Origin: Bdellovibrionia bacterium
GTDB lineage: Bacteria; Bdellovibrionota; Bdellovibrionia; Bdellovibrionales; JAGQZY01
Reading direction: 5' to 3'
NCBI GenBank assembly: GCA_030424715.1
Contig: JAUHWH010000006.1
Location: 62,001 to 126,000 of the forward strand
DNA length: 64,000 nt
This document shows positions 1 through 64,000 of the stretch, piece after piece. Below the pieces are notes generated by a model that had not been told where the DNA came from, did not search any database, and was given only the letters and a program-made list of their open reading frames with translations. Position 1 is the first letter of the stretch; each line of letters starts with the position of its first letter. The translations under genes were made by a program, and so were the position numbers.

Positions 1-1258
1 AAGAAGCCAACTCTTTTTTACGCTCCGGAATGAGTGGGCCGATACCACCAATTTGGATGGCAATCGAAGAGAAATTAGCAAATCCACAAAGCGCGTATGA
101 CAACAAGATTGACGTGCGTGGATTGAGCTCTCCCGTGACTTTTGCCAGATCGAGATAAGCGATGAACTCATTAAAGACAATTTTCTTGCCAATCAAAGTA
201 CCAGCCACATTGAGGTCTTCAAAAGGGATCCCTAAGAAAAAAGCAATTGGGGTAAAAAGCCAGCTCAAGATTAAAGATAGAGAGAACGGAGGCAGATTCT
301 CTTGCAGGTTCCAAGGCTGATAAGACTCGCCAACGACTATAGCCCCGTAGAGGTTGTCCAAAGACCAATCCGTGGCTTGGTAAGCCAATGCGCCGGAGTA
401 TATGAAGAGAGCGTCGAGCATGGCAATTAAAGCCACAAAAGCCAGTAGCATGGCGGCCACGTTGGCGGCGAGCTTGAGGCCATCACTGGCTCCGGCGGCG
501 GCGGCCTCGATCACGTTGATATGCTCCTTGGTCTTCTCTTTGGGGATGCGACCCAAGGTTTCTGGAGTCTCGGTTTCTGGAATCATAATTTTTGCAATGA
601 TCAGAGCGGCCGGGGCAGATAAGATACTGGCCGTCAGCAAGTGACCACCAATCCCAGGAATGTCATCTTTTAGCAATCCCACATAGGCGGCCATGACCGA
701 CCCGGCAATCGTGGCCATGCCTCCGGTCATTAAAGAAAACAGCTCGGACTCCGTCATTTTTTTAAGATAGGGGCGAACAATCAGGGGCGCTTCTGTTTGG
801 CCCACAAATACATTGGCGGCGGCGGCGAGAGATTCGGCTCCACTGAGTTTGAGAACTCTCTGCATTAAAAATGCGAAGGCATTGACGATCCATTGCATGA
901 TGCCCAGGTGGTATAAAACGGTCATCAACGAAGATAAGAAAATAATAATGGGAAGCACTTGAAACACAATAATAAAACCGCTTTTCTCAGCACTGATAAG
1001 ATCACCAAAAAGAAAGCCGCTGCCTTTCTCGGTAAAAGCAAGCATGTGCAATATCAGGTCGTTGGCGCCAGCAAAAACAGCTTTAAGAGGGCCTTGAAAG
1101 CCAAGGCGGGGAAGCCCGAGAACCAGGATCGCCAGGGTGAACTGTAGAGCCAGTCCGGCAACCACCGTCTTCCAGCAAATTTTGGATTTGTGTTTTGAGA
1201 ATAACCAGGCGATGCCGAGAAACAAGAAGATGCCGATAAAGCTCTGGAGCTGAAGCAC
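1..1258 (-). CDS. nupC: NupC-type concentrative nucleoside transporter (C-terminus cut by window edge)
   Basis: An inner-membrane symporter of the CNT family, which imports nucleosides with protons or sodium. The reverse-strand frame is open from the GTG at 1258 to the window edge (about 419 codons). It opens with a hydrophobic helix (LQSFIGIFLFLGIAWLF). It then shows the family landmarks FVGQTEAPLIVRPYL near residue 160 and ETLGRIPKEK in the middle loop, and near the end SYALCGFANFSSIAIQIGG followed by PERKKELAS. Only some 25-30 residues should be missing. The GTG start shares one base with the TAG stop of the upstream methyltransferase (TAGTG) and has a GGAG about nine bases upstream, so translation is probably coupled. 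The family assignment is firm; the transported nucleoside cannot be read from sequence. Confidence 0.9.
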   Translation of the reverse strand, partial: MLQLQSFIGIFLFLGIAWLFSKHKSKICWKTVVAGLALQFTLAILVLGLPRLGFQGPLKAVFAGANDLILHMLAFTEKGSGFLFGDLISAEKSGFIIVFQVLPIIIFLSSLMTVLYHLGIMQWIVNAFAFLMQRVLKLSGAESLAAAANVFVGQTEAPLIVRPYLKKMTESELFSLMTGGMATIAGSVMAAYVGLLKDDIPGIGGHLLTASILSAPAALIIAKIMIPETETPETLGRIPKEKTKEHINVIEAAAAGASDGLKLAANVAAMLLAFVALIAMLDALFIYSGALAYQATDWSLDNLYGAIVVGESYQPWNLQENLPPFSLSLILSWLFTPIAFFLGIPFEDLNVAGTLIGKKIVFNEFIAYLDLAKVTGELNPRTSILLSYALCGFANFSSIAIQIGGIGPLIPERKKELAS

Positions 1259-1977
1259 TAGATTTTACTCCATTCATAGAGGAGCAGGCTGGTGGCAATA
1301 GTGGCATTGAGGGACTCCACCTTATTAGAGATGGGGATCTGCACCCGTCGGCCCGGAAAGTTGGAAGGGACGCCTTGGCCCTCTTCGCCCACTAAAATTT
1401 TAAGATCCTTTTTGATGTGCTTGGCGTCTAGTTTTTCTCCGCCCATGTCCAGAGCTATTATCTCTGGGTCCATTAAGTCGTTAATGGAGGGGCCATCAAA
1501 AAAACGACTGGCGAAGCAGGTACCACTGGCCGCTCGAATGGCTTTTGGTAAAAAGGGATTGGCGGACTCTTTTAATAACACAATTTGGTGCCAGTTGAAG
1601 GCCGCACAGGTCCGAATCAAAGCGCCCAGATTGGTAGGGTCGCTGAGCGCCACGTACAGCGTCGAATGATGAGGCTCAAGATCTCCAACACTTTTGATTG
1701 ACGGCACATTGGCGCAAAGCAGGGGGTGGCGGGTTCCACACACATCCAATTTCTTAAAGAGGGCGTCTGTGAGAGTGACGGTTCGGCTCCAGTTCCCTGA
1801 GGGAAGTGGCATGTTCTCGGTTGTGATCCAGAAGGACGGAATCTTTGCCAGTTTGCTTATTTCAAGAGTGATTTTTTCACCACTGACCAGGGCTTGTTTC
1901 TCTTGTTTCACACCTTTGTTTTTGGTGAGAGAGAGAAGGGTTTTGAAAAGACTATTTTGAGCGCTTTCAATGAGCAT
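1258..1977 (-). CDS. TrmH/SpoU-family RNA 2'-O-methyltransferase
   Basis: A SPOUT-fold, SAM-dependent methyltransferase expected to modify a ribose in tRNA or rRNA. The three SpoU motifs are in the C-terminal half: DPTNLGALIRT (motif 1), LVGEEGQGVP (motif 2) and VESLNATIATSLLLYEW (motif 3). The open frame extends upstream to 2088, but that would overlap rsmG by over 120 bases. The ATG at 1977 has a GAGG six to seven bases upstream and overlaps the rsmG stop by only 11 bases, so I prefer it (239 residues). It is the middle gene of the run rsmG - this gene - nupC, with both junctions overlapping. Whether it is TrmH, RlmB-like or another member cannot be decided; the substrate is unknown. Confidence 0.85.
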   Translation of the reverse strand: MLIESAQNSLFKTLLSLTKNKGVKQEKQALVSGEKITLEISKLAKIPSFWITTENMPLPSGNWSRTVTLTDALFKKLDVCGTRHPLLCANVPSIKSVGDLEPHHSTLYVALSDPTNLGALIRTCAAFNWHQIVLLKESANPFLPKAIRAASGTCFASRFFDGPSINDLMDPEIIALDMGGEKLDAKHIKKDLKILVGEEGQGVPSNFPGRRVQIPISNKVESLNATIATSLLLYEWSKI

Positions 1978-2743
1978 CAGGAACCTCGGTTTCAAGATGT
2001 TTGATTTTTCGAAAAACCAACAGGCGTCGTTCATTATTTGTGTTTGGCAGCGTGTAGGCTTTGTCTTTTTCAAGTTTGTAGAACTCACCCCAGGTGTCGA
2101 GAGCCACTTTTATTTCAGGATCGACGTTGGGGCCCTTCATCAAGTAGACGCAGCCGCCGGTTTGCAAGCAATTCATCACATTGCCAAGAGTGTTACGAGA
2201 GTCTTCGACCGCTCGAGTGATAATGCCTTGAACGGGGTAGTGGAACTCGCTGTTCACGTTGCGCCCAATGATGTCGAGATTTTTCAGTTCCAGTTGGTCG
2301 CGCACGGTTTTTAAGAAGCTCACGCGTTTTTGCACGCCCTCGGCCAGAATGATCTTTTTTTCTGGGTCCAGCATTATTTTAAGGGGGATGCCAGGGAAGC
2401 CCGGGCCGGTTCCCATATCCAGCAATGGAAACTTGAGGGGTGTGAGCTTGTTGACGATGATGGAATCGATAAAGTGTTTGATTGCCACATCTTTGATAGA
2501 GGTGAGACGCGTGAAGTTTTGCTGCTTTTGGTTCTCCATTAACAGCATGTAGAACTTTGTAAAAAGTTTACGGGTGGCATGGTCAATTTTGTCGCCATAG
2601 CCATGATTGAAGAACAGGTCTTGCAGGCGATCGTCGGCTTCATTGAACTTAAACATGCGAACGGGCTTCTTGTGGGAACCCTTTTGGGGACCGGATTTCC
2701 CGCCCTTATAAGGGCTCCAATTGCTTGAGTTTTTATGCGCCAC
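1967..2743 (-). CDS. rsmG: 16S rRNA (guanine-527-N7)-methyltransferase RsmG
   Basis: A cytoplasmic SAM-dependent enzyme that methylates G527 of 16S rRNA; loss of function in other bacteria gives low-level streptomycin resistance. The SAM-binding loop LLDMGTGPGFPGIPLKI is near residue 105-120. It is followed by the family's EGVQKRVSFLKTV and ITRAVEDSRNTLGN segments. The first 28 residues are basic and low in complexity (KGGKSGPQKGSHKKP), an extension not typical of RsmG; an internal ATG at residue 30 is an alternative start. It is the first gene of a three-gene minus-strand run and diverges from pheS, with about 50 bases between the start codons that must hold both promoters. Confidence 0.92.
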   Translation of the reverse strand: MAHKNSSNWSPYKGGKSGPQKGSHKKPVRMFKFNEADDRLQDLFFNHGYGDKIDHATRKLFTKFYMLLMENQKQQNFTRLTSIKDVAIKHFIDSIIVNKLTPLKFPLLDMGTGPGFPGIPLKIMLDPEKKIILAEGVQKRVSFLKTVRDQLELKNLDIIGRNVNSEFHYPVQGIITRAVEDSRNTLGNVMNCLQTGGCVYLMKGPNVDPEIKVALDTWGEFYKLEKDKAYTLPNTNNERRLLVFRKIKHLETEVPDAH

Positions 2744-2793
2744 GCCACCGCCGAATCAGTTGATAATATTAATCAAATATCGAAATATGGGGC

Positions 2794-3819
2794 ATGCTAA
2801 TAGAAAAGTTGGAAAAGATCAAAGAAGAGGCTGAAAAAGCCATCAAATCCGCTACAACCAGCGAAGCCCTCTACCAAGTCAAAGTGCAGTTTTTTGGTAA
2901 ACAAGGTCAATTGTCCCTACTGATGAAAGAGTTAGGGAGCCTACCCAAAGAGGAACGCCCCCAGTTTGGTCAGCAGGTCAACGGTGTCCGTGGTGGCCTG
3001 CAAGCTCAGTACGACGAATCCGAGGGACGTCTCAAAAAGCAGGAGCTCAATGAAAAGTTGAAGCGCGAGGTTTTGGACCTTTCTTTGCCGGGCCCCGCTC
3101 AAGACCAAGGCGCCATTCACCCCATCCCTCGTGTTATTGGTGAGATTGTGGACATTCTCAGTCGCATTGGTTTCTCCGTGCGCTCCGGCCCCATGATTGA
3201 GAACGATCACTACAACTTTACAGCTCTGAACATTCCCGAAAACCATCCCGCCCGTGACATGCAAGATACCTTTTATGTCGAAGGGGGATCGGTACTGCGC
3301 ACTCATACTAGCCCGGTGCAGATCCACACCATGGAAAATGAAAAACCACCCATTCGTGTTCTTGCTCCAGGAGGCGTGTTTCGTTGCGATAGCGACGCTT
3401 CTCACTCGCCAAACTTCCATCAGATTGAAGCCCTCCTGGTCGATAAAAAAGTTTCTATGGCGGAGCTTAAAGGAACCATTTCTTTTTTCGTAAAAGAGTT
3501 TTTTGGCCCCGAGATCAAAACTCGTTTTCGGCCCAGTTTTTTCCCCTTCACTGAGCCATCGGCAGAGGTGGATTGTTCTTGCCCGCTTTGCAAGGGCAAG
3601 GGCTGCCGTATGTGTAGTCAAACCGGGTGGATAGAAATCGGTGGGTCGGGCCTTGTCCATCCCAATGTCTTAAGTCAGGCGGGGATTGACCCTGATGAGT
3701 GGCAAGGCTTTGCTTTTGGATTTGGTATCGAGAGAATGGCCATCATCAAGTATGGCATCAATGACATCCGCTTGTTCGTTGAAAACGATTTGCGCTTCTT
3801 AAGGCAGTTTGAATTATGA
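2794..3819 (+). CDS. pheS: Phenylalanine--tRNA ligase alpha subunit
   Basis: The catalytic subunit of the alpha2-beta2 enzyme that charges tRNA-Phe. At 341 residues it matches the family length. Residues 1-90 form the charged coiled-coil tRNA-binding arm. The class II catalytic core follows with [14 protein letters not shown], the motif 2 segment [27 protein letters not shown] (phenylalanine pocket) and motif 3 [15 protein letters not shown] small [12 protein letters not shown] cysteine cluster sits before the usual [10 protein letters not shown]; such insertions occur in some PheS proteins and may bind zinc. The stop overlaps the pheT start by four bases (ATGA), so the subunits are translationally coupled. 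Confidence 0.97.
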
Positions 3820-6248
3820 AGATTTCCTACAATTGGTTAAACAAATACATCGATATCAATGACTATAGAGACCGCTTGGATGAACTGTCCAGCTTGCTAA
3901 CCAAAGCCGGCCTTGAGGTTGAAGATTTGATCAATCCCGCGCAGTTTTGGAATAACGTGGTGGTGGGAAAGCTGCTTGAAGTGGGGAAGCATCCTGATGC
4001 TGACAAACTGACACTTTGTAAAGTGGATGTGGGTGAGTCAGAACCCTTGGCCATCGTTTGCGGAGCCAAAAATCATAAAACGGGCGACCTGGTAGCGGTG
4101 GCTAAAGTTGGCGCAGTGTTACCGGGCAATTTTAAAATAAAAAAATCAAAAATTCGCGGGGTTGAATCGTTCGGAATGCTGTGCTCTGTGACGGAACTGG
4201 GTATTGGTGATGAAAGCGATGGGATTTTGATCATTGATCAAGACTGTCAACCAGGCCTCCCTTTCGCGGAGGTGGGCGACGGCGCTGATATAATTTTTGA
4301 GTTGAACGTAACGCCCAACCGGGCGGACTGCCTGAGTCACATTGGTTTGGCCCGTGAACTGGCAACTCTCTTGGATCGCCCTGTGCAAATGCCACAAGCC
4401 GAAATCGTCGAGACTGGCAAAACTGTAAACGATTGGATCCAAATTGATTTAAAAGACACCGAGGCTTGCCCGCGTTTTTGTGGGCGAGTGATCAGTGGGG
4501 TGAAGGTCGGTCCTTCTCCTGAGTGGTTAAAAACGGCTCTGCATGCCATTGGTGTGAACTCGGTGAATAATGTGGTTGATGTGACCAATTATGTGCTTTT
4601 TGAATATGGTCAGCCTTTGCACGCCTACGACTTTGCGAACCTACAAGAATCTTGCATTCGAGTGGAGAAGGCGCAGGCGGGTGAGAGTTTTACCAGTCTT
4701 GATGGCACCGAAATTAAAATGAGTGGTGACGACTTGATGATCAAGGATGGTGTAAAGGCCGTGGGTATCGCCGGCGTCGTCGGTGGTAAAAACACCGGGG
4801 TGTCCGACTCCACGCAAGATATTTTTTTAGAGGCCGCATTTTTCACAGCCGAGGGGGTGCGCCGCACCTCGCGAGCCCATGGTATTGAGACGGACGCTTG
4901 CTATCGATTTTCAAGAGGTGTTGATCCCGAGCAAACCTTGAATGCCATGAACCGAGCGACGCACTTGATTCAGAAAGTGGCCGGCGGTGAAGTGCAAAAA
5001 GGGCATGTGGATATTTATCCGAAACCATTAAAGGCCAAAGATATTTTTGTTACTACAGAGTATGTTGGAGAGCGCCTTGGCTTTGAGGTGACAGAGGAGA
5101 GTTTTTCTAACTGGATGCTCCGTTTGAATTGTCTGGTTGCCAAAACAGAAAATGGCTTTCGAGTGACTCCACCGGCCTACCGCTGGGATTTGCGTATCAA
5201 AGAAGACTTGGTAGAAGAATTTGCCCGTTTGCATGGTTACGATAAAATCGAAGAAAAGTTACCCGTTTTGCAGAGCGACCCCAGTCATCATAGTTTCGAT
5301 TATGTTTTTGGCAACAAGGTGGCTCGGTTGATGACCGGCCTTGGTGTCCATCAGTCATTGAATTACGCCTTTGTCGGAAAGAACCAGACGGAGGAGATTT
5401 GGGGAGCGGTGAACCCTAAGTGGGGTCTCAAGCGAGGGGAGAGTCCCATTGCTTTAATCAATCCCATCAGTGAGGAACTTTCAGTCATGCGAGAGTCTTT
5501 GCTGCCGTCTTTGTTTAAAAACTTGGTTTACAATGACCACCATGGCAATCATCGTGGACGACTCTTCGAGCTGGCGCCTGCTCACTACAGAGAAGATGGC
5601 TCTTTTAAAGAGCAGCATCGCTTGGCCCTGGCTTTTTGGGGACAACGAGAAGACCTATGGAGCAGTAAGCAGCCCGATGCCGTGGTGTTCGAACTCAAAA
5701 GCACTGTCGAAACGTTGTTAAAGCGCATCGGTGGGAGAAACTGGCGCTGGGATCAAGTCACGATGGATGAGTGCCCCGAAGGCTTTCATCCTAGTCAGAC
5801 GGTGTCTTTGTTCTATGAAGGGAAAACCATAGGATTGCTGGGCACTATGCATCCCTCGCTAAAAAGTGCGAACAAGCTGCGAAGCCAGGTGGCCTGGGCC
5901 GAGTTCAACTTTGAGGCTCTTATGGCCCGTCAGCCTAGGGAGCCTAAGTTTCAGACATTACCGAAGTTCCCGGGGGTGGAGCGAGATATAGCCTTCTTGG
6001 CAGAGGAATTCATTGCTGCTGATAAAATGGGAGCCGAGATCAAGAAAGCCGCTGGACCTTTACTGAGCGATTATCAGGTTTTTGATATCTACCAGGATAA
6101 AGAGCTAAAAGCGGCTGGACGAAGGTCCATCGCCTTTCGTTTGCACTTCCAGAGCGCCGAAGAGACTCTGCAGGATGATAAGATCAACGCCATCCGAGAT
6201 AAAATTGTTAACTCTCTCTGTCAAAAGCTCGGTCTGGAAATCCGATAA
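3816..6248 (+). CDS. pheT: Phenylalanine--tRNA ligase beta subunit
   Basis: The editing and tRNA-binding subunit of phenylalanyl-tRNA synthetase, 810 residues, the normal length. Domains in order: an N-terminal OB-fold tRNA-binding domain ([20 protein letters not shown], residues about 45-65); the B3/B4 editing region ([18 protein letters not shown], then QPLHAYD); a B5 domain; the inactive catalytic-like module ([13 protein letters not shown]); and a C-terminal ferredoxin-fold anticodon-binding domain ([12 protein letters not shown] to the end). No truncation or frameshift is visible. It is joined to pheS by a four-base overlap and is followed after 65 bases by ihfA, a gene order shared by many Proteobacteria-like genomes. 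Confidence 0.97.
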
Positions 6249-6313
6249 AACTTGAAAGTTTTCAATAACTTGGTAGCCTATAAATGATTACGGACCACCA
6301 AGGAGGCTTCGCC

Positions 6314-6646
6314 ATGGCAGGAAAGAACATTTCCAAATCAACAATGACCAAGGCCGATATTGTCGAACGCGTTTACGAGAAGATTGGTTTTTCAAAAAAA
6401 GAAGCCTCTGAACTTGTGGAAATGGTTTTCGGTGCACTGAAAGATCGTTTGGTCGAAGGTGAGAAAGTCAAAATTTCAGGTTTTGGCAAGTTTGAGGTTA
6501 GAGAAAAGAAATCTCGTATTGGACGTAATCCCCAAACCGGAGATCGCATCACGATCAGTGCTCGTCGCGTTTTAAACTTCAGCCCAAGCCAAGTGCTTAA
6601 GGCGATGCTTAATGGCCAAGAAGTAACAGGCAACGAAGATGAATGA
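6314..6646 (+). CDS. ihfA: Integration host factor alpha subunit (HU/IHF family)
   Basis: A small DNA-bending protein of the HU/IHF family. The core runs from MTKADIVERVYEKIG through the beta-arm region GFGKFEVREKKSRIGRNPQTG to ISARRVLNFSPSQVLK. The conserved proline of the intercalating arm is in RNPQTG. The open frame begins at 6284, but the ATG at 6314 has an excellent AAGGAGG eight bases upstream, giving 110 residues with a short KNISKST extension. Its location directly after pheST is typical of ihfA rather than hup, which is the main reason for naming the alpha subunit; its beta partner is not in this window. Confidence 0.9.
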   Translation: MAGKNISKSTMTKADIVERVYEKIGFSKKEASELVEMVFGALKDRLVEGEKVKISGFGKFEVREKKSRIGRNPQTGDRITISARRVLNFSPSQVLKAMLNGQEVTGNEDE

Positions 6647-6731
6647 GTGGAAGACGCTTTTGGCGCAAACCCACCCAAAGTTTCAAGCGGTGCTGACCGT
6701 GGACGAAGCTCTCAATAAAGAGGAGTCCCCA

Positions 6732-7187
6732 GTGAAGCAAGAAAACCAAATTAACGAAATCGAATGGATCTCTCCCACACACAAATTACAACGTAAAATT
6801 GAAAACATCCCAGACAAATTTGGTTTTAAAATTGGCGAAGCCGCGGATTACGTCGGTGTAAAGCAGTATGTCTTACGCTATTGGGAGTCGGAGTTTGATT
6901 ACCTAAAGCCCAAGAAGTCAAAAAATGGTCAACGCATGTACACCAAAAAAGATGTGGAGACGGCATTGCTCATTCGCAAACTTTTACATGATGATCGTTT
7001 TTCTATTGAAGGGGCGCAGTCCGCTTTAAAAAAATTACGTCAGCAAGTGAAAGAAAAGCCGGTTGAAAAAGCAGCGGCAGCAGGTTCAAAGACACCCACC
7101 ACTGATACTGTTGGGAGCAGTGGGTTGGATTTTGCTCAAGCGATGCTGACGACCATCCGTCAAGCTCGCTTGAATCTTAATTTATAG
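6732..7187 (+). CDS. MerR-family transcriptional regulator
   Basis: A DNA-binding regulator with one MerR-type winged helix: FKIGEAADYVGVKQYVLRYW is the helix-turn-helix. It is followed by the wing SKNGQRMYTKKDVETALLIR. The C-terminal part is short and charged, with no ligand-binding cysteines, as in the pheT-ihfA-linked MerR group. The frame is open back to an ATG at 6639 that overlaps the ihfA stop by eight bases, but only the GTG at 6732 has a strong AGAGGAG at the right spacing (six to seven bases), so I use it (151 residues). The longer form remains possible by translational coupling. The target genes are unknown. Confidence 0.8.
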   Translation: MKQENQINEIEWISPTHKLQRKIENIPDKFGFKIGEAADYVGVKQYVLRYWESEFDYLKPKKSKNGQRMYTKKDVETALLIRKLLHDDRFSIEGAQSALKKLRQQVKEKPVEKAAAAGSKTPTTDTVGSSGLDFAQAMLTTIRQARLNLNL

Positions 7188-7751
7188 ACAGAGTCGATTG
7201 ATATAAACAGTACCGCTCTTTTTAAAGACTTTCACCCAATTGGTGTTGTGGGCTTCCATCCAGAGTTTTTTGCCTTTATTCACTGTCCCGGCTTTTGCGG
7301 ATTTCGTGCTTGGCTTGGATCGCATGGTGCAATTCACACTCACTCGGTACATTCCATTTTTAAAGGGTGGCATTTTCTTAGCGACTTTTTCAACAGGCTG
7401 CTCGGTCTCTGATTCCAATGTCTCGACGGGGAGTGGGTCTGCACCCATTGAGGCGGGCTCTTCATTGTCCTCTTCATCATCCATAACAGTACCGGCGTAG
7501 GCTTCACCGTCTTCTGCCGGTTCTTCGGATGCAACGTCACCGTAGTCATCGTCTGAGTATTCCTCAGAGCTGATGCTTCGTCCGTCATCGATCACGGCGG
7601 CTTCAATATCTTTATAGACACCACTGGAGCTATACTCTTTGTAGTGCACAGGCTCTTGTTCCGGTTTTTCTTCGGTTTTCGAGAACATGCTACAAAAACT
7701 GACTGATAAACCAAGAAGGGCGATGGATAAAACATTGAATACTGATTTCAT
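7182..7751 (-). CDS. Secreted acidic protein with a C-terminal SH3-like domain
   Basis: 189 residues. A hydrophobic N-terminus (MKSVFNVLSIALLGLSVSFC) looks like a signal peptide. The cysteine at 20 is preceded by phenylalanine, so the lipobox is poor and lipidation is uncertain. Residues 30-125 are a strongly acidic, low-complexity linker rich in Asp, Glu and Ser. Residues about 132-189 resemble a bacterial SH3 domain (YRVSVNCTMRSKPSTKSAKAG, then WVKVFKKSGTVYI), a module often used to bind cell-wall peptides. It converges on the merR gene with a six-base overlap of stops. The exact function is not recognised. Confidence 0.7.
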   Translation of the reverse strand: MKSVFNVLSIALLGLSVSFCSMFSKTEEKPEQEPVHYKEYSSSGVYKDIEAAVIDDGRSISSEEYSDDDYGDVASEEPAEDGEAYAGTVMDDEEDNEEPASMGADPLPVETLESETEQPVEKVAKKMPPFKNGMYRVSVNCTMRSKPSTKSAKAGTVNKGKKLWMEAHNTNWVKVFKKSGTVYINRLCL

Positions 7752-8062
7752 GGGGCCTCCATAGAGAGTGAACGTTATGCTTAGGTATCGGATGGATTTG
7801 AGACAATAATGAGGTTTTGGGGGGCGAAAACCCCTCCACTGCAGAGAAACTGGACCTGGGTCACGGGTGCGAACTTATTTTGCAGTTTTCCGGGTATTTC
7901 AGCCGTGGGAGTTCCGCGTTTGGCCATCGCGCCTGACATCTGGTTGCTCGCCCCCTTCTGACGAGGACTCTGCTAAGCCTTGTGGGGGCACCCAGAGCTC
8001 AAAAACATTGACTTCATAGGGCTTTTTCGCGAGAACCAAGTCTTAGAATACCTCTTCTGAAT
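7752..8062. other. Intergenic region upstream of tRNA-Pro
   Basis: About 310 bases with no convincing gene. There is a local inverted repeat near 7811-7836 (GAGGTTTT paired with AAAACC/CCTC around a G-run). A second possible long-range pairing joins that G-run with CGCCCCC near 7951. It does not match the tmRNA, RNase P, SRP or 6S RNA landmarks I know. It should contain the promoter of the SH3-like gene (leftward) and that of the tRNA (rightward). Confidence 0.4.
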
Positions 8063-8139
8063 CGGCCCGTGGCGCAGCCTGGTAGCGCGCATCCTTGGGG
8101 TGGATGAGGTCGCTGGTTCAAATCCAGTCGGGCCGACCA
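8063..8139 (+). tRNA. tRNA-Pro (anticodon GGG)
   Basis: A 77-base cloverleaf. The acceptor arms CGGCCCG (8063-8069) and CGGGCCG (8129-8135) pair perfectly, followed by discriminator A and an encoded CCA end. The D arm carries GGTAGCGC and the T arm GGTTCAAATCC. The anticodon stem CATCC/GGATG encloses the loop TTGGGGT, so the anticodon is GGG, reading CCC and CCU proline codons. It stands alone between two minus-strand protein genes. Confidence 0.96.
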
Positions 8140-8213
8140 AATTACTTAAGGGGCACTTCTGCTGACTTTGTGGATTACCTAATGGCTTTCCATCTTATTT
8201 GGAAGATGAACCT

Positions 8214-9344
8214 TCAGCCCTCTTCATCCAACAGTTTTTGCTCGATGGCGTTTGTTAGACCGTCAACTAACTGATCAAATTCTTTGTCTGCGGTGTTTTC
8301 GATATTTTCAATCGTTTGATCCAAGACCTTTCCTAGTGGTCGAAATAGAACCAAATTCCCTTTTGAAGGCGACGCGACTAATTTGGGGCCCAACTCGAAC
8401 GAAAGCCCTCCAAAGAGGTAGTCCATACGTGAATCAAAATGACTGTCCGGGGGGCTGTAGTTTTTGCTATTGATCACTCCGAACTTCCAGTTGTACCCAA
8501 TGCCCGCACTAAAATCTTGAGAGAAGGCAAACCCCCAGCCATAGACATCCTCAGGCTCTACCAGCCTGTTCCCTTTCCACCAGATGGCATTGATGCCGAG
8601 GCGCATAGCAACTCCTCCGCCAATCCCGATGCCGACTCCAGGAGTGGCGACAAACACTGGAGCCGCATCAATTTGATAATAAGAGGCCACTGGCAATCCG
8701 GAAACGTGACTCACGGTTGGCTTACGGCTTAGTGAATTACTAGCCAGATGCCAGTCGTCGCCCCACGAAATGTCAAGGTCGGCAAACTTGGATTCGATGA
8801 AAGCTTCACCGAGTTCTTCTTCGGTTGTAAAAGTACCGAGATCTTTTTTGGCAATACGATCGACACGGTCAATAAAGAGGATCAGGCCGATAGAGACTGG
8901 GAGACTAGCGATCCCGATGCCAACACTTCCTCCGATATGGATCAAAAGGGCTTTTGGTGCCAAGTCGGAGAATCGAAAGCGGTCGGGAACTCGATCTTTT
9001 ACTAAACGAATCTCATCGGAGAATAGTTCAATATGATCTTGAACTTGGTCAAAGCTTTCAATCTCCGCCAGGATTTTTTCTCTGAGTTTTTGATTTTTAA
9101 CTCTCTTGTTAGCTCGTACCAATTCGCGGACAGTTTCCAGAAGTTCTCGAGAGGCCTCTTGCATAAGGTCCGGCAAATAGGTCATTCGATCAAAGTCAAA
9201 ACTATACGGAATCGAGCGGTAGATATAATCTTTATCTTGGTAAAAAATGCTTGAATAACGGCGGTCGTCCTTTGAAAAGGCCTGGGAACCACAAAACAAA
9301 AAGATGACGATTAAAAACAAAAGATTTAAATAATTATTTCTCAA
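8214..9344 (-). CDS. Secreted protein of unknown function
   Basis: 376 residues starting at a TTG with AGGAGA six to seven bases upstream. The first 24 residues form a clear signal peptide (MRNNYLNLLFLIVIFLFCGS, with a likely cut after QAFS). Residues 50-130 are helical and charged. Around residue 140 there is a hydrophobic glycine-containing stretch (HIGGSVGIGIASLPVSIGLI) that could be a membrane segment. Residues 220-250 are glycine-rich (GVGIGIGGGVAMRLG) with outer-membrane-like aromatic strands after it (WWKGNRLVEP, YGWGFAFSQDFSAGIGYNW). That suggests an envelope protein with beta structure. I recognise no family. Confidence 0.65.
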   Translation of the reverse strand: MRNNYLNLLFLIVIFLFCGSQAFSKDDRRYSSIFYQDKDYIYRSIPYSFDFDRMTYLPDLMQEASRELLETVRELVRANKRVKNQKLREKILAEIESFDQVQDHIELFSDEIRLVKDRVPDRFRFSDLAPKALLIHIGGSVGIGIASLPVSIGLILFIDRVDRIAKKDLGTFTTEEELGEAFIESKFADLDISWGDDWHLASNSLSRKPTVSHVSGLPVASYYQIDAAPVFVATPGVGIGIGGGVAMRLGINAIWWKGNRLVEPEDVYGWGFAFSQDFSAGIGYNWKFGVINSKNYSPPDSHFDSRMDYLFGGLSFELGPKLVASPSKGNLVLFRPLGKVLDQTIENIENTADKEFDQLVDGLTNAIEQKLLDEEG

Positions 9345-9612
9345 AGGGTCTCTCCTGTAAAGTATCGAAACTCTCGACCTTTCTCTCTAATAGAGGGGGG
9401 CGATGTATAGCTTATCGTTTTATTTTGAAAATAGACCAGTATACAGTGTAAGTTTTTCTGTTGAGAAAAGCTCCTAACTTATTGAAAGTCGTTTTTTGTC
9501 TTGCCGTTGGCTAGAGACCCGCTGCGAGGAAGCTTTTGTGTTTATGTGGGAGAACTCAGGTAATGGTTCTTATTGCTATGCCCATTTTTTTTGAGCTTGA
9601 TGGAGCAAAGAC

Positions 9613-10146
9613 TTAAGGCGCAGGCGGCTGAGATTTTTTTTTCTGAACGCTTTGGATCGCCCGGTCGGTGGGCCAGTAGGCAACGTTGGGTGTCGTGTTG
9701 CTCATGTCCTCGTAAAGTTTGTTGGCATTTTCTTCTTGCTGATAAAAAGTGATTTTAACCACGTCGTATTTTGGAGCTTTGCCTTTGAGGTCGTAAGAGG
9801 GCATGTCGCTGATCGACTCTTGTTCAAAGACAACGCGCTCGTCTTTTTCTTTGAGTGGGTTGATCACTTTGAAACTAAAGTTTTTGGCACCATGGCCGAA
9901 GATGGTAAGTAAGTAGGGGCTAGGATGCCCTTTGATGTAAACCTTGGAGTAGTCGAAAAGAATTCCGGATTGACCGCCGCGGATGTCACGAAATTCGACA
10001 GTCTCTACTTTCTCTTTTTTGTGAACAAAAAAAGTCAGAGCCACATTGCCCGTTTTTTTCACAGACCAGTCGACGGCTAAGAGTTCCGAAGCAGGCAATG
10101 ATCCTGGTTGGGCCAGAAAAAGCACTAGGAAGAAAAACTTTTTCAT
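9613..10146 (-). CDS. Small secreted protein of unknown function
   Basis: 177 residues with an N-terminal signal peptide (MKKFFFLVLFLAQPGSLPAS). The body is beta-rich with charged strands (KKEKVETVEFRDIRGG) and a proline-rich tail. A GGAGG seven bases upstream supports the start. Its ATG overlaps the stop of the upstream gene by four bases, so it is co-translated with the lysozyme-fold-like protein encoded there, and both are exported. No family recognised; the spacing suggests the pair work in the same compartment. Confidence 0.65.
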   Translation of the reverse strand: MKKFFFLVLFLAQPGSLPASELLAVDWSVKKTGNVALTFFVHKKEKVETVEFRDIRGGQSGILFDYSKVYIKGHPSPYLLTIFGHGAKNFSFKVINPLKEKDERVVFEQESISDMPSYDLKGKAPKYDVVKITFYQQEENANKLYEDMSNTTPNVAYWPTDRAIQSVQKKKSQPPAP

Positions 10147-11123
10147 TGAAAACCTCCGTTACGAAAAGGGTCAGAAACATCAACAGGTGGCTGTTTTGGA
10201 CGAACCGATTGTTTGGGCGCGATTCGCTGACAACGGCTCTGTATATCGTTGTACTGGGCGACTAGAGGTTTGTAACCTTTTAAAACCGCAAAGGCACGTT
10301 CAGGCGATGCTCCTTGGATTTTTTGATAGCAGGAATAGAAAACCGAGTCGGCGTAAATATCGCGCATTTGTCTGCCATTTTTGTAATCCTTGTTGCCATT
10401 GTAATTTCTGAAGTGGGACCTTGTGAGGTTTCGGCCCCGCCCACTTGTTTTGTCTAGAAGAACCCGCATCGACATCTCTATTTGGGCGTCGGGATAGGCC
10501 AACATTTTTTCGATATAAGGCTTGCCGACTCGATACTCGGAGGAGCTGTTGCATGAAAAGTTACTAAATGCTGGGTGTTTTGAGCGAAACCGGATGGTCT
10601 TTCGACACAACATATCTCCAGCAGTCGTTGCAATCACCTGTCCCAGTCCGGTGTCGGTCGCTTTTCCGGGCGAAGAGCACGAACCAAAGTTCAATATGAG
10701 AGGCTCAAGGCCCGCGCCTTCTTTGGCAAAGATACAGAGCATGGCATTGGGGTCAACATTCCAGCCATGAAGTCTGTTGTATTTTTCAATCTGTTTGCGA
10801 ATTTCGTAATAGCGCTCTTCTAAGGTCTTCTCCGCCCATGGAGAATATCGGCAGGCCATGTCCAAGACGTGATTGGCGCACGAGCCGCCGCCCTTGCGAT
10901 TGAGAATGTCAGTGCGTGAGCAGTTGGGAAGGCCGCAATCGTGGGCTCTATATCTCTCTGCCAAGTCAGCGGGGCGCAGTGCAGGCCTTGTGCTTTCGAA
11001 GGGAGCGGTGGAGCCGGCATCATCAGACGTCGTTTCTGCAAAGAGGGCTAGTGGTAAGAGCACGAGGGCGAAGAGCTGCAGAATCACAATTTTATTGTGC
11101 CATAGCTTATTGGGCAGCACCAC
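10143..11123 (-). CDS. Secreted protein, possibly lytic-transglycosylase-like
   Basis: 326 residues; the GTG start precedes a hydrophobic export signal (KIVILQLFALVLLPLALFA). Eight or more cysteines are spread through the mature part (CGLPNC, SCANHVLDMAC, SFSNFSC-type pairs), typical of a disulfide-stabilised exported protein. The segment FAKEGAGLEPLILNFGSCSS followed by DTGLGQVIATTA recalls the catalytic Glu and the substrate-groove strand of goose-type lysozyme folds (E-S/G...G-L-x-Q). A later RNYNGNKDYKNGRQMRDIY resembles their YN-G-repeat. That is an inference by pattern; the catalytic role is not proven. It overlaps the following small secreted gene by four bases. Confidence 0.6.
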   Translation of the reverse strand: MVLPNKLWHNKIVILQLFALVLLPLALFAETTSDDAGSTAPFESTRPALRPADLAERYRAHDCGLPNCSRTDILNRKGGGSCANHVLDMACRYSPWAEKTLEERYYEIRKQIEKYNRLHGWNVDPNAMLCIFAKEGAGLEPLILNFGSCSSPGKATDTGLGQVIATTAGDMLCRKTIRFRSKHPAFSNFSCNSSSEYRVGKPYIEKMLAYPDAQIEMSMRVLLDKTSGRGRNLTRSHFRNYNGNKDYKNGRQMRDIYADSVFYSCYQKIQGASPERAFAVLKGYKPLVAQYNDIQSRCQRIAPKQSVRPKQPPVDVSDPFRNGGFQ

Positions 11124-11251
11124 TGGACCCGAACTCTTTCGTCGAGGCGTATGTTACATAATATTTGCTTGCGAACTTCGTCGGCCTGTCGGACGGTTTG
11201 TTTTAGGACTTCACCTTGATTGCAGGCTGGCTTTTCTGAGACCATGAAACC

Positions 11252-11845
11252 ATGAGTGAAATTTTTAATCCTAAAGTTGATATTGTTCGTTTGGCAAATT
11301 GCTCAGTTGAGACCCCTGACGGTAAAGCACTAAAACTGGGGATGGTGTGGCAGTCAAAGCCAGCGGTGATTATTTTTCTTCGTCACTTTGCGTGCATTGC
11401 TTGCCGGGCCCATGCGGCCCAGGTCTGGCGAGAACGAGAGCGTTACAAAGACTGTTCTTTGGTTTTTCTAGGCAATGGCTCCTCAGAGTTCATCGAGATC
11501 TTTCGAGAAGATATGGGACTTGATGGAGCGGTTATTCTTTCCGACCCAACCCTTGAGGCCTTCTGAGCGGGTGGGTTTCGCCATGGTTTTTTCTATGTGG
11601 TTCAAAAAGACTCTATTGTGAATGCTGTAAAGCTCTACCAAAAAGGGGAACGGCAGGTGAAGTACACCAAGAAAGCGGGGACCCATTGGCAGATGGGAGG
11701 CATTCTGGTGGTTAAAACCTCCGGTGAGGTGGGCTATCACTACATCAGTGAATCGTTGGGAGACTTTCCAACCGAGCCTCATTTTGAAACCATTATCGAA
11801 GAAGAGAAAAAACAACGGGCCGAGGCCAAGAAAGTTCTCTACTGA
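11252..11845 (+). pseudogene. Peroxiredoxin-like (AhpC/TSA-type) gene interrupted by one in-frame TGA
   Basis: Two adjoining open stretches in the same frame (11252-11563 and 11567-11845) encode one thioredoxin-fold protein of about 197 positions. The first has VETPDGKALKLG and FLRHFACIACRAHAAQ, the CxxC region of the AhpC/TSA-like Prx group. The second has THWQMGGILVVKTSGEVGYHY, the family's C-terminal strands. They are separated only by TGA at 11564-11566, in the stretch DPTLEAF-stop-AGGFRHG. Many relatives carry an arginine or similar residue there, so a CGA-to-TGA change is the simplest explanation. A sequencing error, read-through or recoding cannot be excluded. No frameshift is needed to join the halves. 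Confidence 0.75.
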
Positions 11846-11849
11846 TCCC

Positions 11850-14800
11850 TTAAAGTTTGTGGGACTTCCAGATGGCTATGTTGTTGGCATCCAAAACCAC
11901 CAGTTGACCATCTTTACGAAAAACCAAAGCTTTGCCTCTGTTGTAGGTGTTGCTAGCGAACAGGGGTTTGCGAGCTTCGTCGTAAATCACCAAGTTACCA
12001 TCTGATTGAAAATACAAACGGTGTCCACGGTTTTCGGTCTGGGTGCCGAAGCGGAGTCGGCTTTGCTCATCGCGGATCACAAGGTTGCCGTTGGTTTCAA
12101 AAACCAACTGTTGCTTGTCCTGCGAGTGAACCTCGCCCTTGGTGAATTCATAACCCAAGGGAAACAATTGCCCTTGTTCAGCCGGTGGCACGGCCGAGTC
12201 GGGTGTTTTTAAGGTGACCGGTGGCCACTGACTGGAGACGGCTTGAGAGCCATCTGGTTTGGTTGGATTAAAATGACCCTTTCCAAAAACTCTTCGTCCA
12301 GAAACCACAAGTCCATTGTCGTTGAGAACGAGTTGTTCGGCTTCATCCAAGCCACGACCTTTCCAAATTCGTTTTCCATCTAAATGATAAGCAGCGAATG
12401 AGTTTCTTCCAGTCTTTTTCACTTTGTAGCGTCCCGCTTGAAAAACACTGCCTTCACGAATCGCTCCGGGCTGGTCACGAACGAGAGTCCGACTTAAAAT
12501 ATTTTCATCAATCATAAGGCCAGCGAGGTCAGTCAAGACAAGAGGGGATGTCGTCTTTGTGTTGGACGCGTAAACGGGATTGTCCTTTTTGTCGTAGACC
12601 ACGAGATTGCCATCGTCTTGATAAAAAGCGCGGTCACCCAGTCCGCCACCAGAGCCGGTGCTCCATATTACTCCACGGCCTTTTTCATGCAGCACCAGGT
12701 TTCCATCTTTCTGAAACACCAGTTGGTATTTTGTGGTGGCGTAGGTCTCTCCTCTGATAAAGGGAGTGCCTCGAGGGATAACAATTTTTGTGTTCTCAAA
12801 GGGAGTGAAAGACTCAAAGTCGCCTTTTGGCCAAAGATTTTTCACCAAGCTGAGGTAGGCCATCAAAGTTTCTGGCGTGATGGACGGCACATTGTGGAAA
12901 AACTGCGCCATATTATAGGCGTTGTTAGCATTATCGTTGTGCCAAACCTGACCGTTCACGAACTCTCCCGGAGTGGCGTCGCGACTGATAATGTTGGTCC
13001 AGATATCCATAAGGGGATCGTCGAAGTTTGTGAAGCGATGGGAGTCCCACCTCATAATCCCATAGCGATCTCTCATGATTTCTATGTAGTTTAGTAAGAA
13101 AGCCTCCATAAAGGAGTTACGAGTTTCCACATCGGTCATTTCAGTGAGAGTTTCTCGCAACATCCAGTGGGGTTTCGTGAAGCGGATCATAAATCCGTCG
13201 CGACCAATCCCAAACGGACCGGTGTTGTTTTGCATGCCCTTGATTAAAGTAAGCATATGCAAGTAGGGCGTTTTAACTTTTGAACTTCGATACAGGCGAT
13301 TGATAAAATTGTACTGGTAGTCCCAATCCACCGGATAGATGCCGTCACGGACTTTACCTCCGGAGTTAAGAACGATTTGGGCGTGGTACCAAGCCACAGA
13401 ATCGTACTCGCCCTTGAGAACGGACTGAGACAGATCGTCACTTGTAAAATGAAGGCGATTCAAACTGTAGATGTGAGGAGCGACTTGAAATACGCTAAAT
13501 TTTCGAACCGGCCACTGACGATCTTCAGCGAGGTCCGCTCCGTAGATTTTTTTTGCTTTGTCCGCAATCTGCAGACGTTGCATCACATCGAAGGTGCGAA
13601 CGGCAATGGTTTTGGCCATGGCATTGTTGGCCAACTCTTGGGAGATCCTGGGTGAGCGACGATCGGTGATGGTGCCCTCTTTAATCCGCAGAGGGTAGTC
13701 ATGCACTCGTGCACCTTTGCCCATGAAGTCATAAGCGTCTTTGGTGAGTCGCTCGAGAAGAAAGCCGGCACTGTTCTCTTTTTTGTAGCCATAACGTCCT
13801 TGGCGCAGGGCCTCACGCAGTTGTTTTTCGACAGCGAAAAAACCTTTGCGATTGCCTTCCATTCCTTTGACGTAGTAGTCACCCCAGACATCGACAGGGT
13901 GAATCGTGGGCAGCCAGTCGTTCCAGTCGGGGAGCTGGATAGATACCGGGATCTCTCGTGTATTGATTTGTTGAATATCAGTGGTTCCATTTTTTAAGAT
14001 ATCTGAGATTGCTGAGGTCGATGTGCCTTCAGGAAACAGAAAGTCTTTGGTATCGGCATCAGTTGGAACCACGGCGTTGAGGCCGGCACCGGCGGCCCAC
14101 TCTTGCACCGGGCGACTGTCGATGCCGGGGCCAGGCTGATAAGGTGGGTTCCAGGGGCGCCCCACCCGCGGAACGCCCTTGGCGTTGAGAGAGCGGATGT
14201 AAGAGGCGATCGCTTGCCCCTGTTTAAAAGACAGGCCATGAAACAAAGAGCGTGCGACGATGGACCCATTGGAGTAGGCAAAGTACTCAAGGTCACGACC
14301 GTCTTGCGAGTGGCAGTCATTGCACGAAGCACGAATAGAGCGACCACCGTCGATAAGAATGTTCCGTTTTGAAAACAGACCTTTACCGAATTCTACACTG
14401 TCAGAATCCGTTAGTGGTGGCTGCCATTGATTGGGGTCTTCGGTAGTCACGGGATTGGCAATCAAATTGTTTTGGCTCCGGTCAAATATTTGAAGATCAA
14501 GAATACGAAAACCATTGGTCACGCCGTCGGTTTGACCCATTCGAAAGGAAACAAAGTTCATCCCTTTCTTAATGACTTGCGGCCCACCCAATTTCGCGAG
14601 ATCAATCGTTAGATGGTTGGTGCGAAAGCCGCCGCCAATCCCGCCGTAATTTTTTTCTTTCGCGGGTAACGTCACGTTGTCATTACTGAGTGGTAACCAA
14701 GGGCCATCATTGAGGCGAACAAAAGCTTTGCCATCTTTTTTCGAAGAAGGATGATGATCGGTGTATCCCAGGCGATGCCCCTGTAAAAAGAGCGATCGGG

Positions 14801-15065
14801 CAAGAGCCGGGTCGTTGACCACAAATGAGCGCTTGGCGTGGACCTGCGATGAGGGTTCAAGGTGTTGAGGGTATGGAGTGGTAGCGGTGCTGTAGATTTG
14901 TTGGTATTGGTCTGCTGAGAGATCGGGATAAACTTCGATGGGAAAGACAAGAGGAGGCATTTCGCTTTTGTCGTAAGCCCAGGTTAGAGAGTAGAAACTG
15001 CCTGGCAGGAGAAAAGCCAAGAGCAATAAAGGAGTGAAAAACCTATTTTGTTGTTGTGATTTCAA
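11850..15065 (-). CDS. Large secreted cytochrome c / bulb-lectin fusion protein
   Basis: 1071 residues with a signal peptide (LLLLAFLLPGSFYSLTWA). One heme c motif, CNDCH, is at residues 248-252, in the context SCNDCHSQDGRDLEYF; the helix FKQGQAIASYIRSLN follows, as in class I cytochromes. The middle 300-760 region is not recognised. Residues from about 765 to the end hold several bulb-type mannose-binding lectin (B_lectin) repeats: YQLVFQKDGNLVLHEKG, FYQDDGNLVVYDKKDNPVY, LVFETNGNLVIRDEQSRL and LYFQSDGNLVIYDEARKPLF. QxDxNLVxY is the lectin signature. The inference is an exported or surface redox protein that binds glycans. It converges on the peroxiredoxin-like gene, with stops four bases apart. 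Confidence 0.85.
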   Translation of the reverse strand: MKSQQQNRFFTPLLLLAFLLPGSFYSLTWAYDKSEMPPLVFPIEVYPDLSADQYQQIYSTATTPYPQHLEPSSQVHAKRSFVVNDPALARSLFLQGHRLGYTDHHPSSKKDGKAFVRLNDGPWLPLSNDNVTLPAKEKNYGGIGGGFRTNHLTIDLAKLGGPQVIKKGMNFVSFRMGQTDGVTNGFRILDLQIFDRSQNNLIANPVTTEDPNQWQPPLTDSDSVEFGKGLFSKRNILIDGGRSIRASCNDCHSQDGRDLEYFAYSNGSIVARSLFHGLSFKQGQAIASYIRSLNAKGVPRVGRPWNPPYQPGPGIDSRPVQEWAAGAGLNAVVPTDADTKDFLFPEGTSTSAISDILKNGTTDIQQINTREIPVSIQLPDWNDWLPTIHPVDVWGDYYVKGMEGNRKGFFAVEKQLREALRQGRYGYKKENSAGFLLERLTKDAYDFMGKGARVHDYPLRIKEGTITDRRSPRISQELANNAMAKTIAVRTFDVMQRLQIADKAKKIYGADLAEDRQWPVRKFSVFQVAPHIYSLNRLHFTSDDLSQSVLKGEYDSVAWYHAQIVLNSGGKVRDGIYPVDWDYQYNFINRLYRSSKVKTPYLHMLTLIKGMQNNTGPFGIGRDGFMIRFTKPHWMLRETLTEMTDVETRNSFMEAFLLNYIEIMRDRYGIMRWDSHRFTNFDDPLMDIWTNIISRDATPGEFVNGQVWHNDNANNAYNMAQFFHNVPSITPETLMAYLSLVKNLWPKGDFESFTPFENTKIVIPRGTPFIRGETYATTKYQLVFQKDGNLVLHEKGRGVIWSTGSGGGLGDRAFYQDDGNLVVYDKKDNPVYASNTKTTSPLVLTDLAGLMIDENILSRTLVRDQPGAIREGSVFQAGRYKVKKTGRNSFAAYHLDGKRIWKGRGLDEAEQLVLNDNGLVVSGRRVFGKGHFNPTKPDGSQAVSSQWPPVTLKTPDSAVPPAEQGQLFPLGYEFTKGEVHSQDKQQLVFETNGNLVIRDEQSRLRFGTQTENRGHRLYFQSDGNLVIYDEARKPLFASNTYNRGKALVFRKDGQLVVLDANNIAIWKSHKL

Positions 15066-15367
15066 AAGCCCCCCCCGGATTCTTTCGCCTGATGCGTCCC
15101 ATTTTTGGGTGACTGTGTCAAGGAGGCGCAGTCAGAGTTTCTAAGGTTGCAATCCTTTCACGTAAAGATGCCTACTTGTAGACAATATTTCAGGGGGGGC
15201 ACTGAGGGGCACGGTTTTCAAGAGGAGACCGTTTTTTTTTATGGATGCCCCAAGAGGGCCTTATAGAGAAGTTGGGGCCCTTGTGGAACTGAACCATTGA
15301 GTTGAGGATTCACGCCCCATGGTTTTTCGATGGCCCCTGTTTTTATTGTGTGAGATAAATTGTCATT
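15066..15367. other. Divergent intergenic region with orphan hairpins
   Basis: About 300 bases between two divergent genes. It holds a plus-strand terminator at 15211-15240 that no annotated plus-strand gene precedes. A second hairpin at about 15250-15290 pairs CAAGAGGGCC with GGGCCCTTG and has no T-run. The region must also carry promoters for both flanking genes. Confidence 0.45.
15211..15240 (+). terminator. Orphan rho-independent terminator
   Basis: ACGGT (15211-15215) pairs with ACCGT (15228-15232), and the stem extends inward through TTC/GAG; nine or more T follow. It points rightward, yet the only gene to its left is on the minus strand, so it probably ends a short untranslated transcript starting after about 15066. 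Confidence 0.6.
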
Positions 15368-16054
15368 ATGAAAATAGCAGTAATTTTTACTTTTGTTCTC
15401 TCTTCATCGGTCTTTGCTTTCGCCAAAGACTTTCAAACCAATGAACTCCGCATGCATCAAGCACCGCAATGGCTGAATAGAATTGCCGTAGAAAAAGTGA
15501 CGAATAAGATCCAGCGAAAGTTAGAGTGGAAAATCCGACGCATTGATGTGTTTTGGCACGCTACTGCTGATAGCTTTAGTAAAGCCCAATCTTTGGGGTC
15601 ACGTCCGACGGCTGTCACCGTCAAGGCCGCTGACAAAGCCACCATTCACATGGGCCCCACCACCACCCAAGAGAATTTCAAAAGGGTCCTTGGGCATGAA
15701 CTGGTGCACGTAATTTTCTTTCAAAAATATAAGGGGGCGATTCCGTCGTGGTTGGAAGAGGGCTTTGCCAATCACCTCTCTCGGCCAGAGGCAGTGGACT
15801 ATCGATGGCTGGTTCAACAGAAGCGCCCGCAAGATGTCACCCTTATGGAACATCCCTTTAGGGATAGCGAAGTTTCTATAAAAACCCATTACAAAGTGTC
15901 GCAAGCCCTGGTTGAAATGCTGGATAATAAATGCAACTTAGAAAACCTGATTCGATTGAGCGTAAGAAAGAAAATGACCGACTACATCGCCACCTACTGT
16001 GAAATCAAAGATATCAATGTGGCGTTTAATAAATGGTTGCTCGAAAAGAAATAG
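15368..16054 (+). CDS. Secreted MA-clan-like zinc metalloprotease
   Basis: 228 residues with a signal peptide (KIAVIFTFVLSSSVFAFA). The zinc motif is in LGHELVHVIFFQKY (HExxH at about residues 112-116), followed by the downstream glutamate helix PSWLEEGFANHL. This is the layout of the peptidase MA-like (gluzincin) group, in which E of LEEG is the third zinc ligand. No C-terminal membrane segment is visible, so the product is predicted periplasmic or released. The substrate is unknown. It converges on the pilin-like cluster with stops three bases apart. Confidence 0.75.
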   Translation: MKIAVIFTFVLSSSVFAFAKDFQTNELRMHQAPQWLNRIAVEKVTNKIQRKLEWKIRRIDVFWHATADSFSKAQSLGSRPTAVTVKAADKATIHMGPTTTQENFKRVLGHELVHVIFFQKYKGAIPSWLEEGFANHLSRPEAVDYRWLVQQKRPQDVTLMEHPFRDSEVSIKTHYKVSQALVEMLDNKCNLENLIRLSVRKKMTDYIATYCEIKDINVAFNKWLLEKK

Positions 16055-16056
16055 TT

Positions 16057-17115
16057 TTACAGCGTACGAACGCAGGTCACCCGGGTGTGCACAAAGCCAC
16101 CACTAAAATCACCCCCAGGTCCGGTGGGGGCGGGGCGTCCCATGTCAAAAGAGTTCTGACTCTGACCGCAGAAATGCATAACAGAAATATTGGTGTCGGC
16201 GGCAAGGGTTAAATCGACCTTGCCCATGGTGAACTCAGAGTTGCCATTAGAGGAGAAGCCGGACCCTATGGGGGTGTCCGCTCCCCCCACGCGCAGAAAG
16301 ATGGCGTAGCCACGGACCGCTTGATAGGCTTGCGCAAAGACCTCGCATTCGTATTGGCCGGCCAGCAGTCGAAAGGTTGTCGCGTTGACGGAGGTGGCAT
16401 TGTCACCAACATCATAGGCCTCTGTGGGAATTTGTCGGGCGACCCGAGCTCCCGTCGTACAGTTGCCGCCCCCGGTGTTCGTGGTAACTCGGTGATGGTA
16501 CTCGAGGGGCTCGTAGCGAAGTTTCTGACTACGGTCCATCCAGAAATTATATTCCGTGGGATCCACTCGACTGACCATCGTGTCGGCTGTGGCCGGAGAT
16601 GAACGGAATGTCGCCTGAATGGTGATGTCGGGCTTGTAGCACTGAGCCTCGGCGCCCGGGCAGTTTAACGTCAAAGTAAGGTCGTAGCGAAAAGGACAGT
16701 CATCATTACCCGCGGCCGTGTAGCCATTGCAATCTTGTCCATTGTCGTCAAAACCGGCGGTGGCACTTGAGGCTTGATAAACCAGTGTGCCGTTGACCGG
16801 GTCAGTAACGATCGAATTATAGACATCGAAATTGTTGACCACAGCTCCATCGTTACACATCACCGAGTCGTCTTCGATAAGGCAGTTGAGAGCTGCGTTT
16901 CGGTTGATGGTTATCAGCCACGAGGTGTCTTTGCGGATGGCAGCTAAAAGGCGATTTTTAAAATTGATGATATTGCCCTTAATAAAATTGGTTTGGCTGA
17001 CCTTTATGGTGTTGGCCATCATTGAAGTCGATCCGATACCAACGGCGCCGATGATCGCGAGCACTACGACGATTTCCATTAACGAGAAGCCAGAATTTCG
17101 AGGTCTAATAGCCAT
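16057..17115 (-). CDS. Pilin-like protein with prepilin N-terminus (paralogue 3 of 3)
   Basis: 352 residues. SGFSLMEIVVVLAIIGAVG at residues 8-26 is a type IV prepilin processing site: cleavage after glycine 9, with glutamate at mature position 5. A GAGG lies ten bases upstream of the ATG. The C-terminal part is cysteine-rich and shares several blocks with the two genes upstream (CPFRYDL, YEPLEYHH, GGNCTTGARV, QYECEVFAQAY, then MGRPAPTG and ITCVRTL-like ends). It is the most diverged of the trio. At this size it may be a minor or pseudopilin-like subunit, or an adhesin tip. It is 12 bases from the next gene, so the cluster is an operon. Confidence 0.75.
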   Translation of the reverse strand: MAIRPRNSGFSLMEIVVVLAIIGAVGIGSTSMMANTIKVSQTNFIKGNIINFKNRLLAAIRKDTSWLITINRNAALNCLIEDDSVMCNDGAVVNNFDVYNSIVTDPVNGTLVYQASSATAGFDDNGQDCNGYTAAGNDDCPFRYDLTLTLNCPGAEAQCYKPDITIQATFRSSPATADTMVSRVDPTEYNFWMDRSQKLRYEPLEYHHRVTTNTGGGNCTTGARVARQIPTEAYDVGDNATSVNATTFRLLAGQYECEVFAQAYQAVRGYAIFLRVGGADTPIGSGFSSNGNSEFTMGKVDLTLAADTNISVMHFCGQSQNSFDMGRPAPTGPGGDFSGGFVHTRVTCVRTL

Positions 17116-17127
17116 TGCGATAAATCC

Positions 17128-18252
17128 TCAAGACGACCGCACGCAGGAGATGGAGGTTACGACGGTTTCATTTGTGTAGTCCGGCGCGGGTATCCCCATG
17201 TCAAATTCTGGTTGGGCAAAGACATCGAGACCGGGCCATGCCCCGGGGTCCGTCGATGACGGGATGAGAGAAATGTCACCGCAGTTGTGCTGCAACTGAA
17301 AAGTGGCGACATTGGAAAGGGTGAATGTGACGGAACCGGAGGAATAGATAGCATTTCGCCATCCAGAGTAGCCGCCTCCCGCACTGTAGTTAAGGCCATT
17401 GGTTATATCTCGAAGTCGTATACTAAATCCGGCATGGGGTTCGTAGGACTGCGCTACGATTTTACATTCGTAGTTGCCGGGTTGAACAGTGATTTGGTTG
17501 GCTGCTAGAGTCACATTGCCGGCAGGGTCGTAGGCTTCATTTGACAGGGGGCGTGTAACCCAGGCACCAGCAGTGCAAGGGCCCCCTTCGTGATTTGGTG
17601 GTGCACTGAGAGAATGTTGGATTTCGAAAGGCTCATAGAGCACCTTTTCACCTCGTTCGATGACGGTGGTAAACTCGTTGACATCGATGCGGTTGCGAGG
17701 ATCACTAGGGTCGGCAGGGTTAAAATTTAAAGTGACGGCCAAGCTGACCTGCGGCTTCACACAAGGCCCAACCCCGTTCGGGCATGTGGCTGTCCAGCGC
17801 ACTTCGAAGCGAAAGGGGCAGGCGTCACTACCACTACCGAGAGTGGGGTTGAAGGTGGCGCAGACGTTGCCGTTGGCATCGAATCCGGTACCGGGGAGGA
17901 CGAGGTTGTACCAAGCGGCTCCATCTCGATTGTGAATAACGAAGTTATTGGCGGAAGTTTGACCATCGTTGCAACCCGCGGCTGGGACAGGGGGCTCTCT
18001 AAGGCAAGACAGAACTCCTGAGTTGGCTGGCGCATCCACGGTGGCCTGCCAGGCGGTGTCGTTGCGAAGAACGGCCGTCATGGTTTCTTGTATTTGCAGA
18101 GCCGAAGCCTTGAGGTTGGCCTTGCGTTGGACGTTGAACATATTTTGCAATAGGCTGGCTGTGCCGAGACCGATAAGGCTCATGATCACCATGGAGATCA
18201 TGACTTCGATGAGCGACAATCCTTTAACACATTTCCTTTTGCTGTTTAGCAT
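17128..18252 (-). CDS. Pilin-like protein with prepilin N-terminus (paralogue 2 of 3)
   Basis: 374 residues starting at ATG with a GGGG immediately upstream. KGLSLIEVMISMVIMSLIG is a prepilin peptidase site with the conserved glutamate at mature position 5. The mature part aligns along its length with the gene at 18411-19472: SCLREPPVPAAGCNDGQT, NNFVIHNRDGAAWYNLVLPG, PFRFEVRWTATCPNGVGPC and NPADPSDPRNRIDV. The C-terminal cysteine end ISCVRSS is identical in both. That conservation over the whole extracellular part indicates recent duplication. Function is inferred as a minor pilin or pilus-like surface subunit; no pilus assembly genes lie in this window apart from pilA at 63 kb. Confidence 0.78.
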   Translation of the reverse strand: MLNSKRKCVKGLSLIEVMISMVIMSLIGLGTASLLQNMFNVQRKANLKASALQIQETMTAVLRNDTAWQATVDAPANSGVLSCLREPPVPAAGCNDGQTSANNFVIHNRDGAAWYNLVLPGTGFDANGNVCATFNPTLGSGSDACPFRFEVRWTATCPNGVGPCVKPQVSLAVTLNFNPADPSDPRNRIDVNEFTTVIERGEKVLYEPFEIQHSLSAPPNHEGGPCTAGAWVTRPLSNEAYDPAGNVTLAANQITVQPGNYECKIVAQSYEPHAGFSIRLRDITNGLNYSAGGGYSGWRNAIYSSGSVTFTLSNVATFQLQHNCGDISLIPSSTDPGAWPGLDVFAQPEFDMGIPAPDYTNETVVTSISCVRSS

Positions 18253-18410
18253 CTCATCCCCAAATTAAACTAAGATAGCTTTATTGTAGCAGTAAAAGCG
18301 CAGGCATCAAACCCAATCTGTCTCGTATTGAGAGGGTAAGGCCGGATTCCGAGGTTTTTCACCAAGAGGGCCGGACCAACCCGGTTAGGCCGATCGTTTT
18401 TTGTTTCTCG

Positions 18411-19472
18411 CTAAGAAGACCGGACACAAGAAATGGAAGTGAGCACGGTGTCGGTTGGGGCGGCTCGTCCCATACTGAAGCCTCCAGCTGAGCAGTTTGG
18501 ACTGAAATGTTGCAACTCAAAGACGGTGGGGTTGGCTCGGCGAAAGTTAACAGTCCCCATTGCATAGGTGGTGCTTTCGGCGTTGGCAAAACCCCCGCCC
18601 ACATAAAAGGCCGTGCTATTGGTGACGTCCCAAAGCCGGATGCTAAATCCACTAGTCGCTCGATAGCCTTGGGCCGAGATCTTACAGCGATAGGCCCCCG
18701 GCTGGACCGTAAAGCGGGTGCCCGCTAGCGTCACGTTGTTGGCCTGATCGTAAAGAATATTAGTCAACGGACGAGGATTGTTCCAGCTATTAGAAGCACA
18801 AGCCCCTCCTCCAGCTCCTCCTGAACGGACGTGTCGGATCTCAAAAGGCTCGAAGGTGAGACGTTCATTCCGAGGAAAGGTCAATGCATAGTCGGCAACA
18901 TTCAGTCGATTGCGGGGATCACTTGGGTCGCCCGGATTGTAGATAAGAGTCAAAGCTAAGGTGACCTGTGGCTTTTCACAGGGGCCGACCCCACCGGGGC
19001 AGAAGCCCGTCCATGCGACTTCGAAGCGGAAGGGGCAGGAATCATCGCCAGCGCCGAGAACAGCGCTAAAAGTATTGCAGACAGTTCCGTCGACAGCGAA
19101 CCCAGTGTTGGGCAAGATAGGGTTGTACCATGCTCCACCACGGCGATCGTGAATAACAAAGTTATTTCCAGTTTGTCCATTGTTGCATCCGGTGACTGGT
19201 ACAGGACTGTCACGTAAGCAACCTAGGATCGCCACATTAGCAGCATTATTCAGGGAGCCCGCCCAGCTTGCATCGTTTTTCAGAATGGTGACCAAGTTTT
19301 TTTGAATTTCCCAAACGGACAACTTGAGAGCGGCACTTCGTTGTACCGAGAACATATTCTTCATTAAACTAGCGGTGCCCAGGCCGATCAAGGTCATGAC
19401 CGCCATTACAACCATCACTTCGATCAGTGACATTCCCATTTGATTGCTGGTTTGTCTTTTTATCAAGGACAC
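18411..19472 (-). CDS. Pilin-like protein with prepilin N-terminus (paralogue 1 of 3)
   Basis: 353 residues in the open frame, whose first codon is GTG; a TTG two codons later has GGGAG five bases upstream and may be the true start. QMGMSLIEVMVVMAVMTLIG is the prepilin cleavage site and hydrophobic helix. The mature part carries the shared cluster CLRDSPVPVTGCNNGQT, PFRFEVAWTGFCPGGVGPC, NPGDPSDPRNRLNV, YRCKISAQGY and ISCVRSS. About 160 bases separate it from the second paralogue. Cell location is inferred as pilus or outer surface. Confidence 0.78.
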   Translation of the reverse strand: MSLIKRQTSNQMGMSLIEVMVVMAVMTLIGLGTASLMKNMFSVQRSAALKLSVWEIQKNLVTILKNDASWAGSLNNAANVAILGCLRDSPVPVTGCNNGQTGNNFVIHDRRGGAWYNPILPNTGFAVDGTVCNTFSAVLGAGDDSCPFRFEVAWTGFCPGGVGPCEKPQVTLALTLIYNPGDPSDPRNRLNVADYALTFPRNERLTFEPFEIRHVRSGGAGGGACASNSWNNPRPLTNILYDQANNVTLAGTRFTVQPGAYRCKISAQGYRATSGFSIRLWDVTNSTAFYVGGGFANAESTTYAMGTVNFRRANPTVFELQHFSPNCSAGGFSMGRAAPTDTVLTSISCVRSS

Positions 19473-19618
19473 TCCCGTTTGTTATCTCGTGATTATTATA
19501 GCAGTAAAAAAAAGCCACTCAAACCCAATCTCTTTAAAAACGGGTGATATGGGTGAGGTGACTAAAAACGAGACAGTGGGAGCCTTTAGATGAGCGAGCC
19601 CAGGCTCAATCCGACGGG

Positions 19619-20185
19619 TTATTGGCTAAGGCACCAGCTTTTCGGGAGTATCAGTTTCCAGCGGTCGCGGAAGCGTTTGCGGGCGATTTTGGACCCAAGG
19701 TAAAGATACAAATGACCGTTGCTTGATGGGCGGCGAGTCACAAAGCCGAGGCTTCCATAACCTCGATCATCAGTTGAGGTAAAACCTCGGCGGGCGCCGT
19801 TTTTCCAGCGCAACTTTTGACTGTTTAAGGGGGTCAGATTCACTTTTTGGACGGTGCCAGTCGACTCTCGACACATCACTTGAAAATTGAGGCGAGCGAC
19901 ATAGAGTCGTTTGCAGAGAGGGGCCGTAGAGCGATTGGACTTTACTTCACAAGTGTTAAAAGCTTTCTCTTGAAAACCGAGAGTTTCCAAGGGGTGGTTC
20001 ATTTCGAGTTCGTGAAGGAGGGCGTTGACATCGATGTCGTTGTGTTGCTGTGAAATCGAAGGAGCTCCGACGTAGCTGGACTGACTTTTGGGTAGTAGGA
20101 CTTCTTGTTTTTCCGGGGGAGGGGTCGTGCAGTGGCATAACGCCAGCAGAAGAATAGAAAAAAGTAACCTTGTTAAATATTGCAC
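19619..20185 (-). CDS. Small secreted protein, possible lipoprotein
   Basis: 188 residues. The N-terminus MQYLTRLLFSILLLALCHC is a signal sequence with two cysteines; either could be a weak lipidation site, although neither has the favoured glycine or alanine just before it. The rest shows a block of paired cysteines (TCEVKS, LCKRL, MCRES) and a basic, beta-rich C-terminus (RRGFTSTDDRGYGSLGF). No family recognised. Confidence 0.6.
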   Translation of the reverse strand: MQYLTRLLFSILLLALCHCTTPPPEKQEVLLPKSQSSYVGAPSISQQHNDIDVNALLHELEMNHPLETLGFQEKAFNTCEVKSNRSTAPLCKRLYVARLNFQVMCRESTGTVQKVNLTPLNSQKLRWKNGARRGFTSTDDRGYGSLGFVTRRPSSNGHLYLYLGSKIARKRFRDRWKLILPKSWCLSQ

Positions 20186-20260
20186 GTTATTTCACTACAA
20201 ACCCCTATGAGCATTCAGTCAATCTAGGGGCATCGAATCAGGTACTACTGCTGGGTTGGT

Positions 20261-20278
20261 TTGCGACAAAAGTCGCAA
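20261..20278. repeat. Perfect short inverted repeat
   Basis: TTGCGAC and GTCGCAA around a four-A loop (7-base arms). It lies just after the stop of the M2 peptidase gene on the minus strand. It could be a weak transcription stop, but no T-run follows in either direction. Confidence 0.35.
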
Positions 20279-20293
20279 GAAGCGCTTACAAAA

Positions 20294-22075
20294 TCACCAG
20301 CCGCATTTCAAACCTTGGTTCTCATTTTTGAGCCACTTTTCTAAAGGAGCAAAGTAGTCGCGGATGGCGGTCGCATCCATTTTGTCACTCCCGGTGACGG
20401 TTTTCAAAGCCACGGGCCAGGGCTGTGATGCTCCCATTTTCATCATCTCCCAAAGCTTACTGCCGGCTTCTTTACTATTGAATATTGAGCATTCGTGGAG
20501 GGGCCCCTTGTGCCCAGCAGTTTCACATAAAGAACGGTGCAACTGGAATTGCAAAATATGAGCTAAGAAATAGCGCGAGTAGGGAGTGTAGGCTGGGATA
20601 TGGTATTTTGCACCTGGATCAAAGGCATTGGCGGGGCGATCCCGAGGTGCAGCCACCCCTTGATACTTTTCACGCAACTGCCACCAGTCCTTGTTGTAGT
20701 TTTCCGTTGCGGTGCGGCCATCAAATACCTGCCAGCGCCACTTATCAATCATTAGGCCAAAGGGTAAAAAGGCAACTTTGCCGAGAGCCATTTGCAGTAA
20801 GGTGTCGTTGGCTGCTGTTTGCGTTTTGTCCTTCGCCAAGAGATCAATTTCTTTTAGGTACTTACCGGTAATCGAGAGTTCCACCGTGTCTCCGAGGGCT
20901 TCATGAAAACCGTCGTTGGCACTGGCCTGATAGAGGTAAGGCAGGTTCTGGTAGGCCAGATAATAATAGATATGGCCGAGCTCATGGTGAATGGTACGAA
21001 AGGCCTCTTCATTGGGCTCAATACACATTTTGATTCGAACATCTTCTTTAAGGTCCATGTGCCAGGCGCTGGCGTGGCAAACCACTTCACGGTCTTGGGG
21101 CTTTTCAAACAAAGATCTTTCGTAAAAAGTGGAAGGCAGTTTTGGCATACCCAGAGAAACAAAAAAGTTTTCTGCCGTTTGCACCATTTTAAGGGGAGTG
21201 TACTTGGCTTGCTCCAGCAGACGGGTGATGTCCACCGCCGACGACGCATCGGAGCCAAGAACATCGGTGATGTTACTCCATGACTGGGCCCACATGTTTC
21301 CTAAGAGATGGGCCGGAATGGGCTGATCTTTCGGAACAACGGTGTCACCATATTTTTTGTTCAGTTGGTTGCGTACAAAACAATGAAGCTGTTCGTAAAA
21401 GGGTTTTACTTCTCCCCACAGACGATCCAGTTCTTTTTCAAAATCCTCCGGGGACATGTCGTATTTTGAACGCCACAAGTCCGCCATGTTTTTGTAACCC
21501 AACTGTTGAGCCCCTTGGTTGCCAAGGGCCACTGTTTTGGAATACTTCTCTTTCATTGGCGAAGAGACAGTTCGCCATCCCTCCCAGGCTTCAAGTAACT
21601 CGTCTGGGTTTCTCGATTTCGCAATCACCTTCTCGAGATCTTCTAGGGATTGGCAGTTCTCAGGGGTTCGACAAAACTCGCCGCCGCCGTACATACTAGA
21701 GAGTTCCGATTTGAACTGGGCCAGTTGTTTGTTTTTACTGTCTTCTTTAGGGGAGGGCACGTTGGTATTTTTTAACAACAAATCGAGCATCCGTTTCTCG
21801 TCTTTTGATTGCCCTTGGTAATTTTTTGATTCTACAGCGAGGCGGGTGGCCAGCTTGGCAAACTTGGCGTCGTAATCCGATGAGATTTTAGTGGTGTCTC
21901 GAGTGATGAAATTGGCCTGCACCCACGCCGCGATACTGGCAGAATGCTCTTCTTGTTTTAAACTTTGATTAGCCGATTTCAGGAACTCGGCTGAGGATTG
22001 GTTTTTTGATGCTTTTTCAGAACAAGCCAACACTAAAAAACAGACGAGTGCTGTGACCGTCGAGCGGGTGAACAT
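20294..22075 (-). CDS. Peptidase family M2 (angiotensin-converting-enzyme-like) lipoprotein
   Basis: 593 residues. The N-terminus ends in a lipobox (ALVCFLVLACSEKAS), so it is a predicted lipoprotein. The zinc motif HHELGHIYYY is near residue 362, and ASANDGFHEALGDTVELSI about 25 residues later supplies the downstream glutamate ligand. The segment YHIPAYTPYSRYFLAHILQF, then SLCETAGHKGPL, matches the C-terminal catalytic half of M2 enzymes. Family members are dipeptidyl carboxypeptidases that remove C-terminal dipeptides. The inference is periplasmic peptide degradation. No truncation visible; length agrees with bacterial M2 proteins. Confidence 0.88.
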   Translation of the reverse strand: MFTRSTVTALVCFLVLACSEKASKNQSSAEFLKSANQSLKQEEHSASIAAWVQANFITRDTTKISSDYDAKFAKLATRLAVESKNYQGQSKDEKRMLDLLLKNTNVPSPKEDSKNKQLAQFKSELSSMYGGGEFCRTPENCQSLEDLEKVIAKSRNPDELLEAWEGWRTVSSPMKEKYSKTVALGNQGAQQLGYKNMADLWRSKYDMSPEDFEKELDRLWGEVKPFYEQLHCFVRNQLNKKYGDTVVPKDQPIPAHLLGNMWAQSWSNITDVLGSDASSAVDITRLLEQAKYTPLKMVQTAENFFVSLGMPKLPSTFYERSLFEKPQDREVVCHASAWHMDLKEDVRIKMCIEPNEEAFRTIHHELGHIYYYLAYQNLPYLYQASANDGFHEALGDTVELSITGKYLKEIDLLAKDKTQTAANDTLLQMALGKVAFLPFGLMIDKWRWQVFDGRTATENYNKDWWQLREKYQGVAAPRDRPANAFDPGAKYHIPAYTPYSRYFLAHILQFQLHRSLCETAGHKGPLHECSIFNSKEAGSKLWEMMKMGASQPWPVALKTVTGSDKMDATAIRDYFAPLEKWLKNENQGLKCGW

Positions 22076-22174
22076 AGAGCCTCCTAAGGATTAAGAAGTC
22101 TCTGGATACCTCTGAAGAAGGTCGCAGGCAAGAAGGCCCGTTAAGAACCACAAAAAGGCAGTGGGATCAGCGCG

Positions 22175-23551
22175 TTATTTGATTCGCCAGAAGGTGGCAT
22201 CAAGATCGTTGGAGTTGTTTTCTGATTGTCCACCGATATACAGTCGGTTGAACGAGTCTTCGACCACTCCCAGCGCCCCATCGGCGGCAAAGCCGCCCGC
22301 CGCTGAGTCATGGGAGAAAAAACCATCGCTGTTGAAGTTGGTATCTAACGCCCCTGCAGCGGTGTACCGCCAAACGCACATGTCGCTGTTTCCACTGCCA
22401 ACAACCACAATTCGCCCCTGAGAGTCGAGAATCAGACCTTGTCCGGCGTCGTTGGTGCTGCCACCAACAAATGAGGAAACATCTGAGATGACCACCCCAT
22501 CGGCGTCAAAGGTGGTGTCTAAGGCTCCCGTCGGAAGAACTTTCCAAATCACCATATCGTTGTTCCCACTTGTGTTTCGGGAGTAGCCCGTAATCAGGTA
22601 GCGACCACTGGCGTCGATAGCAATATCCTCGGCCGAGTCGAAACCTGAGAATCCGGCGGCTCCATCGTGGGTGAAAATCCCGGTGCCGTTGAAACTGGAA
22701 TCAAGGACACCAGCGTCGGTTAGCTTCCACACGGCCATGTCGCCTAAGTTGGCTGCTGAGGTTGAGCGTCCAACAACAATCACATTGCCCGCACTGTCTA
22801 CAGCAATCGCATTACCGTTGTCGTCGTCATTGCCGCCGGCCGCGTTGTTGTGGGTAAAGATACCGTCGTTATCAAGGCTAAAGGTCGTATCGAGGGCGCC
22901 ATTTGTGGTCAGTCGCCAAACAGCCATATCTCGGTTGCTGCCAACCCGATCTGAGAATCCTGCGACGAGAACACGCCCCGTACTATCAAGCGTGATCGCA
23001 CTGCCTTGATCGTGAATATTTCCACCGGCAGCGTTGTCGTGGGTGAAGACACCGGTACCGTTGAAGGTTGTGTCTAGAGCTCCTGAAGATGTGAGTTTCC
23101 AAACCACCATATCGAAATCGCCACCACCATTAAGACTTGTGCCTGTCACGTATATGTTGTCGGAAGAATCCACAGCTACGGCGTAGGCGATGTCGTTACC
23201 ACTGCCCCCACCGGCCCCATCGTGGACAAAAACTCCGTCGCTATCAAATGTCGTATCGAGAGCACCACTGGCGGTGAGACGCCAAACGGTCATATCGCTA
23301 TCGCCCGATCCATTGATGGATTGGCCCACGGCAATCACGCGATCGAGACTGTCCACTGTGATATCAAAGATTTGGTCGTTGGCGCTGCCACCAGCAGACC
23401 CTCCAATGCTCAGGTAGCCGTTGCCGTTGAATGTTGTATCGAGTTCTCCAAGGTTGTTAATACTGGATTGGGGAGGCGCAACTGTGGTCTCTTTGTCGAT
23501 GCCACAAGCGGATAAAAGTAGAATAAGGAGTCCGAGATAGAGTATTTTCAT
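22175..23551 (-). CDS. Delta-60 repeat lipoprotein (beta-propeller-like)
   Basis: 458 residues with a lipobox (LLILLLSACGIDKE). After residue 30 there are about seven repeats of 55-60 residues, each with a GALDTTFDSDGVFVHD-like block, then a DSSDNIYVTG-like strand and a DMVVWKLTSSG-like strand. These are delta-60 repeats, which are expected to form a propeller or stacked-sheet surface. The DNA is repetitive too. Function unknown; family proteins are usually on the cell surface and are common in Bdellovibrio-like and myxobacterial genomes. Confidence 0.82.
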   Translation of the reverse strand: MKILYLGLLILLLSACGIDKETTVAPPQSSINNLGELDTTFNGNGYLSIGGSAGGSANDQIFDITVDSLDRVIAVGQSINGSGDSDMTVWRLTASGALDTTFDSDGVFVHDGAGGGSGNDIAYAVAVDSSDNIYVTGTSLNGGGDFDMVVWKLTSSGALDTTFNGTGVFTHDNAAGGNIHDQGSAITLDSTGRVLVAGFSDRVGSNRDMAVWRLTTNGALDTTFSLDNDGIFTHNNAAGGNDDDNGNAIAVDSAGNVIVVGRSTSAANLGDMAVWKLTDAGVLDSSFNGTGIFTHDGAAGFSGFDSAEDIAIDASGRYLITGYSRNTSGNNDMVIWKVLPTGALDTTFDADGVVISDVSSFVGGSTNDAGQGLILDSQGRIVVVGSGNSDMCVWRYTAAGALDTNFNSDGFFSHDSAAGGFAADGALGVVEDSFNRLYIGGQSENNSNDLDATFWRIK

Positions 23552-23694
23552 AAAGCGCTTTAAACTTATAGGCTTATCGGGAATCTGGGCTCAGAGTTGA
23601 GGGATTGCAGGGGGACTAAGGTCTACAATCTTAAGAATAAGAGCTGAAAATTATAAAAAAGCACAAAGAGACAGGCTGTTGGTCTTGAGTTCGA

Positions 23695-24198
23695 CTATTT
23701 CTGCAACTTCTTTTTTAACGAAAGTTCGAGGGTAAATTCGGCCACTGTCTCACCATGAGTCACGGCGCGAGCCGAGATTTTTTTATGGACCCGTTCGCCA
23801 CTAGCAATGGCGGCCTCGATCAGGGCATCAATTTTATCACCCTCGTCACAAACAAAATCCGTCGGACCCACGGCGCGTTTTAAAAACTGGGCTGAAAAAG
23901 ACTTGAAGACAAGGCTGATGTTTTCATCACGTTGATAAATTTTATGAACCGCGAGCATGCCGACACAGGCGTCGGCACCAATGGCGAGGGCGCCGAAATA
24001 AAGACTCCCTAAATGGTTTTTCACAAATTTAAAAAAAGGAATGCGAATCACGCACTGTTGATCATCGATGCGTTGGACTCGGGCGCCCGTGGCAAAAAGT
24101 AACGGCACTTTCATTGCACTAAAAGCTTTCAGCATCATGTTGGTTTTTGTTCTATCGGACAAATAAGATTCTAGTTGCTTCCGCATGGACATCCTCAT
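23695..24198 (-). CDS. DUF4442 / hotdog-fold thioesterase-like protein
   Basis: 167 residues. The core LGSLYFGALAIGADACVGML and the paired strands RIDDQQCVIRIPFF and GETVAEFTLELSL fit the hotdog-fold DUF4442 group, related to PaaI-type thioesterases. The expected aspartate-containing helix start is present (GADACVG). The substrate is not predictable. It is divergent from the nitronate monooxygenase-like gene, with 40 bases between the start codons. Confidence 0.7.
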   Translation of the reverse strand: MRMSMRKQLESYLSDRTKTNMMLKAFSAMKVPLLFATGARVQRIDDQQCVIRIPFFKFVKNHLGSLYFGALAIGADACVGMLAVHKIYQRDENISLVFKSFSAQFLKRAVGPTDFVCDEGDKIDALIEAAIASGERVHKKISARAVTHGETVAEFTLELSLKKKLQK

Positions 24199-24238
24199 AA
24201 TCTAGTGGCCATTCTACTAGTGAGTGTCGGAGGAAGTC

Positions 24239-25225
24239 ATGGAAAAACCACCCAAAATTAAGACTCGACTGACTGAGATGTTTGCCATGGACTATCCCAT
24301 CATTGGGGCACCCATGTTTTTAGTGAGCAACAAAGCCATGGTTGTAGCCTCTTCACAATGCGGGGGGATGGGCACCTTTCCGGCTTTAAATTTTCGGCCC
24401 ATTGAAAAGTATGAGTCGATGGTGAAGGAGCTGCGGTCTGATTTAAAGGCTAAGCCTTTTGGTATCAATGTGATCGTGCAAAAATCAAACAAACATCAGT
24501 ACCGTCAGGTTGAGATCGCCATTGAACAAAAAGTGCCTTTGATCATTACCTCCTTGGGGAATCCAAAAGAGGTGATCGCCAAAACTCGTGGTACCGACAC
24601 CAAGGTTTTCTGTGATGTTGTTGGTTTGAAGCATGCTCAAAAGGTGGCCGACCAGGGCGCCGATGGGCTTATTGTCGTTGGTTCGGGGGCGGGGGGCCAT
24701 GGCGGCGAGACGTCCTTGTTTGCCCTGATCCCATGGCTGAGGCAACATATTGATCTGCCGATGGTGGCCGCAGGCTGCATGACCGACGGGCGCAGCTTAG
24801 GAGCGGCTCTTTCTTTGGGGGCCGATGGCATTTATATGGGCACCCGGATTATCGCCAGCCAAGAGGCACAAGTGACCGACGCCTATAAGCAGGCCATCAT
24901 CGATGCCGACTGTGAGGATATAATCAATACAGACCGGGTCGATGGTTTCCCTGGAAATTTTATAAAAACACCAGAGCTTGAAAAAGTATTAAAGCCCAAT
25001 TTTGTGGATAATATCTTGAGCCAAAATCGACGGGTGAAACGTGCCGTTTCTTTGATGCGGGCCGGACGAGCCTTGTTAGGCTCTCAAGATCAAAAGCTGT
25101 CGTACAAAAACACCTTCAGTGCCGGGCAGGGCGTGGCTTTGATCCATGAAATCAAAGATATCCAAAGCATTTTCTGGGAGACAGCGGCCAATTACCGGGC
25201 GCAATTGGCCGAAATGCCCCATTGA
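24239..25225 (+). CDS. Nitronate monooxygenase-like FMN enzyme
   Basis: A TIM-barrel flavoprotein of the 2-nitropropane dioxygenase family, in which FMN and oxygen are used on nitronates. DYPIIGAPMFLVSNKAM opens the barrel, and GLIVVGSGAGGHGG and GADGIYMGTRIIASQEA are the phosphate-binding strands. The open frame begins with a GTG at 24224, but a GGAGG five bases before the ATG at 24239 decides the start (328 residues). A separate role as an enoyl-reductase-like FabK cannot be fully excluded. It precedes the symporter gene by 66 bases and may share a transcript. Confidence 0.85.
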   Translation: MEKPPKIKTRLTEMFAMDYPIIGAPMFLVSNKAMVVASSQCGGMGTFPALNFRPIEKYESMVKELRSDLKAKPFGINVIVQKSNKHQYRQVEIAIEQKVPLIITSLGNPKEVIAKTRGTDTKVFCDVVGLKHAQKVADQGADGLIVVGSGAGGHGGETSLFALIPWLRQHIDLPMVAAGCMTDGRSLGAALSLGADGIYMGTRIIASQEAQVTDAYKQAIIDADCEDIINTDRVDGFPGNFIKTPELEKVLKPNFVDNILSQNRRVKRAVSLMRAGRALLGSQDQKLSYKNTFSAGQGVALIHEIKDIQSIFWETAANYRAQLAEMPH

Positions 25226-25291
25226 CGCGATTGGCAGAGTCCTGTCGTCCGACGCGAAGTTGGGTTAAGATCGAGGTTTCCTGGAGATCCT

Positions 25292-26590
25292 ATGTTCAAA
25301 AAAATACCTCTGCACACCCAGATTCTTATTTCGTTGGTGTTGGGATTGGTTTACGGCGTTCTTGCCATTCATTTTGGTTGGGTGGAGTTTACTCAAAATT
25401 GGATCAATCCTTGGGGCACGATATTTGTGCGCCTTCTCAAACTGATTGCGGTGCCGTTGGTTTTAGCCTCTTTGATTACAGGAGTGGCCTCGCTGTCGGA
25501 TCTACAAAAGCTGTCGCGCATCGGGGGTAAAACCATTGCCCTTTATTTAATGACCACGGTTGTGGCTTTGACCATTGGTGTTGTGGTTGCCAACGTGATC
25601 AATCCGGGGCTTTCAGTACCCAGTGAAATGCGAGAACAACTGCAGTCTCTTTACGAGGGTGATGTTGAGGCCACCGCTCAAAACGCGGTCGCAGCGAAGT
25701 CGAAGGGGCCGTTACAACCTTTGGTTGAGATGGTGCCATCCAATATTTTTTCGTCAGTCTCAGACAATCGAGCCATGTTGCAAATTGTTTTCTTCGCCAT
25801 TTTGTTTGGCATCGGACTGATACAAGTTGAGAACGCCAAAGCCAAACCCATGATTGATTTTTTTCACAGTGGTAATGACGTGATTATTCACATGGTCGAT
25901 ATGATCATGTTGATGGCCCCCATAGGGGTTTTTGCTTTGTTGGCACAAACGGTGACGGCTTTTGCTGGCCAGGGGATGGGGCAGGTGATGGAACTCCTGG
26001 GGGCTCTCGGTCTTTATTGCATGGCCGTGATCATGGGCCTGGGGATTCATTCACTGATTTTTTTGCCGATCCTGTTAAAGCTATTGAGCCCTATGAAGTT
26101 AAAAACCTTTTTTCAGGGCATGGCGCCGGTGCAGTTGCTCGCATTTTCAACGAGCTCCAGCGGTGCCACATTGCCCCTGACCATGGAAAGGGCAGAAGAA
26201 GAGTTGGGTGTCTCAGAAGAGGTGGCTTCGTTTGTTCTCCCTTTGGGGGCGACCATCAATATGGACGGCACTGGTCTCTACCAGGCGGTTGCCGCCATCT
26301 TTATTTCCCAAGCTATGGGTATCGATTTAACTTTCGTGGATCAACTCACCATTATTTTAACCGCGGTTCTGGCTTCCATAGGCACAGCCTCTGTCCCTGG
26401 AGCCGGTATTATTATGTTGGTGGTGATTCTTGAGTCGGTCGGCGTGCCAAGCTCGGGGATCGCGTTGATCCTCGGCGTGGATCGAATTTTGGATATGGTA
26501 AGAACCGTTACCAACGTCACTGGGGACGCGGTGGTGGCCACCGTCGTCGCGGCATCCGAAGGGCAGCTCAACACCCCCGTCAAAAGCTAA
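25292..26590 (+). CDS. Dicarboxylate/amino acid:cation symporter (DAACS family)
   Basis: 432 residues, an inner-membrane transporter of the GltP/GltT/DctA family with eight expected helices and two re-entrant hairpins. Hairpin 1 has AFSTSSSGATLPLTME; FVLPLGATINMDGTGLYQAV is helix 7, with its NMDGT sodium/substrate motif. Hairpin 2 has SIGTASVPGAGIIMLVVIL. The arginine/aspartate pair of helix 8 that chooses between aspartate and dicarboxylates lies in ILGVDRILDMVRTVTNVTGD, which resembles acidic amino acid carriers. Exact substrate uncertain. Confidence 0.93.
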   Translation: MFKKIPLHTQILISLVLGLVYGVLAIHFGWVEFTQNWINPWGTIFVRLLKLIAVPLVLASLITGVASLSDLQKLSRIGGKTIALYLMTTVVALTIGVVVANVINPGLSVPSEMREQLQSLYEGDVEATAQNAVAAKSKGPLQPLVEMVPSNIFSSVSDNRAMLQIVFFAILFGIGLIQVENAKAKPMIDFFHSGNDVIIHMVDMIMLMAPIGVFALLAQTVTAFAGQGMGQVMELLGALGLYCMAVIMGLGIHSLIFLPILLKLLSPMKLKTFFQGMAPVQLLAFSTSSSGATLPLTMERAEEELGVSEEVASFVLPLGATINMDGTGLYQAVAAIFISQAMGIDLTFVDQLTIILTAVLASIGTASVPGAGIIMLVVILESVGVPSSGIALILGVDRILDMVRTVTNVTGDAVVATVVAASEGQLNTPVKS

Positions 26591-26725
26591 ACCGCTCGAG
26601 GCTCCTGAATAGTTTTCAGTGGGGGAGCCGTGTCATTGCTTCGATTTCTGGATATTTTTCATTTCAAGTTGCTAATTGGCCCAGATGTACATACATATGC
26701 GTAAACATTTCGACTCGGGGGAGAT

Positions 26726-27097
26726 ATGCTACGTATACTAAGCTCAGTTTTCTTTTTAATTTCACTGAATAGCCTAGCCCAGGCAGACACAGGTGCTTTA
26801 AAGCCTAGTGACTTTCAAAACCATCCTATCTTCGATTATGTTCATGTTGATCATGTGGAGAAGGTTTTTTCCGATGAGTTGATTCAAGAAGATCTCTACA
26901 AAGTCACCTATCTTGTCGAGGGCGAATGTGCACCCTATGGTAACGGTGACGCCTGTGAACTTGTACCTTATTGCGAGTACATCTGGGTTGACGTGGCCCT
27001 ACCGCAAACTTCAGTCCTACAACTCTTCGGCACCAACATCAGCTGTGATAAACACATCGAAGACGTTATAAAGCCAATTTTGATCGACGAGCTTTAG
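26726..27097 (+). CDS. Small secreted protein of unknown function
   Basis: 123 residues with a signal peptide (LSSVFFLISLNSLAQADT). Four cysteines occur in the mature part (EGECAPYGNGDACELVPYC and NISCDKHI), so one or two disulfides are likely. Its start has GGGGGAG upstream. It converges on msrA with 17 bases between the stops. No family recognised. Confidence 0.6.
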   Translation: MLRILSSVFFLISLNSLAQADTGALKPSDFQNHPIFDYVHVDHVEKVFSDELIQEDLYKVTYLVEGECAPYGNGDACELVPYCEYIWVDVALPQTSVLQLFGTNISCDKHIEDVIKPILIDEL

Positions 27098-27114
27098 CCA
27101 AGGGAGCCTTGCTC

Positions 27115-27615
27115 TTAAGGCTCGTAGCGCTGAAAATGACAGGTGTATCCACCAGGATTTTTTTTAAGATAGTCTTGGTGGTAGGCCTCGGCTGAATAAA
27201 ATGTGGTGAAGGGCACAAGCTCTGTGACCACTGGTTTTTCCCAATAGCCTTTGTCGGTGACCTCTGTGATCACTTGGGCGGCTTGTTCTCTCTCTTCATC
27301 CGACTGAAAAAAGATGGCCGAACGGTATTGGCTTCCTACATCGTTACCTTGCTGATTGGGAGTGGTGGGGTTGTGAATACTGAAAAAGAAACGGAAAAGA
27401 GATTTGTAATCTGTTTGCGTCGGATCAAAAGTGATCTCAATGGCTTCGGCATGGCCGGTCTGACCCGTTCTTACTGTCTCGTAAGTGGGGTTGGGTGTGT
27501 CACCGCCGGTGTAGCCGACTCGGGTGCTAACGACACCCGGTTGCTCTTGGAACAGTTCTTCAACACCCCAAAAGCAGCCACCAGCAAGCACAATCGTTGT
27601 TTCATTGTCTCTCAT
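27115..27615 (-). CDS. msrA: Peptide methionine sulfoxide reductase MsrA
   Basis: Reduces methionine-S-sulfoxide in proteins. The catalytic motif GGCFWGVEE is at residues 12-20 of the form starting at the ATG at 27615, and VSTRVGYTGG and EAIEITFDP are family landmarks. The C-terminal YTCHFQRY holds one resolving cysteine. The open frame extends to an ATG at 27684 that would add 23 residues; neither start has a clear ribosome binding site, and I chose the one that gives the usual family length (166). A 7-base inverted repeat, GAGCCTT/AAGGCTC at 27104-27123, lies at the convergent end. Confidence 0.9.
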   Translation of the reverse strand: MRDNETTIVLAGGCFWGVEELFQEQPGVVSTRVGYTGGDTPNPTYETVRTGQTGHAEAIEITFDPTQTDYKSLFRFFFSIHNPTTPNQQGNDVGSQYRSAIFFQSDEEREQAAQVITEVTDKGYWEKPVVTELVPFTTFYSAEAYHQDYLKKNPGGYTCHFQRYEP

Positions 27616-27734
27616 AGCCAGTGTTTTAAGAGGAGATGGTTTTTGAGTCAAAGAGATACTGTTGTGTCTCAGAAAGTGTCTCATTGTGAGAAAAACGGCA
27701 ATATTTGCCTCGACCTTGATCTATAAAAAAAAAT

Positions 27735-27740
27735 TATAAT
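27735..27740 (+). promoter_or_regulatory. Possible -10 box upstream of the Fis-type gene
   Basis: A perfect TATAAT preceded by an A-rich tract in the gap between msrA and the Fis-type gene. The -35 is not clear, and the distance to the coding start is about 160 bases, so the call is weak. Confidence 0.3.
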
Positions 27741-27903
27741 GCAATAAGTGGAGCAACTTCAGTTATTTACGGGGCTAGACCAAATGATAGGAAAAAAACT
27801 CCTCACGTTCTCAAGATGAAGCGCCGATAGGCTCATTGTAAGTCAAATGACTACGACTTTAATGTCATAACGAAACACGAAAAGGGTTTGGGAGGTAGAA
27901 GTC

Positions 27904-28296
27904 ATGACGCAATCGAAGTTTATTATAGTGAGTGAAGATCCGGTGCTGATTCAAAAAGCAAAGGATTTTGCAGCGAACTGTGGAATGGAGTGTGAGGTAC
28001 AAAATCCTCATTCGAATAGTGGTTTTTATCCGAGTTTAGCCTCTGGATCAAATCCGCTTGTGCAAGGAAATAGTAATTCGTCACATAGTAATGTGGTGCC
28101 GTTTCCATCGCAAAACTCCAAAGTATCTAAGATGAATGATCTTGAGGCACAAGCCATCGAGCAAGCCATTCACGCTTATCGCGGTAACCTTACCGAAGCG
28201 GCTAAAGCTTTAGGGATTGGTCGAGCCACTCTGTATCGTAAAGTAAAACTTTACAATATCGATCCTTCGTCGGCGCGTAGAAAGAAAGTCGCCTAA
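27904..28296 (+). CDS. Fis-family helix-turn-helix regulator
   Basis: 130 residues. The C-terminal 45 residues are a Fis/HTH_8 domain: AIEQAIHAYRGNLTEAAKAL then GIGRATLYRKVKLYNI. It is the type found at the end of NtrC-class activators and in Fis. The N-terminal part (KFIIVSEDPVLIQKAKDFA) resembles the first strands of a receiver or AAA-like domain but is too short to be one. The linker of Ser/Asn residues is low in complexity. A free-standing DNA-binding protein is the likely role. A bidirectional terminator follows. Confidence 0.8.
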   Translation: MTQSKFIIVSEDPVLIQKAKDFAANCGMECEVQNPHSNSGFYPSLASGSNPLVQGNSNSSHSNVVPFPSQNSKVSKMNDLEAQAIEQAIHAYRGNLTEAAKALGIGRATLYRKVKLYNIDPSSARRKKVA

Positions 28297-28351
28297 GGAT
28301 AACGAGTTTTCCTCGCGAGAGGAGAGCTTAAATATTGATTACACACAAAAA

Positions 28352-28377
28352 GTCCACCCTGGGTGGGCTTTTTTTTT
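28352..28377. terminator. Bidirectional rho-independent terminator
   Basis: GTCCAC (28352-28357) pairs with GTGGGC (28363-28368) around CCTGG, followed by nine T to the right and, on the other strand, by five T. It lies between the convergent Fis-type and SixA-like genes and can end both transcripts. Confidence 0.8.
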
Positions 28378-28385
28378 GCCATTTT

Positions 28386-28868
28386 TCAGATAAAGAGTTT
28401 CGGGTGTATGACCCACTTGAGTTTGCATAAACCATTTTTGTAGAGATCGAGCTTCGCTATGCCTCCCTTTTTTAAAGGGAATTTGTCTGTGGCTTGTCGA
28501 AACAGTAACCAACTTAAAAACTGACCGAGATCGGGCTCGTGACCGATCACAGCTAATGAGCCCACGTTGTAACTTTGGATTTCGTCGTAGAGTTTTTGCG
28601 CCGAGTGATCGGGGCAAAGGTTTTCAGTTTCAATGCATTGGGTTTCTGGAAAATGTTCTTTTAGCAACTCGGCAGTTTGCAAGCACCTTAGGTAGGGACT
28701 TTGAAGTACGATATCGATCGCACTTTCTTTTTGTGAGAAGTTGGTGAGTGTTTCATGCATTCGGACGATCCCTTTGTCAGTCAAAGGTCTTAAGTGGTCG
28801 GGTTGCCCTGACAGGGCAAACTCATGGCGAAGTTCGGCGGGAGCATGTCGTATAAGATAGAGCTTCAT
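28386..28868 (-). CDS. SixA-type phosphohistidine phosphatase
   Basis: 160 residues of the histidine phosphatase superfamily. The catalytic RHG-like motif is LIRHAPAE at residues 5-12. The second arginine and helix are in SPYLRCLQTAELLKEHF, and the second histidine is in AVIGHEPDLGQFLSWLL. Short single-domain members of this size are SixA-like and act on phosphohistidine. A second member lies at 31883-32335. Partner HPt proteins are not in this window. Confidence 0.8.
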   Translation of the reverse strand: MKLYLIRHAPAELRHEFALSGQPDHLRPLTDKGIVRMHETLTNFSQKESAIDIVLQSPYLRCLQTAELLKEHFPETQCIETENLCPDHSAQKLYDEIQSYNVGSLAVIGHEPDLGQFLSWLLFRQATDKFPLKKGGIAKLDLYKNGLCKLKWVIHPKLFI

Positions 28869-29009
28869 GATGTCTCACTTTGAGGCGTATCAAAATAGAA
28901 CGTCAAATCTATTGTGTCACCTGTATAGATTGTGTAACCCCAGATCTAAGCAAAAAACCCTAGACCTGGCAACGCTTTTGCAAAAGAAAAGGCTAGGTAG
29001 GGGGGACAT

Positions 29010-29642
29010 ATGTCCAACGATAATTTGATTTTATTTCCGAAAAAAAGTACATCTAATATTAGTATGAACGAATCTGAAGCAAAATGGATGATTTCGGGAA
29101 GCCTGCTGGTGGTGCTAACCATGGCGATTGGTATCAACAGCACTCTGTTCTCGCAGACGAACGGCGCCTCAGGCGGTGCGGTTGCTGTCGTGGAGTCACC
29201 TCTTGGTGGACGAAGCGTTGCCAGCATCAACCCTTTATTTCGTGTATCCTGGGAGAAGCGAGCTTTTGAAGTATTAAAAGATACTGACACCAGAGACCTC
29301 GCCAATGTGGGCGGGCACCCCTCCGTCTTTGATCGTTTTGCTTTTGGCACTCTTGAAGGCCACTATGCGATCCGGAAAGTTGAGGGGAAAATTGCTGAGA
29401 TTCGTCTCGCCGATTATCCCGAAAGCCAACCCAAAACCCTGTTGGAGAGAAAAGGTTTTTTGGTTAAGAACCTGGCTTTGTTCTCTGATCAGGCTCATTC
29501 GGTAGAAGAAATTCATGCTGAAAACAACAGCGAGCGCCTTATCGAAAAGTTTCAGCTGAAGGGCCAGAATGGTCAGGACCTAGGGGTCGTCCAGATGTTA
29601 CTCGATAAAAATCAAAACTTGTTGTCGATGACAGTCCAGTAA
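29010..29642 (+). CDS. Membrane-anchored protein of unknown function
   Basis: 210 residues. A single hydrophobic segment at about residues 28-48 (WMISGSLLVVLTMAIGINST) follows a short cytoplasmic-like N-terminus without a signal cleavage site, so it is likely anchored with its C-terminus outside. The exported part is charged and has no known motif. It lies 46 bases before the RDD-rhomboid pair on the same strand and may belong with it. Confidence 0.6.
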   Translation: MSNDNLILFPKKSTSNISMNESEAKWMISGSLLVVLTMAIGINSTLFSQTNGASGGAVAVVESPLGGRSVASINPLFRVSWEKRAFEVLKDTDTRDLANVGGHPSVFDRFAFGTLEGHYAIRKVEGKIAEIRLADYPESQPKTLLERKGFLVKNLALFSDQAHSVEEIHAENNSERLIEKFQLKGQNGQDLGVVQMLLDKNQNLLSMTVQ

Positions 29643-29688
29643 CGCCCTTACACCTTCAATTTTGCCTGTCTTATGCCGATAGATCAGT

Positions 29689-31023
29689 ATGGCAGAGGAC
29701 CAATTTTTTCCAAATTACAAGGCCGACCCAGAAACCCTAATCGGTTTGGCGTCTCCCAAAGATCGACTGGCATCTTATATACTCGATTGCACCTTACTGC
29801 TGCCGATCGTGCAGCTTTTGCAAGCTCCATTTAAAAAATGGATTTTAGAGTCCTTTTTGTATCAGGAGGGCGCTGGGGTTTTATCTCTTCAGATGGTCAA
29901 TTTGGTGATTTTTATTCTCATATTTATCATCTACTACAGCGTTTTGATTTGGTATAAAGGGCAGACTCTGGGCAAGATGTTTTTTGGGGTTAAAATTATT
30001 TCTTACCAGGGTCATCTGACTTTCAGCGCCTCCGTTTTGCGATCTTGTTTTATTTTCTTTAGTCTGTTGGGTCTCGGCATTCCTTTTCTAGCCTTGTTTT
30101 CTCATGTGCTGCGACGTCCCCTTCATGATCGCGTCGCTGATACCTTGGCGATCAGTGTGAAAAACCCTGTGGGTTTTCCGACAAAAACAGAGGTGGGGAG
30201 ATCGCGGTGGATGACTGTTGGCATGCTAGGGGTCGCTCTTTTTAGTTTCTCAATTTATGTATCGATTCTACGAAGTGATGACTTGCTGGACGTGGCAGAT
30301 TTCGCGGAGTCTTGTGATTCTGAACTAGGAGTGGACTCTGGTAATCTAGAGTCTCTTTTAGAGGCTCATTTAGTAAAGCAAATTGACAATGACTGTCTTG
30401 CGAGCCTTGTTCGCGACCAGATGTGGAAAGCGGGCGAAACCCCATTGGGGCATTTTGCCATGGCAGTGGCTCTGCAAGAGGCACCCGAAGAGTCGGAGAG
30501 CTACGCGCGGGCGATATGTGAACTGAATGCCAATCATCACCTCTGTGATCTTAATCAGTGGCTCTCTAAAAATGCGGATGGTGAGACTCAGCAGGTGGAG
30601 GCTTTACTGAAGAAGATGCAGAACAAGCGACTCTACAACTTCACCCGGGTCCTTATCGCGGGACAGTTGTTAAAGCAAAAACGTTTAAAAGACATGGACG
30701 CGATCTTATCTCCGGTTCGCAGAGCGGGCGTACTACAACCCATTGTGGCCTCTCTGAGCTTTCACAGTTTGCTTGGGCAGATGAAGTGGGATGAGGCCTA
30801 CTGGGTCTACCGAACTCACAACGCGGTGACCGACCAAACGTTTCTGTTTTTCGTGCAACGAGAACTGGAAGACAGTCAGCTGAGTCGCACACAGCAGATT
30901 CAGTTACTGGAGTTTTTCTACCCCCGACTCAAAGAGCAGGGGACGTCCAGAATGCCGGCATCGACAAAAGACATCCCCGCTGAAATTCAAGATATCTACG
31001 GCTATCTTCTTGGTGAGTCATGA
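29689..31023 (+). CDS. RDD-family membrane protein with a long soluble C-terminus
   Basis: 444 residues. Residues 20-165 are an RDD domain: SPKDRLASYILDCTLLL (R..D), YKGQTLGKMFFGVKII, and HVLRRPLHDRVADTLAI (D). It forms about four membrane helices. Residues 165-210 add one more helix (WMTVGMLGVALFSFSIYVSIL). Residues 210-444 form a helical, repeat-like soluble region containing FLFFVQRELEDSQLSRTQQI that I do not recognise. Family proteins are often linked to transport or membrane repair. It overlaps the rhomboid gene by four bases. Confidence 0.75.
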   Translation: MAEDQFFPNYKADPETLIGLASPKDRLASYILDCTLLLPIVQLLQAPFKKWILESFLYQEGAGVLSLQMVNLVIFILIFIIYYSVLIWYKGQTLGKMFFGVKIISYQGHLTFSASVLRSCFIFFSLLGLGIPFLALFSHVLRRPLHDRVADTLAISVKNPVGFPTKTEVGRSRWMTVGMLGVALFSFSIYVSILRSDDLLDVADFAESCDSELGVDSGNLESLLEAHLVKQIDNDCLASLVRDQMWKAGETPLGHFAMAVALQEAPEESESYARAICELNANHHLCDLNQWLSKNADGETQQVEALLKKMQNKRLYNFTRVLIAGQLLKQKRLKDMDAILSPVRRAGVLQPIVASLSFHSLLGQMKWDEAYWVYRTHNAVTDQTFLFFVQRELEDSQLSRTQQIQLLEFFYPRLKEQGTSRMPASTKDIPAEIQDIYGYLLGES

Positions 31024-31949
31024 TTGTTCCATTTCTCGATGGATTTATGAGTTTTAGTAAGGTGCCAATCACCTGGATCATCATTTTACTGAACACTTTT
31101 CTGTTTTCTCAAAACTACAATTTGTCACAGGAGTGCCAAGAGGAGTTTCAAGCTTGGTACCAGGACGAAGACTTTTTATACACTCAGGGGCAATTATACA
31201 AACAGTTCAAGCAGGGGCGAGACCTGGCCCAGGTCAGCGACATGCCGACCTTGGGTCGCTTGGCGTTTCGTGATGAAGAGTTTATGAGAAGTGCAAAGTC
31301 TGTGGTCGCGGTCGGAGACTCAGTGGCCATTGCGAAGTGGCGTGATCAAGTCCAAGACTTTTTGATTCTGCGGTCTTATTACCCCCCTTTGATGCTAGGG
31401 ATGAGTGACGTTCAGAAAGATTTTTTTTCGACAATCAGCTACCAGTTTTATCATGAGGGTTTTGCCCACTTGTTCGGAAATATTTTATTAATACTGATCG
31501 TGGGTGGTTTTCTCGAGCGTCGCTCTTCGGGGCTTTGGGTTTTTGGCGTCTATTTGGTCGGGGGGAGTTTAGCCGCCCTGGCGTTCACGCTATCAGGCCA
31601 TCTGACGGGGGCTCCTTTGGTGGGGGCCAGTGGTTCTCTTTGTGCTCTGTTGGGTTTTTTGTTTGTCACAGAAATGAAAACACAGACACGTTTGTTTTAC
31701 ATGATTTTACCTTTACGTCGTTACGTGGGGTTTGTGTTTGTTCCAACGGCCTATTGGGTTTTGTGGCTTTGTATGCTTGAAGACCTCTCCGGTTGGCTCG
31801 CCCAGCCCGCAGCAGTGGCCAGTGGCGTGGCCCATGTGGTGCACCTAATGGGATTTTTGATGGGAATAGGATTAGGAGGGATCTATTTAATAATCCAGAG
31901 CTCATCTTTGACTTCAAACTCCATGACTTCGGCACACGAAAACATATGA
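31020..31949 (+). CDS. Rhomboid-family intramembrane serine protease
   Basis: 309 residues with six or more hydrophobic segments. Catalytic serine sits in VGASGSLCALLGFLF (about residue 204), and the C-terminal VAHVVHLMGFLMGIGLGG carries the histidine of the dyad in the family's HxxGxxxG setting. HEGFAHLFGNILLILIVG is the conserved helix 2 (H..HL.GN). An unusually long segment (residues 30-145) sits outside the membrane before the core. Start overlaps the RDD gene stop by four bases. Substrate unknown; a single-pass protein nearby (29010-29642) is a speculative candidate. Confidence 0.85.
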   Translation: MIVPFLDGFMSFSKVPITWIIILLNTFLFSQNYNLSQECQEEFQAWYQDEDFLYTQGQLYKQFKQGRDLAQVSDMPTLGRLAFRDEEFMRSAKSVVAVGDSVAIAKWRDQVQDFLILRSYYPPLMLGMSDVQKDFFSTISYQFYHEGFAHLFGNILLILIVGGFLERRSSGLWVFGVYLVGGSLAALAFTLSGHLTGAPLVGASGSLCALLGFLFVTEMKTQTRLFYMILPLRRYVGFVFVPTAYWVLWLCMLEDLSGWLAQPAAVASGVAHVVHLMGFLMGIGLGGIYLIIQSSSLTSNSMTSAHENI

Positions 31950-32335
31950 TGTTTGAGATCCAGCGCATCGCTTGGGATCACTTGCATGGCAATACTGAGC
32001 CAATCGCTGTGAGTGCAGAGGATCAGTGAATCTCCCCACTCTCCAGATTCAATTCTTTTAATAAAAGCACGCACTCGTGACACAAAGCCAGATTCAGATT
32101 CGTCGGAGCTCATTTGATCGAGGTCTTCATAAAGGTCGATGGTTAGCTTGTATTTATTCGCCAAGGGAGTCAGGGTCTGTTTGGCTCTCGCTTTGGGGGA
32201 CGATAGCAAGTTTTTGACTCGGGAGAAGCGAGAGTTTTTGGCTAGGGAGAGTGCTTGTTCGCAACCCTCTTCATTTAAAGGAACATCACCCATGGTGAAA
32301 TTCCGTGTCCCGTGTCGAAGAAGAAAAACCTGCAT
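31883..32335 (-). CDS. Histidine phosphatase superfamily protein
   Basis: 150 residues. The catalytic LLRHGTRN is at residues 5-12; SSPKARAKQTLTPLA holds the second arginine; and LILCTHSDWLSI carries the second histidine. Smaller than cofactor-dependent phosphoglycerate mutase, so probably a phosphatase. It converges on the rhomboid gene and overlaps it by 67 bases at the 3' end, both coding. The substrate is not predictable. Confidence 0.78.
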   Translation of the reverse strand: MQVFLLRHGTRNFTMGDVPLNEEGCEQALSLAKNSRFSRVKNLLSSPKARAKQTLTPLANKYKLTIDLYEDLDQMSSDESESGFVSRVRAFIKRIESGEWGDSLILCTHSDWLSIAMQVIPSDALDLKHHMFSCAEVMEFEVKDELWIIK

Positions 32336-32402
32336 TCTTCGATCCTATAAAACCATTCTATTTTTACAAGACTTTTTGAAAAGACGATGTTAGTTTGGCG
32401 AC

Positions 32403-33314
32403 ATGTCGAAACATCCCGTACAGAAATCCGGCCAACTTAAAGGTTATCTCTCAGAGAAACAGGGGGTGCGAGCATCCGTTGTGGTTATGACAGAGCTAGT
32501 AGAAGAACTCTGTCAAATGCTAGGCACCTCACCATCGTCTTCGGTCGCCATGGGGCGATTGCTAGTGGGGACCGTTCTGGTGGCCAGCCAGATGAAAGAG
32601 AAGCAAGCTCTCTCCATGCAGATTTCCGGTTCGAAATCCATTAGAAAAATCTTTGCTCATGCGCAGTATGACGGTCTTTGTCGTGGCTATATCAGTGAAA
32701 AGCAGGCGCCCTTATCTCTTGACGGTGAGGTGCTTTCGTTAAAGCCGTTGATTGGTGATGGCATTATGCAGGTTATGACCTATGTGCCGAATCAGAAGCG
32801 TCCCATCTCCAGTCAAGTGGAGTTGCAGAGTGGAGAGATCGGCGAGGACATTGCTTTCTACCTCAACCAGTCCATGCAGATTCCTTGTTTGATTTCATTG
32901 GCGGTTAAAATCGGTGCCGAAGGCAAAGTCATTGCGGCCGGAGGTGTTTTGATTGAGCTCATGCCAGGTCACACCGAAGAGACCTTAAAGAGTATCGAGA
33001 ATCATCAAAAATTTGCGTTACCTCTATCCACTCTTATTGAAGAGGGCCACGAATATGAGACTCTCATGAGAAATCATTTGGGCGATATTGAGATGCACGA
33101 GGTAAAGAGTCATGAGGTCAACTATGGCTGCACCTGCTCAAAAGAAAAAGCGGGCCGTTCATTAGCCCTTTTAGAGAAAAAAGACTTTGAAGAAATCCTA
33201 GCATCACAAGAGTCGCTCAACGTGGATTGTGAGATGTGCGGCCTTGTCTATAGCTTTGATTACGACGAGATCAACATGATCTACAAAGACTCCGGGAAAG
33301 CGGAAGTTCACTAA
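32403..33314 (+). CDS. hslO: Redox-regulated chaperone Hsp33
   Basis: 303 residues, cytoplasmic holdase activated by oxidative stress. The N-terminal substrate-binding fold has the family segment GTSPSSSVAMGRLLVGTVL. The C-terminal zinc redox switch has CTCSKEKA (CxC) and then VDCEMCGLVYSF (CxxC), spaced about 40 residues. All four cysteines are present, so the switch should be working. Nothing unusual in length or frame. The downstream gap holds an unexplained antisense frame described separately. Confidence 0.93.
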   Translation: MSKHPVQKSGQLKGYLSEKQGVRASVVVMTELVEELCQMLGTSPSSSVAMGRLLVGTVLVASQMKEKQALSMQISGSKSIRKIFAHAQYDGLCRGYISEKQAPLSLDGEVLSLKPLIGDGIMQVMTYVPNQKRPISSQVELQSGEIGEDIAFYLNQSMQIPCLISLAVKIGAEGKVIAAGGVLIELMPGHTEETLKSIENHQKFALPLSTLIEEGHEYETLMRNHLGDIEMHEVKSHEVNYGCTCSKEKAGRSLALLEKKDFEEILASQESLNVDCEMCGLVYSFDYDEINMIYKDSGKAEVH

Positions 33315-33704
33315 AGGGTTTCGCTCGCGAGGGGTTCTGCTCCCGCCCTGAAAGCCGATTTGGGCTTCTAGAACCCCCAGGGTGACTTTGACTGCGGCCA
33401 CTTGCTGCGTCTTGTTGGAGCCATCCTCTGGGTCTTCTCTAGCTGGAGCCTCAGCAATACTGAAAGAGCCCCATATTGGGTAACGAATTGCGACACTTCC
33501 CATGTTTTTGGCGTCTAAAAGTTCGACACCTAAAAAGAGAGTGTTTCTGGGGGGTTGTGTTGGTCGCCGGTCCCGACCATCAGGCTTGTGCTGAGGGGCT
33601 GAAAATCGTCACTCAAGTGAGAAAAACGAAGACCTTTTTAATTAGGTAAATACAGTCACTTAGGCGTGCCAAGGTTGGCTCGTTCCTTGAAATAGTAAAG
33701 GGGT
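33315..33704. other. Intergenic region after hslO with an open antisense frame
   Basis: About 390 bases without a recognised gene. On the minus strand a frame is open from about 33610 to 33204 and encodes protein-like text such as NTLFLGVELLDAKNMGSVAI, with an ATG at 33503, but it runs antisense into the 3' end of hslO. I do not call it a gene. The plus strand holds no ribosome binding site or start except that of the following protease gene. Confidence 0.4.
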
Positions 33705-34424
33705 ATGAAACGCTCCTTTTTTCGAACATTGCTTTTGATTCCGGTTTTGACTCTTTTGTCAGCCTGCCAAAATCCTCCGCCTTCTCAGGACTCTTGCAAC
33801 TTTGTGCTCAACTCTCTGAATCGCCGAGTTTCTTGGGCGAGAACACCCATTCAGTTCTATATAGACGCAGCCTCTTTTGAGGGGCCGGATGAGCTCAAGT
33901 ACCATAAGGCCATTCAAGAGGCCATGGACGTGTGGAATGCCGAATTTGAAACCCCGGTGTTTGAGCTCGTGGGCGTGACGACCGCACTTCCAGCGCCTCG
34001 TATTGGACTGGATGGTCGAGTGACCCCAGATACCTTTAACGCGATCTACAGTGTCGAGAAATCAGTTTTTGAAAATACTTCAATGCGAGACGAACAGGCT
34101 AGAACCAGTATTAGTTATGTAGGAGACTTCATCAGCGAGGCTGATATCTTGATCGACGGTTCGGAACGTTTTTATTTCGAAGATCAGGCCATTTCGGCTT
34201 CACAAGGGCTCATTCAGTTTAAAAGTCTGATGATTCACGAGTTTGGCCACGTGTTAGGACTTGGCCATGTGGATGACCCTAGTGTGAACTCGGTGATGTA
34301 TCCACGGCTGCAGTATGGCCAGATGCGTCCGGCGCCTCTATTGGTTGCCAGTAGTAGTGGAGAAGAGCAGGTGACGTTTTTGTTGCCAGAGGTGGATCGT
34401 AATTCACTGAGTTGTGAGTATTAG
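33705..34424 (+). CDS. Matrixin-like zinc metalloprotease lipoprotein
   Basis: 239 residues with a lipobox (LLIPVLTLLSACQNPPP). The zinc motif is HEFGHVLGLGHVDD (HExxHxxGxxH at about residues 179-189), and the Met-turn NSVMYPRL follows 12 residues later, which places it in the metzincin clan near matrixins. The upstream ARTPIQFYIDAASFEG strand fits the usual N-terminal edge of such domains. No propeptide cysteine switch is visible. It should act in the periplasm or on the outer surface. Confidence 0.85.
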   Translation: MKRSFFRTLLLIPVLTLLSACQNPPPSQDSCNFVLNSLNRRVSWARTPIQFYIDAASFEGPDELKYHKAIQEAMDVWNAEFETPVFELVGVTTALPAPRIGLDGRVTPDTFNAIYSVEKSVFENTSMRDEQARTSISYVGDFISEADILIDGSERFYFEDQAISASQGLIQFKSLMIHEFGHVLGLGHVDDPSVNSVMYPRLQYGQMRPAPLLVASSSGEEQVTFLLPEVDRNSLSCEY

Positions 34425-34464
34425 AAATAGAAATCGGTGTCTGTAAGGTAATTTAATTTGTCAG

Positions 34465-34485
34465 GCCTAGGCCATAGCCCTAGGC
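34465..34485 (+). repeat. Stem-loop before the small 34506 gene
   Basis: GCCTAGG (34465-34471) and CCTAGGC (34479-34485) form a 7-bp stem around a 7-base loop, after the metalloprotease stop and 20 bases before the ATG at 34506. Either a weak terminator (short TCTTAG follows) or a leader structure. Confidence 0.4.
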
Positions 34486-34505
34486 TCTTAGATGAGAGGA
34501 AAATC

Positions 34506-34748
34506 ATGGGATTAAGAGAAAACACAGTTTCGAAAAAAACAGTGGGAGTCCGAAGCGAGACCCCAGTCCATTCATCTCCAGCATCCTCTCAAAACCGGAT
34601 ACCGAGCCACTATCATGACGCCAATATAGAACTTGATGCTATCGAGCGTCTGCGATCCAACATTATGATGCTCGACGACCTCCAGCAGCGATTGGGCTTT
34701 ATTAACAACGAGCTTGAGTCCGTTATAGGTTCCAAGAAAAAGTCTTAA
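34506..34748 (+). CDS. Small protein of unknown function
   Basis: 80 residues. A GAGAGGAA seven bases upstream decides the ATG at 34506 over an upstream in-frame codon at 34458. Residues 1-45 are Ser/Lys/Pro-rich and likely disordered; residues 46-75 form an amphipathic helix (LDAIERLRSNIMMLDDLQQR). No signal peptide and no family recognised. Possibly a small coiled-coil partner protein. Confidence 0.5.
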   Translation: MGLRENTVSKKTVGVRSETPVHSSPASSQNRIPSHYHDANIELDAIERLRSNIMMLDDLQQRLGFINNELESVIGSKKKS

Positions 34749-34775
34749 GACAGACCGGCCTGAAATCTTTTAGTA

Positions 34776-35639
34776 ATGTTGTTCCATCGTTCCCTCTTCT
34801 TTTATTGCAAGCGACTGATTGTGTTTATTATGACCCTTCTAGTGGTTGGCACCGCTTGTGGCGGTGCTTCGACCTGCGTCGAAGTCTTTGCCAAACCCCT
34901 CCTCAAACAAGAAGCCCGCATCGAGGGCCATCAAAGCCTTGAGCCGAAAGTGCTTGAGCTTTTGAATCACCAGCTGTTTCCACAATCTCTCAGGGACCCC
35001 TTGCTGCAGATGTTTCAGCTGCCTACAGAGCAGTTAAGGATGGTCTCTGTCTCGCGACAGGCTGCCAACGCATTGGGCTTTCCGAAAGAGGGGCATGGGC
35101 TTTATAGTGGTCTCTTTCGCACCCATTATTCACAGACAGCCGATTTCGCAACCATGGATGCCAACCTTCGACATCACTTAAAGATTCCACCGAACACACC
35201 TTTTGTACTATCGGTGAGAAACGGAGGGCGTTGGAGTGATGCGCAAGAGGCGGGGACCCTGCTCCATGAACTGGCCCACGTCTTTTTTTCGAAAACCATC
35301 CGAGAACATCCGGAGCGCATCCATTGGCTTATCCAGCAGTACACCTCCATGCCCAACTATCGCACGACAACTTTTAAAGAGGCCGATTTTTTAGATGAAG
35401 TCTTTGCCCATGCTGTGGAGATTTTAGCCTATCCCGCATTGATGCAGGTTTTTCGAGTGGGGTGGTCCGAGAAAATACAGAACGAGGTCTATCTTAGTCG
35501 CGAGGAAAAACTTGAAAAAATCGGTAAGAGAGTCAGTGAACTTTATCACTTCCAAAACCTTTGGGTGAAGCAGAATCTCTCGGCCAGAGAGGTGGAAGAA
35601 TTAGTCTCCTCAGTTCTTCGCCTCGATGAGGCTAACTGA
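34776..35639 (+). CDS. Exported zinc-metalloprotease-like protein
   Basis: 287 residues; the N-terminus has a hydrophobic segment (IVFIMTLLVVGTACGGAST) whose cysteine is a plausible lipobox. The zinc motif is GTLLHELAHVFFSK (HExxH near residues 166-170), and the later FLDEVFAHAVEILAYP helix offers a downstream acidic ligand. The spacing of about 40 residues fits gluzincin-like folds loosely. No family is confidently recognised, so the function is inferred from the motif only. Confidence 0.65.
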   Translation: MLFHRSLFFYCKRLIVFIMTLLVVGTACGGASTCVEVFAKPLLKQEARIEGHQSLEPKVLELLNHQLFPQSLRDPLLQMFQLPTEQLRMVSVSRQAANALGFPKEGHGLYSGLFRTHYSQTADFATMDANLRHHLKIPPNTPFVLSVRNGGRWSDAQEAGTLLHELAHVFFSKTIREHPERIHWLIQQYTSMPNYRTTTFKEADFLDEVFAHAVEILAYPALMQVFRVGWSEKIQNEVYLSREEKLEKIGKRVSELYHFQNLWVKQNLSAREVEELVSSVLRLDEAN

Positions 35640-35664
35640 CAACTGCCCCATCACCTCTCTAGGA

Positions 35665-41256
<5,592 letters not shown>

Positions 41257-41494
41257 TTATCGGTGCTTTGGTCTCATTACATGAGGGGGGGGTGGTTTTT
41301 TTGCGTTTTAATTCTCTAAGTCTTTTTAACAGTTTAGAGTTTTTTTAAGGGGGGCGTTTCATGACCAGGCCTCTAAAAATCAAATGGATCATTTTGAAGC
41401 GAATGAAGCTCTGGGCTTGATGCGGGTTTACTGGTATCAAGAGTCGGCACTGTTAGCATCGCGAAGTCCGCTCAGCAGAAAGAACAATATGACT

Positions 41495-42316
41495 TTAGTG
41501 GCTGCTTTCTTGAATGACTTCTTCGGCCTGTAAGTTTTCGCCATGGCGGTAGCGATCCACCAAGTTCTCGTCGTTGCTCGGAAATGAAAACAGCAGAGCA
41601 TGACTATTGGTGCCCTCGTCCTCAAGTGTGATCGCGATGTAGTAAAGGTGTTCAGCCCCTTCCTCTGCGCGCGATAGGTCCTTGATAAAAGTGACCAACG
41701 TGTATCCGCCAGAGGTGGTGTTGCGCCAGATTTCATCGGCCTCTTCGATGGTTTCTTCTCGAAGTTCGGCATAGTTTTGAAACAGGGACTCATCGAGATC
41801 TTGGGTGCTACGGACGATCAGCATCGCCTTGTAAAGACCAAGAGCAAGTTCATCTCCTTCGCTGAGCGCATCACCCTCGATGCCGCCGTAGCCAACATCT
41901 TCGCGGGTTTTATCGTAAACCAGTTCACCCCTACGGTAGGTTTCGCAAAGCACATCAAATTTCGTTGGAAAATGTAAAAACACAAAAGTGGGGACATCTT
42001 CTGCCAAATAGGCCAGGGCAACATAATAATAAATATCGTCGTTTTCAGTGTCTTCAAAGCATTTAATGAAATTGTAGATCACTGTCCCTTTAACGCTCTC
42101 GGTGTCCTCCCAAACTTCGTCTGGTGAATGCAACAGATCCTCGAGTTCTTCTTCTTTGCCTGTGGATTCTTCGTCGGTGAAGTCCTCTTTGGTGCGGAGT
42201 TTTAAAAACTCGGACTCCAGCTTTTTAATAGGTTTGGCGAAATGTTTTAGCACTTCGTCTTCGCTATTAAAAACGAGATCGTTTTCTTTATCGATGATGA
42301 TGGTTTCTTCTTGCAT
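41495..42316 (-). CDS. Acidic protein with an internal duplication, function unknown
   Basis: About 273 residues from the ATG at 42316 (a GTG eight codons upstream is an alternative). There is no signal peptide, so it is probably cytoplasmic. Two similar modules are seen: the first has EVWEDTESVKGTVIYNFIKC, IYYYVALAYL and ETYRRGELVYD; the second has EIWRNTTSGGYTLVTFIKDL, LYYIAITLED and DRYRHGENLQ. The repeated pattern E-x-W, YY-hydrophobic strand and YR-G-E recalls proteins annotated as PBECR-type nuclease folds, but I am not sure of that link. The linker is strongly acidic. Confidence 0.65.
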   Translation of the reverse strand: MQEETIIIDKENDLVFNSEDEVLKHFAKPIKKLESEFLKLRTKEDFTDEESTGKEEELEDLLHSPDEVWEDTESVKGTVIYNFIKCFEDTENDDIYYYVALAYLAEDVPTFVFLHFPTKFDVLCETYRRGELVYDKTREDVGYGGIEGDALSEGDELALGLYKAMLIVRSTQDLDESLFQNYAELREETIEEADEIWRNTTSGGYTLVTFIKDLSRAEEGAEHLYYIAITLEDEGTNSHALLFSFPSNDENLVDRYRHGENLQAEEVIQESSH

Positions 42317-42535
42317 AGATTTCTCTTTCTTCTTGCTCACACCCTCTATAGTACCCGGTTTTTCAGTCAGAAGGCTACGTTTATGACTGGCAATGTCAAA
42401 TTAACACAGCCAAGTTCTGCCAATTTTGTAAACAATCATCCCATAAATGGACTTGCCTGCACCCCAAAAAATGACTCAGAATAGGATGTAAGAAGATATC
42501 ATTTTCATGGATGAACCGATCGCAAGGAGGCGAAG

Positions 42536-42853
42536 GTGCAAGACTTGACCTATGACTGTTTAGAGCAAATGGACAATCTGATTTTACAATCAGCAAAAGG
42601 TGTTCATTTACTATTCGAGAAAAATGAAATCGTTGCTGCTTTGAACGATGTCAACCGGCACAAAGACGAAAACGACATTGAGAAATTAAAAAAAATCCAA
42701 GAGGTTCTCTATGAGTTTATCAGTCTTAAAAGATACGACGAGAAACGAGATTTTTTGAAAACCCTATCAAAGGGGGAACACTCTTTATTGATTCGTGCTT
42801 ATTTTAAAATCGTCGAAAACTCGATGATGAACAAAGTAAAGACTCGTCACTAG
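42536..42853 (+). CDS. Small helical protein of unknown function
   Basis: 105 residues starting at a GTG with a very good AAGGAGG five bases upstream. All-helical composition with amphipathic segments (LFEKNEIVAALNDVNRH, KLKKIQEVLYEFISLK). No signal peptide, no cysteine cluster. First gene of a plus-strand run of three. No family recognised. Confidence 0.6.
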   Translation: MQDLTYDCLEQMDNLILQSAKGVHLLFEKNEIVAALNDVNRHKDENDIEKLKKIQEVLYEFISLKRYDEKRDFLKTLSKGEHSLLIRAYFKIVENSMMNKVKTRH

Positions 42854-42910
42854 AGCTCTCTATCTGCTCTGACTACTTAAGCTCGTTAGAATTTAGGCCG
42901 ATACTGAAGG

Positions 42911-43198
42911 ATGAACTGGTTTTTCGTCCTTTTTTCAGTGTTTAACATGCTCTTTGCCGAGCATCGAGTGTTTGAGTTGCGTATTGTTAACGATAAAACT
43001 CAAAAGTCCTACACGGTACACTCGACCTTAGACTGGCTACAGTACGCCGAATACCATCATCTGAGCCGAGATGAACGTGTCGAGTTGGTTGATCATTGGA
43101 TGTGCTGGCGTCGTCGAGAGGGCGTATTTAAACCTCTATGCAAAAGACCAGTCACAGCAGACACACTAAAGTCGGAAAATGCAGAGCCAGAGGGCTGA
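42911..43198 (+). CDS. Small protein of unknown function
   Basis: 95 residues. A short hydrophobic N-terminus (MNWFFVLFSVFNMLF) could be a signal or anchor. The middle is a conserved-looking block with several His and Trp residues (STLDWLQYAEYHHLSRDERV, then DHWMCWRRR). Two cysteines only. Same-strand neighbour of 42536 and 43289. No family recognised. Confidence 0.55.
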   Translation: MNWFFVLFSVFNMLFAEHRVFELRIVNDKTQKSYTVHSTLDWLQYAEYHHLSRDERVELVDHWMCWRRREGVFKPLCKRPVTADTLKSENAEPEG

Positions 43199-43288
43199 CG
43201 GCCCCTGTCCCATGCTATTCTAGAGTTGTTCGAAGAGCTGATGTTTGGTTCAGGATGAATCATCAGAAACGATCTAGGAAGGATAGCT

Positions 43289-44491
43289 GTGCCCTCGGAT
43301 TATTCGATAAAGAAAAACAACCATCGTCAACAGATGGAGCTTCTCGATCGCTCCCAGAAGAGTGAAATATGGAAGAAGAAAGAGAATCACAAACAGGCTC
43401 TGTCCGAGCTGCGTAATCGGCATGCCATCGAAAAACAGCAACATCAAGTGAGTGGTAAAAATCAAATCGAGACGATTAAGCAAAACAACGACACCTTTGT
43501 ACAGAAGGAGAGATTGAATCACAATGAGCGACTCAATCAGTTGAAGCTACAGGAGCAAAAAGACTATCAAAAAGCGGCCAATGAGAAAGCTCGTGAAAAT
43601 GCTCGGTTACGAAGACAGGCTGAGGTCGAAAAAGAAAATCACATTAAAGTGCGTGAGCAAAGCCGCAAGATGGCCATGGCAAAGAAATCCATGACGGCAA
43701 AGCAGCTTGAAGACATGGACCGTGAATCTCGGTTTTTAGCTCAGCAAAAACGGGCGCAACATCAAGAGCGCCAACAAACCTTGCAAAAGGGACACAACCG
43801 CGAGGTGCAACGGATCCAGCAGCAAGGACAAGAGACCATTCAGGACCGTCGGCAGAAATATCATCAGAAAGAAGTAAAGCAAAAAGAAGCCCATCAGCAC
43901 AATATAAACAAAAATCAGAATCAATTCGAAACTGTTCGAAAAAACCAGCACAATTATTATCATAAAAAGTTAGATGAAGACGAACAGTTTTTCCAAGACC
44001 AAATTAAGGACCAGCGCAAAGAATATACAGAGCGCTATCAAGAGAACGAGAAGTTCAATAAAGCCGCCTTCGAGAATCAAGACAATCGCTTGTCAGAAGA
44101 GATGTTTAAACTGAAAAAAGATTTCGTTTCGACAGCCAAGTTTTACGAAGACCGTAAAGACGATCCCTTTTATTCATTGGTCGACTTCGGTGCCGATTTT
44201 GTTGAGGGAGAGGCCTTTTACGAAGTGAAGGCGAAAGTGCCCGAGCATGAAATGAAAAATGTTCGTGTTCATATCCAACCCAATAAAATATCATTGCATG
44301 CGGCAAGACAGCATGAACAAGAGTTTAAAGATGATAATGAAAAAATTGGCTCCAATATATCTCAAACCATTCGTCAAGAGTTTGAGCTGGCAAAACCCGT
44401 GGAGTACGAACAAGCTGTGAAAACATTTAAAGACGGTGTTTTAACCATCACGGTTCCGAAAAAGGGTTATTATCGTTTTGGCATGAGTTAG
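43289..44491 (+). CDS. Coiled-coil protein fused to a C-terminal small-heat-shock-like domain
   Basis: 400 residues from a GTG with AGGAAGGA five bases upstream. Residues 1-265 are extremely rich in Lys, Gln, Glu, His and Arg and should form a long coiled coil (HNINKNQNQFETVRKNQHNY, RQAEVEKENHIKVREQSRKM). Residues about 290-400 resemble an alpha-crystallin/HSP20 domain: FYEVKAKVPEHEMKNVRVHI, KISLHAARQHEQEF and FKDGVLTITVPKKGYY; GVLTITVPK is the family's closing motif. A holdase on a coiled-coil scaffold is the inference. No signal peptide. Lies directly after two unknown small genes. Confidence 0.78.
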   Translation: MPSDYSIKKNNHRQQMELLDRSQKSEIWKKKENHKQALSELRNRHAIEKQQHQVSGKNQIETIKQNNDTFVQKERLNHNERLNQLKLQEQKDYQKAANEKARENARLRRQAEVEKENHIKVREQSRKMAMAKKSMTAKQLEDMDRESRFLAQQKRAQHQERQQTLQKGHNREVQRIQQQGQETIQDRRQKYHQKEVKQKEAHQHNINKNQNQFETVRKNQHNYYHKKLDEDEQFFQDQIKDQRKEYTERYQENEKFNKAAFENQDNRLSEEMFKLKKDFVSTAKFYEDRKDDPFYSLVDFGADFVEGEAFYEVKAKVPEHEMKNVRVHIQPNKISLHAARQHEQEFKDDNEKIGSNISQTIRQEFELAKPVEYEQAVKTFKDGVLTITVPKKGYYRFGMS

Positions 44492-44561
44492 TGACATTCT
44501 TGGTAGTGACTTTTTGGTACGACTCTGAGATTCTTCTCGTGTAACTGCAGAGGTTGTTTTG

Positions 44562-45347
44562 ATGAAATTTAATTTTAAAAATTCGAATGCTGAAACCATG
44601 TCAGGGCGTCTTGATTTACCCGATGGCCCGGTACGAGCTTACGCTTTGTTTGCTCACTGCTTCACATGTTCTAAGGACGTCATCGCCGCGAGTGCTATCT
44701 CTCGAAAACTCACGGAGCAAAACATAGCGGTTTTGCGGTTTGACTTCACCGGGCTCGGCAATAGTGAGGGGGACTTCTCCAACACGAACTTCTCTTCTAA
44801 TGTCGATGACCTTCGCTCGGCTTGTCGCGCCCTGGAGGAGCAGTATGAGGCCCCTCAGCTCCTTATTGGCCATAGCTTGGGCGGAGCTGCAGTTTTAAAA
44901 GTCGCACCGGAGCTCAATAGTGTTAGAGCGGTGGTGACTATTGCGGCTCCAAGTTCCGTGGATCACGTTTTGCATTTGTTCGAAAACGACTTACAAGAGA
45001 TCAACGAAAAAGAACAAGCCGAGGTCCATCTAGCTGGCCGAAAGTTTGTTATAAAAAAGCAGTTTATCGACGACATTCAAGAGGCTGAAGTTCTCTTTGG
45101 TGTTGGCCAAATGAAAAAGGCATTGCTAGTGATGCATTCACCGACCGATAATACTGTTTCGATTGATCACGCCTCCAATATTTTTGCAGCGGCCAAGCAC
45201 CCGAAGAGCTTTGTTTCCTTAGAAAAAACCGACCACTTATTAATGAACAAAAAAGATGCCGAGTATGTGGCCACAATCATTGGTGCATGGGGCAACCGTT
45301 ACATCGTTGAAGGGGCGGCCCGAGAAGTTGCCAGCCTCCGAAAGTAA
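44562..45347 (+). CDS. Alpha/beta hydrolase
   Basis: About 261 residues; an AGAGG nine bases before the ATG decides the start (an in-frame TTG precedes it by one codon). Oxyanion and nucleophile regions are visible: ALFAHCFTCSKD, then RFDFTGLGNSEGDF, and the nucleophile elbow LIGHSLGGAAVL (G-x-S-x-G). The acid is likely in SPTDNTVSIDHASNIF and the histidine in LEKTDHLLMN. In many species this fold is fused to OsmC; here there is no fusion. Substrate unknown. Confidence 0.85.
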   Translation: MKFNFKNSNAETMSGRLDLPDGPVRAYALFAHCFTCSKDVIAASAISRKLTEQNIAVLRFDFTGLGNSEGDFSNTNFSSNVDDLRSACRALEEQYEAPQLLIGHSLGGAAVLKVAPELNSVRAVVTIAAPSSVDHVLHLFENDLQEINEKEQAEVHLAGRKFVIKKQFIDDIQEAEVLFGVGQMKKALLVMHSPTDNTVSIDHASNIFAAAKHPKSFVSLEKTDHLLMNKKDAEYVATIIGAWGNRYIVEGAAREVASLRK

Positions 45348-45365
45348 AATTTTTCGGTCGTCCGA

Positions 45366-47696
45366 CTAGTCGGTCATCATATAGGCCAGCGTGACGCCGT
45401 CACCGCCTTCGTGCGGTGTAGAAACCTGCCATCGAGAGATATACACACTTCTTGATAGATGACTACGTACCATCTTCTTGAGGGTGTCGGAGCCATTGCC
45501 GTGAACGATCTTAATACGCTCAAGTTGGTTGGCTTGAGCTTTGTCCAGGGTGATCTCAAGCTTCTCAATGGCATCGTTGGCCGAAAGGCCCCGTAAATCA
45601 ATCTCATCTTTTTTGACGTCGTATACAACGTCGGCACCTTTGTTACTGTTCTTCTTTTTCAGAGGGTTTTGAGTTTTTCGAGGGGGCTTTAGATCCTGCC
45701 AATGGACAAAGAGTCGCATAGAGCCCGATAAAACAGGGATCTCGCCTTTGGCGTTGGCCCGACCTTGCACGATACCGTCTTGATTCAGGTGGGTAACAAA
45801 AACCACGCTTCCGGGGGCAAAAGCCTTTAAGAAGCTTTCGAGGCTTTCGTATTTTTTTTCATCCCCACCGTTCCCTGAGAACTTCACGACTTCTGGAAAG
45901 TCCACTGAAATTTTCTCTCTACGCTCATGGGTTTCAAAGAGGTTTTTAATTTGCCCTTTTTTAAATTCGTCTTTGATTTTGTCCACAGAGGCTTTCACCT
46001 CTTTGCGCATACGTTGTTCTTTTTCGAAATTAAATTCACGTTGCAATTTCTCGTACTCAGTTTGCTTGGCTTGGGCCGCTGTAATTTCTTCGCGCAGTTC
46101 GGCTTTGAGTTGGCCGATCTCATCTTTCATTCGTTCCACTTCTTCCATGGACTGCAAGCGCTTTTGGCCGGCTGGACTCAGGTAGATCTTCGCGTTGTTG
46201 TAAACACTATCGAGGATGCCAATTTTTTTTGCTGTGGCAAAGGCCAACGACTTCCCGGGGATCCCCCGAATAAACTCGTAGGTGGCCCGTCCTGACTCCG
46301 TGTCATAGTTCATCGATCCATTGACGATACCCGAGTCGTCATCCCACCCCATTTTCAGAGGGCCAAGGTGAGAGGTGATCAGTCCAAAAGCTCCCTGATA
46401 GGCATAGTGATGGATAAAGCCACGGGCTAATGCTGCTCCCTCATCAGGGTCAGTGGAGCCACAAATCTCATCGATAAGAACCAAAGACTGGCTGCCCTTG
46501 GCGTGGCAAGCCTGGTCTAATACTTTGAGGTGCCCGGCAAAGGTGCTCAAGCTTTGATCGACGCTCTGGCTGTCACCCACAGCGACGTAGATCTCCTCAA
46601 AAAAAGGCAACTCTGAGTTTTCGCTGGCACAGACGGGGAGCCCACAGCGAGCCATATGTGCAGCCAGTCCGAACGACTTAAGTAAAACCGTTTTGCCTCC
46701 AGCGTTGGGGCCCGAGAGGAGAAGGATCTTTTCTTGATCATTCAAAGTCAGGCTGTTGGGTATGACCACTTCACCATTGAGAACCATGAGCGGATGCTTC
46801 AAGTTTTCAAGGATGATTCGTTGGTCATTAAACCGAATGGGGTTTGCGGAGGTGATGTTCGCAAATTGTGCCATTGCGAGATAGCGATCGACCTCTAGCA
46901 ACACATGTTTTGTCGTCATAAAATCAGTGATCATATAGAAGAGAAAGTCTGAGATTTCTTTAAGCAGTTTGGCGATTTCTTTTTCAATATCAATCTCAAT
47001 CTGTTTGATTCTATTGTTAAGAGGGATAATCTCTTGAGGCTCCATGAACACCGTCTGTTTTGATGAACTGGTGGCATGAATGATTCCACCCACTTCGTGG
47101 CGCATGCCACTTTTCACAGGGATCACCCAGCGCCCTTCTCGATTGGTGACATATTTGTCTTGCAAATGAGGGTCATGATCGTGCCCCTTGACCAATTCGT
47201 CGAGGGTGTTTTGAACCTTGTTACCAAGCTGCTTCTTTTCTTGATGGAGCTTAAAAAGCTCCTCAGAGGCATCTGTCCGGATGTCACCCTGTGGAGTCAT
47301 TAGGTGGTTGATGCTAGAGAGAGGTTCAGTGGCGGACATCAGGCGCGGCTTTAGTGACTCAATCCAGTCTCCTTTTAAGGGCTTTAAGACTTGGCTGAGG
47401 TTGTCGGTTTCCAATAGAAAGAGTCGAATGTCCTTAAGCTCCATAGTTTTAAGAACCGCATTTTTCTCCAGCCGGAGAGACCAGGAGTGGAACAGGTCAA
47501 GACTTTCCATGTAGGGGCGTTGTCCCGTTTTTAAGATCTGTTGGGCTTCAGAGATGGTGGCGAAACTGTGTTCGGCCGCCGCTTTGTTATGGAGGGGGAT
47601 GGTTTTTCTTAAGCTCTCTTTGCACTCGGAGCAGGTTGCAAATTCAACGAGGTGGGCGAGTGTTTTGTCCCAGTCTATGTTTGCCAGTTCTTGCAA
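45366..47696 (-). CDS. mutS2: MutS2-family ATPase with Smr domain
   Basis: About 776 residues, related to MutS2/RqcU, which acts on recombination or stalled ribosomes. Walker A is SGPNAGGKTVLLKSFG (residues about 325-340), the Walker B region is LVLIDEICGSTDPDEG, and VDQSLSTFAGHLKVL is the MutS signature. A helical linker (DEIGQLKAELREEITAAQAK) is followed by an SH3-like segment and a C-terminal Smr domain (IDLRGLSANDAIEKLE, then HGNGSDTLKKMV). The frame is open to 47723, but TTG at 47696 has GGAGGAG six bases upstream and puts the N-terminus at the family's LQELANIDWDK. It overlaps lnt by 53 bases. Confidence 0.92.
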   Translation of the reverse strand: MQELANIDWDKTLAHLVEFATCSECKESLRKTIPLHNKAAAEHSFATISEAQQILKTGQRPYMESLDLFHSWSLRLEKNAVLKTMELKDIRLFLLETDNLSQVLKPLKGDWIESLKPRLMSATEPLSSINHLMTPQGDIRTDASEELFKLHQEKKQLGNKVQNTLDELVKGHDHDPHLQDKYVTNREGRWVIPVKSGMRHEVGGIIHATSSSKQTVFMEPQEIIPLNNRIKQIEIDIEKEIAKLLKEISDFLFYMITDFMTTKHVLLEVDRYLAMAQFANITSANPIRFNDQRIILENLKHPLMVLNGEVVIPNSLTLNDQEKILLLSGPNAGGKTVLLKSFGLAAHMARCGLPVCASENSELPFFEEIYVAVGDSQSVDQSLSTFAGHLKVLDQACHAKGSQSLVLIDEICGSTDPDEGAALARGFIHHYAYQGAFGLITSHLGPLKMGWDDDSGIVNGSMNYDTESGRATYEFIRGIPGKSLAFATAKKIGILDSVYNNAKIYLSPAGQKRLQSMEEVERMKDEIGQLKAELREEITAAQAKQTEYEKLQREFNFEKEQRMRKEVKASVDKIKDEFKKGQIKNLFETHERREKISVDFPEVVKFSGNGGDEKKYESLESFLKAFAPGSVVFVTHLNQDGIVQGRANAKGEIPVLSGSMRLFVHWQDLKPPRKTQNPLKKKNSNKGADVVYDVKKDEIDLRGLSANDAIEKLEITLDKAQANQLERIKIVHGNGSDTLKKMVRSHLSRSVYISRWQVSTPHEGGDGVTLAYMMTD

Positions 47697-49218
47697 TACG
47701 ATCTCCTCCGACAATGAGGCCAATCAGAATCAGCAGGATCAGTGGCCACTTCTTGGAAATCTTAGCATAAAATGTTGAAGGAGGAACAGAGTGAAAGGGG
47801 ACGTCATAAACTTTGTACCATTCTTCGTTGCGGGGCGACTGTTCAAGAACCTGACCATCGTGAAGAATGACCGTAGAAATGCCTGTATTTGTGACTCGAA
47901 TCAACGGGCGACGATTCTCTATGGCTCGTGCGAGGGTCATATACATGTGTTGATATGGCTCAAATGGGTGGCCGAACCAAGAATCATTGGTCAGGTTGAC
48001 AAAGACTTGTGCCCCTTTTGTTTGCAGGTCTGTGGAAAAGTCGTCAAAAAGTCCTTCATAGCAAATTTGTGCCCCAATCTTTAGCTCCCTTGAAGTGAGC
48101 ACGGTTGGCCCTTTGCCTCGACCAAAGTCAGACACCATCGGGAGAAGGTCTTTCAGTTTTGGGTACTGTTTGGCAAAGGGTAAATATTCTCCAAAGGCTA
48201 GAAGCATGGTTTTTTGATAGGATTCTTTGATTTCGTTTTTTTGTAGCAAGGCCATGCCATTGTAGATCGCCCCCCCAGGCTGGAGCTGCTGGTAACTCCC
48301 TGCCAGGATATCAACCTCGAATTGCGACGCTAGGTTTTTTAACTTGCGCAACTGACGTCCACCAGAATTAGCACGAATCACCTCTGGAAAGGCCGTTTCT
48401 GGCCAAATCACAAGTGCCACGCCTGGGTTTTCTTTAAGGCCCTGGCGGGTCAGCTGAATATAGGTGTCCACAATGTGATTAATGAAGCCCACGCCTTTTT
48501 GTGCTTGGATTTTTTCAAGGTTTCCAATGTTTCCTTGAACCAAAAGCACCTTCAGACTCTTATCGGGAGCTTTGAGGTCGAAGGACAAGAAAAGCCCTAA
48601 AAGATTCACCCCCATAAACAGCCCTAGTGCACTGAGAGAAAACTTTTGTAGCCACTGTCCTTTGGAACGATGAATCCAAAACAGAGCGAGCAGAGCATTG
48701 ATGTACAAAGTGATTAGGTTGAGGCCGAAGAACCCAACCCACTCCGCCACTTGCGAGCCCGGCAGTCTAGCCCAAAGCCAAGGGTAGCCAAAGTGCCAAT
48801 AAAAGATAAAAGGGTAGAGGCGTTCACACAAAATGAACACAAGGGGGAGTAAAAATATACCGGCGGTGTCACTGAGTTGTAACTTTTTACACAGAAACTT
48901 CCACAGTAAACCGGCAATGGGATAGTAGAGGTGGGCTAAAGTACAGAAAAGTAAGAGCACCGCAAACCCAGCAGGCCAGGGCATTCGGCCAAACTCGACC
49001 GTGGTGTGTGCAATCCAGTGAAAGCCGATGGCGTTTAGAATAAACTGCGTGAGCCAGCCGGCAAAAAAGATCTTTTTATAGGATCGTTCTTGCCGCCAAA
49101 AGATCCATAGTGGAACGATACAAAACGCGAGAGCCCAGGGTGGGAAGGGTATATAGCTTGTACCAATGAGAATTCCTGATAGAATGGGGAGTAGATAGTA
49201 ACGGAACTTGTTTTGCAT
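47644..49218 (-). CDS. lnt: Apolipoprotein N-acyltransferase
   Basis: About 524 residues, the inner-membrane enzyme that adds the third acyl chain to lipoproteins. About six N-terminal helices precede a periplasmic nitrilase-like domain with the catalytic triad: Glu in VIWPETAFPEV, Lys in YQKTMLLAFGEYLPF, and Cys in AQICYEGLFDDFS. FVNLTNDSWFG is a family signature. C-terminal helix WPLILLILIGLIVGG ends in the region that overlaps mutS2. In-frame ATG codons at 49227 and 49218 and a GTG at 49236 are possible starts; none has an ideal binding site. The many lipoproteins encoded here fit this function. Confidence 0.93.
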   Translation of the reverse strand: MQNKFRYYLLPILSGILIGTSYIPFPPWALAFCIVPLWIFWRQERSYKKIFFAGWLTQFILNAIGFHWIAHTTVEFGRMPWPAGFAVLLLFCTLAHLYYPIAGLLWKFLCKKLQLSDTAGIFLLPLVFILCERLYPFIFYWHFGYPWLWARLPGSQVAEWVGFFGLNLITLYINALLALFWIHRSKGQWLQKFSLSALGLFMGVNLLGLFLSFDLKAPDKSLKVLLVQGNIGNLEKIQAQKGVGFINHIVDTYIQLTRQGLKENPGVALVIWPETAFPEVIRANSGGRQLRKLKNLASQFEVDILAGSYQQLQPGGAIYNGMALLQKNEIKESYQKTMLLAFGEYLPFAKQYPKLKDLLPMVSDFGRGKGPTVLTSRELKIGAQICYEGLFDDFSTDLQTKGAQVFVNLTNDSWFGHPFEPYQHMYMTLARAIENRRPLIRVTNTGISTVILHDGQVLEQSPRNEEWYKVYDVPFHSVPPSTFYAKISKKWPLILLILIGLIVGGDRIARTGKHRLGQNTRPPR

Positions 49219-49292
49219 ACCCTTCATATTACGCACAGATTCTGCTACGATCTAGAAAGAATTTTGTATTTTTAGCTCAACGGAGATATTTC

Positions 49293-49901
49293 ATGGACGA
49301 ATATCAAATGGAGTTTTCAACAGGCTTTGGAGAATCTTACCAAAACTGCCCCGCCTGTGGAAAAGAAATGGTCACTGGACATAACGAGTGCTTTCGTTGT
49401 GGTGTGGTTGTTGATCGTTTTCAAGACCGCATTGCGCAGAAGAGCACTAAGGAGACGATTGGTGGTATTGACCATCTATCGTCGTTGGATATTAAAACTT
49501 TAGATAAAAAGTGGAAACAAGTTGTGGTCAATTATAACGACCAAAACACCCACCAAGAATTCATTGGGCAGTGTCAAAAAAATGGAGCGCTGCCATTTGC
49601 TGTCTATCATTACTCGAAGATGCTTGAAATCGATCGAGAAGACGACATCGCCCAGTTGATGCGACGCCAGGCTTTGTCTCGATTAACGGTGTCAATGGTG
49701 AAGGCCGGTGACAATGAATCCACTCACTCGATCCACCGATCCGTCGATATTTTTATTAAATGGGTCAACTGGGTGGGGTTGGTTTCGAGCACCAGCTGTG
49801 TGATGGCCGGTCTTCTTATCCCTGGCGCCCGTAACCTAGTGGGACTCGGTGTAGCCGCCCTGACCCTATTTGTCGCCCTATTTCTCTATCGTCGTTCTTA
49901 A
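49293..49901 (+). CDS. Zinc-ribbon protein with a C-terminal membrane anchor
   Basis: 202 residues. Residues 17-40 form a zinc ribbon (NCPACGKEMVTGHNECFRCG; CxxC..CxxC). The middle is helical, and residues 152-200 form two hydrophobic segments (WVNWVGLVSSTSCVMAGLLI and NLVGLGVAALTLFVALFLYR), so it is a tail-anchored membrane protein. Not recognised by family. It is divergent from lnt and 26 bases from the mltD-like gene, so it may be co-transcribed with it. Confidence 0.65.
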   Translation: MDEYQMEFSTGFGESYQNCPACGKEMVTGHNECFRCGVVVDRFQDRIAQKSTKETIGGIDHLSSLDIKTLDKKWKQVVVNYNDQNTHQEFIGQCQKNGALPFAVYHYSKMLEIDREDDIAQLMRRQALSRLTVSMVKAGDNESTHSIHRSVDIFIKWVNWVGLVSSTSCVMAGLLIPGARNLVGLGVAALTLFVALFLYRRS

Positions 49902-49927
49902 AACTGTCGAACCAAGGAGCCCTTAGT

Positions 49928-51475
49928 TTGCGTTTCTTCTTAATCATTATTCTCTTTCTTTTTGTTGGTTGTGCTTCGACCCCGGAGCAACCAGGACAGT
50001 CTTTTGACACGGTTGATGTCTCTGAAGATGACACCATCGATGACTCCCTTGTTCTTGCCCAGACTCGAGCGGTGGATCGGATCCAAGCGCGAATTGAAAA
50101 CGAAAAGCCCCCAAAGGAGACGGTCGGAGCAAAAGTCATTCATAGCTATGAGCTGGATACCAAACCCGACCATCCCAAAGTAAAAAAATGGATACGCTAC
50201 TACTCAAAAAAAGATCGCAAACGCTTTCAGAGATTCCTCAACCGTGGGGCCCGCTATAAAGAGGTGATTCAAGACCTTTTGGTGACCAATGGTTTGCCGG
50301 CCGACCTTTATTACCTTGGGATCCTGGAGTCAGGGTACGTTACCAAAGCCGTCTCCCATGCCGGAGCGGTCGGGCCCTGGCAATTTATGGCGCCCACAGG
50401 GCGGCAGTATGGTTTGAAAATCAACGACTATGTGGATGAGCGAGTGGATCCTATTCGCTCCACTCTCGCAGCGATTCGCTATCTCAAAGAGTTGTATCGC
50501 ATCAAGCGAACTTGGTACCTGGCATTAGCAGCCTACAATGCCGGGCCTGGGCGAGTGGGGCGAGCCATGCGTCGTGGTGGTGTCCGGAATTATTGGCATT
50601 TAACGAGGCGCCGGCTGCTCCCCTACGACACCCGAGAGTACATTCCCCAGTTTTTGGCGATCCTGAGTATCGGAAAAGATCTAAAGAAATATGGCTTCGT
50701 AGAGAAGTCTGAAGACTATCTGCAGCCCATGGAGCTTGTTAAAGTTCCGGGCGCAGTACCACTAAAAACAATTGCCAAAGTGAGTGGCTATGACTTTGAG
50801 CAGCTCAAAAAACTGAACCCTCATCTTCGCAAGAAGGTGACTCCACCCACCAAGAAAAAGGTCTACCACCTCTGGGTGCATAAGAATTCGGTGGCCCAGG
50901 TGAAGCAATCTTACGATGCCTTGTTGGCCCATCGTATTCAGGGACTGAAAGTTCGCAGCGTGGCGCGCAGCTCCCGTCGGACACGTTACCACCGCGTGCG
51001 GCGTGGGCAAAATTTATCAACCATCGCCCGTCGCTATGGAACCTCAGTTAGTAAAATAAAGCGACTGAACCGACTACGATCAAGTCGGATTATGGTTGGT
51101 CAACGCCTCAAGGTGAAGCCTCGTCGGGGCCGTAGGGTCGCGAGTCGTAAACCCACGCGCATACCTCGAAGCTATCGAGTGCGACGGGGTGACAATTTAA
51201 CTGTGATTGCAAGACGCTACGGTCTGAGTGTTGCCAGACTCAAAAAAATCAACCGACTCAGAAGCGGAAGAATCCATGAGGGGCAACGACTGAAACTTAA
51301 AGGTTTAACGGGAGTGGCCAGTAAAAAAGTGAAGCGCTATCGTATTCGACGTGGTGACAACTTGTATAAGATTGCAAAAAAGTTTGGGATGACGATCCGG
51401 ACTCTTAAGCGTTTGAACAACCTTCGCTCCAATAACATTATGCGTGGTCAGTACTTAAGAATCGCTGGCAATTGA
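49928..51475 (+). CDS. mltD: MltD-like membrane-bound lytic transglycosylase with three LysM domains
   Basis: 515 residues. The TTG start has AAGGAG seven bases upstream; the N-terminus has a lipobox (LFLFVGCAST). The SLT catalytic domain at about residues 120-260 shows GILESGYVTKAVSHAGAVGP (catalytic Glu) and WQFMAPTGRQYGL, with AALAAYNAGPGRVGRA-type text. Three LysM domains follow, each starting with YRVRRGDN-like text: HRVRRGQNLSTIARRYG, YRVRRGDNLTVIARRYG and YRIRRGDNLYKIAKKFG. MltD in other bacteria has one or two LysM domains, so three is at the high end. It cuts peptidoglycan glycan chains. Confidence 0.92.
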   Translation: MRFFLIIILFLFVGCASTPEQPGQSFDTVDVSEDDTIDDSLVLAQTRAVDRIQARIENEKPPKETVGAKVIHSYELDTKPDHPKVKKWIRYYSKKDRKRFQRFLNRGARYKEVIQDLLVTNGLPADLYYLGILESGYVTKAVSHAGAVGPWQFMAPTGRQYGLKINDYVDERVDPIRSTLAAIRYLKELYRIKRTWYLALAAYNAGPGRVGRAMRRGGVRNYWHLTRRRLLPYDTREYIPQFLAILSIGKDLKKYGFVEKSEDYLQPMELVKVPGAVPLKTIAKVSGYDFEQLKKLNPHLRKKVTPPTKKKVYHLWVHKNSVAQVKQSYDALLAHRIQGLKVRSVARSSRRTRYHRVRRGQNLSTIARRYGTSVSKIKRLNRLRSSRIMVGQRLKVKPRRGRRVASRKPTRIPRSYRVRRGDNLTVIARRYGLSVARLKKINRLRSGRIHEGQRLKLKGLTGVASKKVKRYRIRRGDNLYKIAKKFGMTIRTLKRLNNLRSNNIMRGQYLRIAGN

Positions 51476-51507
51476 CACCTCTATATTTATATTTCTACAG
51501 AGGTGTC
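51474..51507. repeat. Inverted repeat at the convergent gene ends
   Basis: GACACCTCT (51474-51482) and AGAGGTGTC (51499-51507) form a perfect 9-bp stem around a 16-base AT-rich loop. It overlaps the stops of mltD and of the minus-strand gene that ends at 51487. It may act as a bidirectional transcription stop, though the T-run is broken. Confidence 0.5.
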
Positions 51508-52095
51508 GAAGCTAGCGCGTATGACTCGTTCAACCTCTAGATTTTCAATAAATTGGGTTCGTGCAACATCAACGTTGTTCCGAGTGGTGTGATGAAAATC
51601 ATAGGTGGTCTCGATCACCACCGTACGGTCCCCTTCTTTTTCTCTCAAAAGAAGTTCCATGCCTGCTTCGCAATGGGACAATTGTAGATGATTGATGTAG
51701 ACCGTCTCTCCAGAATCACTGTCTATCGCTCGAGCTCGACAAAAAACAACATCCGTTGAGAGAGGGGGGCGGTAGACCGACTTTTGTTGATCAGAGAAAG
51801 TGTAACTGTCTCCCACCGCAACCACTCGGAGAGGGCCAACCTTTTTTCGGTAGCGGCAGTAGCGCTCCGGAAGGTTCGAGATAAGCTTTACGCCTTTTTG
51901 TAAATCGGGACGCCCCCAAAAGCGAAAGTCGGTGAGGTAAGCTTGGCAAACCTGCTGGCCAGTTTGTGGCGGTTCAATACCATTTTCGGTCAGAAAGTCT
52001 TGGTCAAGGGCATAAGACGGGGCCAGGTGAGTTAGCGACAGAGCTAAAAAGAGTAACCACGGCGCCACGAAAACGAATACTTTTGATTCTCTCAT
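51487..52095 (-). CDS. Secreted protein of unknown function
   Basis: 202 residues with a signal peptide (FVFVAPWLLFLALSLTHLAP, cut after SYA). The mature part has several cysteines (QVCQAYLTDFRFWG, YCRYRKK, VFCRARAID, LSHCEAG) suggesting disulfides, and a beta-rich C-terminus. No family recognised. The start is supported by an AGGAGGA upstream. Confidence 0.6.
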   Translation of the reverse strand: MRESKVFVFVAPWLLFLALSLTHLAPSYALDQDFLTENGIEPPQTGQQVCQAYLTDFRFWGRPDLQKGVKLISNLPERYCRYRKKVGPLRVVAVGDSYTFSDQQKSVYRPPLSTDVVFCRARAIDSDSGETVYINHLQLSHCEAGMELLLREKEGDRTVVIETTYDFHHTTRNNVDVARTQFIENLEVERVIRASFDTSVEI

Positions 52096-52510
52096 ATTCT
52101 ATCCTCCTTAGATCAAGGCCCTAAGTTTTGGCCACGCAGTAGACAAGAGCAAGAATGTGGCCGCAGCAGCGAAATCAGGGAGTTCCGAACGATATCAGCA
52201 CCTTAGAGGTGCCAAACGATTTGTTGCGAGGGCATAAGTCCTATATTAATTTCACGACATGTGACAAATCACGGCCGTTATCCTGACTCCTCCTCCGAAG
52301 ACAGTAGCTTGTTGGGGCACCGGTGATCACGGGGCGATCATTGGCACTATGGACGATCGGAATCTTCGATCGCTACCGACTTTCGACACCGGGGCTCGGT
52401 TTTAGCGTTGACGATTTCACTGCCACAGGAGTTTCTGGATTCAGCAATGTAATTACGCACCACTGGTGAAAACAGCCTAGGGATTTCTTATCGGTATGAT
52501 TCCTCAGGAG
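52096..52510. other. Intergenic region with no gene seen
   Basis: About 415 bases. Short protein-like fragments occur in different frames (for example FSVDDFTATGVSGFSN on the plus strand around 52404-52450) but no frame is open for more than about 45 codons and there is no ribosome binding site. It may be a decayed gene. The promoter of the gene at 52095 should be at its left end. Confidence 0.4.
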
Positions 52511-53842
52511 TTATTCACTTTTTTTTTGCTGTTTCTTCTTAAGTGCTTTGCGAAGAGAGTTGCCGAGCTGGTTGAGGTTGCTGTTCTTCTCGCCATCACC
52601 GCGAGAGCTAAACACATCGGCTTCGGCACTGCCGGTGTTGCCAGCTACCACACCTGAAGCGCCAACACCTTGATCGAGCATGGTGAGGGTTCGGTAGACG
52701 TTGAGTTTTTTCGAGGTGCTGGTTTTTGACTTTAACCACTGCAAGCTGTCTCCGGTTCGTAAAATATATTTACGCACGGCTTTGGCGTCGAAGTCTCGAT
52801 TGTGGGCCATCAGCAAAGCTGCAACACCACTCACAAAAGCGGTGGCTTGCGAAGTGCCGGTCATGGGTCCAAAGCTTTGGTTGGGTAGAGTCGAGTAGAT
52901 GTTTTCTCCGGGAGCCGCAATGTCCACAGTTTGGACGCCATAGTTACTCGAACTTAAAACTCGCAGGGTTGGGTTGATGGCCGTCACAGAAATAATATTA
53001 TCCAGGTCGTAATCAGCGGGATAGTATTTGTTGAAATCAGAATTGGTTCTTTCGTTACCGGCAGCGGCCACAAAAAGAATTCCTTTTTGTTCCGCTTGTT
53101 TGACTGCGGTAAATTCTGGTTTGCTGAACTCCAGTCCTCCACCAGAATAATTGATAATATGGGCATTCATTGAAACGGCGTAATTGAAAGCCTTGATGGT
53201 GTTGACCAGGTTATTGCCAGGCGAGTTGGGGTCGAAGTATTTTAAAACCATCAAGCTAACTTTGGGAGCGACACCGGTCACTCCGTACTTGTTGCCGCCC
53301 TCAGCACCCACAATTCCTGCGATATGAGTTCCGTGGCCGTGATTGTCTTTAAGGTTGTGATTGCCGTGCACGAAGTTCCAGCCATGAACGTCGTCAACGT
53401 AGCCGTTACCGTCATCATCAATTCCGTTGGTTGCTTTATCATTGCCCTTTTCATCGAGGCCCGACTCGCCTGGGTTGCGCCATAGGTTGTTTTTTAAATC
53501 GGGATGGTTCACGTCGATACCAGTGTCGACGATTGCGACAATGATATCGCGGCTTCCGGTGGTGAGTTGCCAAGCCTCCAGGGCGTTTGATTTTTGTAGC
53601 CCCCACTTTTTATGGATCGCTGGGTCGTTCATAATCACGGAGTTTTGCTTGGGTACTTTTACGTTCATTTTAAAACTACCAAATTCTTGCTGGCGCTTTG
53701 GCTCTGAACTTGCAGATTTTGCTGAGGCCGGGCCTGTTTCCAATGACGCCAAGGGGCCCTTTTGGGAGAAGAGTGGGCGATTGAACGCCACCGCCGCTAT
53801 CAACAGGAAGGTACCCAGTACCAATGCAATTCTGAAAATCAT
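52511..53842 (-). CDS. Subtilisin-like serine protease (family S8)
   Basis: 443 residues. A hydrophobic N-terminus (MIFRIALVLGTFLLIAAVAF) is a signal or anchor, and a pro-region follows to about residue 95. The catalytic triad is clear: Asp in IIVAIVDTGIDVNHPDL, His in NHGHGTHIAGIVGA and Ser in GPMTGTSQATAFVSGVAALL. VAAAGNERTNSDF is the oxyanion Asn region. Tail after 400 is Gln/Lys/Ser-rich. The insert NGIDDDGNGYVDD is acidic and may bind calcium. A secreted protease of the window's hydrolase set. Confidence 0.92.
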   Translation of the reverse strand: MIFRIALVLGTFLLIAAVAFNRPLFSQKGPLASLETGPASAKSASSEPKRQQEFGSFKMNVKVPKQNSVIMNDPAIHKKWGLQKSNALEAWQLTTGSRDIIVAIVDTGIDVNHPDLKNNLWRNPGESGLDEKGNDKATNGIDDDGNGYVDDVHGWNFVHGNHNLKDNHGHGTHIAGIVGAEGGNKYGVTGVAPKVSLMVLKYFDPNSPGNNLVNTIKAFNYAVSMNAHIINYSGGGLEFSKPEFTAVKQAEQKGILFVAAAGNERTNSDFNKYYPADYDLDNIISVTAINPTLRVLSSSNYGVQTVDIAAPGENIYSTLPNQSFGPMTGTSQATAFVSGVAALLMAHNRDFDAKAVRKYILRTGDSLQWLKSKTSTSKKLNVYRTLTMLDQGVGASGVVAGNTGSAEADVFSSRGDGEKNSNLNQLGNSLRKALKKKQQKKSE

Positions 53843-54047
53843 AAGAAGTCCCCCGTGAACCCTTTATAATAGTCTAAAATCATCCGGAGCCCCAGTTTTT
53901 TGCAAGAAATAGGAGTTTATTCTCACTACGGGACATCGCCCCAATCATAGGGCCATCAGCACAAAGAACCACCATTGATCCACTCCCTCAAAAACCAGTG
54001 GAGCTGAGAAAGAGGCGGGAGAGAGTCTGCTGTAGGTGGGGTCTAAA

Positions 54048-56096
54048 TTATAGAGTTTTAAAGTTTTCTAGCCCAGCCAGGCAACTTTCAGGAAACACAA
54101 AAGGTTCATCCGTGTCGTTGTCAAAGCGGTTGTAGGTGATGTAATTCCGCATGACCAACTTTACATAACCCTTGGTTTCCTCATAGGGGATGTCCTCGAT
54201 GAAGGTTATGGGGTCACCATGAAAACGACTTTTGATCCAGCCCTTCACGGCGTTTTCAGAAGCGTTGTACGAGGCGACTGACAAAATAAAATTATTATCA
54301 AATTTTGAAAAGAGGTGATGAAGATTGTTAGCTCCCAGCGGGATAATGACACTGGGTTTGTAAAGGTCATATGGGTTTTCATAGGCAACCGACGGCATGC
54401 GCTCGGCGGCTCGCTTGGCCACTTGCGGGATCAGTTGTAAGAGGCCAAAGGCATCGGCGTGACTGCGTGCCCTGACATCGAAGCCAGACTCTTGCTTCAT
54501 GATCGAGTAAATGAGAGCTGCAGAGACTCGCGTGTTTCTGGCTGAAGACAGGACCTGCTTTTTGTAGGGCTCAGGAAACAATAGATAGGGGTGTTCTTCG
54601 ATGACATCCAACTGTTTCTTCGGAGGGAGTCGGTGGTATCCTAAGAAAAAGGCTTTATAGGCTCCCGCCTTTTGTAAAAGGTTGAGGTAATTCACCCAGC
54701 GACTGGTGTTCCAACTCTTTTTCGTTTTTACTTTGTCTAAAGTCAGAGCTTCGCTCACCTCTAGTTCCTCTACCGCGACTAAATCTCGGAAAAAGGTCCG
54801 ATCTTTTTTATCAAAGAAGCTAAGCATGTCTTTCTCGGAAACAGTCGGACGAGGCGGTTTTGGGAAGGGGCGCTTGAGTTTGCGAAAAGCCAGCGCTCCA
54901 TAATAGCCGTAGAGATCAAACTCGGTGAGACGTTCAAGAGCTTTTTCAGCCTCCTTACGTTCTCCCATGGAGATCAGGTTCTCCGCTTGCCAATACAGGT
55001 ATTTGGTTTTTGCGAAGAAAGTCAGTTCGGTACTTTTTTTGAGGGCCTGGAGGTTTTTTTGAGATTCGGCGTATCTCTTGATTCGCCGTTGATTCCAGGC
55101 GAGGGACCATAGCACCCGATCTCTATCGCGCAAGCTGGTCGGTTTTTCATTCGCCGCCTTTTTTAACCATGACACAGCCAGGTCGTATTTCTTGCGCTCT
55201 TCCGCCATGCGCCCTTTTAGCCAATAGATCATTTGCAGCGAATGACGGCCCTTCAATTGCTTTTCAAGTCGATCTAATTCTTTTGTAGCCAGTTTCTGTC
55301 CCTTCTCAGTCCAGAGTGTGCGAATGTATGCAATGTTGGCGTCATGATGCATTCCGGTCATCGCGGCCGACCATTTGTATTTGTTATCTAAAAAATGCGC
55401 CCATTGTCTTGAGGCCTTTATGTAATTCTTCATCCGAGACCAACGCTCAAGCTTATAGGTCGCTCGTGCCCCGCGAAAAGCGCGCCAACGATTGTTGTAG
55501 CTCATTTTAGGATCGTTAATTATCTTTCGATAATAATACAAAGCCTTTTCAAAGTTTCGACTGTCTCGATAGTCCTTAGCGACTTTTAAATATTGGCTCT
55601 TTTTTGGTGTAGGGATAAATCGAGGGGAGCGTCTTTGCAGCTCTGTGCGCAAGTGTCGTTTCTCTTTGGGGGTCAATTTTGTTTTGAGGGCGCGACTGGC
55701 CATAGTGTCGAAATCTTTTTTATTGAGACTGATGACATTTTTATTGGCATTAAAAATCCGGTAGGCATTTCCGAAGTGACGTTTTTCGATCTCGCGATCA
55801 AATTGAGCACGAACGGCAAAGGGTTTTAAGATAGGGTTTTTAAGGCCTTTGACAACCTGGTCCCAGCGCGGAGCGGGATTACAGTTCTCCGTATGCCGAA
55901 TCAAAGCCAGTTCGTTCAGGGAAAAACTCTTGTCTTGCGCCAACTTCTTTAGCTCAGTGCAATCTTTTTTCGGATTGGTGAGTTCCACAGCCATGCGATA
56001 GGCCGCCAGCCGGTCTTGGTGGGAGGGAGCTTGCGAAGAGACAGCGGCCATGGCCGAGGTCACGAGAAACAATAAAATGCTAGTTCGTAAGATCAT
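54048..56096 (-). CDS. slt: Soluble lytic murein transglycosylase, Slt70-like
   Basis: 682 residues with a signal peptide (LLFLVTSAMAAVSS). Residues 30-500 form the superhelical alpha U-domain (many helical pairs such as FEKALYYYRKIIND), and the C-terminal 180 residues hold the SLT domain: ALIYSIMKQESGFDVRARSH (catalytic Glu), FGLLQLIPQVAKRAAERM, and SVASYNASENAVKGWIK. The family cuts peptidoglycan to 1,6-anhydro-muropeptides in the periplasm. The U-domain pattern is the reason for choosing Slt70 over MltC/E. No frameshift or truncation seen. Confidence 0.9.
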   Translation of the reverse strand: MILRTSILLFLVTSAMAAVSSQAPSHQDRLAAYRMAVELTNPKKDCTELKKLAQDKSFSLNELALIRHTENCNPAPRWDQVVKGLKNPILKPFAVRAQFDREIEKRHFGNAYRIFNANKNVISLNKKDFDTMASRALKTKLTPKEKRHLRTELQRRSPRFIPTPKKSQYLKVAKDYRDSRNFEKALYYYRKIINDPKMSYNNRWRAFRGARATYKLERWSRMKNYIKASRQWAHFLDNKYKWSAAMTGMHHDANIAYIRTLWTEKGQKLATKELDRLEKQLKGRHSLQMIYWLKGRMAEERKKYDLAVSWLKKAANEKPTSLRDRDRVLWSLAWNQRRIKRYAESQKNLQALKKSTELTFFAKTKYLYWQAENLISMGERKEAEKALERLTEFDLYGYYGALAFRKLKRPFPKPPRPTVSEKDMLSFFDKKDRTFFRDLVAVEELEVSEALTLDKVKTKKSWNTSRWVNYLNLLQKAGAYKAFFLGYHRLPPKKQLDVIEEHPYLLFPEPYKKQVLSSARNTRVSAALIYSIMKQESGFDVRARSHADAFGLLQLIPQVAKRAAERMPSVAYENPYDLYKPSVIIPLGANNLHHLFSKFDNNFILSVASYNASENAVKGWIKSRFHGDPITFIEDIPYEETKGYVKLVMRNYITYNRFDNDTDEPFVFPESCLAGLENFKTL

Positions 56097-56174
56097 ACTC
56101 CATTGTGAACAGATCTTGTGAAGAGGTCAAAGACTGACACAAGACGTGCATTTGTTGTGATCCCGACCTTTGGC

Positions 56175-57101
56175 CTAGGGGCTGGCCTTTTTGGATAGGA
56201 CTTTACGAACACCCATTATAGCCGTGAGGGCCCCGAGATAGCCTTTCCACCCAATGGGGTCCGCTGGAATAAAGGTCCACTGCATCCAATCAATCACCGT
56301 GATGAAAACTAAGGTGAGGAGAGGGTTCATGGTGATGATCGGGCTAACCTGGGTGGCGGGTAAGTATTTCAGTGCAATGGAGAAACAACCGTAGGCGAGT
56401 ATGGTGTTGAAGCCCAAAAAGATGAGAAGGAGATGAACACTGAGTGGTAAAGACGCTAAATTGCCCCAGTTCACAAAAGGGAAAAACAGCAAGCTGATGA
56501 CCAAATAGACGTAGACATTGATTTGTGAGCTCTTCCAGAAAGCCAGAAGTGTCTTTTGAATACTGGCAAAGATGGCCCAGGTGACGGCGGCGGCGACAAT
56601 CCAAGAGAGGCCTAAAGAAAAGGTCTTATTGATATCTGGTAGGTCCAGACGGTCACTGAGAAAAAGGCTAAAGCCAATCAGACAAAACAGTAGTCCATAG
56701 AGTTGCGGACGACTCAGTTTCTCTTTAAAAACAAAAAGGCCGGCCAAAGCCAGCAGCAGCGGGCCGAGCTGAATAAAAATTTGCGCCGAGGCTGGACTGG
56801 CGTAGTGCACACCTTGCATAAAACCCAAATAGTTGAAACCCAAACAAAGAGAGGCCACCAGCAGGGCGCCAGGTCGAATAAAGAAGACTTTCAGGTCGGC
56901 TGCCTGCTTTTTAAAAATCATCCAGAAAAACAGAGCGGCAAAGGCCACAACCATCCGATACCAAACAATGGTGTAGGAGTCTGAGTGTTGCAGAGCGATC
57001 TTTAGAAATATAGCCAAAAGCGACCACGTCGCAGCGGTTGTCGTCGCGGCAAGCAGGCCTTTTTGGCGATCTGTTAAGGTCTTCAAATTCATGGGGCGCA
57101 T
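56175..57101 (-). CDS. EamA/DMT-family transporter
   Basis: About 308 residues with ten predicted membrane segments in two EamA repeats. The second repeat starts near GLSWIVAAAVTWAIFASIQK, and the first has WYRMVVAFAALFFWMI. The conserved PASAQIFIQLGPLLLAL (first repeat) and FNTILAYGCFSIALKYLPAT followed by SPIITMNPLLTLVFI (second repeat) match the family. The open frame starts with a TTG at 57128; I prefer the ATG at 57101. Substrate unknown; typical cargos are amino acids or metabolites, exported. Confidence 0.87.
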   Translation of the reverse strand: MRPMNLKTLTDRQKGLLAATTTAATWSLLAIFLKIALQHSDSYTIVWYRMVVAFAALFFWMIFKKQAADLKVFFIRPGALLVASLCLGFNYLGFMQGVHYASPASAQIFIQLGPLLLALAGLFVFKEKLSRPQLYGLLFCLIGFSLFLSDRLDLPDINKTFSLGLSWIVAAAVTWAIFASIQKTLLAFWKSSQINVYVYLVISLLFFPFVNWGNLASLPLSVHLLLIFLGFNTILAYGCFSIALKYLPATQVSPIITMNPLLTLVFITVIDWMQWTFIPADPIGWKGYLGALTAIMGVRKVLSKKASP

Positions 57102-57189
57102 ACTATATGGCCAACTGGTGCGGCGCAAGATAGTTTCCTTCTGAAATCTATAAGAAAATGAAAATTAAACCCCAATTCGGAGTGTGTCG

Positions 57190-58680
57190 GTGAGAAAGCC
57201 ATTTTTTATAGCCAGTTTTGCAGTGATTGTTGTTTTAGCGCTTCTTTATTATATGGAGGTTCAAGTGCCATTTTGGGTGACGGGTCTGTTGCTCGCTCTC
57301 ATTATTTTGGGTGTTCGAGACTCGTTTCAGAAGAGCCACGCCGTGATCAGAAACTTTCCCATCGTTGGACATTTTCGATACATGCTCGAGGCCATTCGAC
57401 CTGAGATCCAACAGTACTTCGTGGAGTCCAACACCGATGGACGTCCCATTGATCGTAACGATCGTTCGGTGGTGTACCAACGCTCGAAAAAGCAGTTGCA
57501 AGTTCTCCCGTTTGGAACCCAAGAGGACCTTTATGCTGAGGGGCAAGAGTGGGTTTGCCACTCTATGTTCCCAGGCCCTGTGGATGAGGACTTCGACCGG
57601 GTCAAAGTGGGGGGCGAGCAATGCACCCAGCCCTATGAGGCTTCCATATTTAATATTTCTGCCATGAGCTACGGCTCGCTAAGTAAAAATGCCGTGATGG
57701 CTCTGAACCTGGGGGCTGCGAAAGGAGGCTTCTACCACAACACTGGTGAGGGGGGCATTGCGCCGGCTCATCTGTTGGGTGCCGACATCGTCTGGCAGAT
57801 CGGGACCGGTTACTTCGGTTGCCGCACGAAAGACGGAGGTTTTGATAGAGATCTTTTTCAAAAAAAATCCCAACAAGAACAAGTGAAAATGATTGAACTC
57901 AAGCTCTCTCAGGGTGCCAAGCCCGGCAAAGGAGGCATGCTTCCCGGAGCAAAGGTGACTGTCGAAATTGCTGAAATTCGTGGGGTCCCCATCGGTGAAG
58001 ATGTCCTGTCGCCTTCAGCCCATAAAGAGTTTTCTGATGCCGCCGGTTTACTAAATTTTATCAAACTATTGCGAGAACTGTCTGGCGGAAAGCCGGTGGG
58101 ATTCAAAGTTTGCGTTGGAGACAAGGCCCAAATTCTGGATGTATTTAAAGAGATGGACAAATCCGGGATCGTTCCTGATTTTATTACCGTCGATGGCGCT
58201 GAGGGGGGGACCGGGGCGGCTCCTTTAGAATTTGCCAATGCCGTCGGAATGCCTCTGAAAGACGGTTTGTCATTCGTAGCTTCGTTAGTTGAACAATTCG
58301 ATCTCAAAAAGAACATCAAAATTATAGCAGCGGGAAAATCTTTAACTGGATTCCACTTGATCCGTAGCTTTGGGTTAGGCGCCGATATCGTGAACAGCGG
58401 AAGGGGCATGATGTTGGCCCTTGGCTGCATCCAGGCCTTGCGGTGTCATAGCAACCATTGCCCGGTGGGGATCACCACTAATAATCCCTCGTTGATGGCC
58501 GGACTAGAAGTTTCAAGCAAAAGTCAGAGAGTTGCCAATTATCACAGTGAGACGATCAAAGTTGTACAGCACCTGTTATCGGCCATGGGAAAGGCGCGCC
58601 CCAGTGATGTCAGAAGAGAAGACATTTTTCAACGACAATCAGATGGAACTTATAAAACCTACGCTGAGGTTTATTCCTGA
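57190..58680 (+). CDS. FMN-binding glutamate-synthase-family protein, membrane-anchored
   Basis: About 496 residues. GTG at 57190 has GGAG seven bases upstream, which rules out the GTG two codons before it. Two hydrophobic segments at the N-terminus (FFIASFAVIVVLALLYYMEV and WVTGLLLALIILGVRD) suggest a membrane anchor. The core is the GltB-like FMN barrel: AMSYGSLSKNAVMALNLGA, NTGEGGIAPAHLLGADIVWQ, and PDFITVDGAEGGTGAAP. The iron-sulfur cysteines are in LGCIQALRCHSNHCPVGI. This short form lacks glutaminase and NADPH domains and is annotated as a family of unknown electron transfer role; not a complete glutamate synthase. Confidence 0.87.
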   Translation: MRKPFFIASFAVIVVLALLYYMEVQVPFWVTGLLLALIILGVRDSFQKSHAVIRNFPIVGHFRYMLEAIRPEIQQYFVESNTDGRPIDRNDRSVVYQRSKKQLQVLPFGTQEDLYAEGQEWVCHSMFPGPVDEDFDRVKVGGEQCTQPYEASIFNISAMSYGSLSKNAVMALNLGAAKGGFYHNTGEGGIAPAHLLGADIVWQIGTGYFGCRTKDGGFDRDLFQKKSQQEQVKMIELKLSQGAKPGKGGMLPGAKVTVEIAEIRGVPIGEDVLSPSAHKEFSDAAGLLNFIKLLRELSGGKPVGFKVCVGDKAQILDVFKEMDKSGIVPDFITVDGAEGGTGAAPLEFANAVGMPLKDGLSFVASLVEQFDLKKNIKIIAAGKSLTGFHLIRSFGLGADIVNSGRGMMLALGCIQALRCHSNHCPVGITTNNPSLMAGLEVSSKSQRVANYHSETIKVVQHLLSAMGKARPSDVRREDIFQRQSDGTYKTYAEVYS

Positions 58681-58703
58681 GCCTCGGACAAGTTGAGGCG
58701 TTT
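58681..58703 (+). terminator. Weak terminator-like hairpin
   Basis: GCCTC (58681-58685) pairs with GAGGC (58695-58699) directly after the stop of the FMN-binding gene, followed by a short TTTCT. The stem is only 5 bp and the T-run is poor. Confidence 0.35.
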
Positions 58704-58854
58704 CTATCGTCTTAAAAGTTATAGAAAATTGTAACAATCATTAACAGTTGGCCTTCTTTTTTACTGCAGGAGCGGCTGAGGGGCCCTGGCCTTTTAATTT
58801 TAAAGATTTCTTTTTATTGGGTTCAGAGATTTTCAGGTCTGCCGATCCTTTTGT

Positions 58855-59625
58855 ATGCGGCAATACTTTTGGTTACTTCTTCTCTTATTATTAGCGAATT
58901 GTAGTCCTTATGTCTCCAATCTTGACGGATTGGGCGAGCAGTCGAGTTTTGCTGACGTTGATATCCCCGATGATTTTGAGGCGCCTGAGGATGAAATAGT
59001 GGAAGACCCGGGACCCGAGCTTGTCATCGAACAGCCCCTGCCTATCAGTCTTAAAAATACATTCGCCATTGAGGATCAATTCTTCAATTTGGCAAGAGGA
59101 GCCGCACTTCGTTGGGACGGCTGTGTGACCGACAAAGCCAGTCAAGGAGGATATAACAGCGACACTCGTTGCGGGCGAGCCTTCTTTCATCCCAGTTTTG
59201 CGGACAACCTTAACCAAGCCTTTTTTCAATGCGTCAGCGATGCAGCCAAAGCCGCCGACTACCCTCAGCCGGTGCGAGTGTTCATCAAACACTTGGGTTC
59301 ATATAACGATCGACTGGCGAGGAACTCCTCTCAATTGAGTCATCATGCCTACGCTCGAGCCTGGGACATCGTAAACTTCAATCTTTACGATAAGGACGGC
59401 AAAATGTATCGAGTCTCTACATTTAAGAGAGATTACAAAGGGGAGCAGGCGATATTTTATGATGAGTTTCGTTCGTGTTGGAGAGACTCTTTGCCCAGCT
59501 CTTGTGGCCCCGGCGATCGGGAGTACAAAGGGTCTGTCGGTCACCAAGCCTCTCAGCTGGGTGGCAATTCCTTACACAATGATCATCTTCACTTGGCTTA
59601 TCCACTCTGCGCGGGGAATTCATGA
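58855..59625 (+). CDS. Lipoprotein with an extensin/M15-like peptidase fold
   Basis: 256 residues with a lipobox (FWLLLLLLLANCSPYVS). The C-terminal half has the LAS-type zinc pattern: SQLSHHAYARAWDIVNFNLY (H...D) and LHNDHLHLAYPLC (HxH). This is the layout of extensin-like and D-Ala-D-Ala carboxypeptidase (VanY/M15) proteins. The intervening segment has two disulfide-type cysteines. A role in cell-wall peptide trimming is inferred; it overlaps the next gene by four bases, so they form a pair. Confidence 0.7.
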   Translation: MRQYFWLLLLLLLANCSPYVSNLDGLGEQSSFADVDIPDDFEAPEDEIVEDPGPELVIEQPLPISLKNTFAIEDQFFNLARGAALRWDGCVTDKASQGGYNSDTRCGRAFFHPSFADNLNQAFFQCVSDAAKAADYPQPVRVFIKHLGSYNDRLARNSSQLSHHAYARAWDIVNFNLYDKDGKMYRVSTFKRDYKGEQAIFYDEFRSCWRDSLPSSCGPGDREYKGSVGHQASQLGGNSLHNDHLHLAYPLCAGNS

Positions 59626-60071
59626 TGTTAAAAGTCTTTTTCTTCACCTTATGCATTTACCTTCCCCACGCTTTGGCCAATGCCCATGATGAAGCGGAGG
59701 GTCCGTCGCAAGAATACCGGGTGTTAAAGCAGCTGGCGCTTAACAGCGGGATCAAAGCCGCTGTTGTTGTCAAAGAGGGAGGGCACTTGATTGGCCGCCC
59801 CTTTCAAGTGGAGCTGAGAGTGCGATGTGAAGGCGCGTCCTCAGACGTTTTGCAATGGCCGGTTCATGATTCATTCTCGGTTTGCGATATGAGTCCAGAA
59901 TCAGTAAAGGTGAACCGACAAATGACAGCTGTGGCTTTAAAGGCAAAGGTGGCTGATCTAGCCCACTATGACCAACAGATCAATGACTCCGCCTCCGATC
60001 CGGAGGTGCGTTGTCACAAGCAGACCCATATTAAAAAGTTTTCGTTGAAGTCCCTTTGTCCTAAGCCCTAA
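59622..60071 (+). CDS. Secreted partner protein of the M15-like lipoprotein, function unknown
   Basis: 149 residues with a signal peptide (FFFTLCIYLPHALANAHD). The mature part has four cysteines (VRCEGASSDV, SVCDMSPE, VRCHKQTHI, KSLCPKP). The ATGA overlap with the stop of the upstream lipoprotein gene implies coupling. No family recognised. It converges on clpA with eight bases between the stops. Confidence 0.6.
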   Translation: MMLKVFFFTLCIYLPHALANAHDEAEGPSQEYRVLKQLALNSGIKAAVVVKEGGHLIGRPFQVELRVRCEGASSDVLQWPVHDSFSVCDMSPESVKVNRQMTAVALKAKVADLAHYDQQINDSASDPEVRCHKQTHIKKFSLKSLCPKP

Positions 60072-60079
60072 GACTTTTT

Positions 60080-62341
60080 CTAAGAAGAGACTTTCTGTTT
60101 TTTCGGTGTCTGCTTACTTTTTTTAAATTGCAGTTTGATTTCATCTTTGACAAGGTCCACTTCGACCAGACCGCCTTTGGCCAAGCGACCAAACAAAATC
60201 TCTTCGGACAGCGGTTTTTTGATGTGCTCATCGATCACTCTGTTCAGAGGGCGGGCCCCGTAAATCGGGTCGAAACCTTTATCAATAAGCCAACGCCGCG
60301 CAGAGGTGGCCACATCCAGCTCTACGTTTTTCTTTTTGAGCTGTTCGCTGAGTTCCAAGAGGAACTTGTCGAGCACGCGCTCGCAGATAACGTTATTGAG
60401 TGGAGCAAAGTGCACAACTTGGTCCAGGCGGTTTAAAAACTCGGGAGAGAAGTGCCGTTTAATCGCTTCATCTGAGATCTTCGCAGGGTCACTGGGGCCA
60501 ATCCCAATAGACCCTTTGGCAGCATCTCTTGCCCCACAATTTGTGGTCATAATAATGGTGGCATGGGTAAAGTCTGCAACCTTACCGTGGGGGTCGGTAA
60601 GACTTCCGTTGTCAAAAACCTGTAAAAGAATATTGAGTAAGTCCGGATGGGCCTTTTCAATCTCATCCAATAACAAGACACAGTAGGGTGATTTACTGAT
60701 GGCTTCAGTCAAAAGTCCACCTTCTTCATACCCGACATAGCCCGGAGGCGCACCAATCAAGCGGGCCACCGCGTGTTTCTCCATGTACTCACTCATGTCG
60801 AAGCGAATAAATTTATTGCCGAGGTGATTAGAGAGCTGTTTGGCCACTTCGGTCTTTCCGACACCGGTGGGGCCAGCAAACAAAAAGGAGCCCACAGGTT
60901 TTCGATCTCGCCCCAGTCCGACTCGGTTCATTTTGATGGCTGAAACCAAGCCTGCAATGGCAGGGTCTTGACCAAAAATCAGCGACTTCAAGCGAAGCTC
61001 AAGGTTTTTAAGTTTGTCGATATCCGATGAGGAGACGGTGTGAGACGGCACTTGTCCAATCTGCGCCACCACGTTTTCTATCTGCGCTAGTGTCACCGCA
61101 ATCGGATCATCGGCTTCCCGATGGACATTGATCTTTGCTCCCACCTCGTCAATGATATCGATGGCCTTGTCTGGCAGGTGTTTGTCAAAAATGTATTTTT
61201 CTGAAAGGTCGACGGCTGACTGCAAGACTTCATCACTGTACGTGACCTGATGAAATTTCTCATAGTTTTCTTTTAAGCCACGTAGAATTTGAAAAGCCTC
61301 TTCTTTACTGGGTTCTTTGATGTCAATTTTTTGAAACCTTCGAGCAAAAGCACGGTCTTTCTCCAGATGCTGTCGGAACTCTTTGTAGGTGGTTGATCCA
61401 ATACAACTCAGCTCGCCACTAGCGAGAACCGGTTTCAACAGGTTTGAAGCATCTAGGCTGCCGCCGCCTGTGGCTCCGGCTCCCATTAGGGTGTGAATTT
61501 CGTCAATAAAGAGAATGGCATGCTTTTCTTTATTAAGATCGGCCAAAACTTTTTTCAGTCTTTGTTCAAAATCGCCGCGGTATTTTGAGCCGGCGATAAG
61601 ATTCCCAAGGTCCAACGAGTAGATAACGGCGTCTTGTAGTACTTTGGGTACATTTTTATTGATAATCTGCAAAGCCAGGCCGTCAGCAAGGGCTGTTTTA
61701 CCGACTCCAGGTTCCCCAACCAGTAGTGGATTATTTTTCGTTCGACGGGAGAGGACCTGCACCATTCTTTCCAAAACATCCTCGCGACCGATGATGGGAT
61801 CAATTTTACCCTGGCGCGCCTTTTCATTAAGGTTGACGGTGAACTGATGCAAAGACCCTTCGTTTTTGGTAGGTTCTTGGCTATTCGATGGCACGTTGGT
61901 GAGTTGATTTTGATTGAGTCGACCGTGTGCAATAGAATTCACGATCTCATGGGTTTCGACCCCAGATTTCAGAAAAAAGTAACGAGCATGGGAGTCTTTC
62001 TCTTCCAGGATAGAAATCAAAATGTGCTCGGGAAAGACCATCGACTTACCGGAGTTCTGCACCTGGATCACCGCCCGCTGCAAAACTCGGTGCACGGCGA
62101 TGGTGAATTCGGGCTTAATCTGGCTCTCTCCAATGAGCTTTGGCGCGTGTTGATCTATAAAGGCGGTGAGTTGACCTTGGATCTTTTGAAAGTCCACGTC
62201 CAGCTCTTGGCATAGGTTGATAATCGGAGGGAGGGTCAGCAATGAATGGAGTAAGTGTTCAACACTCACGTATTCATTGGATTTTTGCTGGGCCATATGG
62301 ATGGACTGGTTGAGTGCAACTTCCACTTCTTGGTTAAGCAT
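60080..62341 (-). CDS. clpA: ATP-dependent Clp protease ATP-binding subunit ClpA
   Basis: 753 residues. The N-domain (residues 1-150) opens with LNQEVEVALNQSIHMAQQKS; the first AAA module has Walker A VGEPGVGKTALADG and AILFIDEIHTLMGAGAT; the second has AGPTGVGKTEVAKQLS, then CVLLLDEIEKAHPDLLN. No M-domain is inserted between them, which separates ClpA from ClpB. The IGF-type ClpP-binding loop is plausible near SIGIGPSDP but not certain. ClpA unfolds proteins for ClpP (not in this window). clpS follows upstream on the same strand, 100 bases away. Confidence 0.95.
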   Translation of the reverse strand: MLNQEVEVALNQSIHMAQQKSNEYVSVEHLLHSLLTLPPIINLCQELDVDFQKIQGQLTAFIDQHAPKLIGESQIKPEFTIAVHRVLQRAVIQVQNSGKSMVFPEHILISILEEKDSHARYFFLKSGVETHEIVNSIAHGRLNQNQLTNVPSNSQEPTKNEGSLHQFTVNLNEKARQGKIDPIIGREDVLERMVQVLSRRTKNNPLLVGEPGVGKTALADGLALQIINKNVPKVLQDAVIYSLDLGNLIAGSKYRGDFEQRLKKVLADLNKEKHAILFIDEIHTLMGAGATGGGSLDASNLLKPVLASGELSCIGSTTYKEFRQHLEKDRAFARRFQKIDIKEPSKEEAFQILRGLKENYEKFHQVTYSDEVLQSAVDLSEKYIFDKHLPDKAIDIIDEVGAKINVHREADDPIAVTLAQIENVVAQIGQVPSHTVSSSDIDKLKNLELRLKSLIFGQDPAIAGLVSAIKMNRVGLGRDRKPVGSFLFAGPTGVGKTEVAKQLSNHLGNKFIRFDMSEYMEKHAVARLIGAPPGYVGYEEGGLLTEAISKSPYCVLLLDEIEKAHPDLLNILLQVFDNGSLTDPHGKVADFTHATIIMTTNCGARDAAKGSIGIGPSDPAKISDEAIKRHFSPEFLNRLDQVVHFAPLNNVICERVLDKFLLELSEQLKKKNVELDVATSARRWLIDKGFDPIYGARPLNRVIDEHIKKPLSEEILFGRLAKGGLVEVDLVKDEIKLQFKKSKQTPKKQKVSS

Positions 62342-62442
62342 AGTTCTCCTTGTCTTTCACTGGACTCCCAAACTGAATGGAGAGTCTAAACTTAATGTGA
62401 ACCCGATTTGCAGAAATGCAAGTTCGGAGAAGGATTCGCTCT

Positions 62443-62778
62443 CTATTCTTTCTCCATTGTGCACTTCAGAGGGTATTTATTTTGCTTTGATAGATTATTG
62501 GTCAAAAAAACTTTTGTTTCGGCCACTTCGAAACTAAAGACACCAGCGATGCCTTGTCCCTTTTTATGAACGTCCATCATGACCTGTTTTGCTGCCTCAG
62601 GGCTTTTATTAAAAAACTTTTGCAACACATGGGTTACAAAATCCATAGGGGTGAAGTCATCATTCAGTAGTATGACCTTGTAAAAAGAGGGTTCCTGAAT
62701 TTCGACTTTGTCGATGACGCCCGTATCTAGACTTTCATCGGGCTCATCTTCGTGATTTAAAACTATTCGGAAACGACT
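62443..62778 (-). CDS. clpS: ClpS adaptor for ClpA
   Basis: About 111 residues from the ATG at 62778 (an upstream ATG at 62832 would add 18 basic residues). The fold is typical of ClpS: FYKVILLNDDFTPMDFVTHV with the N-degron-binding Asp and Asn region, then FNKSPEAAKQVMMDVHKKGQ and FSFEVAETKVFLTNN. It delivers N-end-rule substrates to ClpA. The order clpS-clpA is the usual operon order. Both candidate starts have GAGG- or AGGA-type sequence very close to the ATG, so the true start is uncertain. Confidence 0.9.
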   Translation of the reverse strand, partial: SRFRIVLNHEDEPDESLDTGVIDKVEIQEPSFYKVILLNDDFTPMDFVTHVLQKFFNKSPEAAKQVMMDVHKKGQGIAGVFSFEVAETKVFLTNNLSKQNKYPLKCTMEKE

Positions 62779-62886
62779 CATTCCTCTACTATAGCATAAA
62801 TTTATGCTTTGGTGTTTTGCCTTGCGTTTCATTCCTGGACTTTTCGTGACCTAACAGTCCCTTAACGAAAATCTTCAAAATTAGAC

Positions 62887-62916
62887 TTTACCCCCGACGC
62901 ATACTCTCTATATAAT
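62887..62916 (+). promoter_or_regulatory. Sigma70-type promoter before pilA
   Basis: A perfect -10 box TATAAT (62911-62916) lies about 38 bases upstream of the pilA start. A -35-like TTTACC (62887-62892) precedes it with an 18-base spacer, four of six consensus bases. Reading rightward it would give a short leader and a strong transcript, as expected for a major pilin. Confidence 0.55.
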
Positions 62917-62953
62917 TAGAGCATATAAAGTAAACATCGAGAACGAGGTTCAT

Positions 62954-63517
62954 GTGAAGTTAAATAATAGAGGTTTTTCATTGATTGAGTTGATGGTGGT
63001 TGTGGCGATTATCGCAATCTTGTCGACAATCGCGATTCCTAGCTATCAAACCTTTCAGGCTAAGGCTCGACAAAAAGAGGGATTCGCTTTGATGAGTGCT
63101 TACTACTCAGCGGCCCATGCTTCCAGTGCGGAGTATGGTGGGTTCCCGGGTAATTTTGTTTTGACAGGCTTTTCTCCCTCAGGGACTTTGGGTTATCAGT
63201 TGGTGGCCGCCGATACAGGTGTGCAACCTCCTTATGCGGGAGCGATTCAAGATGATGCTGCCTGTGTGGATACCGACAATGCGACTGCCTGTAACTGTGG
63301 TGGTAACTGTGCCAACTTTAAGCAGTGGGTTGAGGCTGCTGATGGTGTGGTGGGCACTAGTCTGGGGCCGATCACTCCTGCCACGGCCGGTGCAGCTACG
63401 GCGACCACTTTTACGATCGCTGTTGCTGGAGTGATTGATCCTCGTTCGGCTCGACAGGACGAAGCGACCATGAACCAACTGAAAACTTTGACGATCATCA
63501 CAGACGGGACAAAATAA
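62954..63517 (+). CDS. pilA: Type IV major pilin PilA
   Basis: 187 residues from a GTG with GAGG six bases upstream. The prepilin site is RGFSLIELMVVVAIIAILST, with cleavage after the first glycine and Glu at mature position 5; the long N-terminal helix follows. The C-terminal part has cysteines including ATACNCGGNCANFKQW for a disulfide loop. It differs from the three large pilin-like genes at 16-19 kb by its normal pilin size. In Bdellovibrio-like bacteria PilA is needed for prey entry, which is known from the family and not shown here. Confidence 0.9.
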   Translation: MKLNNRGFSLIELMVVVAIIAILSTIAIPSYQTFQAKARQKEGFALMSAYYSAAHASSAEYGGFPGNFVLTGFSPSGTLGYQLVAADTGVQPPYAGAIQDDAACVDTDNATACNCGGNCANFKQWVEAADGVVGTSLGPITPATAGAATATTFTIAVAGVIDPRSARQDEATMNQLKTLTIITDGTK

Positions 63518-63552
63518 GTTCTATTTTAAACCCATTGCTTTAACATCAAAAG

Positions 63553-63582
63553 CCGCTACTCTATGGGAGTTGCGGTTTTTTT
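63553..63582 (+). terminator. Rho-independent terminator after pilA
   Basis: CCGC and GCGG close a stem with inner arms ACTC/GAGT around TATG, and seven T follow (63553-63582). It lies directly after pilA and immediately before the next gene's start codon at 63583, which suggests that gene is mostly transcribed by read-through or from a later promoter. Confidence 0.8.
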
Positions 63583-64000
63583 ATGAAAATATATCTAGCT
63601 ACATTATTCATCTTTCTTGGGCTTCAATGGAGCTTGTCGCAGTCGAAAGATTTGGCGAGCCAGAAAACCTTTCTTTCGCCCTCCAAAAACGTGTCTCTTT
63701 TTGCATTTGGCTATCAGGACGCTCTCGCCAGTTTGATGTGGGTCCGCTTGTTACAAGATTTTCACATCTGTGATCAAAATTCTGAGCGCACCCCTTATCC
63801 TGAGTGGGGGCAAATGTCTGATCGACTGACAGAGGTCATTGAGCGAGAGTTACCCAGGCCCACTTGTGAGAGGGGCTGGGTCTTTCAAATGCTGGATGTT
63901 ATCAGTGATTTACAGCCAAACTTTGAAGCGGCTTACCTAGATGGAGCCACCATGCTCAGTGTGATGGTCGATGACCGGGTGGGCGCTCAAGAGATCTTTC
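63583..64000 (+). CDS. Secreted or membrane-anchored protein, start only (runs past window edge)
   Basis: The frame is open from ATG 63583 to the window end (139 codons). A hydrophobic N-terminus (MKIYLATLFIFLGLQWSLS) is followed by a charged region with tetratricopeptide-like helices (FQMLDVISDLQPNFEAAYLD). It directly follows pilA and starts at the last T of the terminator. No complete domain can be named, so the function is unknown; in Bdellovibrio-like genomes a large repeat protein follows pilA, which fits. Confidence 0.7.
   Translation, partial: MKIYLATLFIFLGLQWSLSQSKDLASQKTFLSPSKNVSLFAFGYQDALASLMWVRLLQDFHICDQNSERTPYPEWGQMSDRLTEVIERELPRPTCERGWVFQMLDVISDLQPNFEAAYLDGATMLSVMVDDRVGAQEIF

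What the first reader, a model, noticed from the sequence alone, without database searches (positions are those of the whole stretch)
11850..15065. Exported cytochrome c fused to several bulb-type lectin repeats
One heme motif CNDCH at residue 248 and at least four QxDGNLVxYD-type lectin repeats after residue 765 sit in one 1071-residue signal-peptide protein. Linking redox chemistry to glycan binding is unusual. The middle 450 residues are unrecognised and could be a new catalytic domain.
Basis: partly seen in the sequence, partly recalled or inferred. Interest (0 to 1): 0.6.

Follow-up and report, generated by a model that had tools for sequence, protein, structure and literature searches.

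The report
Sugar-targeted heme protein of undescribed family
A secreted bacterial protein joins one predicted covalent heme to sugar-binding domains; its heme-bearing core belongs to an unnamed, patchily spread family that several lineages of environmental phages also carry, which suggests an undescribed kind of redox protein aimed at polysaccharides.

Summary
The 1071-aa ORF is on the minus strand, starts at TTG and has a signal peptide. Its only two cysteines form CNDCH (residue 248). B_lectin is over Pfam's cut-off; best match pyocin L1. Only two strict QxDxNxVxY sites exist; three more are degenerate. One other Bdellovibrionota genome has the same fusion (54% identity).

The middle region is not a separate domain. 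It belongs to a ~700-aa core (CBM-like sandwich, CxxCH part, PWNPPYQPGPG motif, helical region) with no Pfam, NCBIfam or PDB sequence match. The core occurs in Bacteroidota, betaproteobacteria, Bdellovibrionota and on nine IMG/VR phage contigs (seven lineages). CxxCH is kept in 24/24 copies covering it; all 16 N-termini checked look like export signals. Appendages differ by lineage (B_lectin, ricin-type, CBM_4_9, Big_7); neighbours include glycosyltransferases, a sugar dehydrogenase and a tailspike-like protein.

Most likely: an exported c-type heme redox protein anchored to polysaccharide. Whether it catalyses or only passes electrons is open: no distal Met is conserved, His276 is conserved in 22/24, and the helical fold was not resolved. 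New variant of a known kind.

The parts
11850..15065 (-). whole ORF, 1071 aa, TTG start at 15065
14976..15065 (-). signal peptide, residues 1-30
   Evidence: sequence and hydrophobicity
14451..14948 (-). N-terminal beta-sandwich, residues about 40-205, CBM-like
   Evidence: model and VIA-align Z 7-7.8 on the Polaromonas relative; strands also in the window model
14166..14402 (-). c-type heme part, residues about 222-300
   Evidence: alignment of 24 relatives
14310..14324 (-). CNDCH, residues 248-252
   Evidence: 24/24 conserved; only cysteines of the protein
14238..14240 (-). His276 (FHGL), candidate distal ligand or pocket residue
   Evidence: 22/24 His, 2/24 Arg
14124..14159 (-). RPWNPPYQPGPG signature, residues 303-314
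   Evidence: most positions 22-25 of 25
13890..13931 (-). PDWNDWLPTIHPVD stretch, residues 379-392
   Evidence: P379, W384, D392 25/25
12786..14168 (-). conserved, mainly helical region, residues 300-760; no known relative outside the family
12456..12785 (-). first bulb-type lectin domain, residues about 761-870; strict site at 816-824
11853..12173 (-). second bulb-type lectin domain, residues about 965-1071; strict site at 1020-1028

Best explanation
The gene encodes a secreted c-type heme redox protein anchored to polysaccharide. Sec exports it; the cell's c-type maturation machinery attaches one heme at CNDCH. The N-terminal CBM-like sandwich and the two C-terminal bulb lectins hold it on mannose- or rhamnose-type glycans (own envelope, biofilm matrix or another bacterium's LPS). 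The heme, with the conserved PWNPPYQPGPG loop and the helical region, oxidises the glycan or a bound partner. Shown: export signal, conserved heme motif, lectin domains, shared core, sugar-related appendages and contexts. Inferred: heme attachment, contact between loop and heme, glycan as substrate, catalysis rather than electron relay.
For: CxxCH in 24/24 diverse copies, including the seven phage copies that cover it, although most of their branches are 1-2.4 changes per site long; only two Cys in the window protein. Signal-like N-terminus in 16/16 core proteins, against one clear and one borderline of ten phage hallmark proteins. A c-type cytochrome assembly gene in the same genome. Sugar-linked appendages that differ by lineage: B_lectin, ricin-type lectin plus T9SS tail, CBM_4_9 and Big_7. 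N-terminal fold nearest to CBMs and the BcsB sugar-binding domain. Neighbours elsewhere: glycosyltransferase clusters, glucose/sorbosone dehydrogenase, ABC solute-binding protein and zinc dehydrogenase, tailspike-like protein with K1-lyase C-domain in a phage. No conserved distal Met, unlike a plain electron carrier.
Against: No enzyme or fold match for the helical region; both models are weak (pLDDT 53.5 and 63.2). H276 is Arg in two copies and H389 and H531 vary, so no catalytic residue set stands out beyond the heme and the Pro/aromatic loop. The window gene itself has no evident carbohydrate genes beside it. Pfam does not recognise a cytochrome in the window protein.
Confidence: 0.5

Rival explanations
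1. It is an electron-transfer hub, not an enzyme: the heme relays electrons between the cell or a sugar dehydrogenase and a separate oxidative enzyme on the same polysaccharide, as proposed for Cbp2D/Cbp2E of Cellvibrio japonicus.
For: One heme plus sugar-binding domains, the same general plan as Cbp2D/E and TERTU_2913/3803 (PMC10916295); a glucose/sorbosone dehydrogenase gene sits next to one copy.
Against: No conserved Met ligand; the ~400-aa conserved helical region and its near-invariant loop would need another purpose; no partner enzyme is evident beside the phage copies.
Confidence: 0.25
2. It is a glycan-binding adhesin or surface protein in which the heme is structural or serves storage or sensing; the core only binds.
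For: Several sugar-binding modules; Big_7 repeats in phage copies; lipoprotein-type N-termini in betaproteobacterial copies.
Against: The most conserved positions lie around CxxCH and PWNPPYQPGPG rather than in the sandwich.
Confidence: 0.15
3. It is an antibacterial or predation factor built like a lectin-like bacteriocin: the MMBL domains dock on another bacterium's LPS and the heme core does damage there.
For: Best lectin match is pyocin L1, which binds D-rhamnose LPS (PMC3916391); partial hits to NF033557 in both Bdellovibrionota copies.
Against: Far below the NF033557 cut-off (146 against 275 bits); the other lineages lack these lectins; only 2 of 141 genomes of the order carry the core, so it is no general predation gene.
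Confidence: 0.08

Closest known systems
Cbp2D/Cbp2E (Cellvibrio japonicus) and TERTU_2913/3803 (Teredinibacter turnerae): secreted redox proteins with CBMs and X183/X132 heme domains (PMC10916295)
   Same: Exported; CxxCH parts joined to sugar-binding modules in most of them; sugar-dehydrogenase-like domains or neighbours.
   Different: X183 is a small His/Met cytochrome; here no Met is conserved and a ~400-aa helical region follows. The Pfam DUF that marks X132 gave no hit. X132 sequences themselves were not at hand.
LlpA lectin-like bacteriocins (pyocin L1, putidacin L1; PMC3916391)
   Same: Tandem MMBL domains, QxDxNxVxY sites; best sequence and fold match of the C-terminal third.
   Different: Those are free-standing proteins of about 275 aa; here the lectins are an appendage of a 760-aa heme protein. 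NF033557 cut-off not reached.
Class I c-type cytochromes (Pfam Cytochrom_C, Cytochrome_CBB3)
   Same: CxxCH, helical surround, export, C-terminal helix.
   Different: Below Pfam cut-offs, no conserved distal Met, large extra region.

Membership tests
B_lectin / MMBL domain (PF01453) | sequence above the curated cut-off | tested here: met
   43.0 against 32.4 bits
B_lectin / MMBL domain (PF01453) | beta-prism fold of monocot lectins | tested here: met
   Foldseek to 1xd5/1xd6, TMt 0.79-0.82, rmsd 1.9-2.0, on a model of low overall confidence
B_lectin / MMBL domain (PF01453) | QxDxNxVxY sugar sites | tested here: met
   two strict (816, 1020), three degenerate
B_lectin / MMBL domain (PF01453) | binding of mannose/rhamnose glycans | not testable with these tools
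   needs glycan array or ITC
c-type cytochrome | CxxCH motif conserved across the family | tested here: met
   24/24
c-type cytochrome | export, with a maturation gene in the same genome | tested here: met
   signal peptide; Cytochrom_C_asm 107 bits
c-type cytochrome | class I cytochrome fold / Pfam model | tested here: inconclusive
   no hit in the window protein, sub-threshold in one relative; helices in the models
c-type cytochrome | conserved distal Met (typical electron carrier) | tested here: not met
   no Met between 252 and 300; none conserved in 24 rows
c-type cytochrome | covalently bound heme | not testable with these tools
   needs heme staining or mass spectrometry
putidacin L1 family lectin-like bacteriocin (NF033557) | score above the family cut-off | tested here: not met
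   146 against 275 bits
X183 redox domain of Cbp2D/E-type proteins | small cytochrome with His/Met heme | tested here: not met
   no conserved Met; definition from PMC10916295
X132 redox domain of Cbp2D/E-type proteins | N-terminal Pfam DUF named in PMC10916295 | tested here: not met
   no such hit in the window protein or its relatives
X132 redox domain of Cbp2D/E-type proteins | direct sequence similarity | not tested
   no X132 sequence at hand

The most novel reading that the evidence does not exclude
The core is a new class of heme enzyme that oxidatively attacks polysaccharides (in role a heme counterpart of LPMOs), joined to interchangeable lectins in bacteria and carried by phages near tail and tailspike genes to attack or remodel capsule or biofilm matrix.
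Probability: 0.15. Interest if true: 0.85.

Novelty: new variant of a known kind. Interest (0 to 1): 0.5.

Why it matters
Secreted heme proteins that work on polysaccharides are few and poorly understood. Here is a ~700-aa family, without a match in Pfam, NCBIfam or the sequences of solved structures, that has an invariant heme motif and interchangeable sugar-binding appendages. It is spread patchily over several phyla, and phages keep its heme site. If catalytic, it would add a heme chemistry to glycan breakdown and perhaps to phage attack on surface polysaccharide; if not, it is a new redox partner. Either outcome can be tested with one purified protein.

Tried and rejected
(2) Pfam, NCBIfam and PDB sequence searches for the middle region and the core profile: no hit. 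(3) AlphaFold2 of the mature window protein: mean pLDDT 53.5, useful for the lectins and secondary structure only. A second model, on the Polaromonas core, gave pLDDT 63.2 and pTM 0.67. Foldseek against PDB and viral libraries gave no hit under E 0.001; VIA-align reported essentially only the N-terminal sandwich. So the helical fold is untested, not 'new'. (4) The insertion in L020 and L003's neighbouring gene: no PDB hit; the C-terminal part of L017: only CBM_4_9. (5) INPHARED phage records: no match with three core queries, so the phage copies are known only from IMG/VR metagenomic contigs. (6) Papers: no description of a cytochrome-bulb-lectin fusion or of this core found in the held library. 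(7) Chance CxxCH: rejected by conservation and by shuffles. (8) Mis-binned bacterial DNA as the source of the 'phage' copies: unlikely for six contigs with terminase, portal or tape-measure genes; weaker for L075 and L077, where only a DNA polymerase and a DnaB helicase were identified; L019 was not checked.

Full report
WHAT IS THERE. The ORF at 11850-15065 is on the minus strand and codes for 1071 residues from a TTG start that follows a run of G. It begins with a signal peptide, has exactly two cysteines, both in CNDCH (248-252), and ends in bulb-type lectin sequence. Shuffles of the protein give any CxxCH in 3 of 20,000 trials. B_lectin scores 43.0 bits against Pfam's cut-off of 32.4; the nearest solved relatives are pyocin L1, putidacin L1 and monocot lectins, and the predicted lectin domains superpose on monocot lectins with TMt about 0.8 and rmsd 2.0.

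THE UNIT IS A ~700-RESIDUE CORE. Residues about 40-760 are conserved as one piece. Relatives were found in an Aquimarina genome (two copies), Polaromonas, another betaproteobacterium (two copies), a Caballeronia plasmid of 2 Mb, further genomes sampled from the phyla of the Aquimarina and Polaromonas genomes (6 more of 296 and 2 more of 299), and one other Bdellovibrionota genome. The core has an N-terminal beta-sandwich, the CxxCH part ending in 'GxxIASYIRSL', the signature RPWNPPYQPGPG, the stretch PDWNxWLPxxHPxD and a long, mainly helical region. None of it matches Pfam or NCBIfam above cut-off, nor any PDB sequence. CxxCH is present in 24 of the 24 rows that cover it; P304, W305, Y309, Q310, P311 and P313 in 25 of 25.

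THE FUSION WITH LECTINS IS REAL BUT LOCAL. The other Bdellovibrionota copy (54% identity over residues 74-910) carries B_lectin-like sequence in the same open frame behind the core, with more lectin sequence in the next ORFs, out of frame, of that draft genome. Elsewhere the appendages differ: ricin-type lectin plus a T9SS tail in Aquimarina, T9SS tails in tandem copies of other genomes of that phylum, lipoprotein-type N-termini in betaproteobacterial copies, Big_7 repeats and CBM_4_9 in phage copies. Within the window's order only 2 of 141 genomes have the core; such patchiness suggests transfer or frequent loss, which I did not separate.

PHAGE COPIES. Scans of IMG/VR found the core on nine contigs; two of them (L017, L020) are 79% identical in the core and L019 is close to L020, so I count seven lineages. 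Eight contigs were examined: six have terminase, portal or tape-measure genes; two (L075, L077) showed only a DNA polymerase or a DnaB helicase, which is weaker. In the tree the phage rows have long branches and the deep forks are mostly unresolved. The seven phage copies that cover the site keep CxxCH, and all seven with a visible start begin with a signal-like stretch, as do the nine bacterial copies tested; of ten phage hallmark proteins one passed and one came near the same hydrophobicity. A phage protein that would need a periplasmic heme-attachment step and has an export signal is a coherent reading. In L017 the gene lies beside a tailspike-like protein with a K1-lyase C-terminal domain, and L020 has a similar neighbour. 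Phage-borne c-type cytochromes have precedents: soxD, which to my knowledge encodes a c-type cytochrome, is among reported phage auxiliary genes (PMC8190135), and a putative multiheme-like protein is reported in a microvirus (PMC10190252). I found no report of this family or of such a gene in a tail locus, in a library that lacks most subscription journals.

STRUCTURE. The full mature protein gave mean pLDDT 53.5. The Polaromonas core gave 63.2 and pTM 0.67, with the sandwich and heme part mostly at 70-94 and the helical region mostly at 35-80. The sandwich aligns with CBM35, CBM36, CBM6 and the sugar-binding domain of BcsB at Z 7-7.8, just below the level at which the tool calls a match secure. 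The helical region has no match, but it was not modelled well enough to call it new.

HEME SITE. No Met lies between CxxCH and residue 300 in the window protein, and none is conserved in the family. His276 (FHGL) is kept in 22 of 24; two tandem-locus copies have Arg. Either H276 is a distal ligand that those two have lost, or it is a distal-pocket residue of a heme with an open site. The latter would fit catalysis, the former a relay. The genome has a c-type cytochrome assembly gene.

CONTEXT. Neighbours of the core elsewhere point to sugars: group 1 glycosyltransferases around tandem copies, glucose/sorbosone dehydrogenase, and an ABC solute-binding protein with a zinc-type dehydrogenase. The window's own gene has no evident neighbour of that kind.

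MECHANISM. Shown: export signal, heme motif, lectins, conserved core, sugar-related appendages and contexts. Inferred: heme attachment, glycan docking, redox action on the glycan or on a partner. I give 0.5 to a polysaccharide-anchored heme redox protein acting itself, 0.25 to an electron hub of the Cbp2D/E kind (PMC10916295), 0.15 to a binding-only protein and 0.08 to an antibacterial or predation factor like the lectin bacteriocins (PMC3916391).

VERDICT. The unusual thing is not only heme plus lectin in one protein but an unnamed heme-bearing core shared between unrelated bacteria and phages. It works, as far as can be judged, like the known secreted CBM-cytochrome proteins but fails the tests for membership in their named domains; hence 'new variant of a known kind', interest 0.5.

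Noticed in passing
L017, L018, L020, L074, L075, L076, L077 (IMG/VR contigs): Phage-encoded copies of the CxxCH core, all with signal-like N-termini, several near tail genes; heme motif kept in all of them.
   Followed up: partly
L058:16520-19723(-), L060:17527-19527(+), L062:1903-2685(-), L074:6756-7895(+): Other large proteins around the core gene on these phage contigs also begin with signal-peptide-like stretches (12 of 14 checked), which is odd for virion proteins.
   Followed up: partly
L020:6216-7283: A ~356-aa insertion splits the helical region of this phage copy; no Pfam or PDB sequence match.
   Followed up: partly
L048, L049, L050, L051: Tandem pairs of core genes, the first of each with a T9SS-type tail in those tested, inside glycosyltransferase clusters; in the first copies of L050 and L051 His276 is Arg.
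   Followed up: partly
L021 / record G376: The core gene is split over both ends of the 47,341-base contig with about 100 residues missing between the parts, so the record is probably a nearly closed circle.
   Followed up: no
window 35665-41256 (-): 1863-aa exported protein with long collagen-like GATGPT repeats and an end that resembles the chaperone of endosialidase ([12 protein letters not shown]...); by eye only.
   Followed up: no
window 16057-19472 (-): Three paralogous proteins in a row with prepilin-like N-termini and a shared C-terminal part; by eye only.
   Followed up: no
L076:41-1226 (-): Genes made of repeated 'W(Y/F)xNGxLHREDGPAV' units on a contig with a phage-type terminase.
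   Followed up: no
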